Translations under genes and position numbers: made by a program
Source: Pseudooceanicola marinus
GTDB lineage: Bacteria > Pseudomonadota > Alphaproteobacteria > Rhodobacterales > Rhodobacteraceae
Direction of reading: 5' to 3'
Assembly (NCBI RefSeq): GCF_020177265.1
Contig: NZ_JAIVMC010000003.1
Span: 310,001-374,000, forward strand
DNA length: 64,000 nt
Notes under the pieces: model-generated
The model's database searches: none
The model's input: the letters and a program-made list of their open reading frames with translations, nothing else
What the model was told of the DNA's origin: nothing
Part shown: positions 1 through 64,000 of the stretch, piece by piece
Layout: each line of letters begins with the position of its first letter
Position numbering within the stretch: position 1 is the first letter of the stretch

Positions 1-243
1 CACCAGCCGCAGGCTGACCCGCAGCTTGGCATCCGCATGGACCTCCTGCAGGTAGCGCGTCTTGAACTCGGCCGCATAGGTCGTGCAGCCGGTCTCGGCC
101 AGGTAGCTTTGCCCCATGCCCATCTCTTCCGTGAAGGGGTCGCCGCCGACATCGAAGAAGACGCCGTAATAGGCCATGTTGAGATGGCCGTTGTAGTCGA
201 TCCATTCGGGTTTGATGGTCATCAGATCACTGAGATAGGGCAT
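1..243 (-). CDS. Thioesterase family protein, hot-dog fold (partial, runs off left edge)
   Basis: The first 81 codons of a minus-strand gene are present; the rest lies outside the window. The protein starts MPYLSDLMTI and contains WIDYNGHLNMAYYGVFFD at residues 14-31. This is the hot-dog thioesterase signature of the 4-hydroxybenzoyl-CoA/FadM-type family, in which the Asp-Tyr-Asn-Gly-His-Leu-Asn stretch carries the active-site acid. Such enzymes hydrolyse acyl-CoA thioesters in the cytoplasm. The substrate cannot be told from this fragment. The start ATG (complement of 241-243) is the only in-frame Met that keeps the conserved N-terminal strand. It is transcribed away from gatB's terminator, in the same direction as gatB. 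Confidence 0.8.
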   Translation of the reverse strand, partial: MPYLSDLMTIKPEWIDYNGHLNMAYYGVFFDVGGDPFTEEMGMGQSYLAETGCTTYAAEFKTRYLQEVHADAKLRVSLRLV

Positions 244-376
244 GGGGCCTCCGTTGTTGCGTTGCGGCGAAGGTAACAGAGGCGCGGGGGAGGGCAAGCG
301 GGTCCGGCCCGTGGGGGCCGCAGGTGCATGGAACGCATGGTTTCGGCGCAGCCGAACCGCTCGTCATGCCAGACGC

Positions 377-402
377 GAAAAGGGCGGGGTCAGACCCCGC
401 CC
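377..402 (-). terminator. Rho-independent terminator after gatB
   Basis: GGGCGGGGTC (382-391) pairs perfectly with GACCCCGCCC (393-402). On the minus strand the hairpin is followed directly by TTTT (378-381 complement). It lies 38 bases after the gatB stop codon and separates gatB from the thioesterase gene. Confidence 0.85.
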
Positions 403-439
403 TCCTGCTTTCTCAATCCCGTTGCTGCGGGCCTCGGCC

Positions 440-1954
440 TTACAGCCCCAGCTTGGCCGCGACGATCTCGTTGACGGCCTTGGGGTTGGCCTTGCCGCCC
501 GTGGCCTTCATCACCTGGCCCACGAACCAGCCCGCCAGCTTGGGGTTCTGATGGGCCTTCTCGACCTGCTGCGGATTGGCCGCGATCACCTCGTCCACCG
601 CCGTTTCGATGGCGCCGGTGTCGGTGACCTGCTTCAGGCCCTTGTCCTCGACGATCTGCGCCGGGCTGCCGCCTTCGGTAAAGGTGATCTCGAAGACGTC
701 CTTGGCGATCTTGCCGGAGATGTCGCCTTTCTTGATCAGGGTGATGATCTCAGCCAGCTGGTCGGGCGAAACGGGGCTGTCGCCGATGCCCAGGTCGTCC
801 TTCTTCAGGCGGCCGAAAAGCTCGTTGATGACCCAGTTCGCCGCCAGCTTGCCGTCGTCGCATTTCGCCACGACCTCTTCGAAGAAGGCGGAGTTGATGA
901 CCTCGGCGGTCAGGACGGAGGCGTCGTATTCCGACAGGCCGAAGTCCTTGACGAAGCGGGCCTTCTTCTCATCCGGCAGCTCGGGCAGGGAGGCGGCGAT
1001 GTCGTCGACCCAGGCCTGTTCGATCTCCAGCGGCAGCAGGTCGGGATCGGGGAAGTAGCGGTAGTCATGCGCCTCTTCCTTCGAGCGCATCGACCGCGTC
1101 TCGCCCTTGTCGGGATCGTAGAGGCGGGTTTCCTGCACCACTTCGCCGCCCGATTCCAGAATCTGGATCTGGCGCCGCGCCTCGAAATCGATGGCCTGCT
1201 GGATGAACCGCATGGAGTTCATGTTCTTGAGCTCGCAGCGGGTGCCAAGGTGGCTGAAGTCCTGGGTTTCCATGTACTTCTCGTACTGGCCGGGACGGCA
1301 GACCGAGACGTTGACGTCGGCGCGCATGTTGCCGTTCTGCATGTTGCCGTCGCAGGTGCCCAGGTAACGCAGGATCTGGCGCAGCTTGGTGACATAGGCG
1401 GCGGCCTCTTCGGGGCCGCGGATGTCGGGGCGGCTGACGATTTCCATCAGCGCCACGCCCGTGCGGTTCAGGTCGACGAAGGACATGTTCGGATCCATGT
1501 CGTGGATCGACTTGCCCGCGTCCTGTTCCAGGTGGATCCGCTCGACCCGCACCAGGCGCGCGACGCCCGGGCCCATGTCCACCAGGATCTCGCCCTCGCC
1601 CACGATGGGGTGATAGAGCTGCGAAATCTGGTAGCCCTGCGGCAGGTCGGGGTAGAAGTAGTTCTTGCGGTCGAAGGCCGAGCGCAGGTTGATTTCCGCC
1701 TTCAGGCCCAGCCCGGTGCGTACCGCCTGCTCGACGCAGAACTCGTTGATGACGGGCAGCATGCCGGGCATCGCGGCGTCGACGAAGGCGACGTTGGAAT
1801 TGGGCTCGGCCCCGAACTGGGTGGAGCCGCCAGAGAACAGCTTGGCCTTTGAGGACACCTGGGCATGGACTTCCATCCCGATGACCAGTTCCCAATCATG
1901 TTTCGCGCCCGCGATGACTTTGGGCTTCGGGGTCTCGTAGGTGAGGTCCAGCAT
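440..1954 (-). CDS. gatB: Asp-tRNA(Asn)/Glu-tRNA(Gln) amidotransferase subunit B
   Basis: The 504-residue protein is the tRNA-binding and kinase subunit of GatCAB, which transamidates misacylated Glu-tRNA(Gln) and Asp-tRNA(Asn) in the cytoplasm. Family landmarks are [12 protein letters not shown] (residues 21-32), [17 protein letters not shown] (about 96-112), the HLEQDAGKS motif and a C-terminal GatB/YqeY-type tail ending [15 protein letters not shown]. Length is close to the usual 475-505. The frame stays open for 46 codons upstream, but [10 protein letters not shown] at 1954 follows a GGAAAGGA ribosome site, and the upstream extension is low-complexity and unlike GatB. gatA and gatC are not adjacent. 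An unrecognised gene lies 79 bases upstream on the same strand and could share a transcript. Confidence 0.97.
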
Positions 1955-2033
1955 GCTCCGTCCTTTCCGGGATTGGCTCGGATCGGGTTCTAGGACAGGG
2001 CGGGAAGGGGAGCAAGAGGCGTCGGCGGTCTGC

Positions 2034-3305
2034 CTAGTGATGACGCGCCCCCGAGCGGCGCGCCTTGACGATGGCGGCGATCTGGGCGGCATCGGCGGCG
2101 AGGTCGGCCGGCGACATCGGTTGCTCGGGAAGAGCCAGGGCCGGTCGGGCGCCGCGCAGCCACAGCTCGGGCCGGATCTCGGTCATGTGGTGCTCGATGA
2201 TCGCGTCGGCGGCGCTGTAGAGAACGGTGCGGCTGCTGCGCGCGGCCTCGCTGAGGCCCGCAGGTGCGCGGCCCGGGGCCATGGCCAGGGCGCAGAAGCC
2301 GGCCAGAAGGTTCGCCACCTCCTGTTTCTCCACCCGGTCGAGGATGTCGAAAAGGCCCCGGCGCAGGCGCGTGGCGTCGCAGGCCGCCGCCGTCTCGGCA
2401 TCGGTGGACAGGGCGTCGAGCCAGATCCAGGCATAGGCCCCGTCGCCCCAGATGTCGGCCAGACGGTCGGCGGTGGCACTGGCGGCGGTGTCGATGGCGG
2501 CGGCATCGGTGCCGTACCAGTCGGGTGTCAGGTAGAGGCCGAACGCGCGGAGCGGACCGGGGTTGGCCGGGTCCAGGTCGATCAGGTCCTCGAAGTCATC
2601 GCGCATCCGGGCGCGGGCCTCCACGTCCCCGGCCAGCAGGCCGATCCGCGCCTCGGCCAGCATCGGGCTGTCTTCCTCAATCGGGCTGTAGCCGTCGAGC
2701 AGCCGGGCGGCGCGGGCCATATGCGCCTCGAAGGAGATCGAGGGACGGGCAGGGCGCGACACGGGTGGCAGGTCCCCGTGATAGAGCCAGGCCAGGTCCA
2801 TGTGCAGGCGGGCGACGGTGGCGGCCAGCGGCCAGTCGCCGCCGGAGGCCAGGTCGTCGAGGTCCGCCAGCGAGGCATCGCAGGGCTGGGCGCCCCGGTG
2901 GATCGCCTTGCGCGCGGCGCTGACCATGTCGGAACGCGCCCCGGCGGCCAGTACATCGGACATGCGCACCCCCGCGGGGGAGGTCTCGCGCAGACGGTCG
3001 GTTTCGCGGATCATCCGCGACAGCAGGTCCCAGCGGTCCTGGCGCGCCAGGGTGCGGCCCTTGTCGAAATAGGCGCGGAAGGCGGATTGCTCCCGTGTCG
3101 CGTGACGGATCGGCAGCAGCCGGCGCACCTCGGTCGAGGCGGGGGCCTCGGCCCGGGCCTCGGCGGCGCTGCGGATGCGGATCTGGCGGCCGCCCTCCGG
3201 CGTCACGCCTTCCGACATCAGCGCGCCCTGCGGCATCGCTTCGGGCGACGGGGTCTCACCGCCGAAAAGGCTGCGAAGGCTGGAAAGGTCTGGCAGGCCG
3301 CGCAT
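2034..3305 (-). CDS. Hypothetical protein, 423 residues
   Basis: I do not recognise this protein. It is soluble: no signal peptide or membrane segment is visible. It begins [20 protein letters not shown], with a variable Pro/Ala-rich first 65 residues, followed by an all-helical-looking body with many Ala, Leu, Arg and Asp residues. Features that may help a search are [33 protein letters not shown] and [13 protein letters not shown]. The start at 3305 is chosen over an ATG at 3410 because a GTGGAGA ribosome site sits just upstream and the 35-codon extension looks non-coding. Third-position GC matches the neighbours, so it is probably a real, native gene. It reads towards gatB with a 79-base gap. 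Confidence 0.75.
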
Positions 3306-3436
3306 GGGTATCTCCACTTTGGTCGTCCCGTCGTTTTGTCGGGGCATTTGGGCCGAAACGTGGCGCCCAGGCGGAGATATGGCGTTAAACCGTCGCCAGA
3401 TCGTTAACATTTGAGAGGAAGCATGGGGGCTTGTTT

Positions 3437-3458
3437 CCCGGCGCTGGTGCGCGCCGGG
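3437..3458. other. Intergenic hairpin between pepN and the 423-residue gene
   Basis: CCCGGCGC (3437-3444) and GCGCCGGG (3451-3458) form a perfect 8-bp stem with a 6-base loop. The only T-rich tract (GTTTTACTTT) follows it on the plus strand, where no gene ends, so it is not a classical terminator for pepN, which ends 28 bases away on the minus strand. It may be a factor-dependent or processing hairpin. Confidence 0.35.
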
Positions 3459-3485
3459 AGGTTTTACTTTGCGATCAGGGGGCTG

Positions 3486-6050
3486 TCAGCCGCCTAGGAT
3501 GCGGCTGACCATTTCCGAGGTGTCGCGGGAAAGACCCTGCTGCGCGCCGATCCGCTCCAGCTGGGCTTTCATCATGGCCTGCCGGTCGGCATCGAAACGG
3601 CGCCAGGTCTGGAAGGCGGCGCACATGCGCGCGGTGGTCTGCGGGTTCAGCGGATCAAGCTTCAGCAGCCAGTCGGCCAGAAGCTCATAGCCCGCGCCGG
3701 AGGCATGGTGGAAGCCCGCGGGGCTCATCGACAGGGCCCCGAAGACCGCGCGGAAGCGGTTGGGGTTCTTCATGTCGAAATCGGGGTGCTCCACCAGCGC
3801 GGCGGCGGTCGCGGCTGTCTCCGCCGGCTTGGCATAGGCCACCTGAAGCGAGAACCACTTGTCGATCACCAGCCGATCCGCCTGCCACTGTTCGTAGAAG
3901 GCGGCCAGTTCGCCCTCCGCCGCGCCGATGGAGAGCAGGCAGGACAGCGCGGCCAACTGCTGGGTCATGTTGTCGGCCGCCGCATATTGTGCCCGGGCCT
4001 TTTCGCCGCCGTCGAGGCGGGTCAGCAGCGACAGCGCGGCATTGGCCAGCGCGCGGGAGGCGGCAGGGCCGGCGTCGGGCTGATAGGTGCCTGGCACCTG
4101 GTGGGCATGGAACAGCTTCTCCAGCAGATCGGGCATCCAGCGGGCCATGGCGTCGCGCATTTCTTCGCGCTTTTCCCAGATGCGCTGCGGGTCGGGGGTC
4201 ATGCCGCTTTCGTGCAGGGTCTGGGCCAGGTCGTCCTCCGACGGCAGGGCCATGGCCAGCGCCCGGAACGCCGGGTCCAGGGTTTCGTCCGACAAGAGCG
4301 TGTGCAGGGCCCCCAGGTAGGCCTCATCCGGGGCGGCACCATCTGCGATCATCCGCATCAGGGCCTGTTTCGCCAGGCCACGGCCCGCTTCCCAGCGATT
4401 GTAGGGATCGGTGTCATGGGCCATCAGGAAGGCGCGTTCGGCGTTGTCGGTCTCGCGCTGCAGGATCACCGGGGCGGAGAAGCCACGCAGGATCGACGGC
4501 ACGGGGCGGGCGCCCAGGCCGGTGAAGGCAAAGCTCTGCTCGGCCTCGGTCATTTCCAGAAGGGTCGTTTCCACCACCTCGTCCCCGTTCGGGCCGATCA
4601 GGCCGACCTCGATCGGCAGGACCTGTGGCTGCTTCTCGGGCTGGCCGGGGGTGGGGGGCGTTTCCTGGCGGAAATGCAGGGTGAAGGTGCCGTCCTCCCA
4701 GGTCTCGGTGACATGCAGGCGCGGCGTGCCGGCCTGGGAATACCAGCGCTTGAACTGGGACAGGTCGCGGCCCGTGGCCTCCTCGAAGACGGCCAGCCAG
4801 TCCTCGATGGTGCAGGCCTGGCCATCGTGGCGGGCAAAGTAGAGATCCAGCGCCTTGTAATACTCGTCGTCGCCAACCAGCCGTTTGAGCATGCCGATCA
4901 CCTCGGCGCCCTTTTCGTAGACGGTAGCGGTGTAGAAGTTGTTGATCTCCTGGAAGCTCTCGGGGCGGACGGGGTGGGCCAGGGGGCCGTTGTCCTCGCG
5001 GAACTGGCGGGCGCGCAGGTCGATCACGTCGCCGATCCGCTTCACCGGCTCGCTGCGCATGTCGGCGGTGAACTGGGCGTCGCGGAAGACGGTCAGCCCT
5101 TCCTTCAGGCACAGCTGGAACCAGTCGCGACAGGTGATGCGGTTGCCGGTCCAGTTGTGGAAGTACTCATGCGCGATGATCGCCTCGATGCGCTCGAAAT
5201 TGGCATCGGTCGAGGTCTCGGGCGAGGCCAGCACGCAGGAGGAGTTGAAGATGTTCAACCCCTTGTTTTCCATCGCCCCCATGTTGAAATCGTCCACGGC
5301 CACGATGTTGAAGATGTCGAGGTCGTATGCCCGGCCATAGACATCCTCGTCCCACTTCATCGACTTCTTCAGCGCCTCCATCCCGAAGGCGCATTTGCCC
5401 TCATCCCCCGGACGGACCCAGATGTTCAGTTCGACCTGCTTGCCGGAACGGGTGGTGAAACTGTCGGGGTGGTTGACCAGCTCGCCCGCGACCAGGGCGA
5501 ATAGATAGGCGGGCTTGGGCCAGGGGTCATGCCATTCGGCGAAGCCCGCACCGCTGTCCACGGGGTTGCCGTTGGACAGCTTCACCTTTTCGTCGCCCTC
5601 GATGCGGACGGTGAAGGTGGACATGACGTCGGGCCGGTCGGGGTAGTAGGTGATCTTGCGAAATCCCTCGGCCTCGCACTGGGTGCAATACATGCCGTTC
5701 GACATATACAGGCCTTCCAGGGCGAAGTTCTGCGCCGGGGCGATCTCCACCTCCGCTTCCCAGGTGAAGGGCGCGTCGGGGACGTCACAGGTCAGGCCCT
5801 GGGGCGTGACATCGGGCGAGACCTTGGAGCCGTCGATCTTCGCCTCGATCAGCTTGAGCTGTTCGCCATGCAGGAAGAACCGATCCTGGCTGCCGTCCGG
5901 GTTGGGCGCGAAGCGGATGCGAGAGGTGACGCGGGTCGCGTCGGGGGAGAGGCGGAAGGTCAGGTGCACCTCCTCCACCGTCCAGCCGAAGGGGGCGTAG
6001 TCGGCCAGGTAGACGGTGTCGTGGGAGGTTTCGGCGGCGGCGTCCTTCAT
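3486..6050 (-). CDS. pepN: Aminopeptidase N (M1 family)
   Basis: This 854-residue zinc metallopeptidase removes N-terminal residues from peptides in the cytoplasm. The substrate-binding motif GAMEN is at residues 258-262, the zinc motif HEYFH at 294-298, and the third ligand is Glu in KEGLT (about 317). The overall length and the long C-terminal helical domain match the E. coli PepN type (about 870 residues), not the shorter eukaryotic type. No signal peptide is present. The start MKDAAAETSH is preceded by AAAGGA about 8 bases upstream. The gene appears to be monocistronic, with a diverging small membrane-protein gene 121 bases upstream. It could act with the peptide transporter and M20 peptidases encoded 6-16 kb away, but that is inference. 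Confidence 0.97.
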   Translation of the reverse strand: MKDAAAETSHDTVYLADYAPFGWTVEEVHLTFRLSPDATRVTSRIRFAPNPDGSQDRFFLHGEQLKLIEAKIDGSKVSPDVTPQGLTCDVPDAPFTWEAEVEIAPAQNFALEGLYMSNGMYCTQCEAEGFRKITYYPDRPDVMSTFTVRIEGDEKVKLSNGNPVDSGAGFAEWHDPWPKPAYLFALVAGELVNHPDSFTTRSGKQVELNIWVRPGDEGKCAFGMEALKKSMKWDEDVYGRAYDLDIFNIVAVDDFNMGAMENKGLNIFNSSCVLASPETSTDANFERIEAIIAHEYFHNWTGNRITCRDWFQLCLKEGLTVFRDAQFTADMRSEPVKRIGDVIDLRARQFREDNGPLAHPVRPESFQEINNFYTATVYEKGAEVIGMLKRLVGDDEYYKALDLYFARHDGQACTIEDWLAVFEEATGRDLSQFKRWYSQAGTPRLHVTETWEDGTFTLHFRQETPPTPGQPEKQPQVLPIEVGLIGPNGDEVVETTLLEMTEAEQSFAFTGLGARPVPSILRGFSAPVILQRETDNAERAFLMAHDTDPYNRWEAGRGLAKQALMRMIADGAAPDEAYLGALHTLLSDETLDPAFRALAMALPSEDDLAQTLHESGMTPDPQRIWEKREEMRDAMARWMPDLLEKLFHAHQVPGTYQPDAGPAASRALANAALSLLTRLDGGEKARAQYAAADNMTQQLAALSCLLSIGAAEGELAAFYEQWQADRLVIDKWFSLQVAYAKPAETAATAAALVEHPDFDMKNPNRFRAVFGALSMSPAGFHHASGAGYELLADWLLKLDPLNPQTTARMCAAFQTWRRFDADRQAMMKAQLERIGAQQGLSRDTSEMVSRILGG

Positions 6051-6171
6051 CGGGGGTCCTTTCGCATCACTTTACGCTCGATGTTGCGCCGCAGCGCGGG
6101 GATTGCAAGGGGCGCGCCCGGAACAAGGCGCGAGGGCACCGCGTTGACCCAAGAGTAACCAGGAGGAGTAA

Positions 6172-6348
6172 ATGACCGCACCTGATACCAACGTCGAGAC
6201 CGAAAGCCGCAAGCACAAGGCGCCGATCTGGGGCATTCTGCTCGCCGTGATCTTCGGGCTGTTGATGATCCTGGCGATCGTCACGACGGCCTTTGAACGT
6301 TCGGACGAGGAGGCCGCGCCCGAAGCCGCGGTGGAAGGTCAGCCCTGA
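6172..6348 (+). CDS. Small single-span membrane protein (58 residues)
   Basis: An ATG at 6172 preceded by a strong AGGAGGAG ribosome site (6161-6168) opens a 58-codon frame ending in TGA at 6346-6348. The peptide has a charged N-terminus (ESRKHKAP), one hydrophobic helix from about Ile-19 to Thr-39 (GILLAVIFGLLMILAIV), and an acidic tail (ERSDEEAAPEA). It is followed within 50 bases by a good terminator, giving it a complete transcription-unit look. I know no function. By topology it is a single-pass inner-membrane protein, probably N-in. It is easily missed because of its length. Confidence 0.72.
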   Translation: MTAPDTNVETESRKHKAPIWGILLAVIFGLLMILAIVTTAFERSDEEAAPEAAVEGQP

Positions 6349-6395
6349 GCTGACCTCGTCCTGCGCGGTGCAGTGGCACCCGCCAAGCAAGCCAG

Positions 6396-6427
6396 GCCCG
6401 CCGGGGAGGATACCCGCGGCGGGCTTT
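6396..6427 (+). terminator. Terminator after the 58-residue membrane protein gene
   Basis: GCCCGCCG (6396-6403) pairs with CGGCGGGC (6417-6424). An inner GGG/CCC extension is separated by one bulged base, and TTT follows. It lies 48 bases after the small gene's stop codon. Confidence 0.65.
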
Positions 6428-6545
6428 CTGCATTTCTGCCGGGTTCCGAAGCAATCACAGGCGGCGGTGCGTGCCTGCACAGCGATTTCCGTTTAATTCA
6501 TGCCTCTGAGCGACTAGATTACGGAGCATAACAAGGGGCCCGGAC

Positions 6546-7325
6546 ATGACACGACCGCTGATCGGCATCATCACCAACCTGCACGTCATTGACGGCAGCT
6601 ATCGCACCCATGCGGGGGGCGTGATGAATTGCGAGGCTGTGGCCGAGGTCTGCAAGGCCCAGCCGGCGCTGATCCCCGCCGATCCCCGCTATGTTTCGGT
6701 CGACGAACTGCTGGAAACCTACGACGGCTTCGTCCTGACCGGCGGGCGGCCCAACGTGCACCCCAATGAATACGGCGAAGAGGAAACCGAGGCCCATGGG
6801 GCCTTTGACCGAGCGCGGGATTCCATCACCCTGCCGCTGGTGCGGGCCTGCGTCGAGCGCGGCCAGCCCTTCCTCGGCATCTGCCGCGGCTTTCAGGAGG
6901 TGGCGGTGGCCATGGGATCTACCCTGCACCCGGAGATCCGCGACCTGCCGGGCCGGATGAACCACCGCATGCCCCCCGACGGCACGCTGGAGGAGAAATT
7001 CGCCCTGCGCCACAAGGTGACCTTCACCGAGGGCGGGGTCTTCCACCGGATCATGGGCGCGCAGGAGGTGATGACCAACACCCTGCACGGGCAGGGCGTG
7101 GTGGCGCCCGGCAAACGCTTCGTCATCGACGGCCATGCCCCCGACGGCACGCCGGAGGCCGCTTATGTCGATGGCGCCTCGGGCTATACCCTGGCCGTGC
7201 AGTGGCACCCGGAATACAACGCCGCCAACGATCCCGTGTCGCGCCCGCTGTTCGACGGGCTGGGCGAGGCGGCGCGGGCCTGGGCGCATGGGCGGCAGGC
7301 CTGGCCGGTGCTGCGCAGCGCCTGA
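6546..7325 (+). CDS. Class I glutamine amidotransferase-like hydrolase (gamma-glutamyl-GABA hydrolase, PuuD-like)
   Basis: The 259-residue protein belongs to peptidase family C26. The nucleophile Cys-113 lies in FLGICRGFQE, and the His/Glu pair is His-221 and Glu-223 in QWHPEYN. The fold signature GFVLTGGRPNVHP is at residues 61-73. Relatives such as PuuD hydrolyse gamma-glutamyl-gamma-aminobutyrate in putrescine catabolism. Gly-Arg-Gly replaced here by Cys-Arg-Gly-Phe-Gln is usual for this group. No other puu genes are nearby, so the true substrate is open. The start follows an AAGGGGCCC site. The gene stands alone between two terminators. Confidence 0.85.
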   Translation: MTRPLIGIITNLHVIDGSYRTHAGGVMNCEAVAEVCKAQPALIPADPRYVSVDELLETYDGFVLTGGRPNVHPNEYGEEETEAHGAFDRARDSITLPLVRACVERGQPFLGICRGFQEVAVAMGSTLHPEIRDLPGRMNHRMPPDGTLEEKFALRHKVTFTEGGVFHRIMGAQEVMTNTLHGQGVVAPGKRFVIDGHAPDGTPEAAYVDGASGYTLAVQWHPEYNAANDPVSRPLFDGLGEAARAWAHGRQAWPVLRSA

Positions 7326-7350
7326 GCGGCCCTCGCGGCGCTGGATGTGA

Positions 7351-7376
7351 AAAAGGGCTCCGACCGGAGCCCTTTT
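7351..7376. terminator. Bidirectional terminator between convergent genes
   Basis: AAAAGGGCTCC (7351-7361) pairs perfectly with GGAGCCCTTTT (7366-7376). It has T-runs on both strands, so it can end both the plus-strand amidotransferase gene and the minus-strand SDR gene. Confidence 0.92.
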
Positions 7377-7403
7377 GTCGTTCCGAAGGCAGGAAGCGCC
7401 CGG

Positions 7404-8156
7404 TCAGACCTGCCCCCCGGCCAGGGGGACCTCGGTGCCGTTGACGCTTTCACACAGCGGATTGCACAGCCACAGGGCGGCCGCGGCCACCTCCTCGGGT
7501 GCGATCAGCCGCTTGTGGCGGTTCAGCTTCACCATCATGTCGCGCGCCTCCGCCTCGCTGACGCCCGCGCGGGCCGAGATCGCATCGGTGTTGCGGCTGA
7601 CGATGGGGGTGTCCACGTAGCCGGGGCAGATCGAGTTGAAGGTGTAGGGCTGGCCCAGGAAATCCTCAGCGAAGCTGCGCATCATGCCGATCACCCCGTG
7701 TTTCGAGGCGGCATAGGCGCCAGCGCCGGCGGAACCGCGCAGCCCGGCGATCGACGATACGGCGATCACCCGGCCCCAGTCGGTGGTCAGCATCGACTGC
7801 AGGCTTTCGCGCACGGTGTAGAAACAGCCGTCCAGGTTGGTCGCCATGATCTTGCGCCAGAAGTCAGAGCTGGTCTTGTGCAACTTGCGACCCTCGGCGA
7901 TGCCGGCATTGGCGACGCAGATCTGCACCGGGCCGCGCGCCTCGACCGCGGCGGCGGTGACATCGCGGATCGCCGCCTCATCCGTCACATCCATCACCGC
8001 CGGGTGCAGGCCGGGGCCTGCGACCTCCTCCAGCACCTCCATCCGGCGCCCGGTGATCGTCACCTGCGCGCCGTGGTCCGCCAGGGCGCGGGCGATGGCC
8101 AGGCCGATGCCCGTGCCCCCGCCGGTGACGAGGGCGTGTTTGCCATTCAGGTCCAT
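7404..8156 (-). CDS. Short-chain dehydrogenase/reductase
   Basis: A classical SDR of 250 residues. The cofactor loop TGGGTGIG is at residues 11-18, NAG at about 84, the catalytic Ser in VSSIAG and the YAASK catalytic pair near 150-154, followed by PGYVDTPI. Length and motifs resemble 3-hydroxybutyrate/3-hydroxyacyl dehydrogenases, but substrate specificity cannot be read from these motifs. It is the only gene on its transcript, and a perfect inverted repeat sits only 15 bases upstream of its start, which suggests repression by an unlinked regulator. The start [13 protein letters not shown] has a GGGAGGAGAG ribosome site upstream. Confidence 0.9.
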
Positions 8157-8171
8157 GTCTCTCCTCCCATT

Positions 8172-8190
8172 TGCGGAAAAATGTTCCGCA
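8172..8190. promoter_or_regulatory. Candidate operator: TGCGGAA inverted repeat upstream of SDR gene
   Basis: TGCGGAA (8172-8178) and TTCCGCA (8184-8190) form a perfect 7-bp inverted repeat with a 5-base spacer. It lies 15 bases before the SDR start codon, close to where transcription would begin. The GGAA/TTCC half-sites resemble those of IclR-family regulators; that assignment is inference. No regulator gene is adjacent. Confidence 0.5.
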
Positions 8191-8385
8191 TATCGAAAGA
8201 AAGCCTAGGATGAAGGCAAGGGGCGGATCAAGGGGGCGGAGAAATCGGCCATTCGCGCGGCGCCGGCACATGCCTGCCATGCCGCGGCGGCGCGACTGTC
8301 GTCAAACGGGCGCATTCAATGTACCAAAGCTTAGATCACAAGGACTTCGGGCTGGAAATCACGACAGCGCGACATATGCTTGTGT

Positions 8386-8476
8386 TTGACAGGGCGAGGC
8401 ATTCCGGGCAAACCCGGACCAGCCTGCGCGCAACAATCTTGCGCGCCAAAAGACCGAGCAGGCCGGAAAGTTCCGG
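8386..8476 (+). promoter_or_regulatory. pntA upstream region with -35-like element and three inverted repeats
   Basis: Within the 361-base gap between the SDR gene and pntA there is a TTGACA (8386-8391) without an obvious -10. Three perfect inverted repeats follow: TCCGGG/CCCGGA (8403-8408 with 8413-8418), GCGCGCAA/TTGCGCGC (8426-8433 with 8439-8446) and CCGGAA/TTCCGG (8463-8468 with 8471-8476). The last ends 41 bases before the pntA start. They could be protein sites or leader RNA hairpins. Nothing coding is visible in this gap. Confidence 0.45.
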
Positions 8477-8517
8477 ACCCTGCGACAATACGTTGGACCA
8501 GAAGGGGGACGACACAG

Positions 8518-10092
8518 GTGAAGATCGGAACGCCAAAGGAAGTGTTCGAGGGAGAGGCACGTGTCGCGATGACACCGGACTCGGCGCTGCAACTGCAGAA
8601 GCTGGGCCACGAGTGCCTGATCGAAAGCGGAGCCGGCACCCGAGCCGGCTTCCTGGATGCCGCCTATGAAGAGGCCGGGGTGACCGTCGTCGACGATGCC
8701 GGTGCGCTCTACGCCCAGGCGGATGTGGTGGCCAAGGTGCGCCAGCCCTCCGAGGAAGAGGTGAAGCTGCTGCGGGAAGGTCAGACCCTGATCTCCTTCC
8801 TGAACCCGGGCGGCAACGCCGAGCTGCTGGAAGACATCAAGGCGCAGGGCACCACGGCCATCGCCATGGAAATGGTGCCGCGCATCTCGCGCGCCCAGAA
8901 GATGGACGCGCTGTCGTCCATGGCCAACATCGCGGGCTACCGCGCCGTGATCGAGGCGGGCAACAACTTCGGCCGCTTCTTCACCGGCCAGATCACCGCG
9001 GCGGGCAAGGTGCCCCCGGCGAAGGTGCTGGTCATCGGTGCAGGCGTGGCGGGTCTTGCCGCCATCGGCACCTCGACCTCGCTGGGCGCCATCACCTATG
9101 CCTTCGACGTGCGCCCCGAAGTGGCCGAACAGGTTGAAAGCATGGGCGCCGAATTCGTCTACCTGGACTTCGAGGAAGAACAGCAGGATGGCGCCGCCAC
9201 CGGCGGCTATGCCTCCGTCTCCAGCCCCGAGTTCCGCGAGGCGCAACTGGCCAAGTTCCGCGAGATCGCGCCGGACATCGACATCGTCATCACCACGGCG
9301 CTGATCCCCAACCGCGAGGCGCCAAAGCTGTGGCTTGAGGACATGATCAAGTCGATGAAGCCGGGATCGGTCATCGTCGACCTGGCCGCCGAGAAGGGCG
9401 GTAACGCCGAGGGCACCGTGGCCGACGAGAAGGTCGTGACCGACAACGGAGTCACGATCGTCGGCTACACCGACTTCCCCTCGCGCATGGCAACGCAGAG
9501 CTCCTCGCTCTACGCCACCAACATCCGTCACCTGATGACGGACCTGACGCCCGAGAAGGACGGCGTGATCAACCACGACATGGAAGATGACGTGATCCGC
9601 TCGGCCACCGTCACCCATGATCACGAGATCACCTTCCCGCCGCCGCCGCTGAAGGTGCAGGCCATCGCCGCGCAGAAGCCGAAGCCCAAGGCGCCTGAAC
9701 TGACCCCGGAAGAGAAGCGCGCGCAGGAAGTGGCCGCCTTCAAGAAGCAGACCAAGACCCAGGTAACCCTGCTGGCCGTCATGGCCGTGCTGATCCTCGG
9801 CGTCGGCCTGATCGCCCCGTCCAGCTTCATGCAGCACTTCATCGTCTTCGTGCTGTCGGTCTTCGTCGGCTTCCAGGTGATCTGGGGCGTCGCGCATTCG
9901 CTGCACACGCCGCTGATGGCCGTGACCAACGCCATCTCCTCGATCATCATCCTGGGCGCGCTGATGCAGATCGGCTCCGGCTCCTGGTTGGTGATCCTGC
10001 TGGCCGCGCTGTCGGTCTTCATGGCCGGGATCAACATCTTCGGCGGTTTCCTCGTGACGCGGCGCATGCTCGCCATGTTCCAGAAATCCTAA
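8518..10092 (+). CDS. pntA: NAD(P) transhydrogenase subunit alpha
   Basis: This 524-residue subunit of proton-translocating transhydrogenase transfers hydride between NADH and NADP at the cost of the proton gradient, supplying NADPH. The N-terminal three quarters is the soluble NAD(H)-binding domain I, with the nucleotide fold [10 protein letters not shown] near residues 173-182. The last ~110 residues hold several membrane helices ([15 protein letters not shown] onward), so domains I and IIa are in one chain as in E. coli, unlike the split PntAA/PntAB of Rhodospirillum. The start is GTG at 8518, giving [13 protein letters not shown], the conserved family N-terminus, behind GAAGGGGGAC. The frame remains open 46 codons further upstream without similarity. 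Confidence 0.97.
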
Positions 10093-10105
10093 GGAGAACA
10101 GAAAC

Positions 10106-11527
10106 ATGGACTTCGGATTTACGACGGCGGCCTATGTGGTCGCGGCTGTTCTCTTCATCCTGTCGCTGGGCGGCCTCTCGGGGCAGGAAAGCGCGAAACG
10201 CGCCGTTTGGTATGGCATCGCCGGCATGGCGCTGGCGGTTGTCGCCACGCTGATCGGCCCGGGTTCCGGCCTGTGGCTGCTCTCGGCGATCCTGATCGCC
10301 GGCGGCGGCATCATCGGCTGGTACGTGGCCAAGAAGGTCGAGATGACCGAAATGCCGCAGCTGGTGGCGGCGATGCATTCGCTCGTCGGCCTGGCGGCGG
10401 TCTTCGTGGGTTACAACGCCCATATCACCATGGCGCGGATCGCCGGCGGTGCGGAGCCTTCGGGCGTCTTCGGTGACCTGGTGGCGCACAAGTCCCCGGT
10501 CGAACTGGGCATCCTGTCGGTCGAGCTGTTCCTGGGCGTCTTCATCGGTGCCGTGACCTTCACCGGCTCGGTCATCGCCTACGGCAAGCTGGCTGGGAAG
10601 GTGTCGTCGAAGGCAGAGAAACTGCCCGGCGGCCACGCCCTGAACATCGCGGCTGCGGTGATCTCGGTGCTTTGCCTGGTGTGGTACATGTCGACCGGCG
10701 GGACCTTCCCGCTGATCCTGATGACCATCGCCGCGCTCTTCATCGGCTATCACCTGATCATGGGCATCGGCGGCGCCGACATGCCCGTGGTCGTCTCGAT
10801 GCTCAACAGCTACTCGGGCTGGGCGGCGGCGGCCATCGGCTTCTCGCTGTCGAACGACCTGCTGATCGTGGTGGGCGCGCTCGTCGGCTCCTCCGGTGCG
10901 ATCCTCAGCTACATCATGTGCAAGGCGATGAACCGTTCGTTCATCTCGGTGATTCTGGGCGGCTTCGGCGGCACCGCGGGCCCGGCGATGGAGGTCGAGG
11001 GCGAACAGAAGCCCATCGACGTGGACGGCGTGGCCCAGGCCCTGGACGAGGCCGACAGCATCATCATCGTGCCGGGCTACGGCATGGCGGTGGCGCAGGC
11101 ACAGCAGAACGTGGCCGAATTGACCCGCAAGCTGCGCGCCAAGGGCAAGGAGGTGCGTTTCGCCATCCACCCCGTGGCGGGCCGTCTGCCGGGGCACATG
11201 AACGTGCTGCTGGCCGAGGCCAAGGTGCCCTACGACATCGTGCTGGAGATGGACGAGATCAATGACGACTTCCCCGACACGGATGTGGTCATCGTCATCG
11301 GCTCGAACGACATCGTGAACCCGGCCGCGCAGGAAGATCCCAACAGCCCGATCGCCGGCATGCCGGTGCTGGAAGTGTGGAAGGCGAAGCAGGTCTTCGT
11401 ATCGAAACGTGGCCAGGGCACGGGCTACTCGGGGATCGAGAACCCGCTGTTCTACAAGGACAACACCCGCATGTACTACGGTGATGCGAAGTCCTCGATC
11501 GGGGATCTTCTGGCGAAGATCGACTGA
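10106..11527 (+). CDS. pntB: NAD(P) transhydrogenase subunit beta
   Basis: The 473-residue partner of PntA carries the remaining membrane helices (residues 1 to about 270) and the C-terminal NADP(H)-binding domain III. Domain III shows [12 protein letters not shown] near 327-338 and the [17 protein letters not shown] closing segment. It lies 13 bases after pntA with an AAGGAGAA ribosome site, so the two are one operon, ended by a terminator just downstream. The length is normal for the family. Confidence 0.98.
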
Positions 11528-11551
11528 TCTGCCGGACACAGGCAAAGGGAA

Positions 11552-11579
11552 GGGGCGGCGCGCTGGCGTCGCCCTTTTT
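11552..11579 (+). terminator. Terminator of pntAB
   Basis: GGGCGGCG (11553-11560) pairs with CGTCGCCC (11567-11574), including one G-T pair, and is followed by TTTTT (11575-11579). It lies 25 bases after the pntB stop. Confidence 0.85.
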
Positions 11580-11590
11580 CGTTCGGGCAA

Positions 11591-11724
11591 GGGGGGAGGG
11601 GGCTCTGCCCCTCTTGAGCCTGCGGCTCTTCCGGGGCTCCGCCCCCTCGCCGCTGAAATCGTCCACTGGACGATTTCCGGCACGCTGCTCAGCCCCCGGA
11701 GTATTTTTGACAAAGTGAAGACAT
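11591..11724. repeat. Dispersed GC-rich intergenic repeat, copy 1
   Basis: This block fills the pntB to thioesterase gap. It starts with a GGGGGCTCTGCCCC hairpin and contains a long perfect palindrome at 11655-11677 (GAAATCGTCCA, one base, then its complement). It ends in CCCCCGGAGTATTTTTGA followed by an A/G-rich GTGAAGACA. A related block sits at 37131-37197, with the same GGGGGCTCTGCCCC start and CCCCCGG-rTATTT...GAAGACA end but lacking the palindrome. Blocks of this kind are common between genes in Rhodobacterales. It is non-coding. Confidence 0.7.
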
Positions 11725-11867
11725 GGGCGAGGGACCCGGTTCCCGATCTGCCCCGGGGGGTATGTAGCGGCGCGTGCTATCAGGCAGGCGCTACGACGCA
11801 GCGTCGGGCTGGACCGGAGGCGCGCGGCGGGCAGACTGGGCGCGAGGAGAGATCGGGAGGACAGAAG

Positions 11868-12287
11868 ATGGATCTGATACCCTTTGGCCAGGCGATCCTG
11901 GACGCGCAGCCCTTTTCGAAGGAGGTCGGCGTCGAGATCGCGCGGTTCGAGATGGGCTTTTGTGAGCTGACCCTGGAGATCGAGGAGCGCCACAAGCAGC
12001 ACAACGGTTTCGTCCATGGGGGCGTGACCTCGACCCTGGCGGACATGGCGCTGACCTTCGCGGGCGGCTCGGTCCTGCAGGACGTGCTGACGCTGGAATG
12101 GAAGATCAACTTCCTGCGTCCGGGCGTGGGCGAGCGGCTGGTGGCGCGGGGGCAGGTGATGTCCCACGGGGCGACGCAGGCCGTGTGCCGCTGTGACATC
12201 TTCGCGGTGACCGATGGCGAGGAGAAGATCGTGGCGGCGGCCCAGGGCACGATCGCCAAGCGGCCAACGAAGATGAAGGGCAGCTAG
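11868..12287 (+). CDS. PaaI-family thioesterase
   Basis: A 139-residue hot-dog fold protein with the PaaI-type active-site segment HNGFVHGGVTSTLADMA (residues 45-61). The HGG and downstream Asp/Thr correspond to the catalytic region, and LEWKINFLRPG follows. Such enzymes clear acyl- or aryl-CoA thioesters, often phenylacetyl-CoA intermediates, but no paa genes are nearby. The start is the ATG at 11868 behind CGGGAGGA; the frame is open far upstream through the repeat but has no similarity there. It forms its own unit with a terminator at 12314-12343. Confidence 0.87.
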   Translation: MDLIPFGQAILDAQPFSKEVGVEIARFEMGFCELTLEIEERHKQHNGFVHGGVTSTLADMALTFAGGSVLQDVLTLEWKINFLRPGVGERLVARGQVMSHGATQAVCRCDIFAVTDGEEKIVAAAQGTIAKRPTKMKGS

Positions 12288-12313
12288 GCGCGTCATCGCC
12301 CTGCCGGAACGAG

Positions 12314-12343
12314 AAACGCCCGGACCTTGCGGTCCGGGCGTTT
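12314..12343. terminator. Bidirectional terminator between thioesterase and permease genes
   Basis: AAACGCCCGGACC (12314-12326) pairs perfectly with GGTCCGGGCGTTT (12331-12343) across a TTGC loop. It is placed between two convergent stop codons (12287 plus, 12366 minus). Confidence 0.9.
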
Positions 12344-12365
12344 GCTCTTGCCGACAGCGGAGGCC

Positions 12366-13331
12366 TCAGCGGCCGCGGATGCGGGGGTCCAGCGCGTCGC
12401 GCAGGCCGTCCCCCAGGTAGTTCACCGACAGCACCGTCAGCGAGATCGCGATACCTGGCATGACCACACGTTCCGGGTTCTGCTGCATGTAGTCCACCGC
12501 GTCGAACAGCAGCCGGCCCCAGGTGGGGAAGTCTGGCGGGAAGCCCAGGCCGAGGAAGGACAGCGCCGACTCGGTGATGATCGCGTTGGCGATCCCCAGG
12601 GTGGCCGAGACGACGATGGGCGAGATCACGTTGGGCAGGATGTGCCGCATGATCATCATCGCGTTGGTGGTGCCGATGGATTGGGCGGCCAGTACGAATT
12701 CCCGTTCCTTCAGGGCCAGTACATCGCCGCGCACGATCCGCGCCGTGGGCATCCAGGAGGTCACGCCGATGGCCGAGACCATCAGGATGAAGATCCCCGT
12801 CTCGATGCCGAAGGCGGCGGCCAGCGGTTCGCGGAACAGCAGCACCATGACCAGCAGCAGCGGCAGCAGGGGCAGGGCCAGGAAGAGGTCCGTCAGCCGC
12901 ATCAGGATGTTGTCCAGCCGGCGGAAATAGCCCGCCAGAACGCCGATCAGCGTGCCCAGCACCAGCGCCAGCAGCATCGCGGTGATGCCCACCGACAGCG
13001 ACACGCGCCCGCCCTCGATCATCCGGGCCAGCATGTCGCGGCCCAGCTGGTCGGTGCCGAAGGGATGCGCCCAGGTGGGCCCGACGTTGCGGGCGCGGAA
13101 GTCGATGGCGGCGGGGTCCAGCGGCCAGAGCCAGGGGCCGAAGACCACGCCCAGCAGGATCACCAGGAAGACGATGCCACCGGCCATGGCGCCCTTGTGG
13201 TGCCGGAACTGGGTCCAGACCTCGTACCACTGGCTGCGCGGCGGGGTGGTGGGCATCGGCCCGGCAAGGACGCCGCCGGCTTCGGTGGCGCCTCCGGTTG
13301 CGGGGACGGTTTCGTCGATGGGGTCAGTCAT
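12366..13331 (-). CDS. Peptide ABC transporter permease (DppC/OppC type)
   Basis: A 321-residue inner-membrane permease. A Pro/Thr-rich N-terminus of about 35 residues precedes the first helix (GIVFLVILLGVVFG), then the OppC-type HPFGTDQLGRDMLARMIEGGR segment and five further helices. The ATPase-contacting EAA loop is FVLAAQSIGTTNAMMIMRHI. The C-terminus is GDGLRDALDPRIRGR. The start at 13331 overlaps the upstream permease gene by 8 bases. An ATG at 13367 would extend into that gene with sequence encoding no conserved residues. It works with the second permease, the binding protein and the divergent double ATPase. Confidence 0.93.
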   Translation of the reverse strand: MTDPIDETVPATGGATEAGGVLAGPMPTTPPRSQWYEVWTQFRHHKGAMAGGIVFLVILLGVVFGPWLWPLDPAAIDFRARNVGPTWAHPFGTDQLGRDMLARMIEGGRVSLSVGITAMLLALVLGTLIGVLAGYFRRLDNILMRLTDLFLALPLLPLLLVMVLLFREPLAAAFGIETGIFILMVSAIGVTSWMPTARIVRGDVLALKEREFVLAAQSIGTTNAMMIMRHILPNVISPIVVSATLGIANAIITESALSFLGLGFPPDFPTWGRLLFDAVDYMQQNPERVVMPGIAISLTVLSVNYLGDGLRDALDPRIRGR

Positions 13332-14346
13332 AGCGGATCCGCGGGTCGAGGATGCCGTAAAGGACATCGGCGATGAGATTGAAGAGCACGATCAGGACGG
13401 CGAAGATGAATGTCAGCGTCTGCACCATGGGCAGGTCGTTGGCCTCGATCGCGCCGATCAGCAGATGGCCCAGACCGTTCACCTTGAACACCTGCTCGGT
13501 GATGATGGCGCCGCCGAAGACCTGCGGCACGCCGAGCGCGATGACTGTCACTACGGGGATCAGCGAGTTGCGCAACACGTGCACCAAGACCACGACCCGT
13601 TCGCCGGCGCCCTTGGCCCGGGCGGTGCGAACGTAGTCCTGGTTCAGGTTGTCCAGCATCGAGGCCCGCATGAAGCGCGAGATCTGTGCCGCGTTATACA
13701 GCGCCAGCACCATCACCGGCAGGAACATCTGCCGCACCTGGAAGCCGAAGGCGGACCAGCTGTCGACCACATGGGTCGTGTCGTAGATCGAGGGGAACCA
13801 GAAGAAGCTCTCCCGTGGCATGTTGACCGAGAAGATCACGATCAGCAGCACCCCGGTGAAGAAGGTGGGCACGGAATAGCCCACCATCGAGATGAACGTC
13901 CCGGCCTGGTCGAAGACCGAGTACTGGCGATAGGCCGAGTAGATCCCGATTGGCAGGGCGATCAGGATGCCGACGGCGTAGGAGGTGCCCACGACCCAGA
14001 GCGTCTGCGGAAGGCGCTGCACCACGATGTCCATCACCGGCGAGCGGGTCTGCCAGGAGATGACGCGCAGCTTGCCCTCGGACAGGGAGGTGCCGAAGAT
14101 ATGGTCGATCAGCACCTGGGGTTCGATCCAGAAGAACTGGACCAGCCATTTCCAGAACTGGATGTGGATCGGCTCGCCAAGGCCCAGGGCCTCGCGCATG
14201 CGCTGCTTGACCTCCGGCGGGACCGTCAACGGCACGTTTGCCATCGGGTCGCCCGGGGCGAGTTGCAGCAGGCCGAAGATGACCACGGCACTGGCCAGCA
14301 GGGTCGGCACGGCGATCAGGAGCCGCCTTAGAGTGAAATTCAGCAT
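13324..14346 (-). CDS. Peptide ABC transporter permease (DppB/OppB type)
   Basis: A 340-residue permease with the classic OppB N-terminus (FTLRRLLIAVPTLLASAVVIF followed by LAPGDP). A periplasmic loop comes next, then helices from about residue 118. The EAA-type loop is DYVRTARAKGAGERVVVLVHVLRN, and the end is LYGILDPRIRYD. The gene overlaps the DppC-type gene by 8 bases and follows the binding-protein gene after a 161-base gap that contains a strong hairpin. This is the usual order binding protein, B, C. Confidence 0.94.
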   Translation of the reverse strand: MLNFTLRRLLIAVPTLLASAVVIFGLLQLAPGDPMANVPLTVPPEVKQRMREALGLGEPIHIQFWKWLVQFFWIEPQVLIDHIFGTSLSEGKLRVISWQTRSPVMDIVVQRLPQTLWVVGTSYAVGILIALPIGIYSAYRQYSVFDQAGTFISMVGYSVPTFFTGVLLIVIFSVNMPRESFFWFPSIYDTTHVVDSWSAFGFQVRQMFLPVMVLALYNAAQISRFMRASMLDNLNQDYVRTARAKGAGERVVVLVHVLRNSLIPVVTVIALGVPQVFGGAIITEQVFKVNGLGHLLIGAIEANDLPMVQTLTFIFAVLIVLFNLIADVLYGILDPRIRYD

Positions 14347-14473
14347 GAAGGGTCCCGGCGTCTGTGGCGCTGATCCGGTCCGTGTCCCGGCCCTGGCCCC
14401 GCAATCGGGCTCTCCCGGCCCGGGGGTCCTTGGCTGGCGCTGTCAGACGAGATCAGGCGGGAGGGTCGGAGAC

Positions 14474-14491
14474 CCGGGCCTGCAGGCCCGG
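14474..14491 (-). other. Intercistronic hairpin between binding-protein and permease genes
   Basis: CCGGGCC (14474-14480), TGCA loop, GGCCCGG (14485-14491): an 18-base perfect palindrome 16 bases after the binding-protein stop and without a T-run. Hairpins at this place are known in other ABC operons to protect the upstream mRNA and raise binding-protein levels over the permeases. That role here is inference. Confidence 0.55.
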
Positions 14492-14507
14492 ATCCCCGGG
14501 GAAGGAT

Positions 14508-16214
14508 TTATTCCTCGATGCGGTACCAGTCGGCCACGTTCCACAGCTCGGAGTCCCAAGTGTTCAGGACCACGCCACCGAGCGTGTTGGAATGGGCGGA
14601 GACACGGCCACGGTCGACGAGCGGAACGATGGTGTAGCTTTCCTTGGTCAGCATCTCGTTCAGCTTGATCGCGATCTCGCCGCGCTTCTCCAGCTCGCCG
14701 GTCTGCGCCAGCTCGTCGAGCAGGGCATCGTATTCCGGGTCGCAGTAGCGGTTGATGTTCTCACCCTGCCACTGGTTGTCGGGCTGGGGTTCGTTGTCGC
14801 AACGGTACTGGGCCAGGTAGGCCTGCGGATCGGTGCCGTCGAAGTTGTTGGCGTACATCTCGGTGTCCGCATAGAACTTCTGGAAGGTGTCGGGCGAACC
14901 CGCGTCACCGCCGAAGAAGACCGAACCCGAGACGTTGCGCAGCTCGACGGAGGCGCCGATCATTTCCCACCAGGCCTTGATGGCGTCCTGGAAGTTCTGG
15001 CGCACGGCGTTGGTCGAGGTCTGGAAGAGGATCTCCATCTCGACGCCATCCTTGTCGCGGATGCCGTTGCCGTTGGTGTCGACCCAGCCGGCTTCGTCCA
15101 GCAGCGCCTTGGCGCCTTCCAGGTCCTGCGTCATGCAGTCGGTGTTGGGCGAGGCGTAAAGCTCGGGCGCGGGGACCAGGTTACAGGTCGGACGGCCGGC
15201 TTCGCCGTAGCCGATTTCCACCAGGATCTCGCGGTCGATGGCCATCGACAGCGCCTTGCGCACGCGCACGTCGCTGAGGAAGGGATGCGGGGCCTCACGG
15301 GTGGCGCGCACGTCGGCCGGCAGGTCGGAGGAGGGATCGGTGAGGTTCATCTCGATCCGTTCCACCAGGGTGCCGAAGCCCACGACGGTCTTGCCCTGGC
15401 CGCCTTTTTCCATTTCCGCGATGACCTCGGGGGCCAGCTGCAGGTTCCAGGCATAGTCGAATTCGCCGGTTTCCAGCACGGCACGGCCGGCGGAGGCCGC
15501 GTCGCCGCCGCCCTTGAAGGTCACGGTGGCAAAGGCGGGCTTGTTCGGGTCACGATAGTTCGGGTTGGCCGACATCGAGATCACGTCGTTCGGCTTGAAC
15601 TCGTCCACCACGAAGGGGCCGGTGCCGATCGGGTTGAAGTTGGCCTCGGTGCAGGTCGATGCCGCATCGCCCAGACAGTCCTGGAACTGTGCCTTCTGCA
15701 CGATCGGGGACTGGCCGCCCATGAAGGGCAGGTAGGGGTTCGGCTGCGGGGCGGAGAAGGTGACCTTCACGGTCAGATCGTCCAGTGCCTCGACGCTGGA
15801 GACGCTGTCGAACTTGGCGCCCTGGGCACAGCCGAAGCCTTCGGCGGTGCAGTATTCATAGGTGAAGACCACGTCTTCCGACGTCATCGGCGTGCCGTCG
15901 GACCACAGCAGGCCTTCCTTCAGCTTCCAGGTGATCGTCGTCAGGTCCTCGGAGACGCCGCCGTTTTCCACGGTGGGGATCTCTTCCGCCAGGAAGGGCA
16001 CCAGGGCGCCCGTCTCGTCGAAGCGGCCCAGGGGCTCCAGGATCATCGAGGAGGATTCGATGTCCTTGGTGCCGCCCGACATATAGGGGTTCAGCACCGA
16101 GGGGGCCTGCCAGTAGATGATGTTGACGTGGCCGTCGGAGCCGCGCTCGGCGAAGGCTGCCGGGGCAACAGCGGACAGGGCCACTGCTCCGAGCAGGACA
16201 GATCTCAGACTCAT
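14508..16214 (-). CDS. Peptide ABC transporter substrate-binding protein
   Basis: A 568-residue family 5 solute-binding protein. A signal peptide of about 22 residues (MSLRSVLLGAVALSAVAPAAFA) predicts periplasmic export. The mature chain has the typical LVPFLAEEIPTVENGG, WKLKEGLLWSDGTPMTSEDV (near 90-110) and NPIGTGPFVVDEF segments. It contains an unusual number of Cys residues for the family (TAEGFGC, CLGDAASTC, TCNL, DCMTQD, RCD, YCD), which may form disulfides in the periplasm. The likely ligand is a di- or oligopeptide; this family also binds nickel, opines and glutathione, so the ligand is not certain. Confidence 0.93.
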   Translation of the reverse strand: MSLRSVLLGAVALSAVAPAAFAERGSDGHVNIIYWQAPSVLNPYMSGGTKDIESSSMILEPLGRFDETGALVPFLAEEIPTVENGGVSEDLTTITWKLKEGLLWSDGTPMTSEDVVFTYEYCTAEGFGCAQGAKFDSVSSVEALDDLTVKVTFSAPQPNPYLPFMGGQSPIVQKAQFQDCLGDAASTCTEANFNPIGTGPFVVDEFKPNDVISMSANPNYRDPNKPAFATVTFKGGGDAASAGRAVLETGEFDYAWNLQLAPEVIAEMEKGGQGKTVVGFGTLVERIEMNLTDPSSDLPADVRATREAPHPFLSDVRVRKALSMAIDREILVEIGYGEAGRPTCNLVPAPELYASPNTDCMTQDLEGAKALLDEAGWVDTNGNGIRDKDGVEMEILFQTSTNAVRQNFQDAIKAWWEMIGASVELRNVSGSVFFGGDAGSPDTFQKFYADTEMYANNFDGTDPQAYLAQYRCDNEPQPDNQWQGENINRYCDPEYDALLDELAQTGELEKRGEIAIKLNEMLTKESYTIVPLVDRGRVSAHSNTLGGVVLNTWDSELWNVADWYRIEE

Positions 16215-16331
16215 AGGTATCTCCCAGTTGAGTGCCGGGCCTCTGTGGCCCGATCGTTGACCCGGGTGATATTGAGAACGCCCGGCGCGCCTTTCGGCAG
16301 CCGGACGTCAGGTCCCACCCGTGGATACCGT

Positions 16332-16350
16332 ATCGAAAATCGGATTCGAT
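16332..16350. promoter_or_regulatory. Candidate operator in divergent transporter promoter region
   Basis: ATCGAA (16332-16337) and TTCGAT (16345-16350) form a perfect inverted repeat with a 7-base spacer. The site lies about midway between the divergent binding-protein (start 16214, minus) and ATPase (start 16482, plus) genes. It could coordinate both transcripts. No regulator gene is next to it. Confidence 0.4.
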
Positions 16351-16421
16351 CAAATTGCAACCCTTCGCAGAGCGTCATCCGGGCCGAGCGCGGGTGACCT
16401 GAGGGGAATGTACGGAGCCGT

Positions 16422-16449
16422 TTGACAATGGCGCGACCGCCTCTGTAGC
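16422..16449 (+). promoter_or_regulatory. Probable promoter of the double-ATPase gene
   Basis: A consensus -35 TTGACA (16422-16427) is followed after 16 bases by TGTAGC (16444-16449) as a weak -10. Transcription would begin about 25 bases before the ATG at 16482. Alphaproteobacterial -10 elements are often poor matches, so this is tentative. Confidence 0.4.
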
Positions 16450-16481
16450 GTTCCGGCAACTCTTTCCGAACAGGTCTCCAT

Positions 16482-18317
16482 ATGCTCGACGCTCCCGGCT
16501 CCGCCAACCCTATCGCCCGCATTGAAAACCTGCGTGTTTCCTTCGAAACCAAGGACGGCCCGGTGGTTGGCGTGAAGGACGTTTCCTTCCAGATCAACCC
16601 CGGCGAGACGGTCTGCGTCGTGGGCGAATCCGGGTCGGGGAAGTCGGTTTCCTCGCTCTCGCTGATGCGGTTGATCGAATATGGCGGCGGGACCATCGCC
16701 GGCGGGCGCCTAATTTTTGACCGGAAGGACGGAAAGGAGCTGGACCTGGCCTCGGCGGACCAGTCGTTGATGCGCACCATCCGCGGCAACGAGATCGGGA
16801 TGATCTTCCAGGAGCCGATGACGGCGCTGAACCCGGTCTTCACCGTGGGCCGCCAACTGGCCGAGGGGCTGATGCTGCACAAGGGCATGAAGAAGGGCGA
16901 GGCCATGAAGAAGGCCGTCGACCTGCTGCGCGAGGTGCGAATCCCCGAGCCCGAGCGCCGGATCAAGCAGTACCCCCACGAGCTGTCGGGCGGCATGCGT
17001 CAGCGGGTCGTCATCGCCATGGCCCTGGCCTGCGAACCGCGCCTGCTGATCGCGGACGAACCCACCACCGCGCTGGACGTGACCATCCAGGCCGAGATCC
17101 TGGCCCTGATGGACCGGCTGAAGCGTGAAACCGGCACCGCCGTCATGTTCATCACCCACGACATGGCCGTGGTGGCCCAGATGGCCGACCGCGTTGTCGT
17201 CATGTTCCGCGGCAACAAGGTGGAAGAAGGCCCGGTGGAGGAAATCTTCGCCGCGCCCAAGCATGATTACACCAAGGCTCTGCTGGCGGCCGTGCCCAAG
17301 CTGGGCGAGATGACCGGCAAGCCGCTGCCGGAGCCGATGAAGCTGTTCGGTGTCGAGGGCCAGAAGATCGAACCGATCCCCGGCAAGGATGAGGTGCTGC
17401 TGTCGGTGAAGAACCTGACCACGCGTTTCCCGGTGAAGGGCGGCGTGCTGCGCAAGACCGTGGCGAATGTGCATGCGGTCGAGGATGTCAGTTTCGACAT
17501 CAAGCGCGGCCAGACCCTCAGCCTGGTGGGCGAGTCGGGCTGCGGCAAGTCGACGACGGGCCGCTCGGTCCTGCGCCTGGTCGAGCCGCTGTCGGGGGAG
17601 ATCAACCTGGACGGCAAGGACATCATGGCGCTGAACGACCGTGACCTGCGGAAGGCGCGTCTCGACATGCAGATGATCTTCCAGGATCCCTTCGCCTCGC
17701 TAAACCCGCAGATGCAGCTGTCCGACCAGGTGGCCGAGCCGATGAAGAACTTCGGCACGCTGAAGGGCAAGGAGATGCAGGAGCGGGTCGAGATGCTGTT
17801 CGACCGGGTCGAGCTGCCGCGCAACTTCATGCGCCGCTATCCGCATGAGCTGTCGGGTGGGCAACGCCAGCGGGTCGCCATCGCGCGGGCGCTGGCGCTG
17901 AACCCCAAACTGATCGTTGCGGACGAGGCGGTCTCGGCGCTGGACGTGTCGGTTCAGGCGCAGGTGGTGAACCTGATGATGGAATTGCAGGCGGAACTTG
18001 GCCTGTCCTTCCTCTTCATCTCCCATGACATGGCCGTGGTCGAACGGGTCAGCCACCGCGTCGGCGTGATGTACCTGGGCCGCATCGTCGAGATCGGCAG
18101 CCGCCAGGCCGTCTTCGAGAACCCGCAGCACCCCTACACCAAGGCCCTGATGAAGGCCGTGCCCATTGCCGACCCGACCAGGCGCAAGTCGGAACGCGAG
18201 CTGAACTTCAAGCCGATCCCCTCGCCGATCCATGATCTGGAATATCAGGCCGAATCCTCAGTCTACGAGAAGGTGGGCGAAGACCACTTCATCCTGACCA
18301 CCGACAGCGGGTATTGA
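16482..18317 (+). CDS. Peptide ABC transporter ATP-binding protein, two fused ATPase domains
   Basis: A 611-residue protein with two complete ABC domains, as in GsiA/YejF-type ATPases. Domain 1 has Walker A GESGSGKS (48-55), signature LSGGMRQRV and Walker [13 protein letters not shown]. Domain 2 has Walker A GESGCGKS, signature LSGGQRQRV and Walker [13 protein letters not shown]. Each ends in the oligopeptide-type [12 protein letters not shown] or [12 protein letters not shown] motif, which fits the peptide/nickel family. One such chain replaces separate DppD and DppF. It is divergent from the binding-protein and permease genes, and the three M20 genes downstream on the same strand suggest imported peptides or acyl-amino acids are then hydrolysed. 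Confidence 0.96.
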
Positions 18318-18343
18318 TATGGCCGCCCATCTGGTGACGATGC

Positions 18344-18397
18344 GCCCGGGATGCCCCGGGCAGCCCCGCAGTTATGACCGCGCGCCGTTGTGGCGCG
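18344..18397 (+). other. Two hairpins between ATPase and first M20 gene
   Basis: GCCCGGG (18344-18350) pairs with CCCGGGC (18355-18361), and CGCGCC (18381-18386) with GGCGCG (18392-18397). No T-run follows. The second hairpin lies directly before the AGGAAAG ribosome site of the M20 gene and might slow or tune its expression. Confidence 0.4.
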
Positions 18398-18416
18398 GGA
18401 CAGGAAAGACCCGACG

Positions 18417-19580
18417 ATGACGTCCCGACTATCTCCGCGTGAGATCCAGGAGAAACTGATCTCCTTCCCCACGGTCAGCCGTGACACGAATATCCCGCTG
18501 ATCGACTGGGTGCAGAGCTACCTCGAAGAGCATGGCGCAACCTGCATCCGCCATCATCACGAAAGCGAAGCCAAGGCGGGCCTCTGGGCCTTCGTTGGTC
18601 CCGCCGAAGAGGGCGGCGTGGTCCTGTCGGGTCATACGGACGTCGTGCCGGTCGACGGGCAAGAGTGGGCCTCCGACCCCTTCACGGTGACCGAACGGGA
18701 GGACAAGCTCTTCGGGCGCGGCACCGCAGACATGAAGACCTTCGACGCCATGGCCGTCTGGGCCCTGGCCGAGGCCAGCTCGAAGACGCTGAGCAAACCG
18801 CTTCACCTGGCCTTCACCTATGATGAGGAAATCGGCCTACTGGGCGCCGAGCCGCTTCTGGATGATTGCCTGCCGCAGGTGCCGAAACCCGCCGTGGCCA
18901 TCATCGGCGAGCCGACGGAGATGAAGGTGGTCGCGGGGCACAAGGCCGGCGTGGCCTTCGATACGTTGGTCAACGGCTTCGAGGTGCACAGCTCCATCGC
19001 CTATCGCGGCGTCTCAGCCATCATGGAGGCGGCGAAGCTGGTCGACTGGGGCAACCAAGTGAATGCCGCCAATGCCGCCAAGAAGGCCACGGGCACCGAC
19101 GCCATGTTCGATCCGCCCTGGACCAATGCCCATGTCGGCATGATCGAGGGCGGCACCGCCCATAATATCACCGCCAAGACCTGCCGCTTTGTAATGTCCT
19201 TCCGCTGCATTCCCAGCGAAAGCCCGGAGATCTACGCCGAGGCCTACGAGGCCGAGGTGCGCCGCGTCGAGGCCTCGATGCAGGCGATCCGGCCCGAAAC
19301 CTCGATCACCGTGACGCGCATGTTCTCCTCCAAGGGGCTGACGCCCGAAATCGACGGCCAGGCCGACGCCCTGGCGCGCAAGCTGACCGGCGACAACGGC
19401 AGCCACGTGGTCAGCTACGGCACCGAGGCGGGCTATTTTCAGGCGCGCGGCATCTCTGCCGTGGTCTGCGGCCCGGGCAACATCGAACAGGCGCATCAGC
19501 CGGACGAGTTCATCACGCTGGAAGAGTTCGACAGGGGCCATGCCTTCATGCGCCGCCTGATCGCAGAGCTAGAGGTCTGA
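18417..19580 (+). CDS. M20-family deacetylase, ArgE-like
   Basis: A 387-residue metal-dependent hydrolase of the acetylornithine deacetylase/succinyl-diaminopimelate desuccinylase group. Metal ligands and catalytic residues are visible as His-73 (SGHTDVVPV), Asp-105 (GTADMK), Glu-137/Glu-138 (YDEEIG) and a late His in EQAHQPDEF. The dimerisation domain lies in the middle. ArgE proper deacetylates N-acetylornithine; here the context of a peptide transporter and two more M20 genes favours catabolic cleavage of N-acyl amino acids or dipeptides. The ATG at 18417 is chosen because AGGAAAG precedes it; a GTG at 18390 is in frame. It ends 2 bases before the next gene. Confidence 0.87.
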   Translation: MTSRLSPREIQEKLISFPTVSRDTNIPLIDWVQSYLEEHGATCIRHHHESEAKAGLWAFVGPAEEGGVVLSGHTDVVPVDGQEWASDPFTVTEREDKLFGRGTADMKTFDAMAVWALAEASSKTLSKPLHLAFTYDEEIGLLGAEPLLDDCLPQVPKPAVAIIGEPTEMKVVAGHKAGVAFDTLVNGFEVHSSIAYRGVSAIMEAAKLVDWGNQVNAANAAKKATGTDAMFDPPWTNAHVGMIEGGTAHNITAKTCRFVMSFRCIPSESPEIYAEAYEAEVRRVEASMQAIRPETSITVTRMFSSKGLTPEIDGQADALARKLTGDNGSHVVSYGTEAGYFQARGISAVVCGPGNIEQAHQPDEFITLEEFDRGHAFMRRLIAELEV

Positions 19581-19582
19581 TC

Positions 19583-20743
19583 ATGCCGGTACGCAATCGC
19601 ATTGCCGAAATGGCCAAGGAGGTGACCGGCTGGCGCCATCACCTGCACGCCCACCCCGAACTGCGCTTCGAGGAACACGAGACGGCGCAATTCGTGGCCG
19701 AAAAGCTGCGCGGCTTCGGCGTGGACGAGGTGGTCACCGGGATCGGTGGCACCGGCGTGGTCGCCGTGATCCGCGGCAGCCAGCCCGGGCCGACCGTCGG
19801 TTTCCGCGCCGATATGGATGCCCTGCCGATCCTGGAGGCGACGGGGCTGCCCCATGCCTCGACCATCCCGGGCAAGATGCACGCCTGCGGCCACGACGGC
19901 CATACCTCCATGTTGCTGGGGGCGGCGAAATACCTGGCCGAGACGCGCAACTTTGCCGGCACCGTCGTCTGTATCTTCCAGCCCGCCGAAGAGGGAGGGG
20001 GTGGCGCCAAGGCGATGATCGAAGACGGCCTGCTGGACCGCTTCGCCGTGGATGAGGTCTACGGGATGCACAACTGGCCGGGGATGAAGGTCGGCGATTT
20101 CTCCATGCGCCCGGGGCCGCAGTTTGCCGCGCCCGCGCGCTTCGACGTGGTGCTGACCGGCAAGGGCGGCCATGCGGCCATGCCCAACCTGAACGTCGAC
20201 ACCACTCTGGCCGCTGCCCATGTCGTCACCGCGCTGCAAAGCATCGTCAGCCGCAACGTGGATCCGGTGCAGAATGCCGTCGTCTCGATCTGCGGCTTCC
20301 GGACGGAGACCAACACCTACAACGTCATTCCCGAGGTGGTGGAGCTGAAGGGCACCTTCCGCGTCCATGACGACGAGGTGCAGAAACAGGTTCGCCGCCG
20401 GATCGAGGAGGTGACGACCCAGACCGCCGCCGCCTTCGGGGTCACGGCCGAGATCACCTTCCTGCCGGGCCCGCCGGTGCTGATCAACGATGCCGCCTCC
20501 ATCGAACACGCCGCGGAGGCCGGCCGCGCCGTCTCCACCGCCGCGACCGATTTCCCGCCCGTCATGGGCGCCGACGACTTCGCCGAGATGCTGCGCCTGC
20601 GGCCCGGCGCCTACGTGGTGGTGGGCAACGGCGACAGCGCCGGGCTGCATCACCCGGAATATGAATTCAACGACGCGGTCATCCCCTACGGGATAAGCTG
20701 GATCGCGGAGATGGCCGAGCGCCGTCTGCCGCTGCCCCGCTGA
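19583..20743 (+). CDS. M20D amidohydrolase (hippurate / N-acyl-amino acid hydrolase type), copy 1
   Basis: A 386-residue M20D peptidase with the family motifs WRHHLHAHPEL (17-27), FRADMDALPI (74-83), HACGHDGHTSM (Cys-102, His-104), QPAEEGGGG (near 136) and GKGGHAAMPN. Relatives cleave N-acetyl- or N-benzoyl-amino acids and auxin conjugates. It starts 2 bases after the ArgE-like stop, so translation is probably coupled. It is clearly paralogous to the next gene (same length, same motifs, shared N-terminus MPV-x-NR). The substrate is not known. Confidence 0.9.
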   Translation: MPVRNRIAEMAKEVTGWRHHLHAHPELRFEEHETAQFVAEKLRGFGVDEVVTGIGGTGVVAVIRGSQPGPTVGFRADMDALPILEATGLPHASTIPGKMHACGHDGHTSMLLGAAKYLAETRNFAGTVVCIFQPAEEGGGGAKAMIEDGLLDRFAVDEVYGMHNWPGMKVGDFSMRPGPQFAAPARFDVVLTGKGGHAAMPNLNVDTTLAAAHVVTALQSIVSRNVDPVQNAVVSICGFRTETNTYNVIPEVVELKGTFRVHDDEVQKQVRRRIEEVTTQTAAAFGVTAEITFLPGPPVLINDAASIEHAAEAGRAVSTAATDFPPVMGADDFAEMLRLRPGAYVVVGNGDSAGLHHPEYEFNDAVIPYGISWIAEMAERRLPLPR

Positions 20744-20772
20744 CCGCCCCAACCGACACGAGGACCACACCC

Positions 20773-21936
20773 ATGCCCGTCAAGAACCGCCTGGCCGAGC
20801 TGCAGGACGAAATCACCGCCTGGCGCCGCGATCTGCACGAAAACCCCGAGATCCTGTATGAAACGCACCGCACCTCGGCCATCGTCGCGGAGAAGCTGAA
20901 GGACTTCGGCGTCGACGAGATCGCCACCGGCCTCGGCCGCACCGGCGTTGTGGGCGTCATCAAGGGCAAGACCAACGGGTCTGGCAAGGTCATCGGCCTG
21001 CGTGCCGACATGGACGCCCTGCCGATCCACGAGGAAACCGGGGTGGACTATGCCTCCAAGACCCCCGGCGCCATGCATGCCTGCGGCCATGACGGCCATA
21101 CCGCCATGCTTCTGGGCGCGGCCAAGTACCTGGCCGAGACGCGCAACTTCGACGGCACCGTCGTGGTGATCTTCCAGCCCGCCGAAGAGGGCGGCGCCGG
21201 TGGCAAGGAAATGTGCGACGATGGCCTGATGGAACGCTTCGGCATCCAGGAGGTCTATGGCATGCACAACTGGCCGAAGATCCCGGTGGGCCAGTTCGCC
21301 ATCCGCTCGGGGCCCTTCTTCGCCGGCACCGACCAGTTCGAGGTGAAGATCATCGGCAATGGCGGCCATGCCGCCAAGCCGCATCAGACCGTGGACCCGA
21401 TCGTCGCCGCCTCTCACGTGGTGGGGGCGATCCAGTCGATCGTCAGCCGCAACGCCGACCCGGTACATCAGATGGTGATCTCGGTCACCTCGATCGAAAG
21501 CTCTTCCAAGGCGTTCAACGTGATCCCCTCGAACGTGGTGATCCGCGGCACGATCCGCACCATGACGCCCGAGATGCGGGCCCTGGCCGAGGAACGGTTC
21601 AAGGCCGTGGTGGGCCAGGCGGCGGCGGCCTTCGGCACCCATGCCGACATCCAGTGGTTCCCGGGCTACCCGCCCATGGTCAACGCCGAGGAACAGACCG
21701 AGTTCGCCGCCGAGGTCGCGCGGTCCGTCTCCGGCGACTGTGCCCATGCGGACATGACCCTGGGGGGCGAGGATTTCGCCTACATGCTGGAAGAACGTCC
21801 CGGCGCCTATATCCTGGTCGGCAACGGCGACAGCGCCGACGTGCACAACCCCGAATACAACTTCAACGACGACGCCATCCCGGCGGGCTGTTCCTGGTGG
21901 GCGGAGATCGTCGAGAAGCGGATGCCGGCGGCCTGA
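20773..21936 (+). CDS. M20D amidohydrolase (hippurate / N-acyl-amino acid hydrolase type), copy 2
   Basis: A 387-residue tandem paralogue of the preceding gene. It has WRRDLHENPEI, LRADMDALPI, HACGHDGHTAM (Cys-104, His-106), QPAEEGG and GNGGHAAKPHQTVDP. The substrate-side residues differ around YASKTPGA and FAIRSGPFFAGTDQF, so the two copies may split a substrate range. An intergenic gap of 29 bases carries ACGAGGA as a weak ribosome site. A terminator follows at 21973-22002, closing the ATPase-M20-M20D-M20D unit. Confidence 0.9.
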   Translation: MPVKNRLAELQDEITAWRRDLHENPEILYETHRTSAIVAEKLKDFGVDEIATGLGRTGVVGVIKGKTNGSGKVIGLRADMDALPIHEETGVDYASKTPGAMHACGHDGHTAMLLGAAKYLAETRNFDGTVVVIFQPAEEGGAGGKEMCDDGLMERFGIQEVYGMHNWPKIPVGQFAIRSGPFFAGTDQFEVKIIGNGGHAAKPHQTVDPIVAASHVVGAIQSIVSRNADPVHQMVISVTSIESSSKAFNVIPSNVVIRGTIRTMTPEMRALAEERFKAVVGQAAAAFGTHADIQWFPGYPPMVNAEEQTEFAAEVARSVSGDCAHADMTLGGEDFAYMLEERPGAYILVGNGDSADVHNPEYNFNDDAIPAGCSWWAEIVEKRMPAA

Positions 21937-21972
21937 GGGTTATACCTCACCGTGATAACCGGACGGATTGAG

Positions 21973-22002
21973 AACGGGTGCCCTCGTCGGGGCGCCCGTT
22001 TT
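21973..22002 (+). terminator. Terminator of the peptide-catabolism unit
   Basis: AACGGGTGCCC (21973-21983) pairs with GGGCGCCCGTT (21990-22000) with one T-G pair, and TT follows to give TTTT at 21999-22002. It lies 36 bases after the second M20D stop. Confidence 0.88.
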
Positions 22003-22098
22003 ACGTGAGGGCAGGGCACGCGCCGGACCTCCTCGCGGGTTGCCGAGCGTCTGCGCCGCCCCACCTTCTGGATCTGAACAAGATCGGAGGCATCCCTC

Positions 22099-22773
22099 AT
22101 GGCACAGAAGACACTTTTCATCACCGGCGCATCCTCGGGCATCGGGGCGGCCACGGCACGGCTGGCGGTCGAAAAGGGCTGGAACGTCGGCCTCTTCGCG
22201 CGGTCCGAGGACAAGTTGCAGGCGCTGGTCGAGGAGTTGGGCGACCAGGCCCTGGCCCTGCCGGGTGACGCCAGCCAGCTGGCGGAACAGCAGAAGGCGG
22301 TCGACAAGCTGGCCGACCACTTCGGCGATGTCACGGCCGCTTTCGCCAACGCCGGGCGCGGCGCCTCGGCGGCGGGCACGCTGGAGGGCGACCCGGAGGA
22401 CTGGCAGTCGATGGTGACGCTGAACGTCATGGGCGTGCTGTGGACGGCGAAGGCCATTGCGCCCTACCTGCAGAAGAACAAGGGTGACCTGGTGCTGACC
22501 GGCTCCGCCGCCGGGCGGCGGCACATCAAGGGCTCGGTCTATTCCGCGACGAAGTGGTTCGTGCACGGCTATGCTGGCAACCTGGCCGAGGAGTTCCGCG
22601 AATGGGGCGCCCGTGTCACCGTCGTGGCCCCGGGCATGGTCGATACGCCCTTCTTCGACGAAGCCAAGCCCGACAAGCTGAAGCCCGAAGATATCGCCGC
22701 TTCGGTCCTTTTCGCGCTGGAGGCCGAACGCCGCGCCAGCGTGCGCGAGATCTTCGTCATGCCGACCGACTGA
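22099..22773 (+). CDS. Short-chain dehydrogenase/reductase
   Basis: A 224-residue SDR. TGASSGIG (9-16) is the cofactor loop, NAG is at about residue 84, and Ser in LTGSAAG and YSATK form the active site. It ends shortly after PGMVDTPFF, so it is shorter than most classical SDRs (about 250). The group contains NADP-linked reductases of broad or unknown substrate. It is a single-gene unit between two terminators, with GGAGGCATCC before the ATG. Confidence 0.88.
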   Translation: MAQKTLFITGASSGIGAATARLAVEKGWNVGLFARSEDKLQALVEELGDQALALPGDASQLAEQQKAVDKLADHFGDVTAAFANAGRGASAAGTLEGDPEDWQSMVTLNVMGVLWTAKAIAPYLQKNKGDLVLTGSAAGRRHIKGSVYSATKWFVHGYAGNLAEEFREWGARVTVVAPGMVDTPFFDEAKPDKLKPEDIAASVLFALEAERRASVREIFVMPTD

Positions 22774-22809
22774 GGCCGCGCGCCGTCGCCGTCAACAGTT
22801 CAGCGACAG

Positions 22810-22834
22810 GACCCGCGCCCCTGTGGCGCGGGTC
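22810..22834 (+). terminator. Terminator after SDR gene
   Basis: GACCCGCGCC (22810-22819) pairs perfectly with GGCGCGGGTC (22825-22834). The T-tract after it is weak (TTCATGTTT). It sits between the SDR stop (22773) and the convergent VOC stop (22836). Confidence 0.65.
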
Positions 22835-22835
22835 T

Positions 22836-23225
22836 TCATGTTTCGTAAAGCTCCAGTGGCAACCCGTCGGGATCGGCGAAGAAGGTGAAGCGGGCGCCGG
22901 TGCCCTCGTCGAGTCGGATCGGTTCGACCGTGACGCCTTTCGCCTCCAGCTCGGCCACTGCCGCGTCGAGGTCCGACACGGCGAAACAAAGGTGCCGCAG
23001 CCCCTGCGCCTCGGGGCGCGTGGGCCGTGGCGGGGCGTCGGGGAAGGTGAACAGCTCGATCTGCCCCCCGCCGGGCAGGGCGAGGTCCAGCTTCCAGCTG
23101 TCGCGTTCGGCGCGGTAAGTTTCCGCAATGACCGACAGGCCCAGCACTTCCGTGTAGAAGGCCTTTGAGCGGGCATAGTCGCTGGCGATGATCGCGACGT
23201 GGTGGAAGGCAGTCAGCAGGGGCAT
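22836..23225 (-). CDS. VOC-family (glyoxalase/bleomycin-resistance-like) protein
   Basis: A 129-residue protein of the vicinal oxygen chelate fold. Two beta-alpha-beta repeats are visible, beginning FHHVAIIASDYARSKAFY (7-24) and LRHLCFAVSDLDAAVAEL (about 76-93). Metal ligands are probably His-8/9, Glu in QIELF, His-78 and Glu in LPLELYET. It resembles the YaeR/SMU1112c group with unknown substrate; it lacks strong reasons to be a true lactoylglutathione lyase. It is the last gene of the moaA-waaA-glycosyltransferase run, 21 bases after the glycosyltransferase stop. Confidence 0.87.
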   Translation of the reverse strand: MPLLTAFHHVAIIASDYARSKAFYTEVLGLSVIAETYRAERDSWKLDLALPGGGQIELFTFPDAPPRPTRPEAQGLRHLCFAVSDLDAAVAELEAKGVTVEPIRLDEGTGARFTFFADPDGLPLELYET

Positions 23226-23246
23226 GGGCAGAGCCTGACGCCGGTA

Positions 23247-24308
23247 TCAGCCCTCGGCAAGAAGATCACGGTAAATGCCGATCAGGGCGGCGGCCTCCTG
23301 CTCGATGCGGCAGCTGTCCAGCACATGGGTGCGGGCGTTGGCGGCCCATTCGGCCCGCCGCGTGTCATCGTCCAGAAGGGCGGCGGTCTCGGCGGTCAGC
23401 GTGTCCAGGTCCTCGATGTCGACAATGGCGCCCGCCTGGCCTGCGGGGATGAAATCCTCGAAGGCACCGGCGCGGGTGGCGACCACGGGCACGCCGCAGG
23501 CCATGGCCTCCATGGGCGTCAGGCCGAAGCCCTCCCAGCGTTGCGGCGCGATGTAGAGGTCCAGCGCCTTGAACCAGCGCGAGATGTCCCAATGCGGGTC
23601 CTCGGGCAGGAACAGGATGCGGTCCGACAAACCGGCCGCTTCCACCTTGGCCTTCAGCCCTTCGTGGAACTCGCGGAACTGGTCGGTCACGCCGCCCATC
23701 ATCACCGCCGTCACGTCGGGACGGTCCGGCAGCAGGCTCAGCATCATGTCGATGAAAAGGTCATTGCCCTTTTGGGGCCGGATGCGACCGAAACAGCCGA
23801 CCAGCTTGTGATCCACCGGCAGGTTCAGCTCGGCCCGCAGGGCGGCCTTGTCGGTGGCGGGCTGGAACAGGTCTGCGTCGATGCCGTGGTGGATGACCGT
23901 CGCCGGCACCTCCAGGAAGGAGGCCGAGCGGGCGGAGGTTGCGACCACGCGGTCCATCTGCCGGATCAGCCACTTGGTGAACCCCTTGTGGTCGCGCTGC
24001 GCGGCGGAGGTGAACATCAGCTTCAGCCGCTTGCCCAGCACACGCTTGAGCGCGATGCCCGCCAGCATCTCGTTGTTGCGCCGGGCATGCCAGACACGCG
24101 GGCCGGACGGGCCGCGGCGCGACATGGTGGCCAGCGATCGCAGCGACACCTCGGGCACGCCCTCGGGGATGGCGGGGCCGGCGGAGGCGATGGCGATCTC
24201 GCGCGCCTGCAAGGGCACCAGCCGATAGACGGTCGAGGTGACGCCCGACATGCGTTTCTTGAAATTCGGTGCGATCACGTCGATGCGCGCGATGTCTGGC
24301 TCGCTCAT
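23247..24308 (-). CDS. Glycosyltransferase family 4, probable LPS core transferase
   Basis: A 353-residue GT-B glycosyltransferase. The C-terminal nucleotide-sugar domain shows GRIRPQKGNDLF (174-185) and EGFGLTPMEAMACG, where Glu-259 and Glu-267 form the GT4 E-x7-E pair. The N-terminus IAPNFKKRMSGVTSTVYR is like the LpcC-type mannosyltransferases that add the first sugar to Kdo in rhizobial LPS core. Its position 28 bases after the Kdo transferase gene supports an LPS core role. The start at 24308 has AGGGGAC upstream; the open frame continues 35 codons further without similarity. Confidence 0.85.
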   Translation of the reverse strand: MSEPDIARIDVIAPNFKKRMSGVTSTVYRLVPLQAREIAIASAGPAIPEGVPEVSLRSLATMSRRGPSGPRVWHARRNNEMLAGIALKRVLGKRLKLMFTSAAQRDHKGFTKWLIRQMDRVVATSARSASFLEVPATVIHHGIDADLFQPATDKAALRAELNLPVDHKLVGCFGRIRPQKGNDLFIDMMLSLLPDRPDVTAVMMGGVTDQFREFHEGLKAKVEAAGLSDRILFLPEDPHWDISRWFKALDLYIAPQRWEGFGLTPMEAMACGVPVVATRAGAFEDFIPAGQAGAIVDIEDLDTLTAETAALLDDDTRRAEWAANARTHVLDSCRIEQEAAALIGIYRDLLAEG

Positions 24309-24336
24309 CCCGGTCCCCTTCGGTTGCCGGACCCGA

Positions 24337-25647
24337 TTACACCAGCGGCGCGGGGGCGGAAAGGGGCGCGAGGCTGTCCAGCAACTCCTGCGCCACCGCG
24401 TCCAGCCCGCCACGCTGGTCGGCCGACAAGGCGCGGGTTGCCGCGCTCGCGGCCGTCAGGGCTGCCTCATCCGTCAGCAGCCGCGCGACCTGGGTCCCGA
24501 GGGCCCGGGCATCGGGCACTTCCAGCGCGGCCCCGGCACCGTCGAAAGCGGCGTAGGTCTCGGCGAAGTTGGCGTAGCGGGGGCCATGCAGGACCGGCGT
24601 GCCGAAACAGGCGGGCTCATAGGGCGTGTGCCCGCCCGCATCGCACAGCGACCCGCCGAGAAACGCGAGGGGGGCGAGGGAGTACCACAGGCCCATTTCT
24701 CCGAAGGTATCGGCCAGGTAGACCTCGGCCTCATCTGGGGCCTCGCCCTTGGAACGTTGCGCCAGGCCAAGGCCCCGGTCGCGCACCAGTCTGGCGATGT
24801 CCTCGGCGCGGTCGGGATGGCGCGGGATCAGCAGCAGGCGCAGGCCCGGCACCTGCGCGCGGGCGGCTATATGGGCCTCCAACACCTGTTCCTCCTCGCC
24901 CGCATGGGTGGCGGCGGCCGCCCAGAGGGGGCCGGGCAGGGCGGCGCGCAAAAGCTTCAGCTCTGCCGCATCCACGGGCGGGGGCGCGATCATCGCCTTC
25001 AGGTTCGGCCCCTGCGCCACGCGGGCCGGATCGGCGCCAAGCGCCAGCAGCCCGTCCAGCGTGGCGCGGTCCTGGGTGCGCACCAGGTCGAACTGATCCA
25101 GCAGAAAGCGGAAGGTGTCGTCGAACCGGCCCCAGTTGCGCAACGATCCCTTCGACATGCGGGCATTGACCAGTGCCAGCCGGGTCCCGGCGGCCCGCGC
25201 CCGCACGATCATCTGCGGCCACAGTTCGCTTTCCACGAAGATGCCCGCGTCGGGCTGCCAATGGCGCAGAAACCGGCGCAGGGCGGCGGCGGTGTCGAGG
25301 GGGGCGAACTGGTGCCGTGTCCGGTCCGGCAGGCGATCGGCCAGCACCTTGGCCGCGCCGCCGGTGCCCGAGGTCACAAGGGCCTGCGCCCCGGGCCGGG
25401 CGGCCAGCATGCGCTCCACCAGTGCCAGGACGGAAACGCTTTCGCCGACGCTGGCGGCATGGAACCAGAACAGCGGACCCTCGGGCCGGGGCAGGGTGGC
25501 GTGGCCCTGACGTTCCCGGATGCGGGCGGGGGCGATGCCCTCGGCCGTCAGCTTGGCGCGCACGCGGCGCCAGGCCAGCGGCGCCGCCACCGTCGCCACG
25601 CCACAGTAGAAACGATAGAAGGGGGTCATCCCCGACGGCCGGGTCAT
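24337..25647 (-). CDS. waaA: 3-deoxy-D-manno-octulosonic acid transferase
   Basis: A 436-residue Kdo transferase, which attaches Kdo to lipid IVA at the inner membrane. Family signs are the N-terminal hydrophobic anchor (FYRFYCGVATVAAPLAW), FHAASVGESVSVLAL, the FVESELWPQMI motif, NARMSKGS, and GGSLCDAGGHTPYEPA in the C-terminal domain. The ATG at 25647 overlaps the moaA stop by one base (TGATG). MTPFYRFYCG at 25629 is an alternative start closer to known family N-termini. It groups with the glycosyltransferase just downstream. Confidence 0.94.
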   Translation of the reverse strand: MTRPSGMTPFYRFYCGVATVAAPLAWRRVRAKLTAEGIAPARIRERQGHATLPRPEGPLFWFHAASVGESVSVLALVERMLAARPGAQALVTSGTGGAAKVLADRLPDRTRHQFAPLDTAAALRRFLRHWQPDAGIFVESELWPQMIVRARAAGTRLALVNARMSKGSLRNWGRFDDTFRFLLDQFDLVRTQDRATLDGLLALGADPARVAQGPNLKAMIAPPPVDAAELKLLRAALPGPLWAAAATHAGEEEQVLEAHIAARAQVPGLRLLLIPRHPDRAEDIARLVRDRGLGLAQRSKGEAPDEAEVYLADTFGEMGLWYSLAPLAFLGGSLCDAGGHTPYEPACFGTPVLHGPRYANFAETYAAFDGAGAALEVPDARALGTQVARLLTDEAALTAASAATRALSADQRGGLDAVAQELLDSLAPLSAPAPLV

Positions 25648-26654
25648 CACCCGCCCGTGTGGCTCATGTGGCGCGAGACCTGACCATCGGCGCGGCGGCG
25701 CGAATAGTCGAAATCATGCCCCTCGGGCTTGAGCGAGATCGCGCGGCGGATCTCCTGCTCCAGCGGGCCGTCGTCATTGGGGAAGTTGCGCAGGGCAGGG
25801 CGCAGGTCCAGCATGTCTTCCTGGCCCAGGCACATGAACAGCTCGCCGGTGCAGGTCATCCGCACGCGGTTGCAGCTCTCGCAGAAGTTATGGCTGAGCG
25901 GCGTGATGAAACCGATCTTCTGGCCCGTCTCCTCCACCCGGGCGTAACGGGCGGGGCCGCCGGTGCTCTCGGCCAGGTCGGTCAGGGTGTACTGCTGTTC
26001 CAGCTGGGCGCGCAGGTCGCGCATCGACCAGTATTGGCCCACGCGGTCCTCGTTGCCGAGGTCCCCCATGGGCATCACCTCGATCCAGGTCAGGTCCATG
26101 CCGCGCTCGGCACAGAACTCGGCCATGGTGAACAGCTCATCCTCGTTGAAGCCCTTCAGGGCCACCGCGTTCAGCTTCACCTTCAACCCGGCCTTCTGAG
26201 CGGCATCCAGGCCGCGCATCACCTGGGGCAGGCGGCCCCAGCGGGTGACGCGGGCGAACTTTTCCTCGTCCAGCGTATCGATGGAGACATTGATGCGCCG
26301 CACGCCGCAGGCATAAAGCTCATCCGCGAAGCGTTCCAGCTGGCTGCCGTTGGTGGTGATCGTCAGTTCCTGCAAGGCGCCGCTGTCCAGGTGACGGGAC
26401 ATGTCGCGGAAGAAATGCATGATATTGCGCCGCATCAGCGGCTCGCCCCCGGTGATCCGAAGCTTTTCGACGCCCAGATGCACGAAGGTCGAACACATGC
26501 GGTCCAGCTCCTCCAGCGTCAGAAGCTCCTTCTTGGGCAGGAACTTCATGTTCTCGGACATGCAGTAGACACAGCGGAAATCGCAGCGGTCGGTGACCGA
26601 GACGCGAAGGTAGCGGATGGCCCGTTGGAAGGGATCGACAAGAGGTTCAACCAT
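25647..26654 (-). CDS. moaA: GTP 3',8-cyclase MoaA
   Basis: A 335-residue radical SAM enzyme that starts molybdenum cofactor synthesis by converting GTP to 3',8-cyclo-7,8-dihydro-GTP. The N-terminal cluster motif C-x3-C-x2-C is Cys-24, 28, 31 (CDFRCVYC). The C-terminal cluster is C-x2-C-x13-C ([19 protein letters not shown]). The chain ends in the conserved Gly-Gly (SHTGG) needed for activity in the family. [10 protein letters not shown] at 26654 is the correct start by homology; 57 further upstream codons are open but overlap the divergent lipoprotein gene's promoter. No moaC/E or moeA is in the window, and its grouping with LPS genes looks incidental. Confidence 0.97.
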
Positions 26655-26738
26655 GTGGGGGAAAGTAGGGGCGCGAGGCGGCGCCGACAAGGACTTTCCC
26701 CGATTGCCAGTCCCGGCGGATGGGCTAGGTTCGGGGTC

Positions 26739-27185
26739 ATGACCATATTGCGCCCCCTTCTGCTGATTCCGTTTCTGGCCGCCTGCCAGCCCCTTGGCCT
26801 CATGCGCGGCGACGATGCGCCGCAAATGGAGGCGCCTGAAACAGACGGCGCGCCGCTCTCTGCGGAGGTGCAGGACGAGGCCGATGTAGAGGGCGGCGAG
26901 GAAGCCTCGGAGACGCCCGCCGGCGCGGTGACAGGCTCTCTGGGCACCTCGGTCGCCTCTCTGGGCACTGCCACGGAGCAGGGGATGTGGATCAAGACCG
27001 CCCTGGTGTCCGCGCCGCAGCCCGGACGGGTGCGGGCGGCCGACACGGGGCGCGAGGTGGCAGTGACACTGCGACCGCTGGCCGGTGGTGCCGCCGGGTC
27101 CGGCGCGCGGTTGTCGTTGCAGGCGATGCAGGGCCTCGGCCTGCCGCTGACGGCGCTGGCCGAGGTGGAGATCTTCGGCGGGTGA
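26739..27185 (+). CDS. Lipoprotein of unknown function (148 residues)
   Basis: The N-terminus [16 protein letters not shown] gives a lipobox with the lipidated Cys at residue 16 and Gln at +2, predicting an outer-membrane lipoprotein. Residues 30-75 are an acidic, Ala/Glu-rich linker. The C-terminal 70 residues ([16 protein letters not shown] to [10 protein letters not shown]) look like a small beta domain. I do not recognise the family. The start is 84 bases from divergent moaA, and the stop is 35 bases from the convergent AlkD-like gene. Confidence 0.75.
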
Positions 27186-27219
27186 TCGACCCTCGGGCCG
27201 GTTATGTCGGCTCGCGTGC

Positions 27220-27945
27220 TTAACCCGCGTCTGCCAGGTACTTGCCGGCTTCCTTGCGCGCGAAGGGCCTCATCTCGTCACCATGGGTCTGAAGGAAGGC
27301 GGTGACCGCCAACGCGTCGTGTTTCGACAGGTCGCGCAGCCACCAGGCCACGGCCTTCTGGATGAACCACCGCTGATCGCTGACATAGCCTGCGGCCCAG
27401 CCCAGCACCCGCTCGCGCGCGGCGCGTTCGGCGGCACTCGGGTGGTTGGCCTTGGTCAGCCCCAGGGTCATCACCAGCGCCGCGCGTTTCGTCCAGAGGT
27501 GATCGTGGGTCGTCCAGGCCTCGACCTCATCGAGCCGCGTCAGATCGGCCATGATCCGCCGCTGGCCCGCCGTGCAGACGTGATCGGCGATCGCCCAAGC
27601 GTCGAACTGCGGCACCCAGGAACAGATCAGCCACCAGACCGCGGCGTCGTCGGGCCGGATTCGCGCCTGGGTCAGCAGCTTGGCCGCGACCACGCGCGCC
27701 TCGTGGATGTTCGTGTGCCACAGGCCCGCCGCCAAGGCGATCCGCGCCTCTAGCGTCAGCTCGGCGCGCCAGTCGCGCGCCAGGTCGTTCAGCACCGGGT
27801 TGGGCACGCCCAGGTAGGGGCGATCCACCTTGTGATAGGCGGCCATGCCATCGGCCCGTTCGGGATCCGCCTGGGCCTGCAGCGCGGCCAGCGCCGCCTC
27901 CAGCGTCGGGCCCTGCGCCGCCGTCGTCTCGGCTGTGTCGGTCAT
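27220..27945 (-). CDS. DNA alkylation repair protein, AlkD-like
   Basis: A 241-residue, mostly helical HEAT-like repeat protein of the AlkC/AlkD DNA glycosylase superfamily, which removes 3- and 7-alkylated purines. Recognisable segments are [14 protein letters not shown] (37-50), the conserved [15 protein letters not shown] with the candidate catalytic Asp, LWTKRAALV and [18 protein letters not shown]. Its ATG overlaps the glmS stop as ATGA, so it is the last gene of a glmU-glmS-alkD-like transcript, an unexpected partner for cell-wall precursor genes. Confidence 0.87.
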
Positions 27946-29765
27946 TCCACCGTCACCGATTTCGCCAGGTTGCGCGGCTGGTCGACGTCGGTGCCCTTGG
28001 CCACGGCGGTGTGATAGGCGATCAGCTGCGCCGGGATGGCGTAGAGGATGGGGGACAGGACCGGATCGACCTGCGGCATCTCGATGCTGCGCCAGATGCC
28101 GTCCTGCGCCGCGGTGATCCCGGCGTGGTCGGAGATCAGCAGGACCTGCCCGCCACGCGCCATTACCTCCTGCATGTTCGACACGGTCTTGTCGAACAGC
28201 GCGTCGCGCGGTGCCATGACGACCACCGGGACATGCTTGTCGATCAGCGCGATCGGCCCGTGCTTCAGCTCGCCGCTGGCATAGGCCTCGGCGTGGATAT
28301 AGCTGATTTCCTTCATCTTCAGCGCGCCTTCCAGCGCCAGCGGGTACATCAGGCCGCGGCCAAGAAACAGCACGTCCTGCGCCTCCGCCAGTTGCAGCGA
28401 CAAGGCCTCGGCGGTGGCGCCGTCGTCGATGGCACGCCCGATGACCGAGGGCAGGCCGCGCAGCGCCGACAGCAGATCCGCCAGACGGTCGGCGTCCAAC
28501 GTGCCGCGCTGACGCCCGGCCTCGATCGCCAGCAGCAGCAGGACGGTCAGCTGGCAGGAAAACGCCTTGGTCGATGCCACGCCGATTTCGGTGCCCGCCA
28601 GGATCGGCAGCGCCAGATCGCTTTCCCGCGCGATGGAGCTTTCGGCGACGTTCACCACGGAGACCACGGTCTCCGCCTTGTCGCGGCAGTAGCGCAGGGC
28701 GGCCAGCGTGTCCGCCGTCTCCCCCGACTGGCTGACGAACAGCGCCATTGTGCCGGGCGTGACCGGCGGTTCGCGATAGCGGAATTCCGAGGCCACATCG
28801 ACCTCCACCGGCATGCGGGCAATCTGTTCGAACCAGTATTTGGCTGTCAGGCAGGCGTAGTAGGCCGTGCCGCAGGCGACCAGGGTCAGCCGTTCCAGCT
28901 TGGTGAAGTCGATGCCGTCGTCGGGCAGGGTGATCTTGTCGCCCGCCTCGCCCAGGTAGAACCGCAGCGCCTCGCCCAGAACCTGGGGCTGTTCCGCGAT
29001 TTCCTTGGCCATGAAGTGGCGGTGCCCGGCCTTGTCGACGCGGGCGTTGTCCAGGGTGACCTGTTTCACCGGGCGGTTGGCGATCTGTCCGGCAGCGTCG
29101 TAGATCGTCACGCTTTCGCGGGTGACGACGGCCCAGTCGCCTTCCTCCAGGTAGGTGATCCGGTCGGTCAGCGGGGCCAGCGCCAGCGCGTCGGAGCCGA
29201 CGTAGTTTTCCCCCGTGCCATGGCCGATGGCCAGCGGCGAACCCTTGCGGGCGGCGATCATCAGGTCGTCTTCCCCGTCAAAGAGGAAGAGCAGGGCGAA
29301 GGCCCCTTCGAGACGCGGCAGGGTGCGGGCCACGGCCTCCTGCGGGGACAGGCCCTCGGCCACGTATTGCGCGGTCAGCATGGCGACGGTCTCGGTGTCC
29401 GTCTCGGTCTCCGGCACCAGCCCTGCCTCGGCCAGTTCTGCGCGCAGCTCGCGGAAGTTCTCGATGATGCCGTTGTGAACCACGGCCACCTTGCCGACCC
29501 GGTGGGGGTGGGCGTTGACGGCGGTCGGGCTGCCATGGGTAGCCCAACGGGTGTGGCCGATGCCCGACTTGCCGGCCAGCGGCGCATGCACCAGCTCGTC
29601 CGAGAGGTTCACCAGCTTGCCCACGGCGCGGCGGCGGTCCAGGTGGCCGTCCTGTACCGTGGCGATGCCGGCGCTGTCATAGCCGCGATATTCCAGCCGC
29701 TTCAGCGCCTCGACGAGGAAGGGAGCGGCTTCGTGGTTTCCCAGATACCCGATGATTCCGCACAT
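27942..29765 (-). CDS. glmS: Glutamine-fructose-6-phosphate aminotransferase
   Basis: A 607-residue enzyme making glucosamine-6-phosphate, the first step to UDP-GlcNAc for peptidoglycan and LPS. Cys-2 (after Met removal, CGIIGYLG) is the glutaminase nucleophile, with HTRWATHG and NGIIENF also visible. Two SIS isomerase domains follow, marked by SQSGETADT and the C-terminal HGPIALID and AKSVTVE. It overlaps the glmU stop by one base (TAATG), so the two are coupled. No glmS ribozyme is possible in that one-base junction. Confidence 0.98.
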   Translation of the reverse strand: MCGIIGYLGNHEAAPFLVEALKRLEYRGYDSAGIATVQDGHLDRRRAVGKLVNLSDELVHAPLAGKSGIGHTRWATHGSPTAVNAHPHRVGKVAVVHNGIIENFRELRAELAEAGLVPETETDTETVAMLTAQYVAEGLSPQEAVARTLPRLEGAFALLFLFDGEDDLMIAARKGSPLAIGHGTGENYVGSDALALAPLTDRITYLEEGDWAVVTRESVTIYDAAGQIANRPVKQVTLDNARVDKAGHRHFMAKEIAEQPQVLGEALRFYLGEAGDKITLPDDGIDFTKLERLTLVACGTAYYACLTAKYWFEQIARMPVEVDVASEFRYREPPVTPGTMALFVSQSGETADTLAALRYCRDKAETVVSVVNVAESSIARESDLALPILAGTEIGVASTKAFSCQLTVLLLLAIEAGRQRGTLDADRLADLLSALRGLPSVIGRAIDDGATAEALSLQLAEAQDVLFLGRGLMYPLALEGALKMKEISYIHAEAYASGELKHGPIALIDKHVPVVVMAPRDALFDKTVSNMQEVMARGGQVLLISDHAGITAAQDGIWRSIEMPQVDPVLSPILYAIPAQLIAYHTAVAKGTDVDQPRNLAKSVTVE

Positions 29766-31120
29766 TATTCCACCCCCTTGGCCGCGCGGGCCTTCTTGAG
29801 TTTCAACATTTCGAACAATTTTCGCGCCAGGCCTGGTTTCGTCACCTGGCGGGCGCGGCCGATGGCCAGGGCGCCAGGTTCCACGTCCTGGGTGATGACG
29901 GACCCGGAGCCGGTCATCGCCTCGTCGCCCACCGAGACGGGGGCGACAAGCATGGTGTTCGACCCGATGAAGGCCCGCGCCCCGATGCGGGTGCGGTGCT
30001 TCATCACGCCGTCGTAGTTGCAGGTGATGGTGCCGGCGCCGATGTTCGTTTCCTCGCCGATGTCCGCATCTCCGATATATGTCAGGTGGTTGACCTTGGC
30101 GCCGCGATCCAGCCGGGCCTCCTTCACCTCGACGAAGTTGCCGATCTTCACGTCCTCGGCCAGTTCCGCGCCGGGGCGCAGGCGGGCGTAGGGGCCGACG
30201 ACACCGCCGCGGCTGACGTGGCAGCCTTCGAGGTGGGAGAAGGCGCGGATGCGGGCGCCGTTCTCGACCGTGACGCCGGGGCCGAAGACCACGTTGGGTT
30301 CGATCACCGTGTCGCCGCCGACGAAGGTGTCATAGGCGAAGAAGACGGTCTCGGGCGCCTGCAGCGTCACCCCGATCTCCAGCGCCTCGGCGCGGGCGCG
30401 GGACTGGAAAAGCGCTTCGGCGACAGAGAGTTCCGCGCGGGAATTCACGCCCAGGGTTTCCTCCTCGGCGCAGGTGACGGCGCCCGAGGACAGGCCTGCT
30501 GCATTGGCCAGGCCCACGATGTCGGGCAGGTAGTATTCGCCGGCTGCATTGTCGTTGCCGACCTGCTCCAGTAGCTCGAACAGAACCTTTCGGTCGGCGC
30601 AGATAACGCCGGAGTTGCAAAGGGTTATGCGGCGCTCTTCATCCGTTGCATCCTTGAATTCGACGATCCGGTCGAGCCGTTCGCCCTGCATCACCAGCCG
30701 CCCGTAGCGTGCCGGGTCCGCGGCTTCGAAGCCCAGGACGATCACGTCGTGTTTGGTGCGGGCGGCCTGCATGGCCTCCAGCGTTTCGGGCCGGATGAAG
30801 GGGGTGTCGCCGTAAAGGACGATCACGTCGCCGTCGAAATCGGCCAGCGCCTCACTGGCCTGGGCGACGGCATGGGCGGTGCCCTTTTGCTCCTGCTGCA
30901 GGACGACCTGGGCGGGCGGGAAGGCCTCTTCGGCTGCGGCCGCCACTGCCTCGGCGCCGTGACCGGCGACGACGATCACGCGAGAGGGCTCCAGCGCCAT
31001 GCCGCTGCCGATGGCATGCACCAGCATCGGTGCGCCTGCGATTTCGTGCAGGACCTTGGGCAGGTCCGAATTCATCCGTGTGCCCTTGCCCGCGGCCAGG
31101 ATCACCAGTGCCGTGCTCAT
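29765..31120 (-). CDS. glmU: Bifunctional GlcNAc-1-P uridyltransferase / GlcN-1-P acetyltransferase
   Basis: A 451-residue enzyme catalysing the last two steps to UDP-GlcNAc. The N-terminal Rossmann pyrophosphorylase domain shows LAAGKGTRMNSDLPKVLHEIAG-type motifs (residues 7 onward) and GDTPFIRPET. The C-terminal left-handed beta-helix acetyltransferase shows hexapeptide repeats and GAGTITCNYDGVMKHRT. The start MSTALVILAAG at 31120 has GAGGGGG upstream, preceded by a CCGGGC/GCCCGG hairpin (31133-31147). glmM is not adjacent. Confidence 0.97.
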   Translation of the reverse strand: MSTALVILAAGKGTRMNSDLPKVLHEIAGAPMLVHAIGSGMALEPSRVIVVAGHGAEAVAAAAEEAFPPAQVVLQQEQKGTAHAVAQASEALADFDGDVIVLYGDTPFIRPETLEAMQAARTKHDVIVLGFEAADPARYGRLVMQGERLDRIVEFKDATDEERRITLCNSGVICADRKVLFELLEQVGNDNAAGEYYLPDIVGLANAAGLSSGAVTCAEEETLGVNSRAELSVAEALFQSRARAEALEIGVTLQAPETVFFAYDTFVGGDTVIEPNVVFGPGVTVENGARIRAFSHLEGCHVSRGGVVGPYARLRPGAELAEDVKIGNFVEVKEARLDRGAKVNHLTYIGDADIGEETNIGAGTITCNYDGVMKHRTRIGARAFIGSNTMLVAPVSVGDEAMTGSGSVITQDVEPGALAIGRARQVTKPGLARKLFEMLKLKKARAAKGVE

Positions 31121-31385
31121 CTTGCCCCCTCGCCGGGCTTTGCCCGGTCGGTTTATCGTGCCGGATGCGCCCGCCTCTTGCACGGGCGGCGCGGATCCCC
31201 TGCGGCCCACGCGCCCCCTGCACGGGGTCTGGGCCATTGTTCTTTCGTCGCGCCCGTTTTATCCGGTGGGCAGGGGCGTGCAAGGTCAGCCGGGCCGCCC
31301 CGCGATCAACTTGGGTTTCGCCCCGCAACAATCGCGGCGAAACGGCGCCTGCCTGCGGCGGGCCGGATATCCGGGAAGGACAGAC

Positions 31386-32048
31386 ATGCGGGCGGTGGTT
31401 TTCGATCTTGACGGGACGCTGGCGGATACCAGTGGCGATCTGCTGGCGGCGGCCAATGCCTGTTTCCGCTCCCTCGGGGCTGGCGACGTGCTGACGCCGG
31501 GCGACGCGGGCACCGCGCTGCGCGGCGGGCGGGCCATGTTGCGCCTCGGCATGGGCCGGCTGGGGCGCGACGGCGACGAGGCGGAGGTCGACCGCCTCTA
31601 TCCCGTCCTGCTGGAGGCCTATGCCGACGACATCGCGCGCCACACGGTGCTATACCCGGGCGCGATGGAGGCGGTCGCGGCCCTGCGCGCCGACGGCCAT
31701 GCGGTGGCTATCTGCACCAACAAGCCGGAAGGGTTGGCGCGGCGCCTGCTGGCCGAGTTGGGCGTGCTGGGTGATTTCGCCGCCCTGGTGGGGGCCGACA
31801 CCCTGCCGGTGAAGAAGCCCGACCCGGAACCTCTGCGCGAGGCCGCGCGCCGGGCCGGTGCCGATCCCGCGCGCTGCTGCCTGGTGGGCGACAGCGACAC
31901 CGACCGCAACACGGCCCGCGCCGCCGGCGTGCCTTCGATCCTCGTGGGCTTCGGCCCCTCGGGAGAAGACATGGCAGCCTTGGCGCCCGAGGCGCTGATC
32001 GGCCATTTCGACGAACTGCCCGGCGTCGTGGCCGGGCTGTCCCTCTAG
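31386..32048 (+). CDS. gph: Phosphoglycolate phosphatase (HAD family)
   Basis: A 220-residue HAD hydrolase. Motif I is FDLDGTLADT (6-15), motif II CTNKP, motif III the Lys in PVKKPDP, and motif IV GDSDTDRNTA. A helical cap lies between I and II. Phosphoglycolate phosphatase is the usual role of this group; other HAD phosphatases cannot be fully excluded. The start ATG at 31386 is 9 bases after GGAAGGAC. It is divergent from glmU (265-base gap, no other gene) and 17 bases upstream of the DegT gene, so those two form an operon. Confidence 0.87.
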   Translation: MRAVVFDLDGTLADTSGDLLAAANACFRSLGAGDVLTPGDAGTALRGGRAMLRLGMGRLGRDGDEAEVDRLYPVLLEAYADDIARHTVLYPGAMEAVAALRADGHAVAICTNKPEGLARRLLAELGVLGDFAALVGADTLPVKKPDPEPLREAARRAGADPARCCLVGDSDTDRNTARAAGVPSILVGFGPSGEDMAALAPEALIGHFDELPGVVAGLSL

Positions 32049-32065
32049 GCACGAAAGGAACGCCC

Positions 32066-33262
32066 ATGACCGAGCGGTTCACCGGCAGTTTCACCCAGCA
32101 GGAGCCGATCCCCGAAGACGCCATCGAGGCCGCCGTGGCGGTGATGCGCAGCGGGCGCCTGCACCGCTACAACACCTTGCCCGACGAGCCGGGCGAGGCC
32201 GCGCTGCTGGAGAAGGAGTTCGCCGAGCTGACCGGCGCCAAGTACTGCGTCGCCACCGGCTCTGGCGGGATCGCCATCACCACCGCGCTGCGTGCTGTCG
32301 GTGTGCAGCCGGGCGATCCGGTGCTGACCAATGCCTTCACCCTGGCCCCCGTACCCGGCGCCATTGCCGCCGTCGGCGGTCGCCCGATCTATGTCGAGGT
32401 CACCGAAAGCCTGGTCATCGACCTGGATGATCTGGAGGAGAAGATCGGCCAGGCCCGTGTCCTGCTACTGAGCCACATGCGCGGGCATCTGTGCGACATG
32501 GACCGGCTGATGGCGATCTGCGATGCTGCGGGCGTCAAGGTGGTCGAGGATTGCGCCCATACCATGGGGGCCGCCTGGAACGGCCAGATCAGTGGCCGTC
32601 AGGGGCTGGCCGGCTGCTATTCCACCCAGACCTACAAGCACGTCAATTCGGGCGAGGGGGGCTTCATGGTCACCGATGACGCGGAGGTCGCCGCCCGCGC
32701 CATCATCCTGACCGGCAGCTACATGCTCTATGGCAAGCATCTGGCCGCCCCCGGTCCGGAGGTCTTTGAGCGGGTGAAATACGACACGCCCAATGTCTCG
32801 GGCCGCATGGACAATCTGCGCGCCGCGATCCTGCGTCCTCAGCTGCGCAATCTGGACGCCCAATGCGCCGCCTGGAACGCGCGTTACCGCGTGGTCGAGG
32901 AGGGCCTGCGCGGCACCCCCGGTCTGACGGTGATCGAACGCCCCGAGGCGGAGACCTATGTCGGCTCGTCCATCCAGGTTCTGCTGCTGGACTGGTCCGA
33001 AGAGGCGGTGCAGGAGGTGCTGGCGCGCTGTGCCGCCCGAGGGGTCGAGCTGAAATGGTTCGGCGCGGCGGAGCCTCAGGGCTTCACCTCGCGCTATGAC
33101 AGCTGGCGCTATGCCGACAGCCCGGCGTTGCCGCAGACCGACCGGGTGCTGAAGGGCATCCTGGACATGCGGCTGCCGCTGACCTTCTCCCTCGATGATT
33201 GCGCGCTTCTGGCGCGGATCATCCGCGCCGAGGTGGGGACGGTCTGGCAGGCGCAGGGCTGA
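32066..33262 (+). CDS. DegT/DnrJ/EryC1/StrS-family PLP aminotransferase
   Basis: A 398-residue fold-type I PLP enzyme. Asp-162 in EDCAHTMGA and the Schiff-base Lys-191 in STQTYKHVNSGEGG mark the cofactor site; SGSGGIA near 65-71 binds the phosphate. Most members aminate nucleotide keto-sugars for surface polysaccharides or antibiotics. Here there are no sugar-nucleotide genes beside it; the gene follows gph by 17 bases. The Arg/Trp-rich C-terminus is not like typical sugar members, so substrate is unknown. Confidence 0.85.
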   Translation: MTERFTGSFTQQEPIPEDAIEAAVAVMRSGRLHRYNTLPDEPGEAALLEKEFAELTGAKYCVATGSGGIAITTALRAVGVQPGDPVLTNAFTLAPVPGAIAAVGGRPIYVEVTESLVIDLDDLEEKIGQARVLLLSHMRGHLCDMDRLMAICDAAGVKVVEDCAHTMGAAWNGQISGRQGLAGCYSTQTYKHVNSGEGGFMVTDDAEVAARAIILTGSYMLYGKHLAAPGPEVFERVKYDTPNVSGRMDNLRAAILRPQLRNLDAQCAAWNARYRVVEEGLRGTPGLTVIERPEAETYVGSSIQVLLLDWSEEAVQEVLARCAARGVELKWFGAAEPQGFTSRYDSWRYADSPALPQTDRVLKGILDMRLPLTFSLDDCALLARIIRAEVGTVWQAQG

Positions 33263-33290
33263 CACTTCTTTCCTTTCCGGCATCCCATCG

Positions 33291-33318
33291 ACACCGGCCC
33301 CGGCAACGGCGCCGGTGT
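33291..33318 (+). terminator. Possible terminator after the DegT-family gene
   Basis: ACACCGGC (33291-33298) pairs with GCCGGTGT (33311-33318), with further GC pairing inside. No clean T-run follows (TGTCGTG). It lies 28 bases after the stop codon. Confidence 0.4.
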
Positions 33319-33368
33319 TGTCGTGTCAGCGGGTCGGGTGCCGACGTGGACGGTTATCCGATCGCGTA

Positions 33369-33413
33369 TTGACGCGGGCAGCGGCCCGGCCCTATGGTGT
33401 GAACAAGTGTTCA
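33369..33413 (+). promoter_or_regulatory. ivd promoter with overlapping palindromic operator
   Basis: TTGACG (33369-33374) as -35 and CTATGG/TATGGT (33392-33398) as -10 with 17-18-base spacing. Directly after it lies TGAACA-AG-TGTTCA (33400-33413), a perfect inverted repeat at the expected transcription start. The ivd ATG is 22 bases downstream. The arrangement is typical of a repressor site. Leucine-catabolism genes in proteobacteria are known targets of MerR-type LiuR or TetR-type regulators, but none is encoded here. Confidence 0.5.
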
Positions 33414-33435
33414 TAAACGGGAAGGGAGGAGCCCG

Positions 33436-34599
33436 ATGTTCACCGCATCCATGCGCTTCGATCTGGGCGAGGATATCAACGCGCTGCGCGAGGCGGTTCA
33501 CGCCTGGGCGCAGGGGCGGGTGAAGCCCATGGCGGCCGAGATTGACAGCGAGAATGTCTTTCCCCCCGCGCTCTGGCGCGAGATGGGGGACATGGGCCTG
33601 CTGGGGCTGACGGTCGACGAGGAATATGGCGGCACCGGCATGGGCTACCTGGCCCATGTCATCGCGGTGGAGGAGATCGCGCGCGCGTCCGCCTCGGTCT
33701 CGTTGTCCTATGGCGCGCATTCCAACCTCTGCGTGAACCAGCTGCGCCTCAACGGCACGGCTGAGCAGAAGCAGAAGTACCTGCCGGGTCTGGTCAGCGG
33801 CGAGCATGTGGGCGCTCTGGCGATGAGCGAGCCGGGTGCAGGCTCTGACGTGGTCAGCATGAAGCTGCGCGCCGAGAAGAAGAACGACCGCTACGTGTTG
33901 AACGGCAACAAGTACTGGATCACCAACGGGCCGGATGCCGATACGCTGGTGGTCTATGCCAAGACCGACCCGGAGGCGGGCAGCAAGGGCATCACCGCCT
34001 TCATCGTCGAGAAGTCGATGAAGGGCTTCAGCACCTCGCCCCATTTCGACAAGCTGGGGATGCGCGGCTCGAACACCGCCGAGCTGATCTTCGACGATGT
34101 CGAAGTGCCCTTCGAGAACGTGCTGGGCGAGGAGGGCAAGGGCGTGCGCGTGCTGATGTCGGGCCTCGATTACGAACGCGTCGTGTTGTCGGGCATCGGC
34201 ACCGGCATCATGGCCGCCTGCCTGGATGAGATCATGCCCTACATGGCCGAGCGCAAGCAGTTCGGTCAGCCCATCGGGAACTTCCAGCTAATGCAGGGCA
34301 AGATCGCCGACATGTACGTGAAGCTGAACTCGGCCCGGGCCTATGTCTACGAGGTGGCGCGCGCCTGCGACCGCGGCGAGGTCACTCGCGCCGATGCCGC
34401 CGGTTGTGTTCTTTACGCCTCCGAAGAGGCCATGGTCGTGGCGCATCAGGCGGTGCAGGCCATGGGCGGCGCGGGGTTTCTGGCCGATGCGCCGGTGGCG
34501 CGGATCTTCCGCGATGCCAAACTGATGGAGATCGGCGCGGGTACCTCCGAGATCCGGCGCATGCTGGTCGGGCGCGAGCTGATGTCGGCGATGTCCTGA
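33436..34599 (+). CDS. ivd: Isovaleryl-CoA dehydrogenase
   Basis: A 387-residue FAD-dependent acyl-CoA dehydrogenase that oxidises isovaleryl-CoA to 3-methylcrotonyl-CoA in leucine degradation. The general signatures SEPGAGSD (131-138) and the C-terminal [17 protein letters not shown] are present. The residue that marks isovaleryl-CoA dehydrogenase is Glu-247 in [12 protein letters not shown], the position of the catalytic base in human IVD, whereas other family members use a Glu near the C-terminus. Genomic context (MCC subunits, methylglutaconyl-CoA hydratase, HMG-CoA lyase downstream) confirms it. GGGAAGGGAGGAG precedes the ATG. Confidence 0.96.
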
Positions 34600-34654
34600 G
34601 GATGCGGCCCGGTGCGATGACATATGGCGCGGCGGCCCGACGCGGAACGCGAAA

Positions 34655-34679
34655 CGGGCGCGCCGCAATGGCGCGCCCG
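34655..34679. terminator. Hairpin terminator between ivd and ompW
   Basis: CGGGCGCGCC (34655-34664) pairs perfectly with GGCGCGCCCG (34670-34679). It sits between the ivd stop (34599) and the convergent ompW stop (34728), so it may serve both. T-tracts are short. Confidence 0.6.
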
Positions 34680-34727
34680 CTGGGCCGGCTCCCGCGGGAG
34701 CGTGGCGGCTGTTTGGCTGATCGGGGA

Positions 34728-35330
34728 TCAGAAGGTGTGCACGTAGGCCAGGCCAACCACCAGCGGGTCCACCTCGGCGGTGCCCAGGGTGGTGCCGCCG
34801 GATTTGACCTTCATGTCGATGTCCATCCAGCGGATGTCGGCACGGATCTGGCCTTTTTCGCTGACGCGGTAGTCCAGACCGGCGTGCAGGGCCAGACCCC
34901 AGCTGTCTTCCAGCTTCAGGTTCGGCACGGAGGAGTCGACGTCCAGGGCCGTGGTGTAGTTCACACCGGCACCGATGAAGGGCGTGACGTTGCTGGCGTT
35001 CTGGAAGTGGTAGTTCAGGCTGATGGTCGGCGGCAGGTGTTTCACGCTGCCGATATCCGCGCCGCCCAGCTTGATGTCATGGGTGAAGGGGGTGGCGGCC
35101 AGCAGTTCGACACCGAGGTTGTCGGTGATGAAGTACTCCAGCGTCAGCGTGATCTGGGTGTCGTCGTCGATGTCCAGACGGGCGCCGCCGGCGGTGCCGT
35201 TGTCGTCCTTCGGGTTCACGTTGCCGATACCGACACCAAGGGTGATGTCGCCAGCTTGCTGAGCGGCGGCACCGGACGCGCCGAGCGCCAGGACGGCGGT
35301 GGCGGAGAGGAGGAGGGTCCGGAGTTGCAT
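34728..35330 (-). CDS. ompW: OmpW-family outer membrane protein
   Basis: A 200-residue outer-membrane beta-barrel protein. A signal peptide (MQLRTLLLSATAVLALGASGAAA) precedes alternating hydrophobic strands such as ITLTLEYFITDNLGVELLAATPF, FIGAGVNYT and IRADIRWMDIDM. The chain ends in Phe (LAYVHTF), as needed for barrel assembly. OmpW forms a narrow hydrophobic channel; its function is not settled. The start at 35330 has AGGAAACCCC upstream. An FNR-type box (35389-35402) lies about 59 bases before the start, matching the oxygen-linked control known for ompW in enterobacteria. It sits as an insert in the leucine locus, on the opposite strand. Confidence 0.92.
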   Translation of the reverse strand: MQLRTLLLSATAVLALGASGAAAQQAGDITLGVGIGNVNPKDDNGTAGGARLDIDDDTQITLTLEYFITDNLGVELLAATPFTHDIKLGGADIGSVKHLPPTISLNYHFQNASNVTPFIGAGVNYTTALDVDSSVPNLKLEDSWGLALHAGLDYRVSEKGQIRADIRWMDIDMKVKSGGTTLGTAEVDPLVVGLAYVHTF

Positions 35331-35388
35331 GGGGTTTCCTTTCAGTCTGTCTCGACCGCCCGTTTGCGCCCGTTTGACGGCGCGAGCC

Positions 35389-35402
35389 TTGATCTGAGTC
35401 AA
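35389..35402. promoter_or_regulatory. FNR/FnrL-type binding site upstream of ompW
   Basis: TTGAT-CTGA-GTCAA matches the FNR consensus TTGAT-N4-ATCAA at 9 of 10 positions. It is centred about 65 bases upstream of the ompW start and 84 bases upstream of divergent mccB. Because it is a near palindrome it could affect either gene; ompW is the likelier target. Confidence 0.7.
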
Positions 35403-35479
35403 CCGGAACGGCCCGAGAGTAGGGGTGCGACATTCTGGCATAGGGCGCTGGCCCCGAACGAAAAAATGAGGAGAGCGGC

Positions 35480-37084
35480 ATGAAGCTCGCGTCAACGATC
35501 CTGACTGGCGGGGATGACTTCCGCACCAACCTGGCCGCCCATGAGGTCGCGCTGACCGAGGTGCGCGCCGCTGCTGAGGCCGCAGCGGCGGGCGGCGGGG
35601 AAAAGGCGCGCGCGCGGCATCTGTCGCGGGGCAAGATGCTGCCTCGGGACCGGGTGGCGGGGCTGCTGGATCCGGGCTCTCCCTTCCTCGAGATCGGCGC
35701 CACGGCGGGCCATGCCCTGTACGACGGCGCCGCGCCGGGCGGGGGGATCATCGCCGGTGTGGGCCGGGTGCACGGCCAAGAGGTCATGGTGCTGTGCAAC
35801 GACGCCACGGTGAAGGGCGGGACCTACTATCCGATCTCGGTGAAGAAACACCTGCGTGCCCAGGAGATTGCCGAGGAAAATCATCTGCCTTGCGTCTACC
35901 TGGTGGACAGCGGCGGAGCGAACCTGCCCAACCAGGATGAGGTCTTCCCCGACCGCGATCATTTTGGGCGGATCTTCTACAATCAGGCGCGGATGTCGGC
36001 CAAGGGCATTGCCCAGATCGCCGTGGTCATGGGCAGCTGCACCGCCGGGGGCGCCTATGTGCCCGCCATGTCCGACGTGACCATCATCGTGCGCGAACAG
36101 GGCACCATCTTCCTGGCCGGCCCGCCGCTGGTGCGTGCGGCCACCGGCGAGGTGGTCACCGCCGAGGATCTGGGCGGCGGCGATCTGCACACGCGGCTGT
36201 CGGGGGTGGCCGATCACCTGGCCGAGGATGACGCCCATGCGCTGGAACTGGCCCGGGCCGAGGTCGCCGCGCTGAACCGCACCCGCCCCGGCGGCATTGT
36301 CCGCCAGTCGCCCGAGGCCCCGGCCTATGACCCCGCCGAACTGCTGGGCGTGGTGCCGGCCGATGCCAAGACCCCCTATGACGTGCGCGAGGTGATCGCG
36401 CGGCTGGTCGACGGTTCCCGCTTTGATGAGTTCAAGGCGCGGTTCGGCGAAACGCTGGTTTGCGGCTTTGCCCATATCGACGGCTGGCCCGTGGGCATCG
36501 TGGCCAACAACGGAGTGCTGTTTTCCGAAAGCGCCGTGAAGGGCGCCCATTTCGTCGAGCTGTGTTCGATGCGGAAGATCCCTCTGGTATTCCTGCAGAA
36601 CATCACCGGCTTCATGGTGGGCCGCAAATACGAGGCCGAGGGCATCGCCCGCCACGGGGCCAAGATGGTCGCCGCCGTCAGCTGCACCTCGGTGCCGAAG
36701 ATCACCATGGTGGTGGGCGGCTCCTACGGGGCGGGCAACTACGGCATGGCTGGGCGTGCCTATTCGCCGCGCTTCATGTGGACCTGGCCCAACTCGCGCA
36801 TCGCCGTCATGGGCGGGGATCAGGCCGCTGGCGTGTTGGCCCAGGTGCGGCGCGAGGGGCTGGAACGTCAGGGCCAAAGCTGGAGCGCCGAGGAAGAGGC
36901 CGAGTTCAAGCGCCCCATGCAGGAGCAGTTCGCCCGGCAAAGCCACCCGCTCTATGCTTCCGCACGGCTCTGGGACGACGGCATCGTCGACCCGCGCAAA
37001 AGCCGCGAGGTGCTGTCGCTGAGCCTGTCCGCCAGCCTGAATGCCCCCATCGAGGAGAGCCGCTTTGGCATTTTCCGCATGTGA
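35480..37084 (+). CDS. mccB: Methylcrotonyl-CoA carboxylase, carboxyltransferase (beta) subunit
   Basis: A 534-residue carboxyltransferase that moves CO2 from carboxybiotin on MccA to 3-methylcrotonyl-CoA. Family segments are [32 protein letters not shown] N-terminus, [47 protein letters not shown], and the C-terminal [29 protein letters not shown] carboxybiotin site. The length fits MCC beta (about 535) better than propionyl-CoA carboxylase beta (about 510). The N-terminus lies 77 bases after the FNR-type box; GAGGAGAGC precedes the ATG. Confidence 0.95.
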
Positions 37085-37093
37085 TCGGGGTCT

Positions 37094-37197
37094 GGCCTCC
37101 GCCCGGAGGCCGCGCCTGCGGCGGGCGGGCAGGGGGCTCTGCCCCCGCCCTGGCTGCGCCGCGACTCCCCCGGGATATTTCGGGCCCAGAGAAGACA
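37094..37197. repeat. Hairpin and dispersed GC-rich repeat, copy 2
   Basis: After the mccB stop comes a hairpin GGCCTCC/GGAGGCC (37094-37100 with 37105-37111). A block follows that shares GGGGGCTCTGCCCC (37132-37145) and CCCCCGGGATATTT...GAAGACA (37167-37196) with the repeat at 11591-11724. The palindrome of copy 1 is absent here, so the block is shorter. It ends 10 bases before the next start codon and probably supplies its leader. Confidence 0.6.
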
Positions 37198-37207
37198 GGG
37201 GCGGGCG

Positions 37208-38185
37208 ATGATCGAGACGCGTGTCACCCGGAGATTCAATCTGCGCCATCCGGTACTGCTGGCGCCCATGGCGGGCGTTGCGGGCGGTGCGCTGGCCGCT
37301 GCCGTCAGCGGTGCGGGCGGGCTGGGCCTGGTGGGTGGCGGCTATGCCGATCCCGACTGGGTGCGGCGTGAATGGACGGTGGCGGGCAATGCGCGCCGCG
37401 GTTTGGGCTTCATCACCTGGGCGCTGGCCGAGACCGGCGCAGCGGGCGAGGCCCTGCTGGACGAGGTTTTGGCGGAGGCGCCGGAGCTGCTGTTCCTGTC
37501 CTTCGGGGACCTGGCGCCCTTCGCGGCGAAGGCGCAGGACGCGGGCGTGCCGGTGATGGCGCAGGTGCAGAACGTTGAGCAGGCTCGCGCGGCACTGGAG
37601 GCGGGCGCGATGGCGCTGGTCGCCCAGGGCACCGAGGCCGGGGGGCATGGCGCGCGCCGGGCCACGATGACCCTGGTGCCGGAACTGGCTGATCTGCTGG
37701 CGCGCGAGGCGCCCGAGGTGATGTTGCTGGCCGCGGGCGGCATTGCCGATGGCCGTGGCCTGGCTGCCGCGCTGATGCTGGGGGCCGAGGGCGTGGTCTG
37801 CGGCACCGCCTTCTGGGCGGCGGCGGAGGCGCTGGTGCCCGAGGGGCAGCACCGCGCGGCCATGGCCGCCGGGGGCGACGCCACCTACCGTAGCAAGCTC
37901 TGGGACGTGGCGCGGCAGAAAAACTGGCCCGACGGGTTCGACCTGCGGGGCATGCGCAACGCCTTTTCCGACGAATGGGAAGGGCGGCTGGACGCCCTGG
38001 CCCAGGACGAGGCCGCGCGAGCGCGCTGGCTGGACGCTGCGGCCAAGGGCGAGGCCGACATCGCGGGCCCCATCGTGGGTGAGGGGATCGGGCTGATCGA
38101 CCGGGTACGCCCGGCTGCGGAGATCCTGGAGGAGATGGTGAGCCAGGCCGAGGGGCTGCTGGCGGGCGGATGGGGGCGGACATGA
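37208..38185 (+). CDS. Nitronate monooxygenase-like FMN enzyme
   Basis: A 325-residue TIM-barrel flavoprotein of the 2-nitropropane dioxygenase/enoyl-reductase-like family. [20 protein letters not shown] (14-33) is the FMN-binding start, [12 protein letters not shown] (near 139-150) carries the catalytic-type His, and [17 protein letters not shown] binds phosphate. Nitronate monooxygenases detoxify nitronates such as 3-nitropropionate, an inhibitor of succinate dehydrogenase; many members have no tested substrate. It overlaps the macro-domain gene by ATGA and lies inside the leucine operon. Confidence 0.85.
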
Positions 38186-38685
38186 GCCTGACCGTCTGGC
38201 AGGGCGACATCACCACGCTGGCCGTGGACGCCATCGTCAACGCCGCCAACCCGCAGCTTCTGGGTGGCGGCGGCGTTGACGGCGCCATCCACCGCGCCGC
38301 CGGGCCGGGGCTGCTGGCCGAATGCCGCACCCTGGGCGGTTGCCCGCCCGGCGAGGCGCGCATGACCGCCGGACATGACCTGCCGGCGCTGCACGTCATT
38401 CACACGGTGGGCCCCGTCTGGAAGGGCGGCCAGGCCCAGGAGGCCGAGACGCTGGCGGCCTGCTATGGCCATGCGCTCGACCTTGCGGCCGAGGCGGGGC
38501 TGCGGTCCATCGCCTTTCCGGCGATTTCGACCGGGGTCTACGGCTATCCGGCGCGGGCCGCGGCGCAGATCGCCGTCTGTGCCTGCCGCGCCTGGCTCGC
38601 CGAGGCTCGGCACGAGATGGAGATCACCCTGGTCGCCTATGATGCGCGACAGGCAGAGATACTGAGGGAGGCCGTCGATGGCTGA
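38182..38685 (+). CDS. Macro-domain protein, O-acetyl-ADP-ribose deacetylase type
   Basis: A 167-residue single macro domain. The ADP-ribose-binding segments are [19 protein letters not shown] (5-23), [14 protein letters not shown] (about 28-41) and [12 protein letters not shown] (113-124), all as in YmdB/MacroD-type hydrolases that remove the acetyl from O-acetyl-ADP-ribose or ADP-ribose from proteins. The start at 38182 gives an ATGA overlap with the upstream stop. The gene overlaps mccA by 8 bases. Its link to acyl-CoA metabolism may be through sirtuin product recycling, but that is inference. Confidence 0.93.
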
Positions 38686-40651
38686 GGGACAACTGTTCAC
38701 CAAGATCCTGATCGCGAACCGGGGCGAGATCGCCTGCCGGGTGATCGAAAGCGCCCGCGCCATGGGGATTGCCACCGTGGCGGTGCATTCCGACGTGGAT
38801 GCCGAGGCGCGCCACGTGGCCCTGGCCGACGAGGCGGTGTCGCTGGGCGGGGCGCGGCCCGATGAAAGCTATCTGCGGGGCGATGCGATCATCGCCGCCG
38901 CCCGGGCCACCGGCGCCCAGGCGGTGCATCCGGGCTACGGCTTCCTGTCCGAGAACCCCGATTTTGTCGAGGCGCTGGAGGACGCAGGTCTCGTGTTCAT
39001 CGGCCCGTCGGCCAAGGCGATCCGGTCCATGGGGCTGAAGGGCGCGGCAAAGGCGCTGATGGAAGAGGCCGGCGTGCCGGTCGTGCCGGGCTACCACGGG
39101 GCCGAGCAGTCGGACGCGCATCTGGCGGTGGAGGCAGAGCGTATCGGCTATCCCGTCCTGCTGAAGGCCGTCGCGGGCGGCGGCGGCAAGGGGATGCGCC
39201 GGGTCGACGCGCCGGCCGATTTCTCGGACGCGCTGGCCGCCGCCAAGGCCGAGGCCAAGGGCGCCTTCGGCAATGACGAGATGCTGGTGGAGAAATACAT
39301 CCTCAGCCCGCGCCACGTGGAGGTGCAGGTCTTCGGCGACGGCACCCGCGCGGTGCATCTGTTTGAACGCGACTGTTCGCTGCAACGGCGCCACCAGAAG
39401 GTGATCGAGGAGGCCCCCGCGCCGGGCATGTCCGAGGAGGTGCGCGCCGCCATGACCGGCGCTGCCGTGCGCGCGGCCGAGGCCATCGGCTACAAGGGCG
39501 CGGGCACAATCGAGTTCATCGCCGACGGCAGCGAGGGCCTGCACGCCGACGGATTCTGGTTCATGGAGATGAACACCCGCCTGCAGGTGGAACATCCCGT
39601 GACCGAGGCAATCACCGGGGTGGATCTGGTCGAATGGCAGATCCGTGTGGCGGCGGGCGAACCGCTGCCCTGCGCCCAGGCGGATCTGGCGATCCGGGGG
39701 CATGCGGTCGAGGCGCGGCTTTACGCCGAGGATGCGGCTGCCGGTTTCCTGCCCGCCACCGGGCGGTTGGACAGGCTGGCCTTCCCGGCTGGCCTGCGCG
39801 TCGACACCGGTGTGCGCGAGGGGGATGAGATCAGCCCGCATTACGACCCGATGATCGCCAAGGTCATCGCCCAGGGCCCGACCCGTGACGTGGCCCTGGC
39901 CCGGCTGGAGGCCGGGCTGCGCGGGACCGAAGTCGCGGGCAGCGTCACCAACCTCGGTTTCCTCGAACGGCTGGTCGCGCAGGAGGACTTCCGCGCCGGC
40001 GAAGTGGACACCGGGCTGATCGAACGGCATCAGGCGGCGCTGTGCGAGGCGCCGGTGGCCGATGCCGCCGCCCTGGCCTGGGCGGCGATGATCGCGCTGG
40101 ATCTGGCAGGCGCCCCTGCGCCGCGCCGGGGGTTCACCCTTTGGGCGCCGCTGCGGCGGATCGTGACGCTGGCCCACCAAGGCGAGACGGTCGAAATCGC
40201 GGTCGAGAGCCGCGATGACGGCAGCCATGTCATCACTCCCGTTGACGGCGAGGACAGGCCCATCGAGGCGCGCTGGCAGGCCGATGGCTGGCGCCTGGAC
40301 GGGCAGCGGGCGCCGGGCTGGCACCGCGAGGGGCAGCGGATCACCCTCTTCGGCGGCTGGCCGTTGGAGATGGAGCTGATCCTGCCGGGGCAGGGGGGCG
40401 AGGCCGCCGCCGGGGGCGACGTGATCCTGGCGCCGATGCCCGGCCTGGTGCGCGCCATCTTCACGAGTGCGGGTGAAACGGTTGCTGCCGGGCAGCGATT
40501 GGCTATCCTTGAGGCCATGAAGATGGAACACGCGCTTGTCGCCCCGCGAGACGGTATCGTTGCCGAAATTCTGACCACGGAGGGCGGCCAGGTCGACGCC
40601 GGCGCCGCTCTGATCCGGCTTGAGGCGGAGGATGCGGGAGACGCCGCATGA
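38678..40651 (+). CDS. mccA: Methylcrotonyl-CoA carboxylase, biotin-containing (alpha) subunit
   Basis: A 657-residue biotin carboxylase fused to a biotin carrier domain. [14 protein letters not shown] (10-23), the ATP-grasp glycine loop [13 protein letters not shown], and [14 protein letters not shown] mark the carboxylase. The C-terminal EAMKMEH places the biotinylated Lys at residue 615. The size and a neighbouring mccB identify MCC rather than acetyl- or propionyl-CoA carboxylase. The start overlaps the macro-domain gene by 8 bases and the stop overlaps the GST gene as ATGA. Activation needs BirA, encoded at 61832. Confidence 0.96.
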
Positions 40652-41325
40652 TCACGCTGCATCATTGTGCCGGGTCGCGCTCCATGCGGGTCTTGTGGCT
40701 GCTCTACGAGCTGGGCGAGCCCTTCGAGATGTCGATCCGCCCCTTCGACGCCTCCCTGCGCCAGCCGGACTACCTGTCGCTGTCGCCCGCGGGCCGCGTG
40801 CCCGCGCTGGAGATGGACGGCGAGACCTACTTTGAAAGCCTCGCGATCATGGAGATTCTCTGTGAACGCTTTCCGGAACGTGGCCTGGGCCGCCCGGCGG
40901 GGGATTTGGATCGCCCCGATTGGCTGGTCTGGCTGCATTTCGCCGAGACGATCTCGCAGCACTGCGCAGCGCTGACGCAGCAGCATCTGGTGCTGCACGA
41001 GGACTGGATGCGCTCGCCCACCATCATGAAGATCGAGGTCGCCCGGCTGAAGAAATGCTTCGCCGCCATCGAGGGGCGCCTGTCGACTCTGGTCGAGAAC
41101 CGCGACTACCTGCTGACCTCGGGCTTCTCCGCCGCCGACATCGCCGTCGGGCAGGCGGTCTGGATCGCGCTGCATTTCACCGACATGGAAGGCTTCCCGG
41201 AGATGGCAGCCTGGTACGAGCGGATTACCGACCGGCCGAGCTTTGCCAATGCCCGGCCCGATCCGGGCACCGGGGTCTACGCGCAGGACTTCTACCCCGC
41301 GCTGGAGGAGACGGCGCCGCAGTAA
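40648..41325 (+). CDS. Glutathione S-transferase family protein
   Basis: A 225-residue two-domain GST. The thioredoxin-like half has HHCAGSRSMRVLWLLYELG with a Ser/Arg active-site start, SPAGRVPALEMDG (cis-Pro region) and ESLAIMEIL. The helical half has FSAADIAVGQAVW with the usual N-cap. Its substrate is unknown. It is translation-coupled to mccA (ATGA) and may detoxify reactive unsaturated acyl-CoAs or aldehydes of the pathway; this is inference from position. Confidence 0.88.
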   Translation: MITLHHCAGSRSMRVLWLLYELGEPFEMSIRPFDASLRQPDYLSLSPAGRVPALEMDGETYFESLAIMEILCERFPERGLGRPAGDLDRPDWLVWLHFAETISQHCAALTQQHLVLHEDWMRSPTIMKIEVARLKKCFAAIEGRLSTLVENRDYLLTSGFSAADIAVGQAVWIALHFTDMEGFPEMAAWYERITDRPSFANARPDPGTGVYAQDFYPALEETAPQ

Positions 41326-41352
41326 GGCGCGACAGGAGAGGGAGGGGGAACC

Positions 41353-42216
41353 ATGGCCGAGAGGGTCGAGATCTTCGAGGTGGGTCCGCGTGACGGGCTG
41401 CAGAACGAGGCGCGGGCCATTCCGGTGGCCGAGAAGATCGCGCTGGTCGATTGCCTGAGCCGCGCGGGCTTTGCCCGGATCGAATGCGCCAGCTTCGTCA
41501 GCCCGAAATGGGTGCCGCAGATGGCCGGCAGCGCGGAGGTGCTGGCGGGGATCACCCGGGCGCCCGGTGTGCGCTATACCGCGCTGACCCCCAACATGCG
41601 GGGCTTCGAGGACGCGGTTGCGGCGGGCGCGGATGAGGTCGCGGTCTTCGGCTCGGCCTCAGAAGGGTTCAGCCGGGCCAACATCAACGCCTCCATCGCC
41701 GAAAGCCTGGAACGGTTCCGCCCGGTGGTCGAGGCTGCCCGCGCGGCCGAGCTGCCGGTGCGCGGTTACGTCAGCTGCGTGACCCATTGCCCCTACGACG
41801 GGCCCGTGGCGCCGGGCGCGGTCGCCGAGGTTGCCGTGGTTCTGTTCGAGATGGGCTGCACCGAGATCTCGCTGGGCGAGACCCTGGGCCGCGCCACGCC
41901 GGAGGAGGTTGCGCCGATGCTGCGCGCCGTCCTGCATGAGATCCCGAGCGATCACGTCGCCGGGCATTTCCACGACACCGAGGGCCGGGCGCTCGACAAT
42001 ATCGACGTGGCGCTGGAGCAGGGGGTGCGCATCTTCGACGCCGCCGTGGGCGGTCTGGGCGGCTGCCCCTATGCGCCGGGCGCCAAGGGCAACGTGGCCA
42101 CCGAGGCGGTGCGCGACCGGGTCGAGGCAAGGGGCTTTGCCACCGGGCTTGACGCGGCGGTGCTGGCGGAAGCGGCGGCGATGGCGCGCCAGATGCGGCA
42201 GGGAGAGACGGCATGA
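41353..42216 (+). CDS. mvaB: Hydroxymethylglutaryl-CoA lyase
   Basis: A 287-residue TIM-barrel lyase that splits HMG-CoA into acetoacetate and acetyl-CoA, the last step of leucine degradation. EVGPRDGLQNE (9-19) includes the conserved Arg-13/Asp-14, HFHDTEG holds the metal-binding His-205 and His-207, and GGLGGCPYAPGAKGNVATE carries the catalytic Cys-238. It overlaps liuC by ATGA. The ribosome site GAGGGAGGGGGAA precedes the ATG. Confidence 0.96.
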   Translation: MAERVEIFEVGPRDGLQNEARAIPVAEKIALVDCLSRAGFARIECASFVSPKWVPQMAGSAEVLAGITRAPGVRYTALTPNMRGFEDAVAAGADEVAVFGSASEGFSRANINASIAESLERFRPVVEAARAAELPVRGYVSCVTHCPYDGPVAPGAVAEVAVVLFEMGCTEISLGETLGRATPEEVAPMLRAVLHEIPSDHVAGHFHDTEGRALDNIDVALEQGVRIFDAAVGGLGGCPYAPGAKGNVATEAVRDRVEARGFATGLDAAVLAEAAAMARQMRQGETA

Positions 42217-42998
42217 GTTACGAGACGATCCGGATCGAGCGCGACCCGCGCGGCGTGGCCCACCTGTGGCTGGCCCGGGCGGAGAAGCACAATGCGATGA
42301 ACGCGGCGATGATCGACGAGTTGACGGCGGCGGCAGGGGACCTTGGGGCCGATCCTGCGGTTCGTGCGGTCGTTCTAGGGGCGGAGGGGCGCACCTTCTG
42401 CGCCGGGGGCGACCTGGGCTGGATGCAGGACCAGATGCGCGCCGACAGTGCCACCCGCCGGGTGGAGGCGCGCAAGCTGGCGGACATGCTGGGCGCGCTG
42501 GACGCGCTGCCGAAACCGCTGATCGGGCGGGTGCAGGGCAATTGCTTCGGCGGCGGGGTCGGCCTGGCGGCGGTCTGTGACGTGGCGATTGGCGCCGATG
42601 TGGTGAAGATGGCCCTGACCGAGACCCGGCTGGGGCTGATCCCGGCCACCATCGGCCCCTACGTGGTGGCCCGCACCGGTCCGGCGGGCGCCCGGCGCAT
42701 CTTCTTCCAAGGCAACCGCTTCGACGCCTCCATGGCGCAGGCGCTGGATCTACTGGCCCGGGTGGTCCCGGCGGCGGAACTGGACGCGGCCGTCGAGGCC
42801 GAGCTGGCCCCGATCCTGGAGACCGCGCCGGAGGCCGTGGCGCGCGCCAAGCGGCTGGCCCGACGCCTGGGCGGCGCTCCCTCCGAGGCCGAGGTGGCGC
42901 ATTCGGTGGAGGAGCTGGTTGCCTGTTGGGAAGGCAGAGAGGCGCAGGCGGGCATCGCCGCCTTCTTCGCCAAGACCACCCCGCCCTGGCAGGCCTGA
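42213..42998 (+). CDS. liuC: Methylglutaconyl-CoA hydratase (enoyl-CoA hydratase family)
   Basis: A 261-residue crotonase-fold protein. GRTFCAGGDLGWMQ (68-81) is the first oxyanion-hole loop, NCFGGGVGLAAVCD the second, and MALTETRLGLIPATI holds the conserved Glu. Family members of this type hydrate 3-methylglutaconyl-CoA to HMG-CoA; the specific role is taken from its place after HMG-CoA lyase and MCC. It is the last gene of the mccB-to-liuC run; no clear terminator follows. Confidence 0.9.
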   Translation: MSYETIRIERDPRGVAHLWLARAEKHNAMNAAMIDELTAAAGDLGADPAVRAVVLGAEGRTFCAGGDLGWMQDQMRADSATRRVEARKLADMLGALDALPKPLIGRVQGNCFGGGVGLAAVCDVAIGADVVKMALTETRLGLIPATIGPYVVARTGPAGARRIFFQGNRFDASMAQALDLLARVVPAAELDAAVEAELAPILETAPEAVARAKRLARRLGGAPSEAEVAHSVEELVACWEGREAQAGIAAFFAKTTPPWQA

Positions 42999-43462
42999 GC
43001 AGCCTTTGCTGCGGATCAGGCCCCGCTGAGGGGGACCAAGGTCCTGCTCGACGCCGTAGCTGCCGGCCACGCCATGACCTCCTGGCGCCGTTTCCCATAC
43101 GCCGCAGTGCAGAGCCTGCCGCAACACTCCGTCCTGGGGCGCAGGCTATGCTGCTGACGACGGGGCACTTTCCGCACTCTGCGGCGCGGCGCCGCGGGGC
43201 GGGCCGTAAAACCAAGTGATTCCGTCATGTATTTCCGAGTGATTCCGTTGGTTACCTTTCCGGATGCGGCAATGCGGCGTTAACCGTCGACGCGAAGATC
43301 AATTCCTTGGTATTCAATTGTTTACAAAGGGAGTTCACGACACATCGTGACCGTCTAAAACGCGCGCCCTCGGTTGACCCTGCCGGGGGGCGGGCGTAAA
43401 ACCCGTCACAGCCTTGAGGGTCCGGACGCGCGGACCCCCGCCGCCCATGAAAGGAGCCATTC
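42999..43462 (+). promoter_or_regulatory. Intergenic region and presumed nuo promoter region
   Basis: This 464-base gap between liuC and nuoA has no convincing gene. It contains an 11-base direct repeat AGTGATTCCGT (43215-43225 and 43238-43248), an AT-rich stretch at 43290-43328, an inverted repeat TCACGA-CACA-TCGTGA (43335-43350), and a leader hairpin GGGTCCG/CGGACCC (43418-43424 with 43431-43437) just before the nuoA ribosome site. I cannot place a -35/-10 pair with confidence. Confidence 0.5.
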
Positions 43463-43828
43463 GTGGAAGAGATGCTGCGGGAATACCTTCCCATCCTCAT
43501 CTTTCTCGCGGTCGCGATCGCCCTTGGCCTGGTCTTGATCCTCGCCGCGCTGATCCTCGCCGTGCGCAACCCTGATCCCGAAAAAGTCAGCGCCTACGAA
43601 TGCGGCTTCAACGCTTTCGACGATGCGCGGATGAAATTTGACGTCCGGTTCTACCTGGTGTCGATCCTGTTCATCATCTTCGACCTCGAAATCGCCATGC
43701 TGTTCCCCTGGGCCGTGGCCTTCAAGGACATCTCGATGGTGGGCTTCTGGTCGATGATGGTCTTCCTGTTCGTCCTGACAATCGGCTTCGCCTATGAATG
43801 GAAGAAGGGAGCTCTGGAATGGGAGTGA
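43463..43828 (+). CDS. nuoA: NADH-quinone oxidoreductase subunit A
   Basis: A 121-residue membrane subunit of complex I with three helices: [38 protein letters not shown] and [16 protein letters not shown]. The conserved YECGF motif of the quinone-chamber loop is at residues 45-49. The start is GTG at 43463, six bases after AAGGAG; an ATG three codons later would be spaced too far. First gene of the nuoA-N operon. Confidence 0.97.
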
Positions 43829-44352
43829 TGACCTCTGCCAATACCGCCCAGGCCGACAAGGAAGTCGGCACCCAGGCCCTGAACCGCGAGCTTCAGGACA
43901 AGGGGTTCCTGCTGACCTCCACCGAGGACCTGATCAACTGGGCCCGGACCGGGTCGCTGCACTGGATGACCTTCGGCCTGGCCTGCTGCGCCGTGGAAAT
44001 GATGCACGTGTCGATGCCGCGTTACGACGTGGAACGTTTCGGCACCGCGCCGCGCGCTAGCCCGCGCCAGTCCGACGTGATGATCGTTGCCGGCACGCTG
44101 ACCAACAAGATGGCGCCGGCGCTGCGCAAGGTCTACGACCAGATGCCCGAGCCGCGTTATGTGATCTCGATGGGCTCCTGCGCCAACGGCGGCGGCTACT
44201 ACCACTATAGCTATTCCGTGGTGCGTGGCTGCGACCGGATCGTGCCCGTGGACATCTACGTTCCCGGCTGCCCGCCGACCGCCGAAGCCCTGCTTTACGG
44301 CATCATGCAGCTGGCGCGGAAGATCCGTCGCACCGGCACTCTGACGCGCTGA
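43819..44352 (+). CDS. nuoB: NADH-quinone oxidoreductase subunit B
   Basis: A 177-residue subunit at the membrane interface that carries terminal cluster N2, which reduces quinone. The ligands are the tandem Cys-56/Cys-57 (GLACCAVEM), Cys-121 (GSCANGGG) and Cys-151 (VPGCPPT). The start at 43819 overlaps the nuoA end by 10 bases and has GAAGGGAG eight bases upstream; ATG 43828 is possible but too close to a ribosome site. Confidence 0.97.
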
Positions 44353-44365
44353 AGGGGGCGAGATC

Positions 44366-44977
44366 ATGAGCGAAGCTCTGAACGAACTGGGCGCCCACAT
44401 CGAAGCCAAGCGCCCCGACTGCGTCGCCGCCTGGGAAGTCTCCCTTGGCGAGCTGAACGTCGACGTGACGCCCTCGAACATCGTGGGCTTCGTCGAGTTC
44501 CTGCGCACCGACAGCAGCTGCAAGTTTTCCTCTCTGGTCGACATCACGGCCGTGGACTACCCCGAGCGGGCCAAGCGGTTCGACGTGGTCTACCACTTCC
44601 TGTCGATGTATCAGAACCAGCGCATCCGCCTGCGGGTCGCCGTGCGCGAGGATGAGATGCTGCCGTCGATCACCAGCGTGCACAAGTCGGCCGACTGGTT
44701 CGAGCGCGAGGTGTTCGATATGTTCGGCATCGTCTTCTCCGGCCACCCGGACCTGCGTCGCATCCTGACCGACTATGGCTTCCGCGGCCATCCACTGCGC
44801 AAGGACTTCCCCACCACCGGCTACACCGAGGTGCGCTACGACGAGGTGCAGAAGCGCGTCGTCTACGAACCCGTCAGCCTGGTGCAGGAATACCGCCAGT
44901 TCGATTTCATGTCCCCCTGGGAGGGGGCCGAGTACATTCTTCCCGGTGACGAGAAGACCGAAGAGGGGGCGAAGTGA
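44366..44977 (+). CDS. nuoC: NADH-quinone oxidoreductase subunit C
   Basis: A 203-residue 30-kDa-type subunit of the peripheral arm. Family motif is ERVFDMFG-like ([23 protein letters not shown], about 110-132), then [14 protein letters not shown] and a C-terminal [11 protein letters not shown]. It is separate from nuoD, unlike the fused NuoCD of E. coli. The start has GGGGGCGAG upstream. It overlaps nuoD by one base. Confidence 0.97.
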
Positions 44978-46191
44978 TGGACGGATCCAAAGGTTTCGAC
45001 GACGCCCAGACGGGCGAACAGCAGATCCGCAACTTCAACATCAACTTCGGGCCCCAGCACCCGGCGGCACACGGCGTGCTGCGGATGGTGCTGGAACTGG
45101 ACGGCGAGATCGTGGAGCGGGCCGACCCGCACATCGGCCTGCTGCACCGTGGCACCGAAAAGCTGATGGAAAGCCGGACCTACCTGCAGAACCTGCCGTA
45201 CCTGGATCGGCTCGACTACGTCGCGCCGATGAACCAGGAACACGCCTGGTGCCTGGCCATCGAGAAGCTGACCGGGGTGGAAATCCCCAAACGCGCCTCG
45301 CTGATCCGCGTGCTGTTCTGCGAGATCGGGCGGATCCAGAACCACCTGCTGAACGTCACCACGCAGGCCATGGACGTTGGCGCGCTGACGCCGCCGCTGT
45401 GGGGCTTCGAGCCGCGTGAGGATCTCTGCATCTTCTACGAACGGGCCTCCGGCGCGCGCTTCCACGCGGCCTATTTCCGGCCCGGCGGCGTCCACCAGGA
45501 CCTGACCGACAAGCTGATCGACGACATCGAGGAATGGGCGATCGAATTCCCCCAGAAACTCGACGACATCGACAGCCTGCTGACCGAGAACCGGATCTTC
45601 AAGCAGCGCAACGTCGACATCGGCGTGGTCAGCGAACAGGATATCCTCGACTGGGGCTACTCCGGCGTCATGGTGCGCGGGTCGGGCCTGGCCTGGGACC
45701 TGCGTCGCAGCCAGCCCTACGAATGCTACGACGAGTTCGACTTCCAGATCCCCGTCGGCAAGAATGGCGACTGCTACGATCGTTTCCTCTGCCGCATGGC
45801 GGAGATGCGCGAGTCGACCAAGATCATCCGCCAGGCCATCGTGAAGCTGCGGGAAACCCCCGGCGACGTGCTGGCCCGTGGCAAGCTGACCCCGCCGAAG
45901 CGCGGTGAGATGAAGACCTCGATGGAGGCGCTCATCCACCACTTCAAGCTCTACACCGAGGGCTTCCACGTCCCGGCGGGCGAGGTCTATGCCGCCGTCG
46001 AGGCGCCCAAGGGCGAGTTCGGCGTCTACATGGTCTCCGACGGCACCAACAAGCCTTACCGGGCCAAGCTGCGCGCGCCGGGCTTCCTGCACATGCAGTC
46101 GATGGATCACATCGCCTCGGGCCACCAGCTGGCCGACGTGGCCGCGATCATCGGCACGCTCGACATCGTGTTCGGCGAGGTCGACCGTTGA
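44977..46191 (+). CDS. nuoD: NADH-quinone oxidoreductase subunit D
   Basis: A 404-residue 49-kDa-type subunit forming the quinone pocket with Nuo[15 protein letters not shown] (near 23-36) contains the quinone-binding His, with [14 protein letters not shown], and the chain ends in the family's FGEVDR. Start ATG 44977 shares its A with the nuoC stop (TGATG). A 53-codon frame starts on its own stop codon. Confidence 0.97.
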
Positions 46192-46352
46192 TGATGGGCG
46201 ACGTCACGATTTCCCTCTGGCAGCTGCTGGTTGGCGCCGTCTGCGGTGTCGCGGCGGTGCTGGCGGCACGGGGCGGATCGCGCCTGCTGATCGGGGCAAT
46301 CGTGGGGGCCGCCGTGGCGGTTTTGATGGATATCGGTCGGGGGTACCTGTGA
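46191..46352 (+). CDS. Small membrane protein in nuo operon (53 residues)
   Basis: The ATG at 46191 uses the last A of the nuoD stop (TGATG) and the frame ends at 46350-46352, where the next gene starts the same way. The peptide [20 protein letters not shown]... has two short hydrophobic stretches, LLVGAVCGVAAVLAA and LLIGAIVGAAVAVLM, separated by RGGSR, so a helical hairpin in the membrane is likely. No known family comes to mind. The coupled junctions on both sides are good evidence that it is translated. R. capsulatus nuo is also known to contain unidentified frames. Confidence 0.7.
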   Translation: MMGDVTISLWQLLVGAVCGVAAVLAARGGSRLLIGAIVGAAVAVLMDIGRGYL

Positions 46353-46645
46353 TGACGCACCGTATTGCTTCGCGCCTGGCCCTGATGGGCGGTCTTCTGG
46401 GGCTGGCCGCCTGTGCCATGCCGCCCAGCGACCTGCCCGCCGGCGCGGCGGAAAACTTCAACGACGCCGTGGCCTCGGTCGGCTGCGTGCTGCGGACCGA
46501 ACGGGATTACCTGCCGGTTGAACTGCAGACCGGCATGACCCGGGAACAGACCATCGCGCTGGCGCAGTACAAGATCGTCAGTGGCGAGGCGATCTCGCTG
46601 CCCGACGGGGCGGTCCAGCTGACGGTCGGTGACTGCGCCGCCTGA
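46352..46645 (+). CDS. Lipoprotein in nuo operon (97 residues)
   Basis: A start overlapping the 53-residue gene's stop (TGATG). Signal sequence with lipobox LAAC and lipidated Cys-21 (MTHRIASRLALMGGLLGLAAC). The mature part has two further Cys (VGCVLRTERD, VGDCAA) that could pair in the periplasm. I do not recognise the family. Its place inside the nuo operon is the only clue; a direct role in complex I is not shown. Confidence 0.72.
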   Translation: MTHRIASRLALMGGLLGLAACAMPPSDLPAGAAENFNDAVASVGCVLRTERDYLPVELQTGMTREQTIALAQYKIVSGEAISLPDGAVQLTVGDCAA

Positions 46646-46781
46646 GGCGCCGGGCCAACGACAGGCGGGTGCCCCGCCGAAGACGACAGTGACGGGCGAC
46701 CGTTGCAAGAGAACAGGCCCGAGGGGCCGGAGCGGGGCCTCCCCCGCGCCAACGACAGAGTAAAGGACGGGACCTGAGCCG

Positions 46782-47921
46782 ATGCTGAGACGCCTGCACC
46801 ACGAACAGCCGGAGAGCTTCGCCTTCACCGAGGCGAACATGAAATGGGCCGAAGGCCAGATTTCGAAGTATCCGGAAGGCCGTCAGGCCTCTGCCATCAT
46901 CCCGCTGCTGTGGCGCGCCCAGGAGCAGGAAGGCTGGCTGAGCCAGCCGGCGATCGAATATGTGGCCGACCTTCTGGGCCTGGCCTATATCCGCGCTCTG
47001 GAGGTTGCGACCTTCTACTTCATGTTCCAGCTGCAGCCCACGGGCTCGGTCGCGCATATCCAGATCTGCGGCACCACCACCTGCATGATCTGCGGCGCCG
47101 AGGACCTGATCGGCGTCTGCAAGGAAAAGATTGCGCCCAAGGCGCACGCGCTGTCCGCCGACGGCAAGTTCTCCTGGGAAGAAGTCGAATGTCTGGGCGC
47201 TTGCGCCAACGCGCCGATGGCCCAGATCGGCAAGGACTACTACGAGGATCTGACCGCAGAGGGCCTGGCCAAGCTGCTGGATCAGCTGGCGGCAGGCGAG
47301 GTTCCGACCCCCGGATCCGAGATCGGTCGTTTCTCCTCCGAGCCGGCGGGTGGTCCCGTGGCGTTGAAGCAGTGGGCCGACGACAAGCTGGAGCATAACG
47401 CCTCCGTCGCGCTGGCCGTCGAGCTGGGCGATACCGTCAAGCGGATCGATGGCACCGAAGTGCCAATCCTGACCCCCTGGCTGAACTCCAAGCCGTCGAC
47501 GAAGCCCGAAGGCCCGGCCGAAAAGCCCGTGGTCGAGGAAGAGGCAACGCCCGCGGCCGGCAAGCCCGCAGATGAGACCGGCGTGACCAAGCAGGCCGCC
47601 GAGGCGGAAGCCACCGGCAAGCCCGAACCCGCGATCTCCGCCGAGGCGATCGAAGCGGCGGGCGAGGGCGAGAAGCCCGAGGCGCTGGACGGTCCGCGCG
47701 ACGGCAAGGCCGACAACCTGAAGGAAATCTCCGGCGTCGGGCCGAAGCTGGAAAGCGTGCTGAATGAGATCGGCATCTACCACTTCGACCAGATCGCCGC
47801 CTGGGAGGCGGCACAGGTCGCCTGGGCGGACCAGAACCTGGTCGGCTTCAAGGGCCGGGTCAGCCGTGACGACTGGGTCGGGCAGGCGCAGACGCTGGCC
47901 TCCGGCGACAAGGACAAGTGA
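46782..47921 (+). CDS. nuoE: NADH-quinone oxidoreductase subunit E with C-terminal helix-hairpin-helix-like extension
   Basis: Residues 1-175 are the NuoE (24-kDa) thioredoxin-like domain with the [2Fe-2S] N1a ligands Cys-96, Cys-101 (CGTTTC), Cys-137 and Cys-141 (CLGAC). The full chain is 379 residues, against about 165-240 in most bacteria. Residues 180-310 are a Pro/Glu/Ala/Lys-rich linker. Residues 312-373 ([16 protein letters not shown]...FDQIAAW) form a helix-hairpin-helix domain of the H3TH type (COG3743-like). The same domain ends the next gene's product. An unusual 136-base leader precedes the gene, with no other ORF seen in it. Confidence 0.93.
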
Positions 47922-47929
47922 ACTAGGTC

Positions 47930-48520
47930 ATGGCGATGATGGGCAGCGATCTTTGCAGGACGACGGGGCAGGCGCTTGGCGCCGCTCTGGCGCTTGCGCT
48001 GCTCATCGGTCTGACCGCCCCGCTGGGGTTCCTGGGCGCGCTGGTGCTGGCCGTTCTGGTCGGCGCGGGTCTGATGGTCGGGCTGCAACGCTTCGTCTGC
48101 CAGGGCAGTGCGGGGCAGGGGCCCGTGGCAACCGCCGGAACGCAGGCCGCCGATGCGGTGGCGGCGCCGCGCGGCGAGGTGCAGCCGGGTCTGGCGGCGC
48201 GCAAGGCCCCCGAGGCCGAAGGGATTGCCGCGCCGGTCGCGAAACGCGCGGAGCCGGCCCCGAAAGAGGCCAAGGCGGCGCCGGCCGCTGCCAAGCCCGC
48301 CGCTGCGCCGGATGACCTGCAGCAGCTGAAGGGTGTGGGGCCGAAGCTGGCCGAGGCGCTGGCCGCCGCCGGGATCACCCGGTTCGACCAGATCGCCGCC
48401 TGGACCGAGGCCGACCTGGCCTGGGTCGACGAGAACGTGAAAGGTGCCCGGGGCCGGGCCAGCCGCGATGGCTGGATCGCCCAGGCGCAAGAGCTGTCCG
48501 CCGCCAACGGGGCGGGCTGA
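47930..48520 (+). CDS. Membrane protein with C-terminal helix-hairpin-helix-like domain
   Basis: A 196-residue protein starting 8 bases after nuoE. Residues about 17-50 hold two hydrophobic stretches (ALALALLIGLTAP and LGALVLAVLVGAGLMV), so the N-terminus is a membrane anchor. Residues 60-128 are an Ala/Pro/Lys/Glu linker. Residues 129-190 (KGVGPKLAEALAAAGI...FDQIAAW) align with the NuoE tail at about 34 of 62 positions by eye, including GVGPKL, FDQIAAW, SRD and QAQ. The likely picture is an internal duplication and fusion. A DNA-binding role is not assumed; the domain is also used in protein contacts. Confidence 0.75.
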   Translation: MAMMGSDLCRTTGQALGAALALALLIGLTAPLGFLGALVLAVLVGAGLMVGLQRFVCQGSAGQGPVATAGTQAADAVAAPRGEVQPGLAARKAPEAEGIAAPVAKRAEPAPKEAKAAPAAAKPAAAPDDLQQLKGVGPKLAEALAAAGITRFDQIAAWTEADLAWVDENVKGARGRASRDGWIAQAQELSAANGAG

Positions 48521-48523
48521 GGA

Positions 48524-48760
48524 ATGGAGATGACGGAAGACAGGGCAAAGGATCTGGAGCTGGCCCGCAAGGGGCGCCTGGTGGGCATCGTGATCGCGGT
48601 GACCATGGTGCTCTGGATGGCGCTTCAGGTCGTGGGCGGCCAGCTTGGCCTGCCTGAACGTTTCGTCTTCCTGTTCGATTTTGCCGCCATTGCCGCCTTC
48701 GTCTGGGCGCTGGTGGTGGTGGCGCAGATCTGGCGTGCGCGCCGGGATGACAAAGGGTAA
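48524..48760 (+). CDS. Small two-helix membrane protein, DUF5337-like
   Basis: A 78-residue protein with a charged N-terminus (MTEDRAKDLELARKGR) and two membrane helices (LVGIVIAVTMVLWMALQVV and FVFLFDFAAIAAFVWALVVVAQIW). It resembles the DUF5337 proteins that sit beside nuo genes in Rhodobacteraceae; I name that by memory and it should be confirmed. It begins 3 bases after the previous stop and ends 3 bases before nuoF. Confidence 0.75.
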   Translation: MEMTEDRAKDLELARKGRLVGIVIAVTMVLWMALQVVGGQLGLPERFVFLFDFAAIAAFVWALVVVAQIWRARRDDKG

Positions 48761-48763
48761 GAC

Positions 48764-50065
48764 ATGCTCAAGGATCAGGATCGTATCTTTACCAATCTCT
48801 ACGGCATGAACGACCGCACGCTGAAAGGCGCGCAGGCTCGTGGCCACTGGGATGGCACCGCGGGCATTCTTGCCAACGGGCGCGACTGGATCATCCAGCA
48901 GGTGAAGGACAGCGGGCTGCGCGGCCGTGGCGGCGCGGGCTTCCCCACCGGGCTGAAGTGGTCCTTCATGCCGAAGGAAAGCGACGGACGGCCCGCCTAC
49001 CTGGTGGTCAACGCCGACGAATCCGAACCCGCGACCTGCAAGGACCGCGAGATCATGCGCCACGATCCGCATACGCTGATCGAGGGCTGCCTGATTGCCG
49101 GTTTCGCCATGGGCGCGGTTGCCGCCTACATCTACATCCGCGGCGAATACATCCGCGAGAAGGAAGCCCTGCAGGCGGCCATCGACGAGGCCTACGAGGC
49201 CGGTCTGATCGGCAAGAACGCCAGCAAGTCGGGCTATGACTTCGACATCTACCTGCACCACGGGGCAGGGGCCTACATCTGCGGCGAAGAGACGGCGCTG
49301 ATCGAAAGCCTGGAAGGCAAGAAGGGCATGCCCCGGATGAAGCCGCCGTTCCCGGCCGGGGCCGGCCTCTACGGCTGCCCGACCACGGTGAACAACGTCG
49401 AATCCATCGCCGTCGTGCCGACCATCCTGCGCCGCGGCCCGGAATGGTTCAGCAGCTTCGGCCGTCCGAACAACGCGGGCACCAAGCTGATGGCGCTGAC
49501 CGGTCACGTGAACACGCCCTGCGTCTTCGAAGAACAGATGTCGCTGTCGGTGCGTGAGATCATCGAGACCCACGGCGGCGGCATTCGCGGCGGCTGGGAC
49601 AACCTGAAGGCCATCATCCCCGGTGGTGCCTCCTGCCCGGTTCTGCCGAAGGAGAAGCTGGAAGACGCGATCTTCGACTTCGACTGGATGCGTCAGAACC
49701 AGTCCAGCTTCGGCACCGGCTGCATGATCGTTATGGACAACTCCGTCGACGTGGTGAAAGCCGTGTGGCGCCTGGCCAAGTTCTTCAAGCATGAGAGCTG
49801 CGGCCAGTGCACGCCCTGCCGCGAAGGCACCGGCTGGATGATGCGCGTCATGGATCGCCTGGTCACGGGCGAGGCCGAGCCGGAAGAGATCGACATGCTG
49901 CTGGATGTGACCAAGCAGGTCGAGGGCCACACCATCTGCGCCCTGGGCGACGCGGCTGCCTGGCCGATCCAGGGCCTTATCCGTCACTTCCGCGACGAGA
50001 TCGAGGACCGGATCAAGCGCCAGAAGACCGGCCGGTCCGCCACCATCCTGACCGCGGCGGAGTGA
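48764..50065 (+). CDS. nuoF: NADH-quinone oxidoreductase subunit F
   Basis: A 433-residue 51-kDa-type subunit that binds FMN and NADH and cluster N3. [16 protein letters not shown] (51-66) is the NADH/FMN site, [16 protein letters not shown] binds FMN, and [15 protein letters not shown] plus HTICALGD carry the four cluster Cys. Length is normal. It starts 3 bases after the DUF5337-like gene with AAAGGG-type ribosome site. Confidence 0.98.
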
Positions 50066-50069
50066 TCGC

Positions 50070-50444
50070 ATGATGACGCTGTCCGCCTCCAAGATCGCGA
50101 CCCGGCTGGCTCTCGTGGCCTGCGTCGGGCTGAGCCTGAGCGCCTGCTCGCGGCTGACCCCCTGGGCCAGCAGCAACCGTCCGGTGTTCGACGGGCAGTA
50201 CTTCCGCGCCAAGGTGGCCTTCGAGAAGGAGGCCCCTGCGGCCTTCACCGTCACCGTGCGCGATCCGGGCAAGAGCCTGGCCGGCGCGCGCGAGGCGGGA
50301 CGCCTGGAGGCGACCACCCACTGCATCGCGTACTTCGGTGACAGCCGGATCGAATGGGGCGCCAGCAATCCTGATGCCGAGGAGGGCGCGCTGCTCTTCC
50401 AGGACGGGTCGCTGGTCATGGCCGGAACCTGCCGCGGATGGTGA
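50070..50444 (+). CDS. Lipoprotein in nuo operon (124 residues)
   Basis: Four bases after nuoF. Signal sequence with lipobox LSAC and lipidated Cys-26. The mature domain contains VFDGQYFRAKVAFEKEAPAAFTVTVRD, a Cys in TTHCIAYFGDSRIEW and another in AGTCRGW near the end, so a disulfide is plausible. Family not recognised. No membrane helix other than the signal. Confidence 0.75.
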   Translation: MMTLSASKIATRLALVACVGLSLSACSRLTPWASSNRPVFDGQYFRAKVAFEKEAPAAFTVTVRDPGKSLAGAREAGRLEATTHCIAYFGDSRIEWGASNPDAEEGALLFQDGSLVMAGTCRGW

Positions 50445-50585
50445 TCCGCGCCGCATATCCTCTGGCCCCGCGGGCCGCGACCCGTCCGGCGTTGCCCGGC
50501 ACGGGTGTCGCGTCGCGGGCGGGATCTGCGGTGCCGCGCCGCGCCTTGGGCGGTCTTCGGCGCATGGGCACCCGTGTGCGGGCCC

Positions 50586-50638
50586 TGCTATTGAATAGCA
50601 AGGCGGCGGAGCTCGATCTGCGGGGTGTCACCCCGCAG
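50586..50638 (+). other. Palindrome and RNA hairpin before the DUF5333-like gene
   Basis: TGCTATT-G-AATAGCA (50586-50600) is a perfect 15-base palindrome. It is followed by CTGCGGGGT (50618-50626) pairing with ACCCCGCAG (50630-50638) through a GTC loop, next to the AAAGGA ribosome site. Both lie in a 206-base gap within the nuo operon. The first could be a protein site or internal promoter element; the second could stabilise the downstream mRNA or mask the ribosome site. Confidence 0.45.
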
Positions 50639-50650
50639 AAAGGACATCCC

Positions 50651-51085
50651 ATGAAATCCGTTTTCTCCGCCTTCGCCCCTGCTGTCGCCACCGCGCTGGC
50701 CCTGACCCTGGTCCTGCCCGTTGCCGCGCGTGCCAGCAACGACCTGCCGCCGCTGCGCGAGGTCGAGGAGATCGACCGCAACATGCTCTGGGTCGCCCTG
50801 GCGATCGAGATCAGCGACAAGTGCGATCAGATCGCGCCGCGCAACCTCAAGGGGCTGCTGGTGCTGAACGACCTGCGTGGCCAGGCCCGCGACCTGGGCT
50901 ATTCGAACGCGCAAATCGAGGAATACGCCACCAGCGATGCCGAAAAGGCGCGCATGCGCGAGCTGGGCGAGCAATACGTGAAATCCCAAGGACTGGACCC
51001 CGATGTCACGGCGGACCTGTGCAGCCTCGGCAGCGCCGAGATCGCACGGAACAGCCGGATCGGCGCCCTCTTGAAAGCAAAGTGA
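50651..51085 (+). CDS. Secreted protein in nuo operon, DUF5333-like (144 residues)
   Basis: A predicted Sec signal (MKSVFSAFAPAVATALALTLVLPVAARA) is followed by a helical, charged mature part (LREVEEIDRNMLWVALAIEISDKCDQIAPRNLKGLLVLNDLRGQA) with Cys in SDKC and ADLC, suggesting one disulfide. No lipobox. It looks like the DUF5333 proteins near nuo in Rhodobacteraceae, from memory. Start 50651 has AAAGGACATC before it; the frame is open further upstream but loses the signal sequence. Confidence 0.75.
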   Translation: MKSVFSAFAPAVATALALTLVLPVAARASNDLPPLREVEEIDRNMLWVALAIEISDKCDQIAPRNLKGLLVLNDLRGQARDLGYSNAQIEEYATSDAEKARMRELGEQYVKSQGLDPDVTADLCSLGSAEIARNSRIGALLKAK

Positions 51086-51091
51086 GCACCC

Positions 51092-53107
51092 ATGTCTGAC
51101 CTTCGCAAGATCATCATCGACGACCAGGAGATCGAGGTCGATCCGGCCCTGACGCTGCTGCAGGCCTGTGAACAGGCCGGGATCGAGGTGCCGCGCTTCT
51201 GCTACCACGAACGTCTGTCCATCGCCGGCAACTGCCGCATGTGCCTGGTCGAGGTTGTCGGCGGCCCGCCGAAGCCCGCCGCCTCCTGCGCGATGCAGGT
51301 CAAGGACATGCGCCCCGGCCCCGACGGCGCGCCGCCGGTCATCAAGACCACTTCGCCGATGGTGAAGAAGGCGCGCGAAGGCGTGATGGAATTCCTGCTG
51401 ATCAACCACCCGCTGGATTGCCCGATCTGCGACCAGGGCGGTGAATGCGACCTGCAGGACCAGGCCATGGCCTATGGCGTCGACTTCTCCCGCTACCGCG
51501 AGGCGAAGCGCGCGACCGACGACCTGGACCTGGGCCCGCTGGTCGAAACCCACATGACCCGCTGCATCTCCTGCACCCGTTGCGTGCGCTTCACGACCGA
51601 GGTCGCGGGTATCAGCCAGATGGGCCAGACCGGGCGCGGCGAAGATGCCGAGATCACCAGCTACCTGAACGAGACGCTGAACTCGAACCTGCAGGGCAAC
51701 ATCATCGACCTGTGCCCCGTGGGCGCGCTGGTGTCGAAACCCTACAGCTTCACCGCCCGCCCCTGGGAACTGACCAAGACCGAGAGCATCGACGTGATGG
51801 ATGCGCTCGGGTCCAGCATCCGCGTGGACACCAAGGGCCGCGAAGTCATGCGCTTCCTGCCGCGCAACCATGACGGCGTGAACGAGGAATGGATTTCCGA
51901 CAAGACGCGCTTCGTCTGGGACGGCCTGCGCCGTCAGCGTCTCGACCGGCCCTACGTGCGCGTCGACGGCAAGCTGAAGCCTGCCACCTGGCCCGAGGCG
52001 CTGGCCGCTGCGGCGAGTGCGATGAAGGGCAAGAAGGTCATGGGCCTGGTCGGTGACCTGGCCTCCACCGAGGCGGCCTTCGCCCTGAAGGAACTGGTGA
52101 CCAGCCTGGGTGGCGAGGTGGAATGCCGCGTCGATGACGCCAAGCTGCCCGCCGGCAACCGCTCGGCCTATGTCGGCACGGCCAAGATCGAGGATCTGGA
52201 CCACGCCAAGAACGTGTTCCTCGTCGGCACCAACCCCGCCGTCGAGGCGCCGGTGCTGAACGCCCGGATCCGCAAGGCCTGGCTTAAGGGCGCGACCGTG
52301 ACGATGATCGGCGAAGATGCCGACCTGACCTACGATCACGTCCATGCCGGTGACGGCCGCGCCGCCCTGACCGATGCCGCCAAGGATGTGTCGGACGAGG
52401 TGAAGGACGCACCGTCGGTCGTCGTCGTGGGGCAGGGCGCTCTGACCGCCGAGGATGGCGCCGACGTTCTGGCCGCCGCCCAGGCACTGGCCGAGGCCAC
52501 CGGCTCGAAATTCATGGTCTTGCACACCGCCGCCTCGCGCGTCGGTGCGATGGACCTGGGCGCCGTCTCGGAAGGGGGCATCGCCTATGCCGCTTCCGCC
52601 GAGGTGGTCTACAACCTTGGCGCCGACGAGATCGAGATCCCCGAGGGACCCTTCGTGATCTACCAGGGCAGCCATGGCGACCGTGGCGCACACCGCGCCG
52701 ACGTGATCCTGCCGGGCGCGGCCTACACCGAGGAAAACGGCCTGTTCGTGAACACCGAAGGTCGTCCCCAGCTGGCGATGCGCGCGGGCTTCGCCCCCGG
52801 CGACGCCAAGGAAAACTGGGCGATCCTGCGGGCCCTGTCCGCCGAGCTGGACGCAACGCTGCCCTTCGACAGCCTTGCGCAGCTGCGCCAGAAGCTGGTC
52901 GCGGCAGTGCCGCACCTGGCCAAGATCGACCAGGTGCCGGAAAACGACTGGACCCCGGTCAGCGGCAAGGCCCTGGGCAGCGCGCCCTTCGGCTCGCCCA
53001 TCCGCGACTTCTACCTGACCAACCCGATCGCCCGTGCGTCGGAAGTCATGGCGGAACTGTCGAAGATGGCCGCGGACCGCGCCGCTGCGCCGATGGCGGC
53101 CGAATGA
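51092..53107 (+). CDS. nuoG: NADH-quinone oxidoreductase subunit G
   Basis: A 671-residue 75-kDa-type subunit. The [2Fe-2S] ligands are in [15 protein letters not shown], the His-liganded [4Fe-4S] in [16 protein letters not shown], and the third cluster in [12 protein letters not shown] with a later [12 protein letters not shown]. The C-terminal molybdopterin-oxidoreductase-like domain is present and lacks cofactor motifs as usual. Size is typical of alphaproteobacterial NuoG. The next gene starts within its stop codon. Confidence 0.97.
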
Positions 53108-53541
53108 AAGTTTCCGCGATCATAGGTTCCGGGGCCCTTGCGGTCCTCAGCGGGTGCGGCACGCCCTGCGCCGGTCCGGAGGGCAGCTGCACGTCGCAGC
53201 CCGCCACCCGTGCCGCGCAGATGCCTGCCGCCGCGCTGGCCTATGACGGGATTGAGACCCGCCTTCTGGATGGGGACCTGGTGAATTTCCATGTCTCCAT
53301 GCGGGGGGCGCGCGGGCCCGAGGATGTCTCGGACTACGCGGAATGTGCGGCGGCGCAGTATGCGCTGATCCGCGGCTACGGATTTGCAAGACATCTGCGC
53401 ACAAATGTCGCCGAGGTCTCTGGTCACTGGGAAGCAGATGCGGTTTATACCGTCTCGGCAGCCCTGCCCGAGGGTTTGCGCACGATCGATGCGGAAGTTG
53501 TCGCTGCGCATTGCGCGGAAAACGGAATACCGACGGTGTGA
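53104..53541 (+). CDS. Lipoprotein in nuo operon (145 residues)
   Basis: ATGA overlap with nuoG. A short signal sequence ends in lipobox LSGC (Cys-18), followed by [11 protein letters not shown], three close Cys after processing. The body ([27 protein letters not shown]...[23 protein letters not shown]) is mixed alpha/beta and unlike known subunits. Base composition after about 53360 is less GC-rich (GATTTGC, AAATG). Family not recognised. Confidence 0.7.
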
Positions 53542-53547
53542 GGACAC

Positions 53548-54588
53548 ATGGCTGAGTTTTTCACCTCTAACCCGCTAGGCATCCTACTGACGATTGTTGG
53601 ACAGGTGCTTTTGATCGTGGTGCCCCTGCTGGTGTGCCTCGCCTTTCTGCTTTATGCGGATCGCAAGGTCTGGGCTGCGGTCCAGCTGCGTCGCGGACCC
53701 AACGTGGTCGGCGTCTTCGGTCTGCTGCAGAGCTTCGCCGACTTCGGCAAGTATATCCTGAAGGAAGTCGTGGTGCCGGCGGGCGCCGACAAGTTCGTCT
53801 TCTTCCTGGCGCCCTTGATGAGCTTTGTCCTGGCGATGGTTGCCTGGGCGGTCATCCCCTTCAACGATGGCTGGGTCCTGTCGGACATCAACGTGGCCAT
53901 CCTCTATGTCTTCGCGGTCTCCTCGCTTGAGGTCTACGGCGTGATCATGGGGGGCTGGGCGTCCAACTCGAAATATCCCTTCCTGGGGTCGCTGCGCTCT
54001 GCCGCGCAGATGATCTCCTACGAGGTGTCGCTGGGTCTGATCATCATCGGCATCGTCATCTCGACCGGGTCGATGAACTTCGGTGACATCGTGGCGGCGC
54101 AGGATACGGGCTACGGCATCTTCAGCTGGTACTGGCTGCCGCACTTCCCGATGCTCTTCCTCTTCCTGATCTCGGCCCACGCCGAGACCAACCGCCCGCC
54201 CTTCGACCTTCCGGAAGCGGAATCGGAACTGGTGGCCGGCTACCAGGTGGAATACAGCTCGACCCCGTTCCTGCTGTTCATGATCGGTGAATACGTGGCC
54301 ATCGTGTTGATGTGCGCCCTGACCACCACGCTGTTCCTCGGCGGCTGGCTGTCCCCGATCCCGGGTCTGCCCGATGGCTTCCTGTGGTTCTTCGGCAAAT
54401 GCGTCCTGGTCTTCTTCATCTTCGCGATGACCAAGTCCGTGGTGCCGCGCTACCGCTACGACCAGCTGATGCGCATCGGTTGGAAGGTCTTCCTGCCGCT
54501 GTCGCTGGGCTGGGTCGTTCTGGTGGCATTCCTTGCGAAATTCGAAGTCCTTGGCGGTGCATGGGCCCGCTGGACGATTGGAGGCTGA
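53548..54588 (+). CDS. nuoH: NADH-quinone oxidoreductase subunit H
   Basis: A 346-residue ND1-type membrane subunit at the quinone entry, with about eight helices. Family motifs: [67 protein letters not shown]. The start has GTGAGGACAC before ATG. The N-terminal helix [19 protein letters not shown] begins at residue 10. Confidence 0.97.
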
Positions 54589-54590
54589 CA

Positions 54591-55085
54591 ATGGCGAACG
54601 TCGATTATACCCGCGCCGCCAAGTACTTCCTGCTGATGGACATCTTCAAAGGCTTCAAGATGGGCCTGAAGTACTTCTTCAAGCCGAAGCCCACGGTGAA
54701 CTACCCGCACGAAAAGGGGCCGCTGTCGCCTCGCTTCCGCGGTGAACATGCGCTGCGTCGCTACCCCAACGGGGAAGAGCGCTGCATCGCCTGCAAGCTG
54801 TGCGAGGCGATCTGCCCCGCGCAGGCCATCACCATCGACGCCGAACCGCGTGAAGACGGCTCCCGCCGGACCACGCGCTACGACATCGACATGACGAAAT
54901 GCATCTACTGCGGCTTCTGCCAGGAAGCCTGCCCGGTGGATGCCATCGTCGAGGGCCCGAATTTCGAGTTCGCGACCGAAACCCGGGAGGAGCTGTTCTA
55001 CGACAAGGACAAGCTTCTGGATAACGGCGCCCGCTGGGAAGCCGAGATCGCCCGCAACCTGGAGCTGGATGCGCCGTACCGATGA
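54591..55085 (+). CDS. nuoI: NADH-quinone oxidoreductase subunit I
   Basis: A 164-residue TYKY-type ferredoxin-like subunit with clusters N6a and N6b, bound by [12 protein letters not shown] and [12 protein letters not shown] (each C-x2-C-x2-C-x3-C). An N-terminal amphipathic region ([18 protein letters not shown]) anchors it to the membrane arm. It starts 2 bases after nuoH behind GGAGGC. The internal ATG further upstream belongs to nuoH sequence. Confidence 0.97.
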
Positions 55086-55124
55086 TCTGTTCCAGGGGAC
55101 ATACGACAGGGAAGGGGGGCGCCC

Positions 55125-55532
55125 GTGGCTGACTCCCAGAACCCGTTCGAGATGTTCATCCGGCATGCCCAGGACATGGCGAAGTCCATGAACCCGGCGC
55201 TGGAGAGCTTCACCCCCAAGGGGTTCGAGGCGCTCTGGCCTACGATGCCCAAGGAATGGATGGAGTTCGCCTTCGGCAACACCGTCAACAAGGATGGGCT
55301 GGACGCCAAGACCCGCCTGTTCCTGACCCTCGCGGGTCTGACCATGCAGGGCGCACAGGCCGAGAGCCAGCTGCGCGTCACCGTGCGCCACCTTCTGGAG
55401 GCGGGCGCGAAGAAACAAGAAATCGCCGAGGCCATCGCACAGATGTCGATGTTCGCCGGTATTCCCGCCATGACCAAGGCCGCCCAACTGGCGAAAGAGG
55501 TCATGGACGAGCAAGAGGATGATGAGACATGA
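55125..55532 (+). CDS. Carboxymuconolactone-decarboxylase-like protein without cysteines
   Basis: A 135-residue protein whose second half ([53 protein letters not shown]) has the AhpD/CMD fold sequence pattern. It contains no Cys at all, so the CxxC of peroxidase-type members is missing and no redox role is possible by that route. The start is GTG at 55125 behind GGAAGGGGGG. It overlaps nuoJ by ATGA. Its place between nuoI and nuoJ suggests a complex I-linked or structural role, unproven. Confidence 0.8.
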
Positions 55533-56137
55533 CTGTCGCCGCCTTCTCCTTTTACCTTTTCGCGCTCTGCGTGCTGGCCGGTGGCCTGTTCACGGTGATC
55601 TCGCGAAACCCGGTGCATTCGGTGCTGTGGCTGATCCTGTCGTTCCTCAGCGCGGCGGGGCTCTTCGTCCTGCTGGGCGCCGAGTTCGTCGCGATGCTGC
55701 TGGTCATCGTCTACGTGGGGGCGGTCGCCGTGCTGTTCCTCTTCGTGGTGATGATGCTGGATGTCGACTTCGCCGAGCTTAAGGCGGAAATGGCCAAGTA
55801 CATGCCGCTGGCGCTGCTGATTGGTGTGATCCTGCTGATGCAGTTCGGCCTGGCCTTCGGGTCCTGGACCGAGGCGGAAACGGCAGAGGCCGCGCGCCTG
55901 GCCGTTGCGCCCACGGATGTGCAGAACACCGCGGCCCTGGGCCTGCTGATCTACGAACAGTACTTCCTGGTCTTCCAGCTGGCGGGCATGGTCCTGCTGG
56001 TCGCGATGATCGGGGCCATCGTGCTGACCCTGCGCCACCGCCCGGACGTCAAGCGCCAGAACGTGCTGCACCAGATGTGGCGCGACCCGGCCAAGGCGAT
56101 GGAACTGAAAGATGTGAAACCGGGGCAGGGGCTCTGA
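55529..56137 (+). CDS. nuoJ: NADH-quinone oxidoreductase subunit J
   Basis: A 202-residue ND6-type subunit with five helices: [79 protein letters not shown] and [21 protein letters not shown]. The third contains the family's [12 protein letters not shown] pi-bulge region. Start overlaps the CMD-like gene (ATGA). The intergenic space to nuoK is 239 bases, with hairpins and a 37-codon gene. Confidence 0.96.
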
Positions 56138-56159
56138 GCCTCTGACCGGTGTCAGATTG

Positions 56160-56248
56160 GCCCCGGGTGCGCCCGGGGCGAAATAAACCCGGAGCGGGCC
56201 GAGGCCGGCTTCAAAGAAATTGAAAAGCGACCCCGGACCGATCCGGGG
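56160..56248 (+). other. Two hairpins between nuoJ and the 37-residue gene
   Basis: GCCCCGGG (56160-56167) pairs with CCCGGGGC (56172-56179), and CCCCGGA (56231-56237) with TCCGGGG (56242-56248). Both stems are perfect with 4-base loops. No T-run follows either. The second ends next to the GGGAGGGAAA ribosome site of the small gene. Confidence 0.55.
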
Positions 56249-56266
56249 GAGGGAAACGGGACAGCG

Positions 56267-56380
56267 ATGAGCATTGCCAGCTGGATAGCCATCATTTTCG
56301 CGGGCGTCTTCCTGCCCGTCACCGTTGGCCTCGCCAAGCGCTGCAAGGCGGGACCGAAAGCAGAAGGAGACCGCGGATGA
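56267..56380 (+). CDS. Membrane microprotein in nuo operon (37 residues)
   Basis: The ATG at 56267 follows GGGGGAGGGA and opens a 37-codon frame whose TGA (56378-56380) overlaps the nuoK ATG as ATGA. The peptide starts [21 protein letters not shown], one transmembrane helix, followed by a basic tail ([16 protein letters not shown]). The positive-inside rule puts the C-terminus in the cytoplasm. Too short for homology by eye; position and coupling argue it is real. Small single-helix subunits occur in other respiratory complexes. Confidence 0.6.
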
Positions 56381-56682
56381 TCGGAATCGAACATTACCTC
56401 ACGGTGGCGGCGGCGCTGTTCGTCATCGGGATCTTCGGGATCTTCCTGAACCGGAAGAACGTGATCATCCTGCTGATGAGCATCGAACTGATCCTGCTGT
56501 CGGTGAACATCAACCTGGTGGCCTTCTCCAGCTTCCTCGGGGATCTCGCCGGCCAGGTCTTCACCCTCTTCGTCCTGACGGTGGCCGCAGCGGAGGCGGC
56601 GATCGGGCTTGCCATTCTCGTCTGCTTCTTCCGCAACCGCGGCACCATCGCCGTGGAAGACGTCAACGTGATGAAAGGCTGA
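56377..56682 (+). CDS. nuoK: NADH-quinone oxidoreductase subunit K
   Basis: A 101-residue ND4L-type subunit with three helices. The second includes the conserved Glu of the proton path ([17 protein letters not shown]) and the third another Glu ([17 protein letters not shown]). The start overlaps the microprotein stop (ATGA). Length is typical. Confidence 0.97.
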
Positions 56683-56686
56683 GCCC

Positions 56687-58813
56687 ATGGTCCCCATCAT
56701 TCTTCTCGCGCCGCTTGTCAGCGCCATCATCGCCGGCTTCGGCTGGCGGCTGATCGGTGTGAAGGGCGCGCAGATCCTCACGACCGGCGTTCTGTTCCTG
56801 ATCTGCCTGCTCAGCTGGATCACCTTCTTCACCACCCCCGATGAGGCGCAGCACATCGAACTGCTGCGCTGGATCGAAAGCGGCTCGCTCTCGACCTCCT
56901 GGGGCATTCGCCTGGACCGGCTGACCTCGATCATGCTGATCGTGGTGACCACCGTCTCGGCGCTCGTGCACCTCTACAGCTTCGGCTACATGGCGCATGA
57001 CGAGAACTTCAAGGAGGGCGAGGAATATCGTCCCCGCTTCTTCGCCTACCTGTCCTTCTTCACCTTCGCGATGCTGTCGCTGGTGACCTCGGACAACCTG
57101 GTGCAGATGTTCTTCGGCTGGGAAGGCGTGGGCGTCGCCTCCTACCTTCTGATCGGCTTCTACTACAAGAAACCGTCGGCGGGCGCGGCGGCCATGAAGG
57201 CCTTCGTGGTGAACCGGGTCGGTGACTTCGGCTTCCTGCTGGGCATCATGGGCCTGTTCTTCCTGACCGACAGCATCTCGCTGGACGTGATCTTTGCCTC
57301 GGGCGCGACCCTGGGCGAGACGACGCTGCACTTCCTGTGGCGCGACTGGAACGCGGCCAACCTGATCGCCTTCCTGCTGTTCATCGGTGCGGCGGGTAAA
57401 TCGGCACAGCTGTTCCTGCACACCTGGCTGCCGGACGCGATGGAAGGCCCGACGCCCGTGTCGGCGCTGATCCACGCGGCGACCATGGTCACCGCGGGTG
57501 TGTTCATGATCTGCCGCATGTCGCCGATCATGGAATACGCGCCCGAAACCATGGCCTTCATCACCTTCATCGGCGCGACCACGGCCTTCTTCGCCGCGAC
57601 CGTCGGCCTGGTGCAGAACGACATCAAGCGCGTCATCGCCTATTCGACCTGTTCCCAGCTGGGCTACATGTTCGTGGCGGCCGGCGTCGGCGTCTATTCC
57701 GCCGCGATGTTCCACCTGCTGACCCACGCCTTCTTCAAGGCGATGCTGTTCCTCGGCGCCGGTTCGGTCATCCACGCGATGCACCATGAGCAGGACATGC
57801 GGAACTACGGCAACCTGCGGAAGAAGATCCCCTATACCTTCGCCGCGATGATGATCGGCACCCTGGCCATCACCGGCGTCGGCATCCCGCTGACCCACAT
57901 CGGCTTCGCCGGGTTCCTGTCGAAGGATGCCATCATCGAGAGCGCCTACGCAGGCACCCAGGGCGGTTATGCCTTCTGGATGCTGGTGATCGCCGCGCTG
58001 TTCACCTCCTTCTACTCCTGGCGCCTGATCTTCATGACCTTCTACGGTCCCGCGAAGGGGGACAAGCACACGCACGACCATGCGCATGAAAGCCCGATGG
58101 TCATGCTGATCCCGCTGGGCGTGCTGTCCCTGGGCGCGATCTTCTCGGGCATGCTGTGGTACGGCCAGTTCTTCGGCGACCATGACAAGGTCAACAGCTT
58201 CTTCGGGATCCCGCATCACGTCGAAGCCGCGGCCGAAGGCCACGGCGCAGAAGGCGAGGGCGCGGCCCTGACGACCGAGGCGCAGGCCACCGAGGAAGCC
58301 GCGGACGACCACGGCACCGCGGCGGCAGACGCCGGTCACGCCGTGGCCATGGGCGAGGCGCCGCAGGGCGCGATCTACATCTCGGCCGACAACCATGTCA
58401 TGGACGAGGCGCACCATGCCCCCACCTGGGTCAAGGTCAGCCCCTTCATCGCCATGCTGATCGGTTTCGTCACCGCCTGGGTCATGTACATCAAGCAGCC
58501 CGGCCTGCCGGCCCGCGTGGCCGAGGTGAACCGCCCGCTGTACCTGTTCCTGCTGAACAAGTGGTACTTCGACGAAATCTACAACTTCATCTTCGTGCGG
58601 CCCGCGGCGTGGCTTGGCCGACTGTTCTGGAAAGGCGGTGACGGCAAGATCGTCGACGGTGGCATCAACGGGCTGGCCATGGGGATCATTCCCTTCTTCA
58701 CCCGCCTCGCTGGTCGCGCGCAGTCCGGCTACATCTTCACCTACGCCTTTGCGATGGTCATCGGCATCGCGGTCTTCGTAACCTGGATGACGCTCACCGG
58801 AGGGGCGGAATAA
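56687..58813 (+). CDS. nuoL: NADH-quinone oxidoreductase subunit L
   Basis: A 708-residue antiporter-like proton-pumping subunit at the distal end of the membrane arm, with about 16 helices and the long lateral helix at the C-terminus. Family motifs include [17 protein letters not shown], the Lys-bearing [39 protein letters not shown] core and [14 protein letters not shown]. Residues about 456-465 ([10 protein letters not shown]) and 511-561 form a His/Glu/Ala-rich loop typical of alphaproteobacterial NuoL, longer than in E. coli (613 residues in total). The stop shares its A with the nuoM start. Confidence 0.97.
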
Positions 58814-60369
58814 TGAGCAATCTTCTCTCCATCGTCACATTCATGCCCGCGATCGCCGCGGTGATCCTGGGCGTGTTCCTCCGGGGCGAGGACAAGGCGG
58901 CACAGCGCAACGCGAAGTGGGTGGCGCTGATCGCCACTACGCTGACCTTCCTGGTGTCGCTGTTCATCCTGGCGGGCTTCGACCCGGCGGATACCGGTAT
59001 GCAGTTCGTCGAGGAACGCGACTGGCTCCTGGGTCTGCAATACAAGATGGGCGTCGACGGGATCTCGGTCCTCTTCGTCCTGCTGACCACCTTCATCATG
59101 CCGCTGACCATCTGGTCCTCCTGGGAGGTGAAAACCCGGGTGAAGGAATACATGATGGCCTTCCTGCTCCTGGAGACCCTGATGCTGGGTGTCTTCATGG
59201 CGCTGGACCTGGTGCTGTTCTACCTCTTCTTCGAGGCCTCGCTGATCCCGATGTTCCTGATCATCGGCATCTGGGGCGGCAAGAACCGCATCTACGCCTC
59301 GTTCAAGTTCTTCCTCTACACCTTCCTCGGTTCGGTCCTGATGCTGGTCGCGATGGTGGCGATGTTCGCCGACGCGGGCACCACCGACATCCCGACGCTG
59401 ATGACGCATGAGTTCAGCTCTTCGCCCGTCACCGTTCTGGGCATGACCATCACCGGCGGCATGCAGACGCTGCTGTTCGTGGCCTTCTTCGCCTCCTTCG
59501 CGGTGAAGATGCCGATGTGGCCGGTGCACACCTGGCTGCCCGATGCCCACGTTCAGGCGCCGACCGCCGGGTCGGTCATCCTGGCCGCAATCCTGCTGAA
59601 GATGGGCGGCTACGGCTTCCTGCGCTTCAGCCTGCCGATGTTCCCGGTGGGGGCCGACGTGATGTCGACCTTCATCCTGGCGATCTCGGCCATCGCGATC
59701 GTCTACACCTCGCTGGTGGCGCTGGTGCAGGAAGACATGAAGAAGCTGATCGCCTATTCCTCGGTCGCCCACATGGGCTACGTGACCATGGGCATCTTCT
59801 CCGCCAATCAGCAGGGCCTCGACGGCGCCATCTTCCAGATGCTGTCCCACGGCTTCATCTCGGGCGCGCTGTTCCTCTGCGTCGGCGTGATCTACGACCG
59901 GATGCACACCCGCGAAATCGACGCCTACGGCGGCCTGGTGAACCGGATGCCGGCCTATGCGATGATCTTCATGTTCTTCACCATGGCCAACGTCGGCCTG
60001 CCGGGCACCTCCGGTTTCATCGGGGAATTCCTGACCCTGGTCGGCGTCTTCCAGGTGAATACCTGGATCGCCCTGATCGCGGCCTCCGGCGTGATCCTGT
60101 CCGCCTCCTACGCGCTGTTCCTCTACCGTCGGGTCGTCATGGGCGACCTGATCAAGGAAAGCCTGCGGTCGATCACCGACATGAAGGCCCGCGAGAAGTG
60201 GATCTTCGCGCCGCTGGTCGCCATGACCCTTCTGCTGGGGGTCTACCCCAGCCTCGTGATGGACATCATCGGCCCGTCGGTCGGGGTGCTCGTCGACAAC
60301 CATGAAACCGCGCTGGCCGCTGCGGATCGCCTTGGCGATACCGGCGCCACCGTGGCCGCATCGCACTGA
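58813..60369 (+). CDS. nuoM: NADH-quinone oxidoreductase subunit M
   Basis: A 518-residue antiporter-like proton channel subunit with about 14 helices. [30 protein letters not shown] includes the essential Glu, the Lys is in [22 protein letters not shown], and [17 protein letters not shown] is the conserved broken helix. TAATG overlap with nuoL. C-terminal tail ([18 protein letters not shown]) is soluble. Confidence 0.97.
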
Positions 60370-60387
60370 ACCGGAGGCCAAGAGACA

Positions 60388-61824
60388 ATGCTTCAGGCTG
60401 ATCTGAATGTCATCCTGCCGGAAATCGTTCTGGCAATTTACGCGATGCTCGCGCTGGTCGGTGCGGTCTACACCGGCAAGGACAAGCTGACGGCGCCCCT
60501 GACCTGGGTCACCGCCGCCGTCTTCGTCCTGCTGGGTCTGTGGATCGCCGGTCGCGACGTGGCGGACCTGGCCTTCGGCGGGTCCTTCCACGCCGACGGC
60601 TTCGCCAAGTTCGCCAAGGTGGCGGTGCTCTTCTCCGCCGCGGCCGTCCTGGTGATGGGGCAGGACTACCTGGCCCGTCGCAAGGTGACCAACTTCGAAT
60701 ACCCCGTGCTGGTGGCCCTGTCGGTCCTCGGCATGATGGTGATGGTCTCCGCCGGGGATCTGATCGTGCTCTACATGGGCCTCGAACTGATGTCGCTGGC
60801 CCTCTACGTCGTGGCGTCGATGCGCCGTGACAGCATCAAGTCGACGGAATCCGGCCTGAAGTACTTCGTGCTGGGCTCGCTGTCCTCGGGCATGCTGCTT
60901 TACGGGGCCTCGCTGGTCTATGGCTTCTCGGGCACCACGCTGTTCTCGGGCATTATCCAGGCCGCCGAAGACGGCCGCGCGCCCCTGGGCCTGCTGTTCG
61001 GTGTCGTCTTCATGATCGCCGGCATGTCCTTCAAGGTCTCGGCCGTGCCGTTCCACATGTGGACGCCGGACGTCTATGAAGGCGCGCCCACGCCGATCAC
61101 CGCCTTCTTCGCCACCGCGCCGAAGGTCGCCGCCATGGCGCTGTTCGCCCGCGTGACGCATTCCGCCTTCGGCGGCATCGTTGCCGACTGGCAGCAGATC
61201 ATCGCGCTGATCGCCGTGCTGTCGATGTTCCTCGGCTCCATCGCCGCCATCGGCCAGACCAACATCAAGCGCCTGATGGCCTATTCCTCGATCACCCACA
61301 TGGGCTTTGCCCTGATGGGCCTGGCCGCAGGCACCGCCTTCGGCGTGCAGGCGATGCTGATCTACATGGCCATCTACGTGGTGATGAACATCGGCGTCTT
61401 CGCCTTCATCCTGACCATGGAACGCGACGGCCAGCCGGTCACCGATATCTCCTCGCTGAAGATGTATTCGACCGCCTACCCGGGCCGGGCGCTGGCGCTG
61501 CTGATCCTGATGTTCTCGCTGGCAGGTGTGCCGCCGCTGGTCGGCTTCTTCGGGAAGTTCTACGTGCTGCGCGCCGCCTATGACGCCGGCCTGATCTGGC
61601 TGGCCGTGCTGGGCGTCGTCGCCTCGGTCATCGGCGCCTTCTACTACCTGCGCATCGTCTACTTCATGTACTTCGGTGAGGCTGAGGAGCCGCTGGACAA
61701 GCCGAAGGGCGCGATCCTCTGGGGCTTCCTCATGGCCTCCGCCGCGATCATGCTGCTTGGCGTGGTGAACCTCTTCGGGATCGAGGGCATGGCCCAGGCC
61801 GCCTCGCTCGCCCTGGTGAACTGA
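60388..61824 (+). CDS. nuoN: NADH-quinone oxidoreductase subunit N
   Basis: A 478-residue antiporter-like subunit of the membrane arm nearest the quinone region, with about 14 helices. [16 protein letters not shown] has the conserved Glu, [26 protein letters not shown] the Lys and channel helix, and [17 protein letters not shown] the broken helix. It is 18 bases after nuoM behind CCGGAGG. Last structural gene of the operon. Confidence 0.97.
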
Positions 61825-61831
61825 GCCTGAC

Positions 61832-62611
61832 GTGACGGCCCTGGACAGCTGGCCATCCGGTATCGACCGGGTGGTCCTGGCAGAGACCACATCGACTTTG
61901 GACGAGGCCAGAACCCGCTTTTCCGCGGGTCTGGCCTCTCCGCTTTGGATCCTGGCGCTGAACCAGACCGCCGCGCGCGGTCGGCGCGGGCGGCCATGGG
62001 TTCACCCTAGGGGCAATTTCGCGGCCTCCCTGGTGCTGCCGCTGCAGGCTGGCCCGCAGGAGATGGCCCTGCGCAGCTTCACCACATCCTTGGCCCTGCA
62101 TGACGCGCTGGTCGCCCTGACCGGCCGGGCCGAGGCCTTCGCGCTGAAGTGGCCCAACGACGTGCTGCTGCACGGGGGCAAGCTGGCGGGGATCCTGCTG
62201 GAGACGCTGAGCCGGGGCAATCGCCCGGCGGCACTGAACATCGGCATCGGCATCAACCTGGCCCAGGCCCCGGAGGCGGGGGAGGTCGAGGCACGCGCGC
62301 TGCGGCCCGTATCGCTGTCGGGGGAACTGGGCGTCGCCGTCCCGCCCGAGGACATGCTGAACGCCCTGGCGCCCGCCCATGCCCATTGGGAAGCGGTGCT
62401 GACCACCCGCGGCTTCGCGCCGGTGCGCGACGCCTGGCTGGCCCGCGCCGCGCGCCTGGGCGAAGAGGTGACGGCACGTTTCGGCACACATGAGCTGACG
62501 GGCATATTCGAAACGGTGGACGCGCAGGGGCAACTTGTGCTTTCCACCGGCGGCAAGCGCCATGCGGTGGCGGCGGCGGATATCCACTTCGGAACCGACA
62601 GCCCCGCCTGA
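61832..62611 (+). CDS. birA: Biotin-[acetyl-CoA-carboxylase] ligase
   Basis: A 259-residue biotin protein ligase without the N-terminal DNA-binding domain, so it is an enzyme and not a repressor. The biotin/AMP loop is ARGRRGRPW (48-56), KWPNDVLL (about 109-116) and KLAGILLE hold biotin. It starts with GTG 7 bases after nuoN's stop and is probably co-transcribed with it. The known in-window substrate is MccA (Lys-615). Confidence 0.93.
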   Translation: MTALDSWPSGIDRVVLAETTSTLDEARTRFSAGLASPLWILALNQTAARGRRGRPWVHPRGNFAASLVLPLQAGPQEMALRSFTTSLALHDALVALTGRAEAFALKWPNDVLLHGGKLAGILLETLSRGNRPAALNIGIGINLAQAPEAGEVEARALRPVSLSGELGVAVPPEDMLNALAPAHAHWEAVLTTRGFAPVRDAWLARAARLGEEVTARFGTHELTGIFETVDAQGQLVLSTGGKRHAVAAADIHFGTDSPA

Positions 62612-62625
62612 GGGGGAGGGAACCC

Positions 62626-63405
62626 ATGCTTCTGGCAATCGACTGCGGCAACACCAACACCGTGTTCTCCATCTGGGATGGCGAGCGGTTCCTGTGCACG
62701 CTGCGCACCTCGACCGAACATCAGCGGACGGCGGATCAGTATTACGTCTGGCTGTCCACGCTGCTGGCGCACCACAAGATCCCGATGGACATCAACGCGG
62801 TCATCATCTCCTCGACCGTGCCGCGCGTTGTCTTCAACCTGCGGGTCCTGGCGGATCGCTATTTCAACTGTCGCCCGCTGGTGGTGGGCAAGCCCGAGTG
62901 CGGCCTGCCGGTGGAGCCGCGGGTGGACGAGGGCACCCAGGTCGGCCCGGACCGGCTGGTGAACGCCGCCGGCGCCTATGACCGCTACGGCGGCGACCTG
63001 ATCGTCGTCGATTTCGGCACCGCCACCACCTTCGACGTGGTGGGGCAGGACGGCGCCTACGTGGGCGGTGTCATCGCGCCCGGCGTCAACCTGTCGCTTC
63101 AGGCCCTGCACGAGGCCGCCGCCGCGCTGCCCCATGTGGACGTCACCAAGCCGCAGAAGGTGATCGGCACCAACACCGTCGCCTGCATGCAAAGCGGGGT
63201 CTTCTGGGGCTATGTCGGCCTCGTCCGGGGCATCTGTGACCAGATCAAGGGCGAATATGAACGGCCCATGACGATTATCTCGACCGGGGGGCTTGCACCC
63301 CTGTTCCAGCAGGGCGATACGCTGTTCGACCATTTCGATGAGTTCCTGACCATCCACGGCCTCAGGATCATCCACGACCACAACCAGTCATTGGGGACCG
63401 CATGA
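62626..63405 (+). CDS. coaX: Type III pantothenate kinase
   Basis: A 259-residue ASKHA-fold kinase for the first step of CoA synthesis. DCGNTNT (5-11) is the phosphate-1 motif, GPDRLVNAAGAY the P-loop-equivalent pantothenate region, and VDFGTATTFDVV the adenosine motif. Type III kinases need a monovalent cation and are not CoA-inhibited. It begins 14 bases after birA behind GAGGGGGAGGG and overlaps the RNase J gene (ATGA). Confidence 0.97.
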   Translation: MLLAIDCGNTNTVFSIWDGERFLCTLRTSTEHQRTADQYYVWLSTLLAHHKIPMDINAVIISSTVPRVVFNLRVLADRYFNCRPLVVGKPECGLPVEPRVDEGTQVGPDRLVNAAGAYDRYGGDLIVVDFGTATTFDVVGQDGAYVGGVIAPGVNLSLQALHEAAAALPHVDVTKPQKVIGTNTVACMQSGVFWGYVGLVRGICDQIKGEYERPMTIISTGGLAPLFQQGDTLFDHFDEFLTIHGLRIIHDHNQSLGTA

Positions 63406-64000
63406 GCAACGAACGGCTGATCTACCTGCCTCTGGGCGGCGCCGGCGAAATCGGCATGAACGCCTACGTCTACGGCTATGGCGAACCCGGGCAGGAGCGG
63501 CTGATCCTGGTCGACATGGGCGTGGCCTTCCCGGATATGGACACCACTCCGGGGGTCGACATCATCTTTGCCGATATCTCCTGGCTGGAACAGAACCGCG
63601 ACCGGCTGGAGGCGGTGTTCATCACCCACGCACATGAGGACCACGTCGGTGCCGTCGGCCACCTGTACGACCGTCTCGGCCAGCCGAAGATCTACGCCCG
63701 TGCCTTCACCGCCAACATCGCTCGTGGCAAGCTGGCGGAATACGGCGTGGCGGACGATGCGGTGACCACCGCCTCCGCCTGGCCGGAACAGATCAAGGTG
63801 GGGCCGTTCAAGATCGGTTTCCTGCCGATCTCCCACTCCATCCCCGAAAGCTCGGGCCTGGTGATCGACACCAACGAGGGCCGCGTGCTGCACACCGGCG
63901 ATTTCAAGCTGGACCGCAACCCGCTGGTCGGCGAGGCTTGGGATCCGGATCTCTGGGCCGACGTGGCCAAGGGCGGCGTCAAGGCGCTGGTCTGCGACAG
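63402..64000 (+). CDS. rnj: Ribonuclease J (partial, runs off right edge)
   Basis: The first 199 codons and two bases of a metallo-beta-lactamase RNase. LPLGGAGEIGMNAYVYGYG (9-27) is the family N-terminus, ITHAHEDHVGAV (HxHxDH, about 74-85) holds zinc, and PISHSIPESSGLVI with HTGDFKLDRNP are later metal motifs. RNase J carries 5'-to-3' exonuclease and endonuclease activity in RNA decay. The remaining half (beta-CASP and C-terminal domains) is outside the window. Confidence 0.95.
   Translation, partial: MSNERLIYLPLGGAGEIGMNAYVYGYGEPGQERLILVDMGVAFPDMDTTPGVDIIFADISWLEQNRDRLEAVFITHAHEDHVGAVGHLYDRLGQPKIYARAFTANIARGKLAEYGVADDAVTTASAWPEQIKVGPFKIGFLPISHSIPESSGLVIDTNEGRVLHTGDFKLDRNPLVGEAWDPDLWADVAKGGVKALVCD

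Follow-up and report, generated by a model that had tools for sequence, protein, structure and literature searches.

The window, the whole 64,000-nucleotide stretch of DNA that was analyzed, contains a complex I operon in which two further genes lie between nuoE and nuoF. These genes are tightly packed, with spacings of 8, 3, and 3 bp between nuoE, a gene for a 196-amino-acid protein (the neighbor), a gene for a DUF5337 protein, and nuoF. The features are as follows.

46782..47921, + strand: nuoE, complex I subunit E, 379 aa (intact open reading frame; PF01257, 172 bits; NF009040, 558 bits)
47622..47711, + strand: NuoE residues 281-310, the lead-in to the helix-hairpin-helix (HhH) module, predicted to be ordered, with a short helix at residues 287-292 (AlphaFold2, block means 87-94)
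47712..47909, + strand: HhH module of NuoE, residues 311-376 (BLASTP to the neighbor and AlphaFold2 model)
47930..48520, + strand: protein-O-like gene (the neighbor), 196 aa, with a membrane hairpin, an Ala/Pro-rich linker, and an HhH module (intact open reading frame; match to 8yy9_O; locus)
47954..48100, + strand: hydrophobic hairpin region of the neighbor, Cys9 to Cys57 (alignment with Dinoroseobacter shibae Cys10-Cys59)
48101..48310, + strand: linker of the neighbor, predicted to be disordered (model block means 50-63, residues 61-120)
48311..48508, + strand: HhH module of the neighbor, residues 128-193 (BLASTP; PF14520, 30.7 bits)
48524..48760, + strand: DUF5337 small hydrophobic protein, 78 aa, between the protein-O-like gene and nuoF (PF17272, 115.9 bits)
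48764..50065, + strand: nuoF, the downstream marker and anchor in the locus survey (open reading frame)

NuoE consists of a thioredoxin-like [2Fe-2S] part, a Pro/Ala/Glu/Lys-rich linker, and a C-terminal HhH module. At full length it scores 558.3 bits against a cutoff of 514 for NF009040, the model of the long-form NuoE family that includes the tail, and it is a member of that family (NF009040/PRK12373), tail included, with no difference. The first-pass annotation had counted by eye about 34 matches in 62 positions between NuoE residues 312-373 and residues 129-190 of the neighbor. BLASTP bore this out, aligning NuoE 311-376 with neighbor 128-193 without a gap (34 of 66 residues identical, 46 of 66 similar; E 3e-25), and the HhH domain is thus shared by the two proteins. 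GVGPKL, FDQIAAW, SRD, and QAQ, which had been named as common motifs, are every one present in both tails, and the linkers, described as Pro/Ala/Glu/Lys rich, consist of these four residues to 66% in NuoE and 69% in the neighbor (about residues 61-127). The neighbor had also been called membrane anchored, in agreement with the hydrophobic hairpin predicted near its N terminus.

With 30.7 bits, the neighbor passes the gathering cutoff of 27 bits for HHH_5 (PF14520), and NuoE falls below it (13.9 bits for the whole protein, 17.5 bits for the tail alone). AlphaFold2 predicted NuoE residues 281-370 with high confidence (block means, 87-97; HhH module to residue 370, 89-97; residues 371-379, 73), as it did residues 131-190 of the neighbor (block means, 94-97). 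Each HhH copy is predicted to fold alone, and the copy in the neighbor is modeled as a complete unit resembling those of RadA and NusA AR2; its fold matches were RadA, HhH domains of DNA polymerases, and NusA AR2 in 6ib8. In the fold search with the NuoE model, the best 50 matches comprised chains of NuoE or complex I and of the related NfnC, and none of them fell on the tail. Some relatives are annotated at source as "predicted flap endonuclease-1-like."

According to PMC12079452, published in 2025, the photosynthetic RC-LH1 of D. shibae includes protein-O, a subunit that is encoded between nuoE and nuoF, has an HhH domain in common with NuoE, contains a disulfide between Cys10 and Cys59, and in the structure contacts RC-L with the periplasmic end of its hairpin. 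The neighbor's gene occupies the same position in the operon, and its C-terminal HhH module matches 8yy9_O with an E value of 7.5e-22. Its N terminus passed the hydrophobicity test, with Cys9 and Cys57 at the ends of the hydrophobic stretch, and these cysteines, which align with Cys10 and Cys59 of D. shibae, would form the corresponding disulfide; the predicted model does not resolve the hairpin turn. Locus and plan (N-terminal hydrophobic hairpin with end cysteines, flexible linker, C-terminal HhH) are those of D. shibae protein-O, and by these the neighbor likely belongs with the protein-O family, a homology to a solved subunit of photosynthetic RC-LH1 that the earlier reading had overlooked. 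However, the neighbor lacks a tip of the GWSFLQGAF type, its hairpin shows no recognizable sequence similarity to the solved one, its HhH module is on average closer to the tails of ribosomal protein L21, and no reaction-center gene was found in its genome. Because a PF00124 (Photo_RC) search of this genome, which is 98.8% complete, returned no match, the neighbor was filed as a protein-O relative rather than as an RC-LH1 subunit. Its closest named relative is a Pseudooceanicola marinus protein (88% identity).

D. shibae protein-O is present in structures 8yy9, 8yz2, 9jpb, and 9km0, and its hairpin has also been deposited as "Protein LRC" (9lts and 9ltv). The HhH module also matched chain a (229 aa) of 9wqv (E 1.7e-18), which is named "NADH:ubiquinone oxidoreductase 41 kd complex i subunit" and aligns in both hairpin and HhH with D. 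shibae-like protein-O. 9wqv also contains a reaction-center M chain, and no chain of it is in the match tables of NuoE or NuoH. Despite the chain name, it appears to be a second reaction-center structure with protein-O. A linker motif of the approximate form PLPGEAELAxRKGxWxY was seen by eye to recur in protein-O-like proteins (L003, L133, L147, P0036, P0041, and P0046), hairpin genes without HhH included.

The survey of the locus was based on 292 genomes of the order Rhodobacterales, 118 of them with reaction-center genes. The nuoE-nuoF interval was classified in 179 (the genome studied here, the best 130 long-form NuoE matches, and 48 of 70 lower-scoring genomes), with the other 113 outside the sample; G003 and G084, which had no visible nuoF, were dropped before the tests, leaving 177 resolved loci. 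Tail-less cases were picked deliberately among the 48, and the share of tail-bearing genomes is therefore not an estimate; "mixed" and "RC-less" genera are defined on classified genomes only. In G003, a phototroph (locus L080), nuoF was not found in the 1.9 kb following nuoE, and the operon looks interrupted. The survey of these 177 loci is new here, the domain shared in D. shibae having already been published; a search of the open-access literature found no survey of protein-O in non-phototrophs.

A second HhH gene was present in 66 of 73 phototrophs versus 58 of 104 non-phototrophs (p 3.6e-7, without tree correction). The first such gene had a hydrophobic hairpin near its N terminus in all 124 loci, against a background in the same test of 70 of 1,074 other long frames and 0 of 179 NuoE stretches, and a cysteine pair 42 to 52 apart was found in 84 of the 124 copies (39 of 66 in phototrophs, 45 of 58 in the others). 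In the six genera with the gene in both classes, all 16 resolved RC-less members retain it (G084 being unresolved); the single RC-less member of a seventh mixed genus does not. RC-less members of mixed genera thus have the gene in 16 of 17 cases, and genera without a classified phototroph have it in 26 of 44. Six RC-less genomes that were scored as gene-less still have a hairpin gene at this position in which HhH was not found. A further HhH gene lies in the interval at L036, L085, L095, L115, L118, L139, and L178, all from phototrophs, and in several of these seven loci its N-terminal part is unlike the hairpin. By eye, DUF5337-like open reading frames are also located just 5' of nuoF in most of the protein-O-less loci whose open reading frames were inspected.

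The first-pass annotation had proposed that the two tails dimerize or bind a common partner. Of 162 loci with a NuoE tail, 114 have the gene, as do 10 of the 15 tail-less ones (p 0.77); the tail thus stands without the gene at 48 resolved loci, and the gene without the tail at 10. On this independent occurrence of tail and gene, an obligate heterodimer was rejected as the reason for the pair, and dimers may form occasionally at most. In order to compare selection, omega was computed by the Nei-Gojobori method for within-genus pairs with dS of 0.1 to 1.0 only; pairs outside that range, many of them saturated, were excluded. Both tails are under purifying selection. The median omega of the NuoE tail was 0.08 in genomes without the gene (13 pairs; highest, 0.17) and 0.165 in genomes with it (14 pairs; highest, 0.53, for the genome studied here versus a congener), and that of the gene's HhH module was 0.205 in non-phototrophs (18 pairs; highest, 0.80) and 0.14 in phototrophs (19 pairs; highest, 0.42). 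Because gene and tail are independent and purifying selection on the tail is strong even where the gene is missing, obligate pairing is unsupported. The long NuoE tail, found in most Rhodobacterales (258 of 292 genomes pass the NF009040 cutoff), is conserved on its own account. The view that the tails exist for each other is thus not supported, the module being carried by L21 as well.

Within genomes, NuoE and protein-O tails are 68.0% identical, versus 64.6% across genomes; the centered within-genome excess is 0.033 (permutation standard deviation, 0.004), and none of 5,000 permutations gave one as large. NuoE tails are 66.7% identical to one another and protein-O tails 64.8%. A tree built from 304 domains requires at least 49 changes of carrier label (NuoE, protein-O, further HhH gene, and L21), compared to a shuffled mean of 109, with part of the count due to the short alignment and weak node support. 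From the within-genome likeness and the tree, therefore, the copies seem to have been exchanged or held alike now and then. Recent gene conversion was rejected as the whole cause, since near-identical DNA of both copies was found in only 1 of 114 genomes (G216, 90%); agreement at fourfold sites, 44% in the same genome and 40% between genomes, might reflect shared codon use. Interchangeable sequences would call for one reader of both tails rather than for two complementary faces, and it is the common-partner half of the earlier proposal that is favored.

Direct binding of the NuoE tail to the tail of the neighbor would tether complex I to the membrane hairpin and, in phototrophs, to RC-LH1. Such binding could explain why the same domain is found on adjacent, tightly spaced genes and why the two tails are excessively alike within genomes. 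However, it is made improbable by the 48 tail-only and 10 gene-only loci, by the conservation of gene-less NuoE tails (median omega, 0.08 in 13 pairs), by the presence of the module on L21, and by the prediction that each copy folds alone.

The HhH pair is not private to NuoE and its neighbor within this genome, in which L21 carries a third copy and NusA is a weak fourth match (E 0.02). The models for L21 (NF008915/NF008916), S2 (NF008966), and phasin PhaH (NF045508) match the same module together with part of the preceding linker, and these proteins differ from NuoE and the neighbor in the carrier. NusA AR2 and the N-terminal domains of RadA/Rad51 are 28 to 33% identical over the module, a shared fold that shows no function. 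The neighbor's HhH module is nearer to L21 tails (mean, 60% over nine L21 copies) than to NuoE tails (mean, 50%). L21 was nevertheless rejected as its sure source, because in its own genome the module is 52% identical to L21 and 51% identical to the NuoE tail and because the tree cluster is mixed (support, 0.52 to 0.90). None of 140 alphaproteobacterial genomes outside the order passed the NF009040 cutoff, and at least four genomes outside the order (G330, G425, G426, and G430) encode the module in frame with NuoE. The closest of the solved NuoE chains that were found, that of Paracoccus denitrificans from a solved complex I, has 239 residues, is tail-less, and matches the NuoE of the window only to residue 236; a PDB search with the NuoE tail alone found no NuoE chain.

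It is conceivable that the module has no specific partner and is a mobile, well-folded cap that was copied between neighboring genes and L21. The label changes in the domain tree (at least 49 against a shuffled mean of 109), the genome with 90% DNA identity between copies, and the L21-like copy in the neighbor are all consistent with this explanation. Yet it seems unlikely, as purifying selection acts in four groups of pairs (median omega, 0.08 to 0.21), the NuoE tail is retained at 48 loci without a neighboring copy as source, and some of the label changes stem from the shortness of the alignment and its poorly supported nodes.

HhH domains of repair proteins bind nucleic acid, and by doing likewise the tails might link the nucleoid, or RNA, with complex I and the hairpin protein. 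The fold matches to RadA and DNA polymerase HhH domains, the GVGPKL-type hairpin, and the occurrence of the module in L21 and in the NCBIfam model of S2 would suit that function. The tails are, however, acidic, with a net charge that averages -2.0 over 164 tails of NuoE and -1.1 over 124 of protein-O, and the matched NusA AR2 relative, 6ib8, is a protein complex, so that we give nucleic acid binding little credence.

Aligned hairpins of phototrophs and non-phototrophs differ at the turn, which in D. shibae reads GWSFLQGAF. Since the hairpin contacts RC-L with its periplasmic end in the structure (PMC12079452), the turn is the place where a reaction-center contact should show. A tip glutamine is present in 29 of 66 phototroph copies, and hence absent from 37, versus 0 of 58 others (genus-weighted frequencies, 0.44 and 0), and it was the second best among 175 residue tests (raw p 2e-5). 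Only two mixed genera are informative, with the glutamine in 5 of 5 phototrophs versus 0 of 1 RC-less members in g8 and in 3 of 3 versus 0 of 7 in g3; in four other mixed genera, phototrophs and RC-less members alike are without it. The glutamine itself may contact the reaction center. The protein-O-like chain of 9wqv, however, has a gap at this position, and the glutamine is therefore weaker as a marker of reaction-center binding. It was found in 23 of 37 phototroph copies without PufX versus 6 of 29 with PufX (p 0.001 by genomes, 0.056 by genera). PufX was present in 6 of 7 phototrophs without the gene and in 29 of 66 with it (p 0.05), and the latter number led to rejection of PufX as a strict alternative to protein-O.

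The median omega of the hairpin was 0.57 in non-phototrophs (15 pairs) and 0.52 in phototrophs (11 pairs). Seven of the non-phototroph pairs, from five genera, had values of 0.06 to 0.33, and the other eight, seven of them from one diverged genus, had values of 0.57 to 1.24. Between the neighbor's gene and that of Pseudooceanicola marinus, dN was 0 and dS was 0.17 in the HhH module, and dN was 0.046 and dS was 0.139 in the hairpin. The HhH and hairpin omegas indicate, therefore, that the gene is kept without a reaction center, with the hairpin less tightly held. A decaying relic, that is, a reaction-center subunit left over after the loss of photosynthesis, would be consistent with the greater frequency of the gene in phototrophs, the lack of the tip glutamine in all 58 non-phototroph copies, the six hairpin genes without HhH in RC-less genomes, and some hairpin pairs with omega near 1. 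Even so, we regard decay as rather unlikely, because 16 of 17 RC-less members of mixed genera retain the gene, as do 26 of 44 genera without a classified phototroph, the HhH module stays constrained where there is no reaction center (median omega, 0.205), the neighbor's own module has a dN of 0 at a dS of 0.17, and the seven hairpin pairs from five genera are at 0.06 to 0.33.

The explanation that we tentatively favor, as a real possibility that falls short of being probable, is that the neighbor is a protein-O family member serving as a membrane anchor here, with an HhH tail predicted to bind the cytosolic partner of the NuoE tail. The HhH tails, on their flexible linkers, would be docking tags on complex I and on the membrane hairpin protein. 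A single common cytosolic partner may read both tags, which would keep the copies interchangeable, and the module would be complete in itself as a protein-docking unit of the NusA-AR2/RadA type and not one of two heterodimer halves. The hairpin, for its part, would attach to a complex in the membrane. Its periplasmic tip would have been adapted to the reaction center in many phototrophs, PufX-less ones more often than the rest; elsewhere, the hairpin may be seated on another complex, for which the operon makes complex I the obvious candidate.

The reaction center makes quinol in the light, and complex I can run backwards on quinol, yielding NADH. Protein-O may originally have been a respiratory accessory of the complex I operon that was recruited to RC-LH1, with both tails tagging one adaptor and the older form surviving where there is no reaction center, although we consider this history quite unlikely as a whole. 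If it were true, the adaptor would bring the quinol-making reaction center next to complex I in phototrophs, and RC-less genomes such as the present one would retain the older respiratory form. Over half of the classified RC-less genomes (58 of 104) retain a gene of the protein-O kind within their complex I operon, and the tip residue was found in phototroph copies only. The question therefore shifts from photosynthesis to respiration, and the role of the gene becomes accessible in non-phototrophs.

Further small open reading frames lie downstream in the operon. Those at 50070-50444, before nuoG, and 53104-53541, before nuoH, have lipoprotein-like or secreted-looking starts, and a Pfam search of both gave no match. 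The open reading frame at 55125-55532, between nuoI and nuoJ, encodes a carboxymuconolactone decarboxylase family protein (PF02627, 56 bits).
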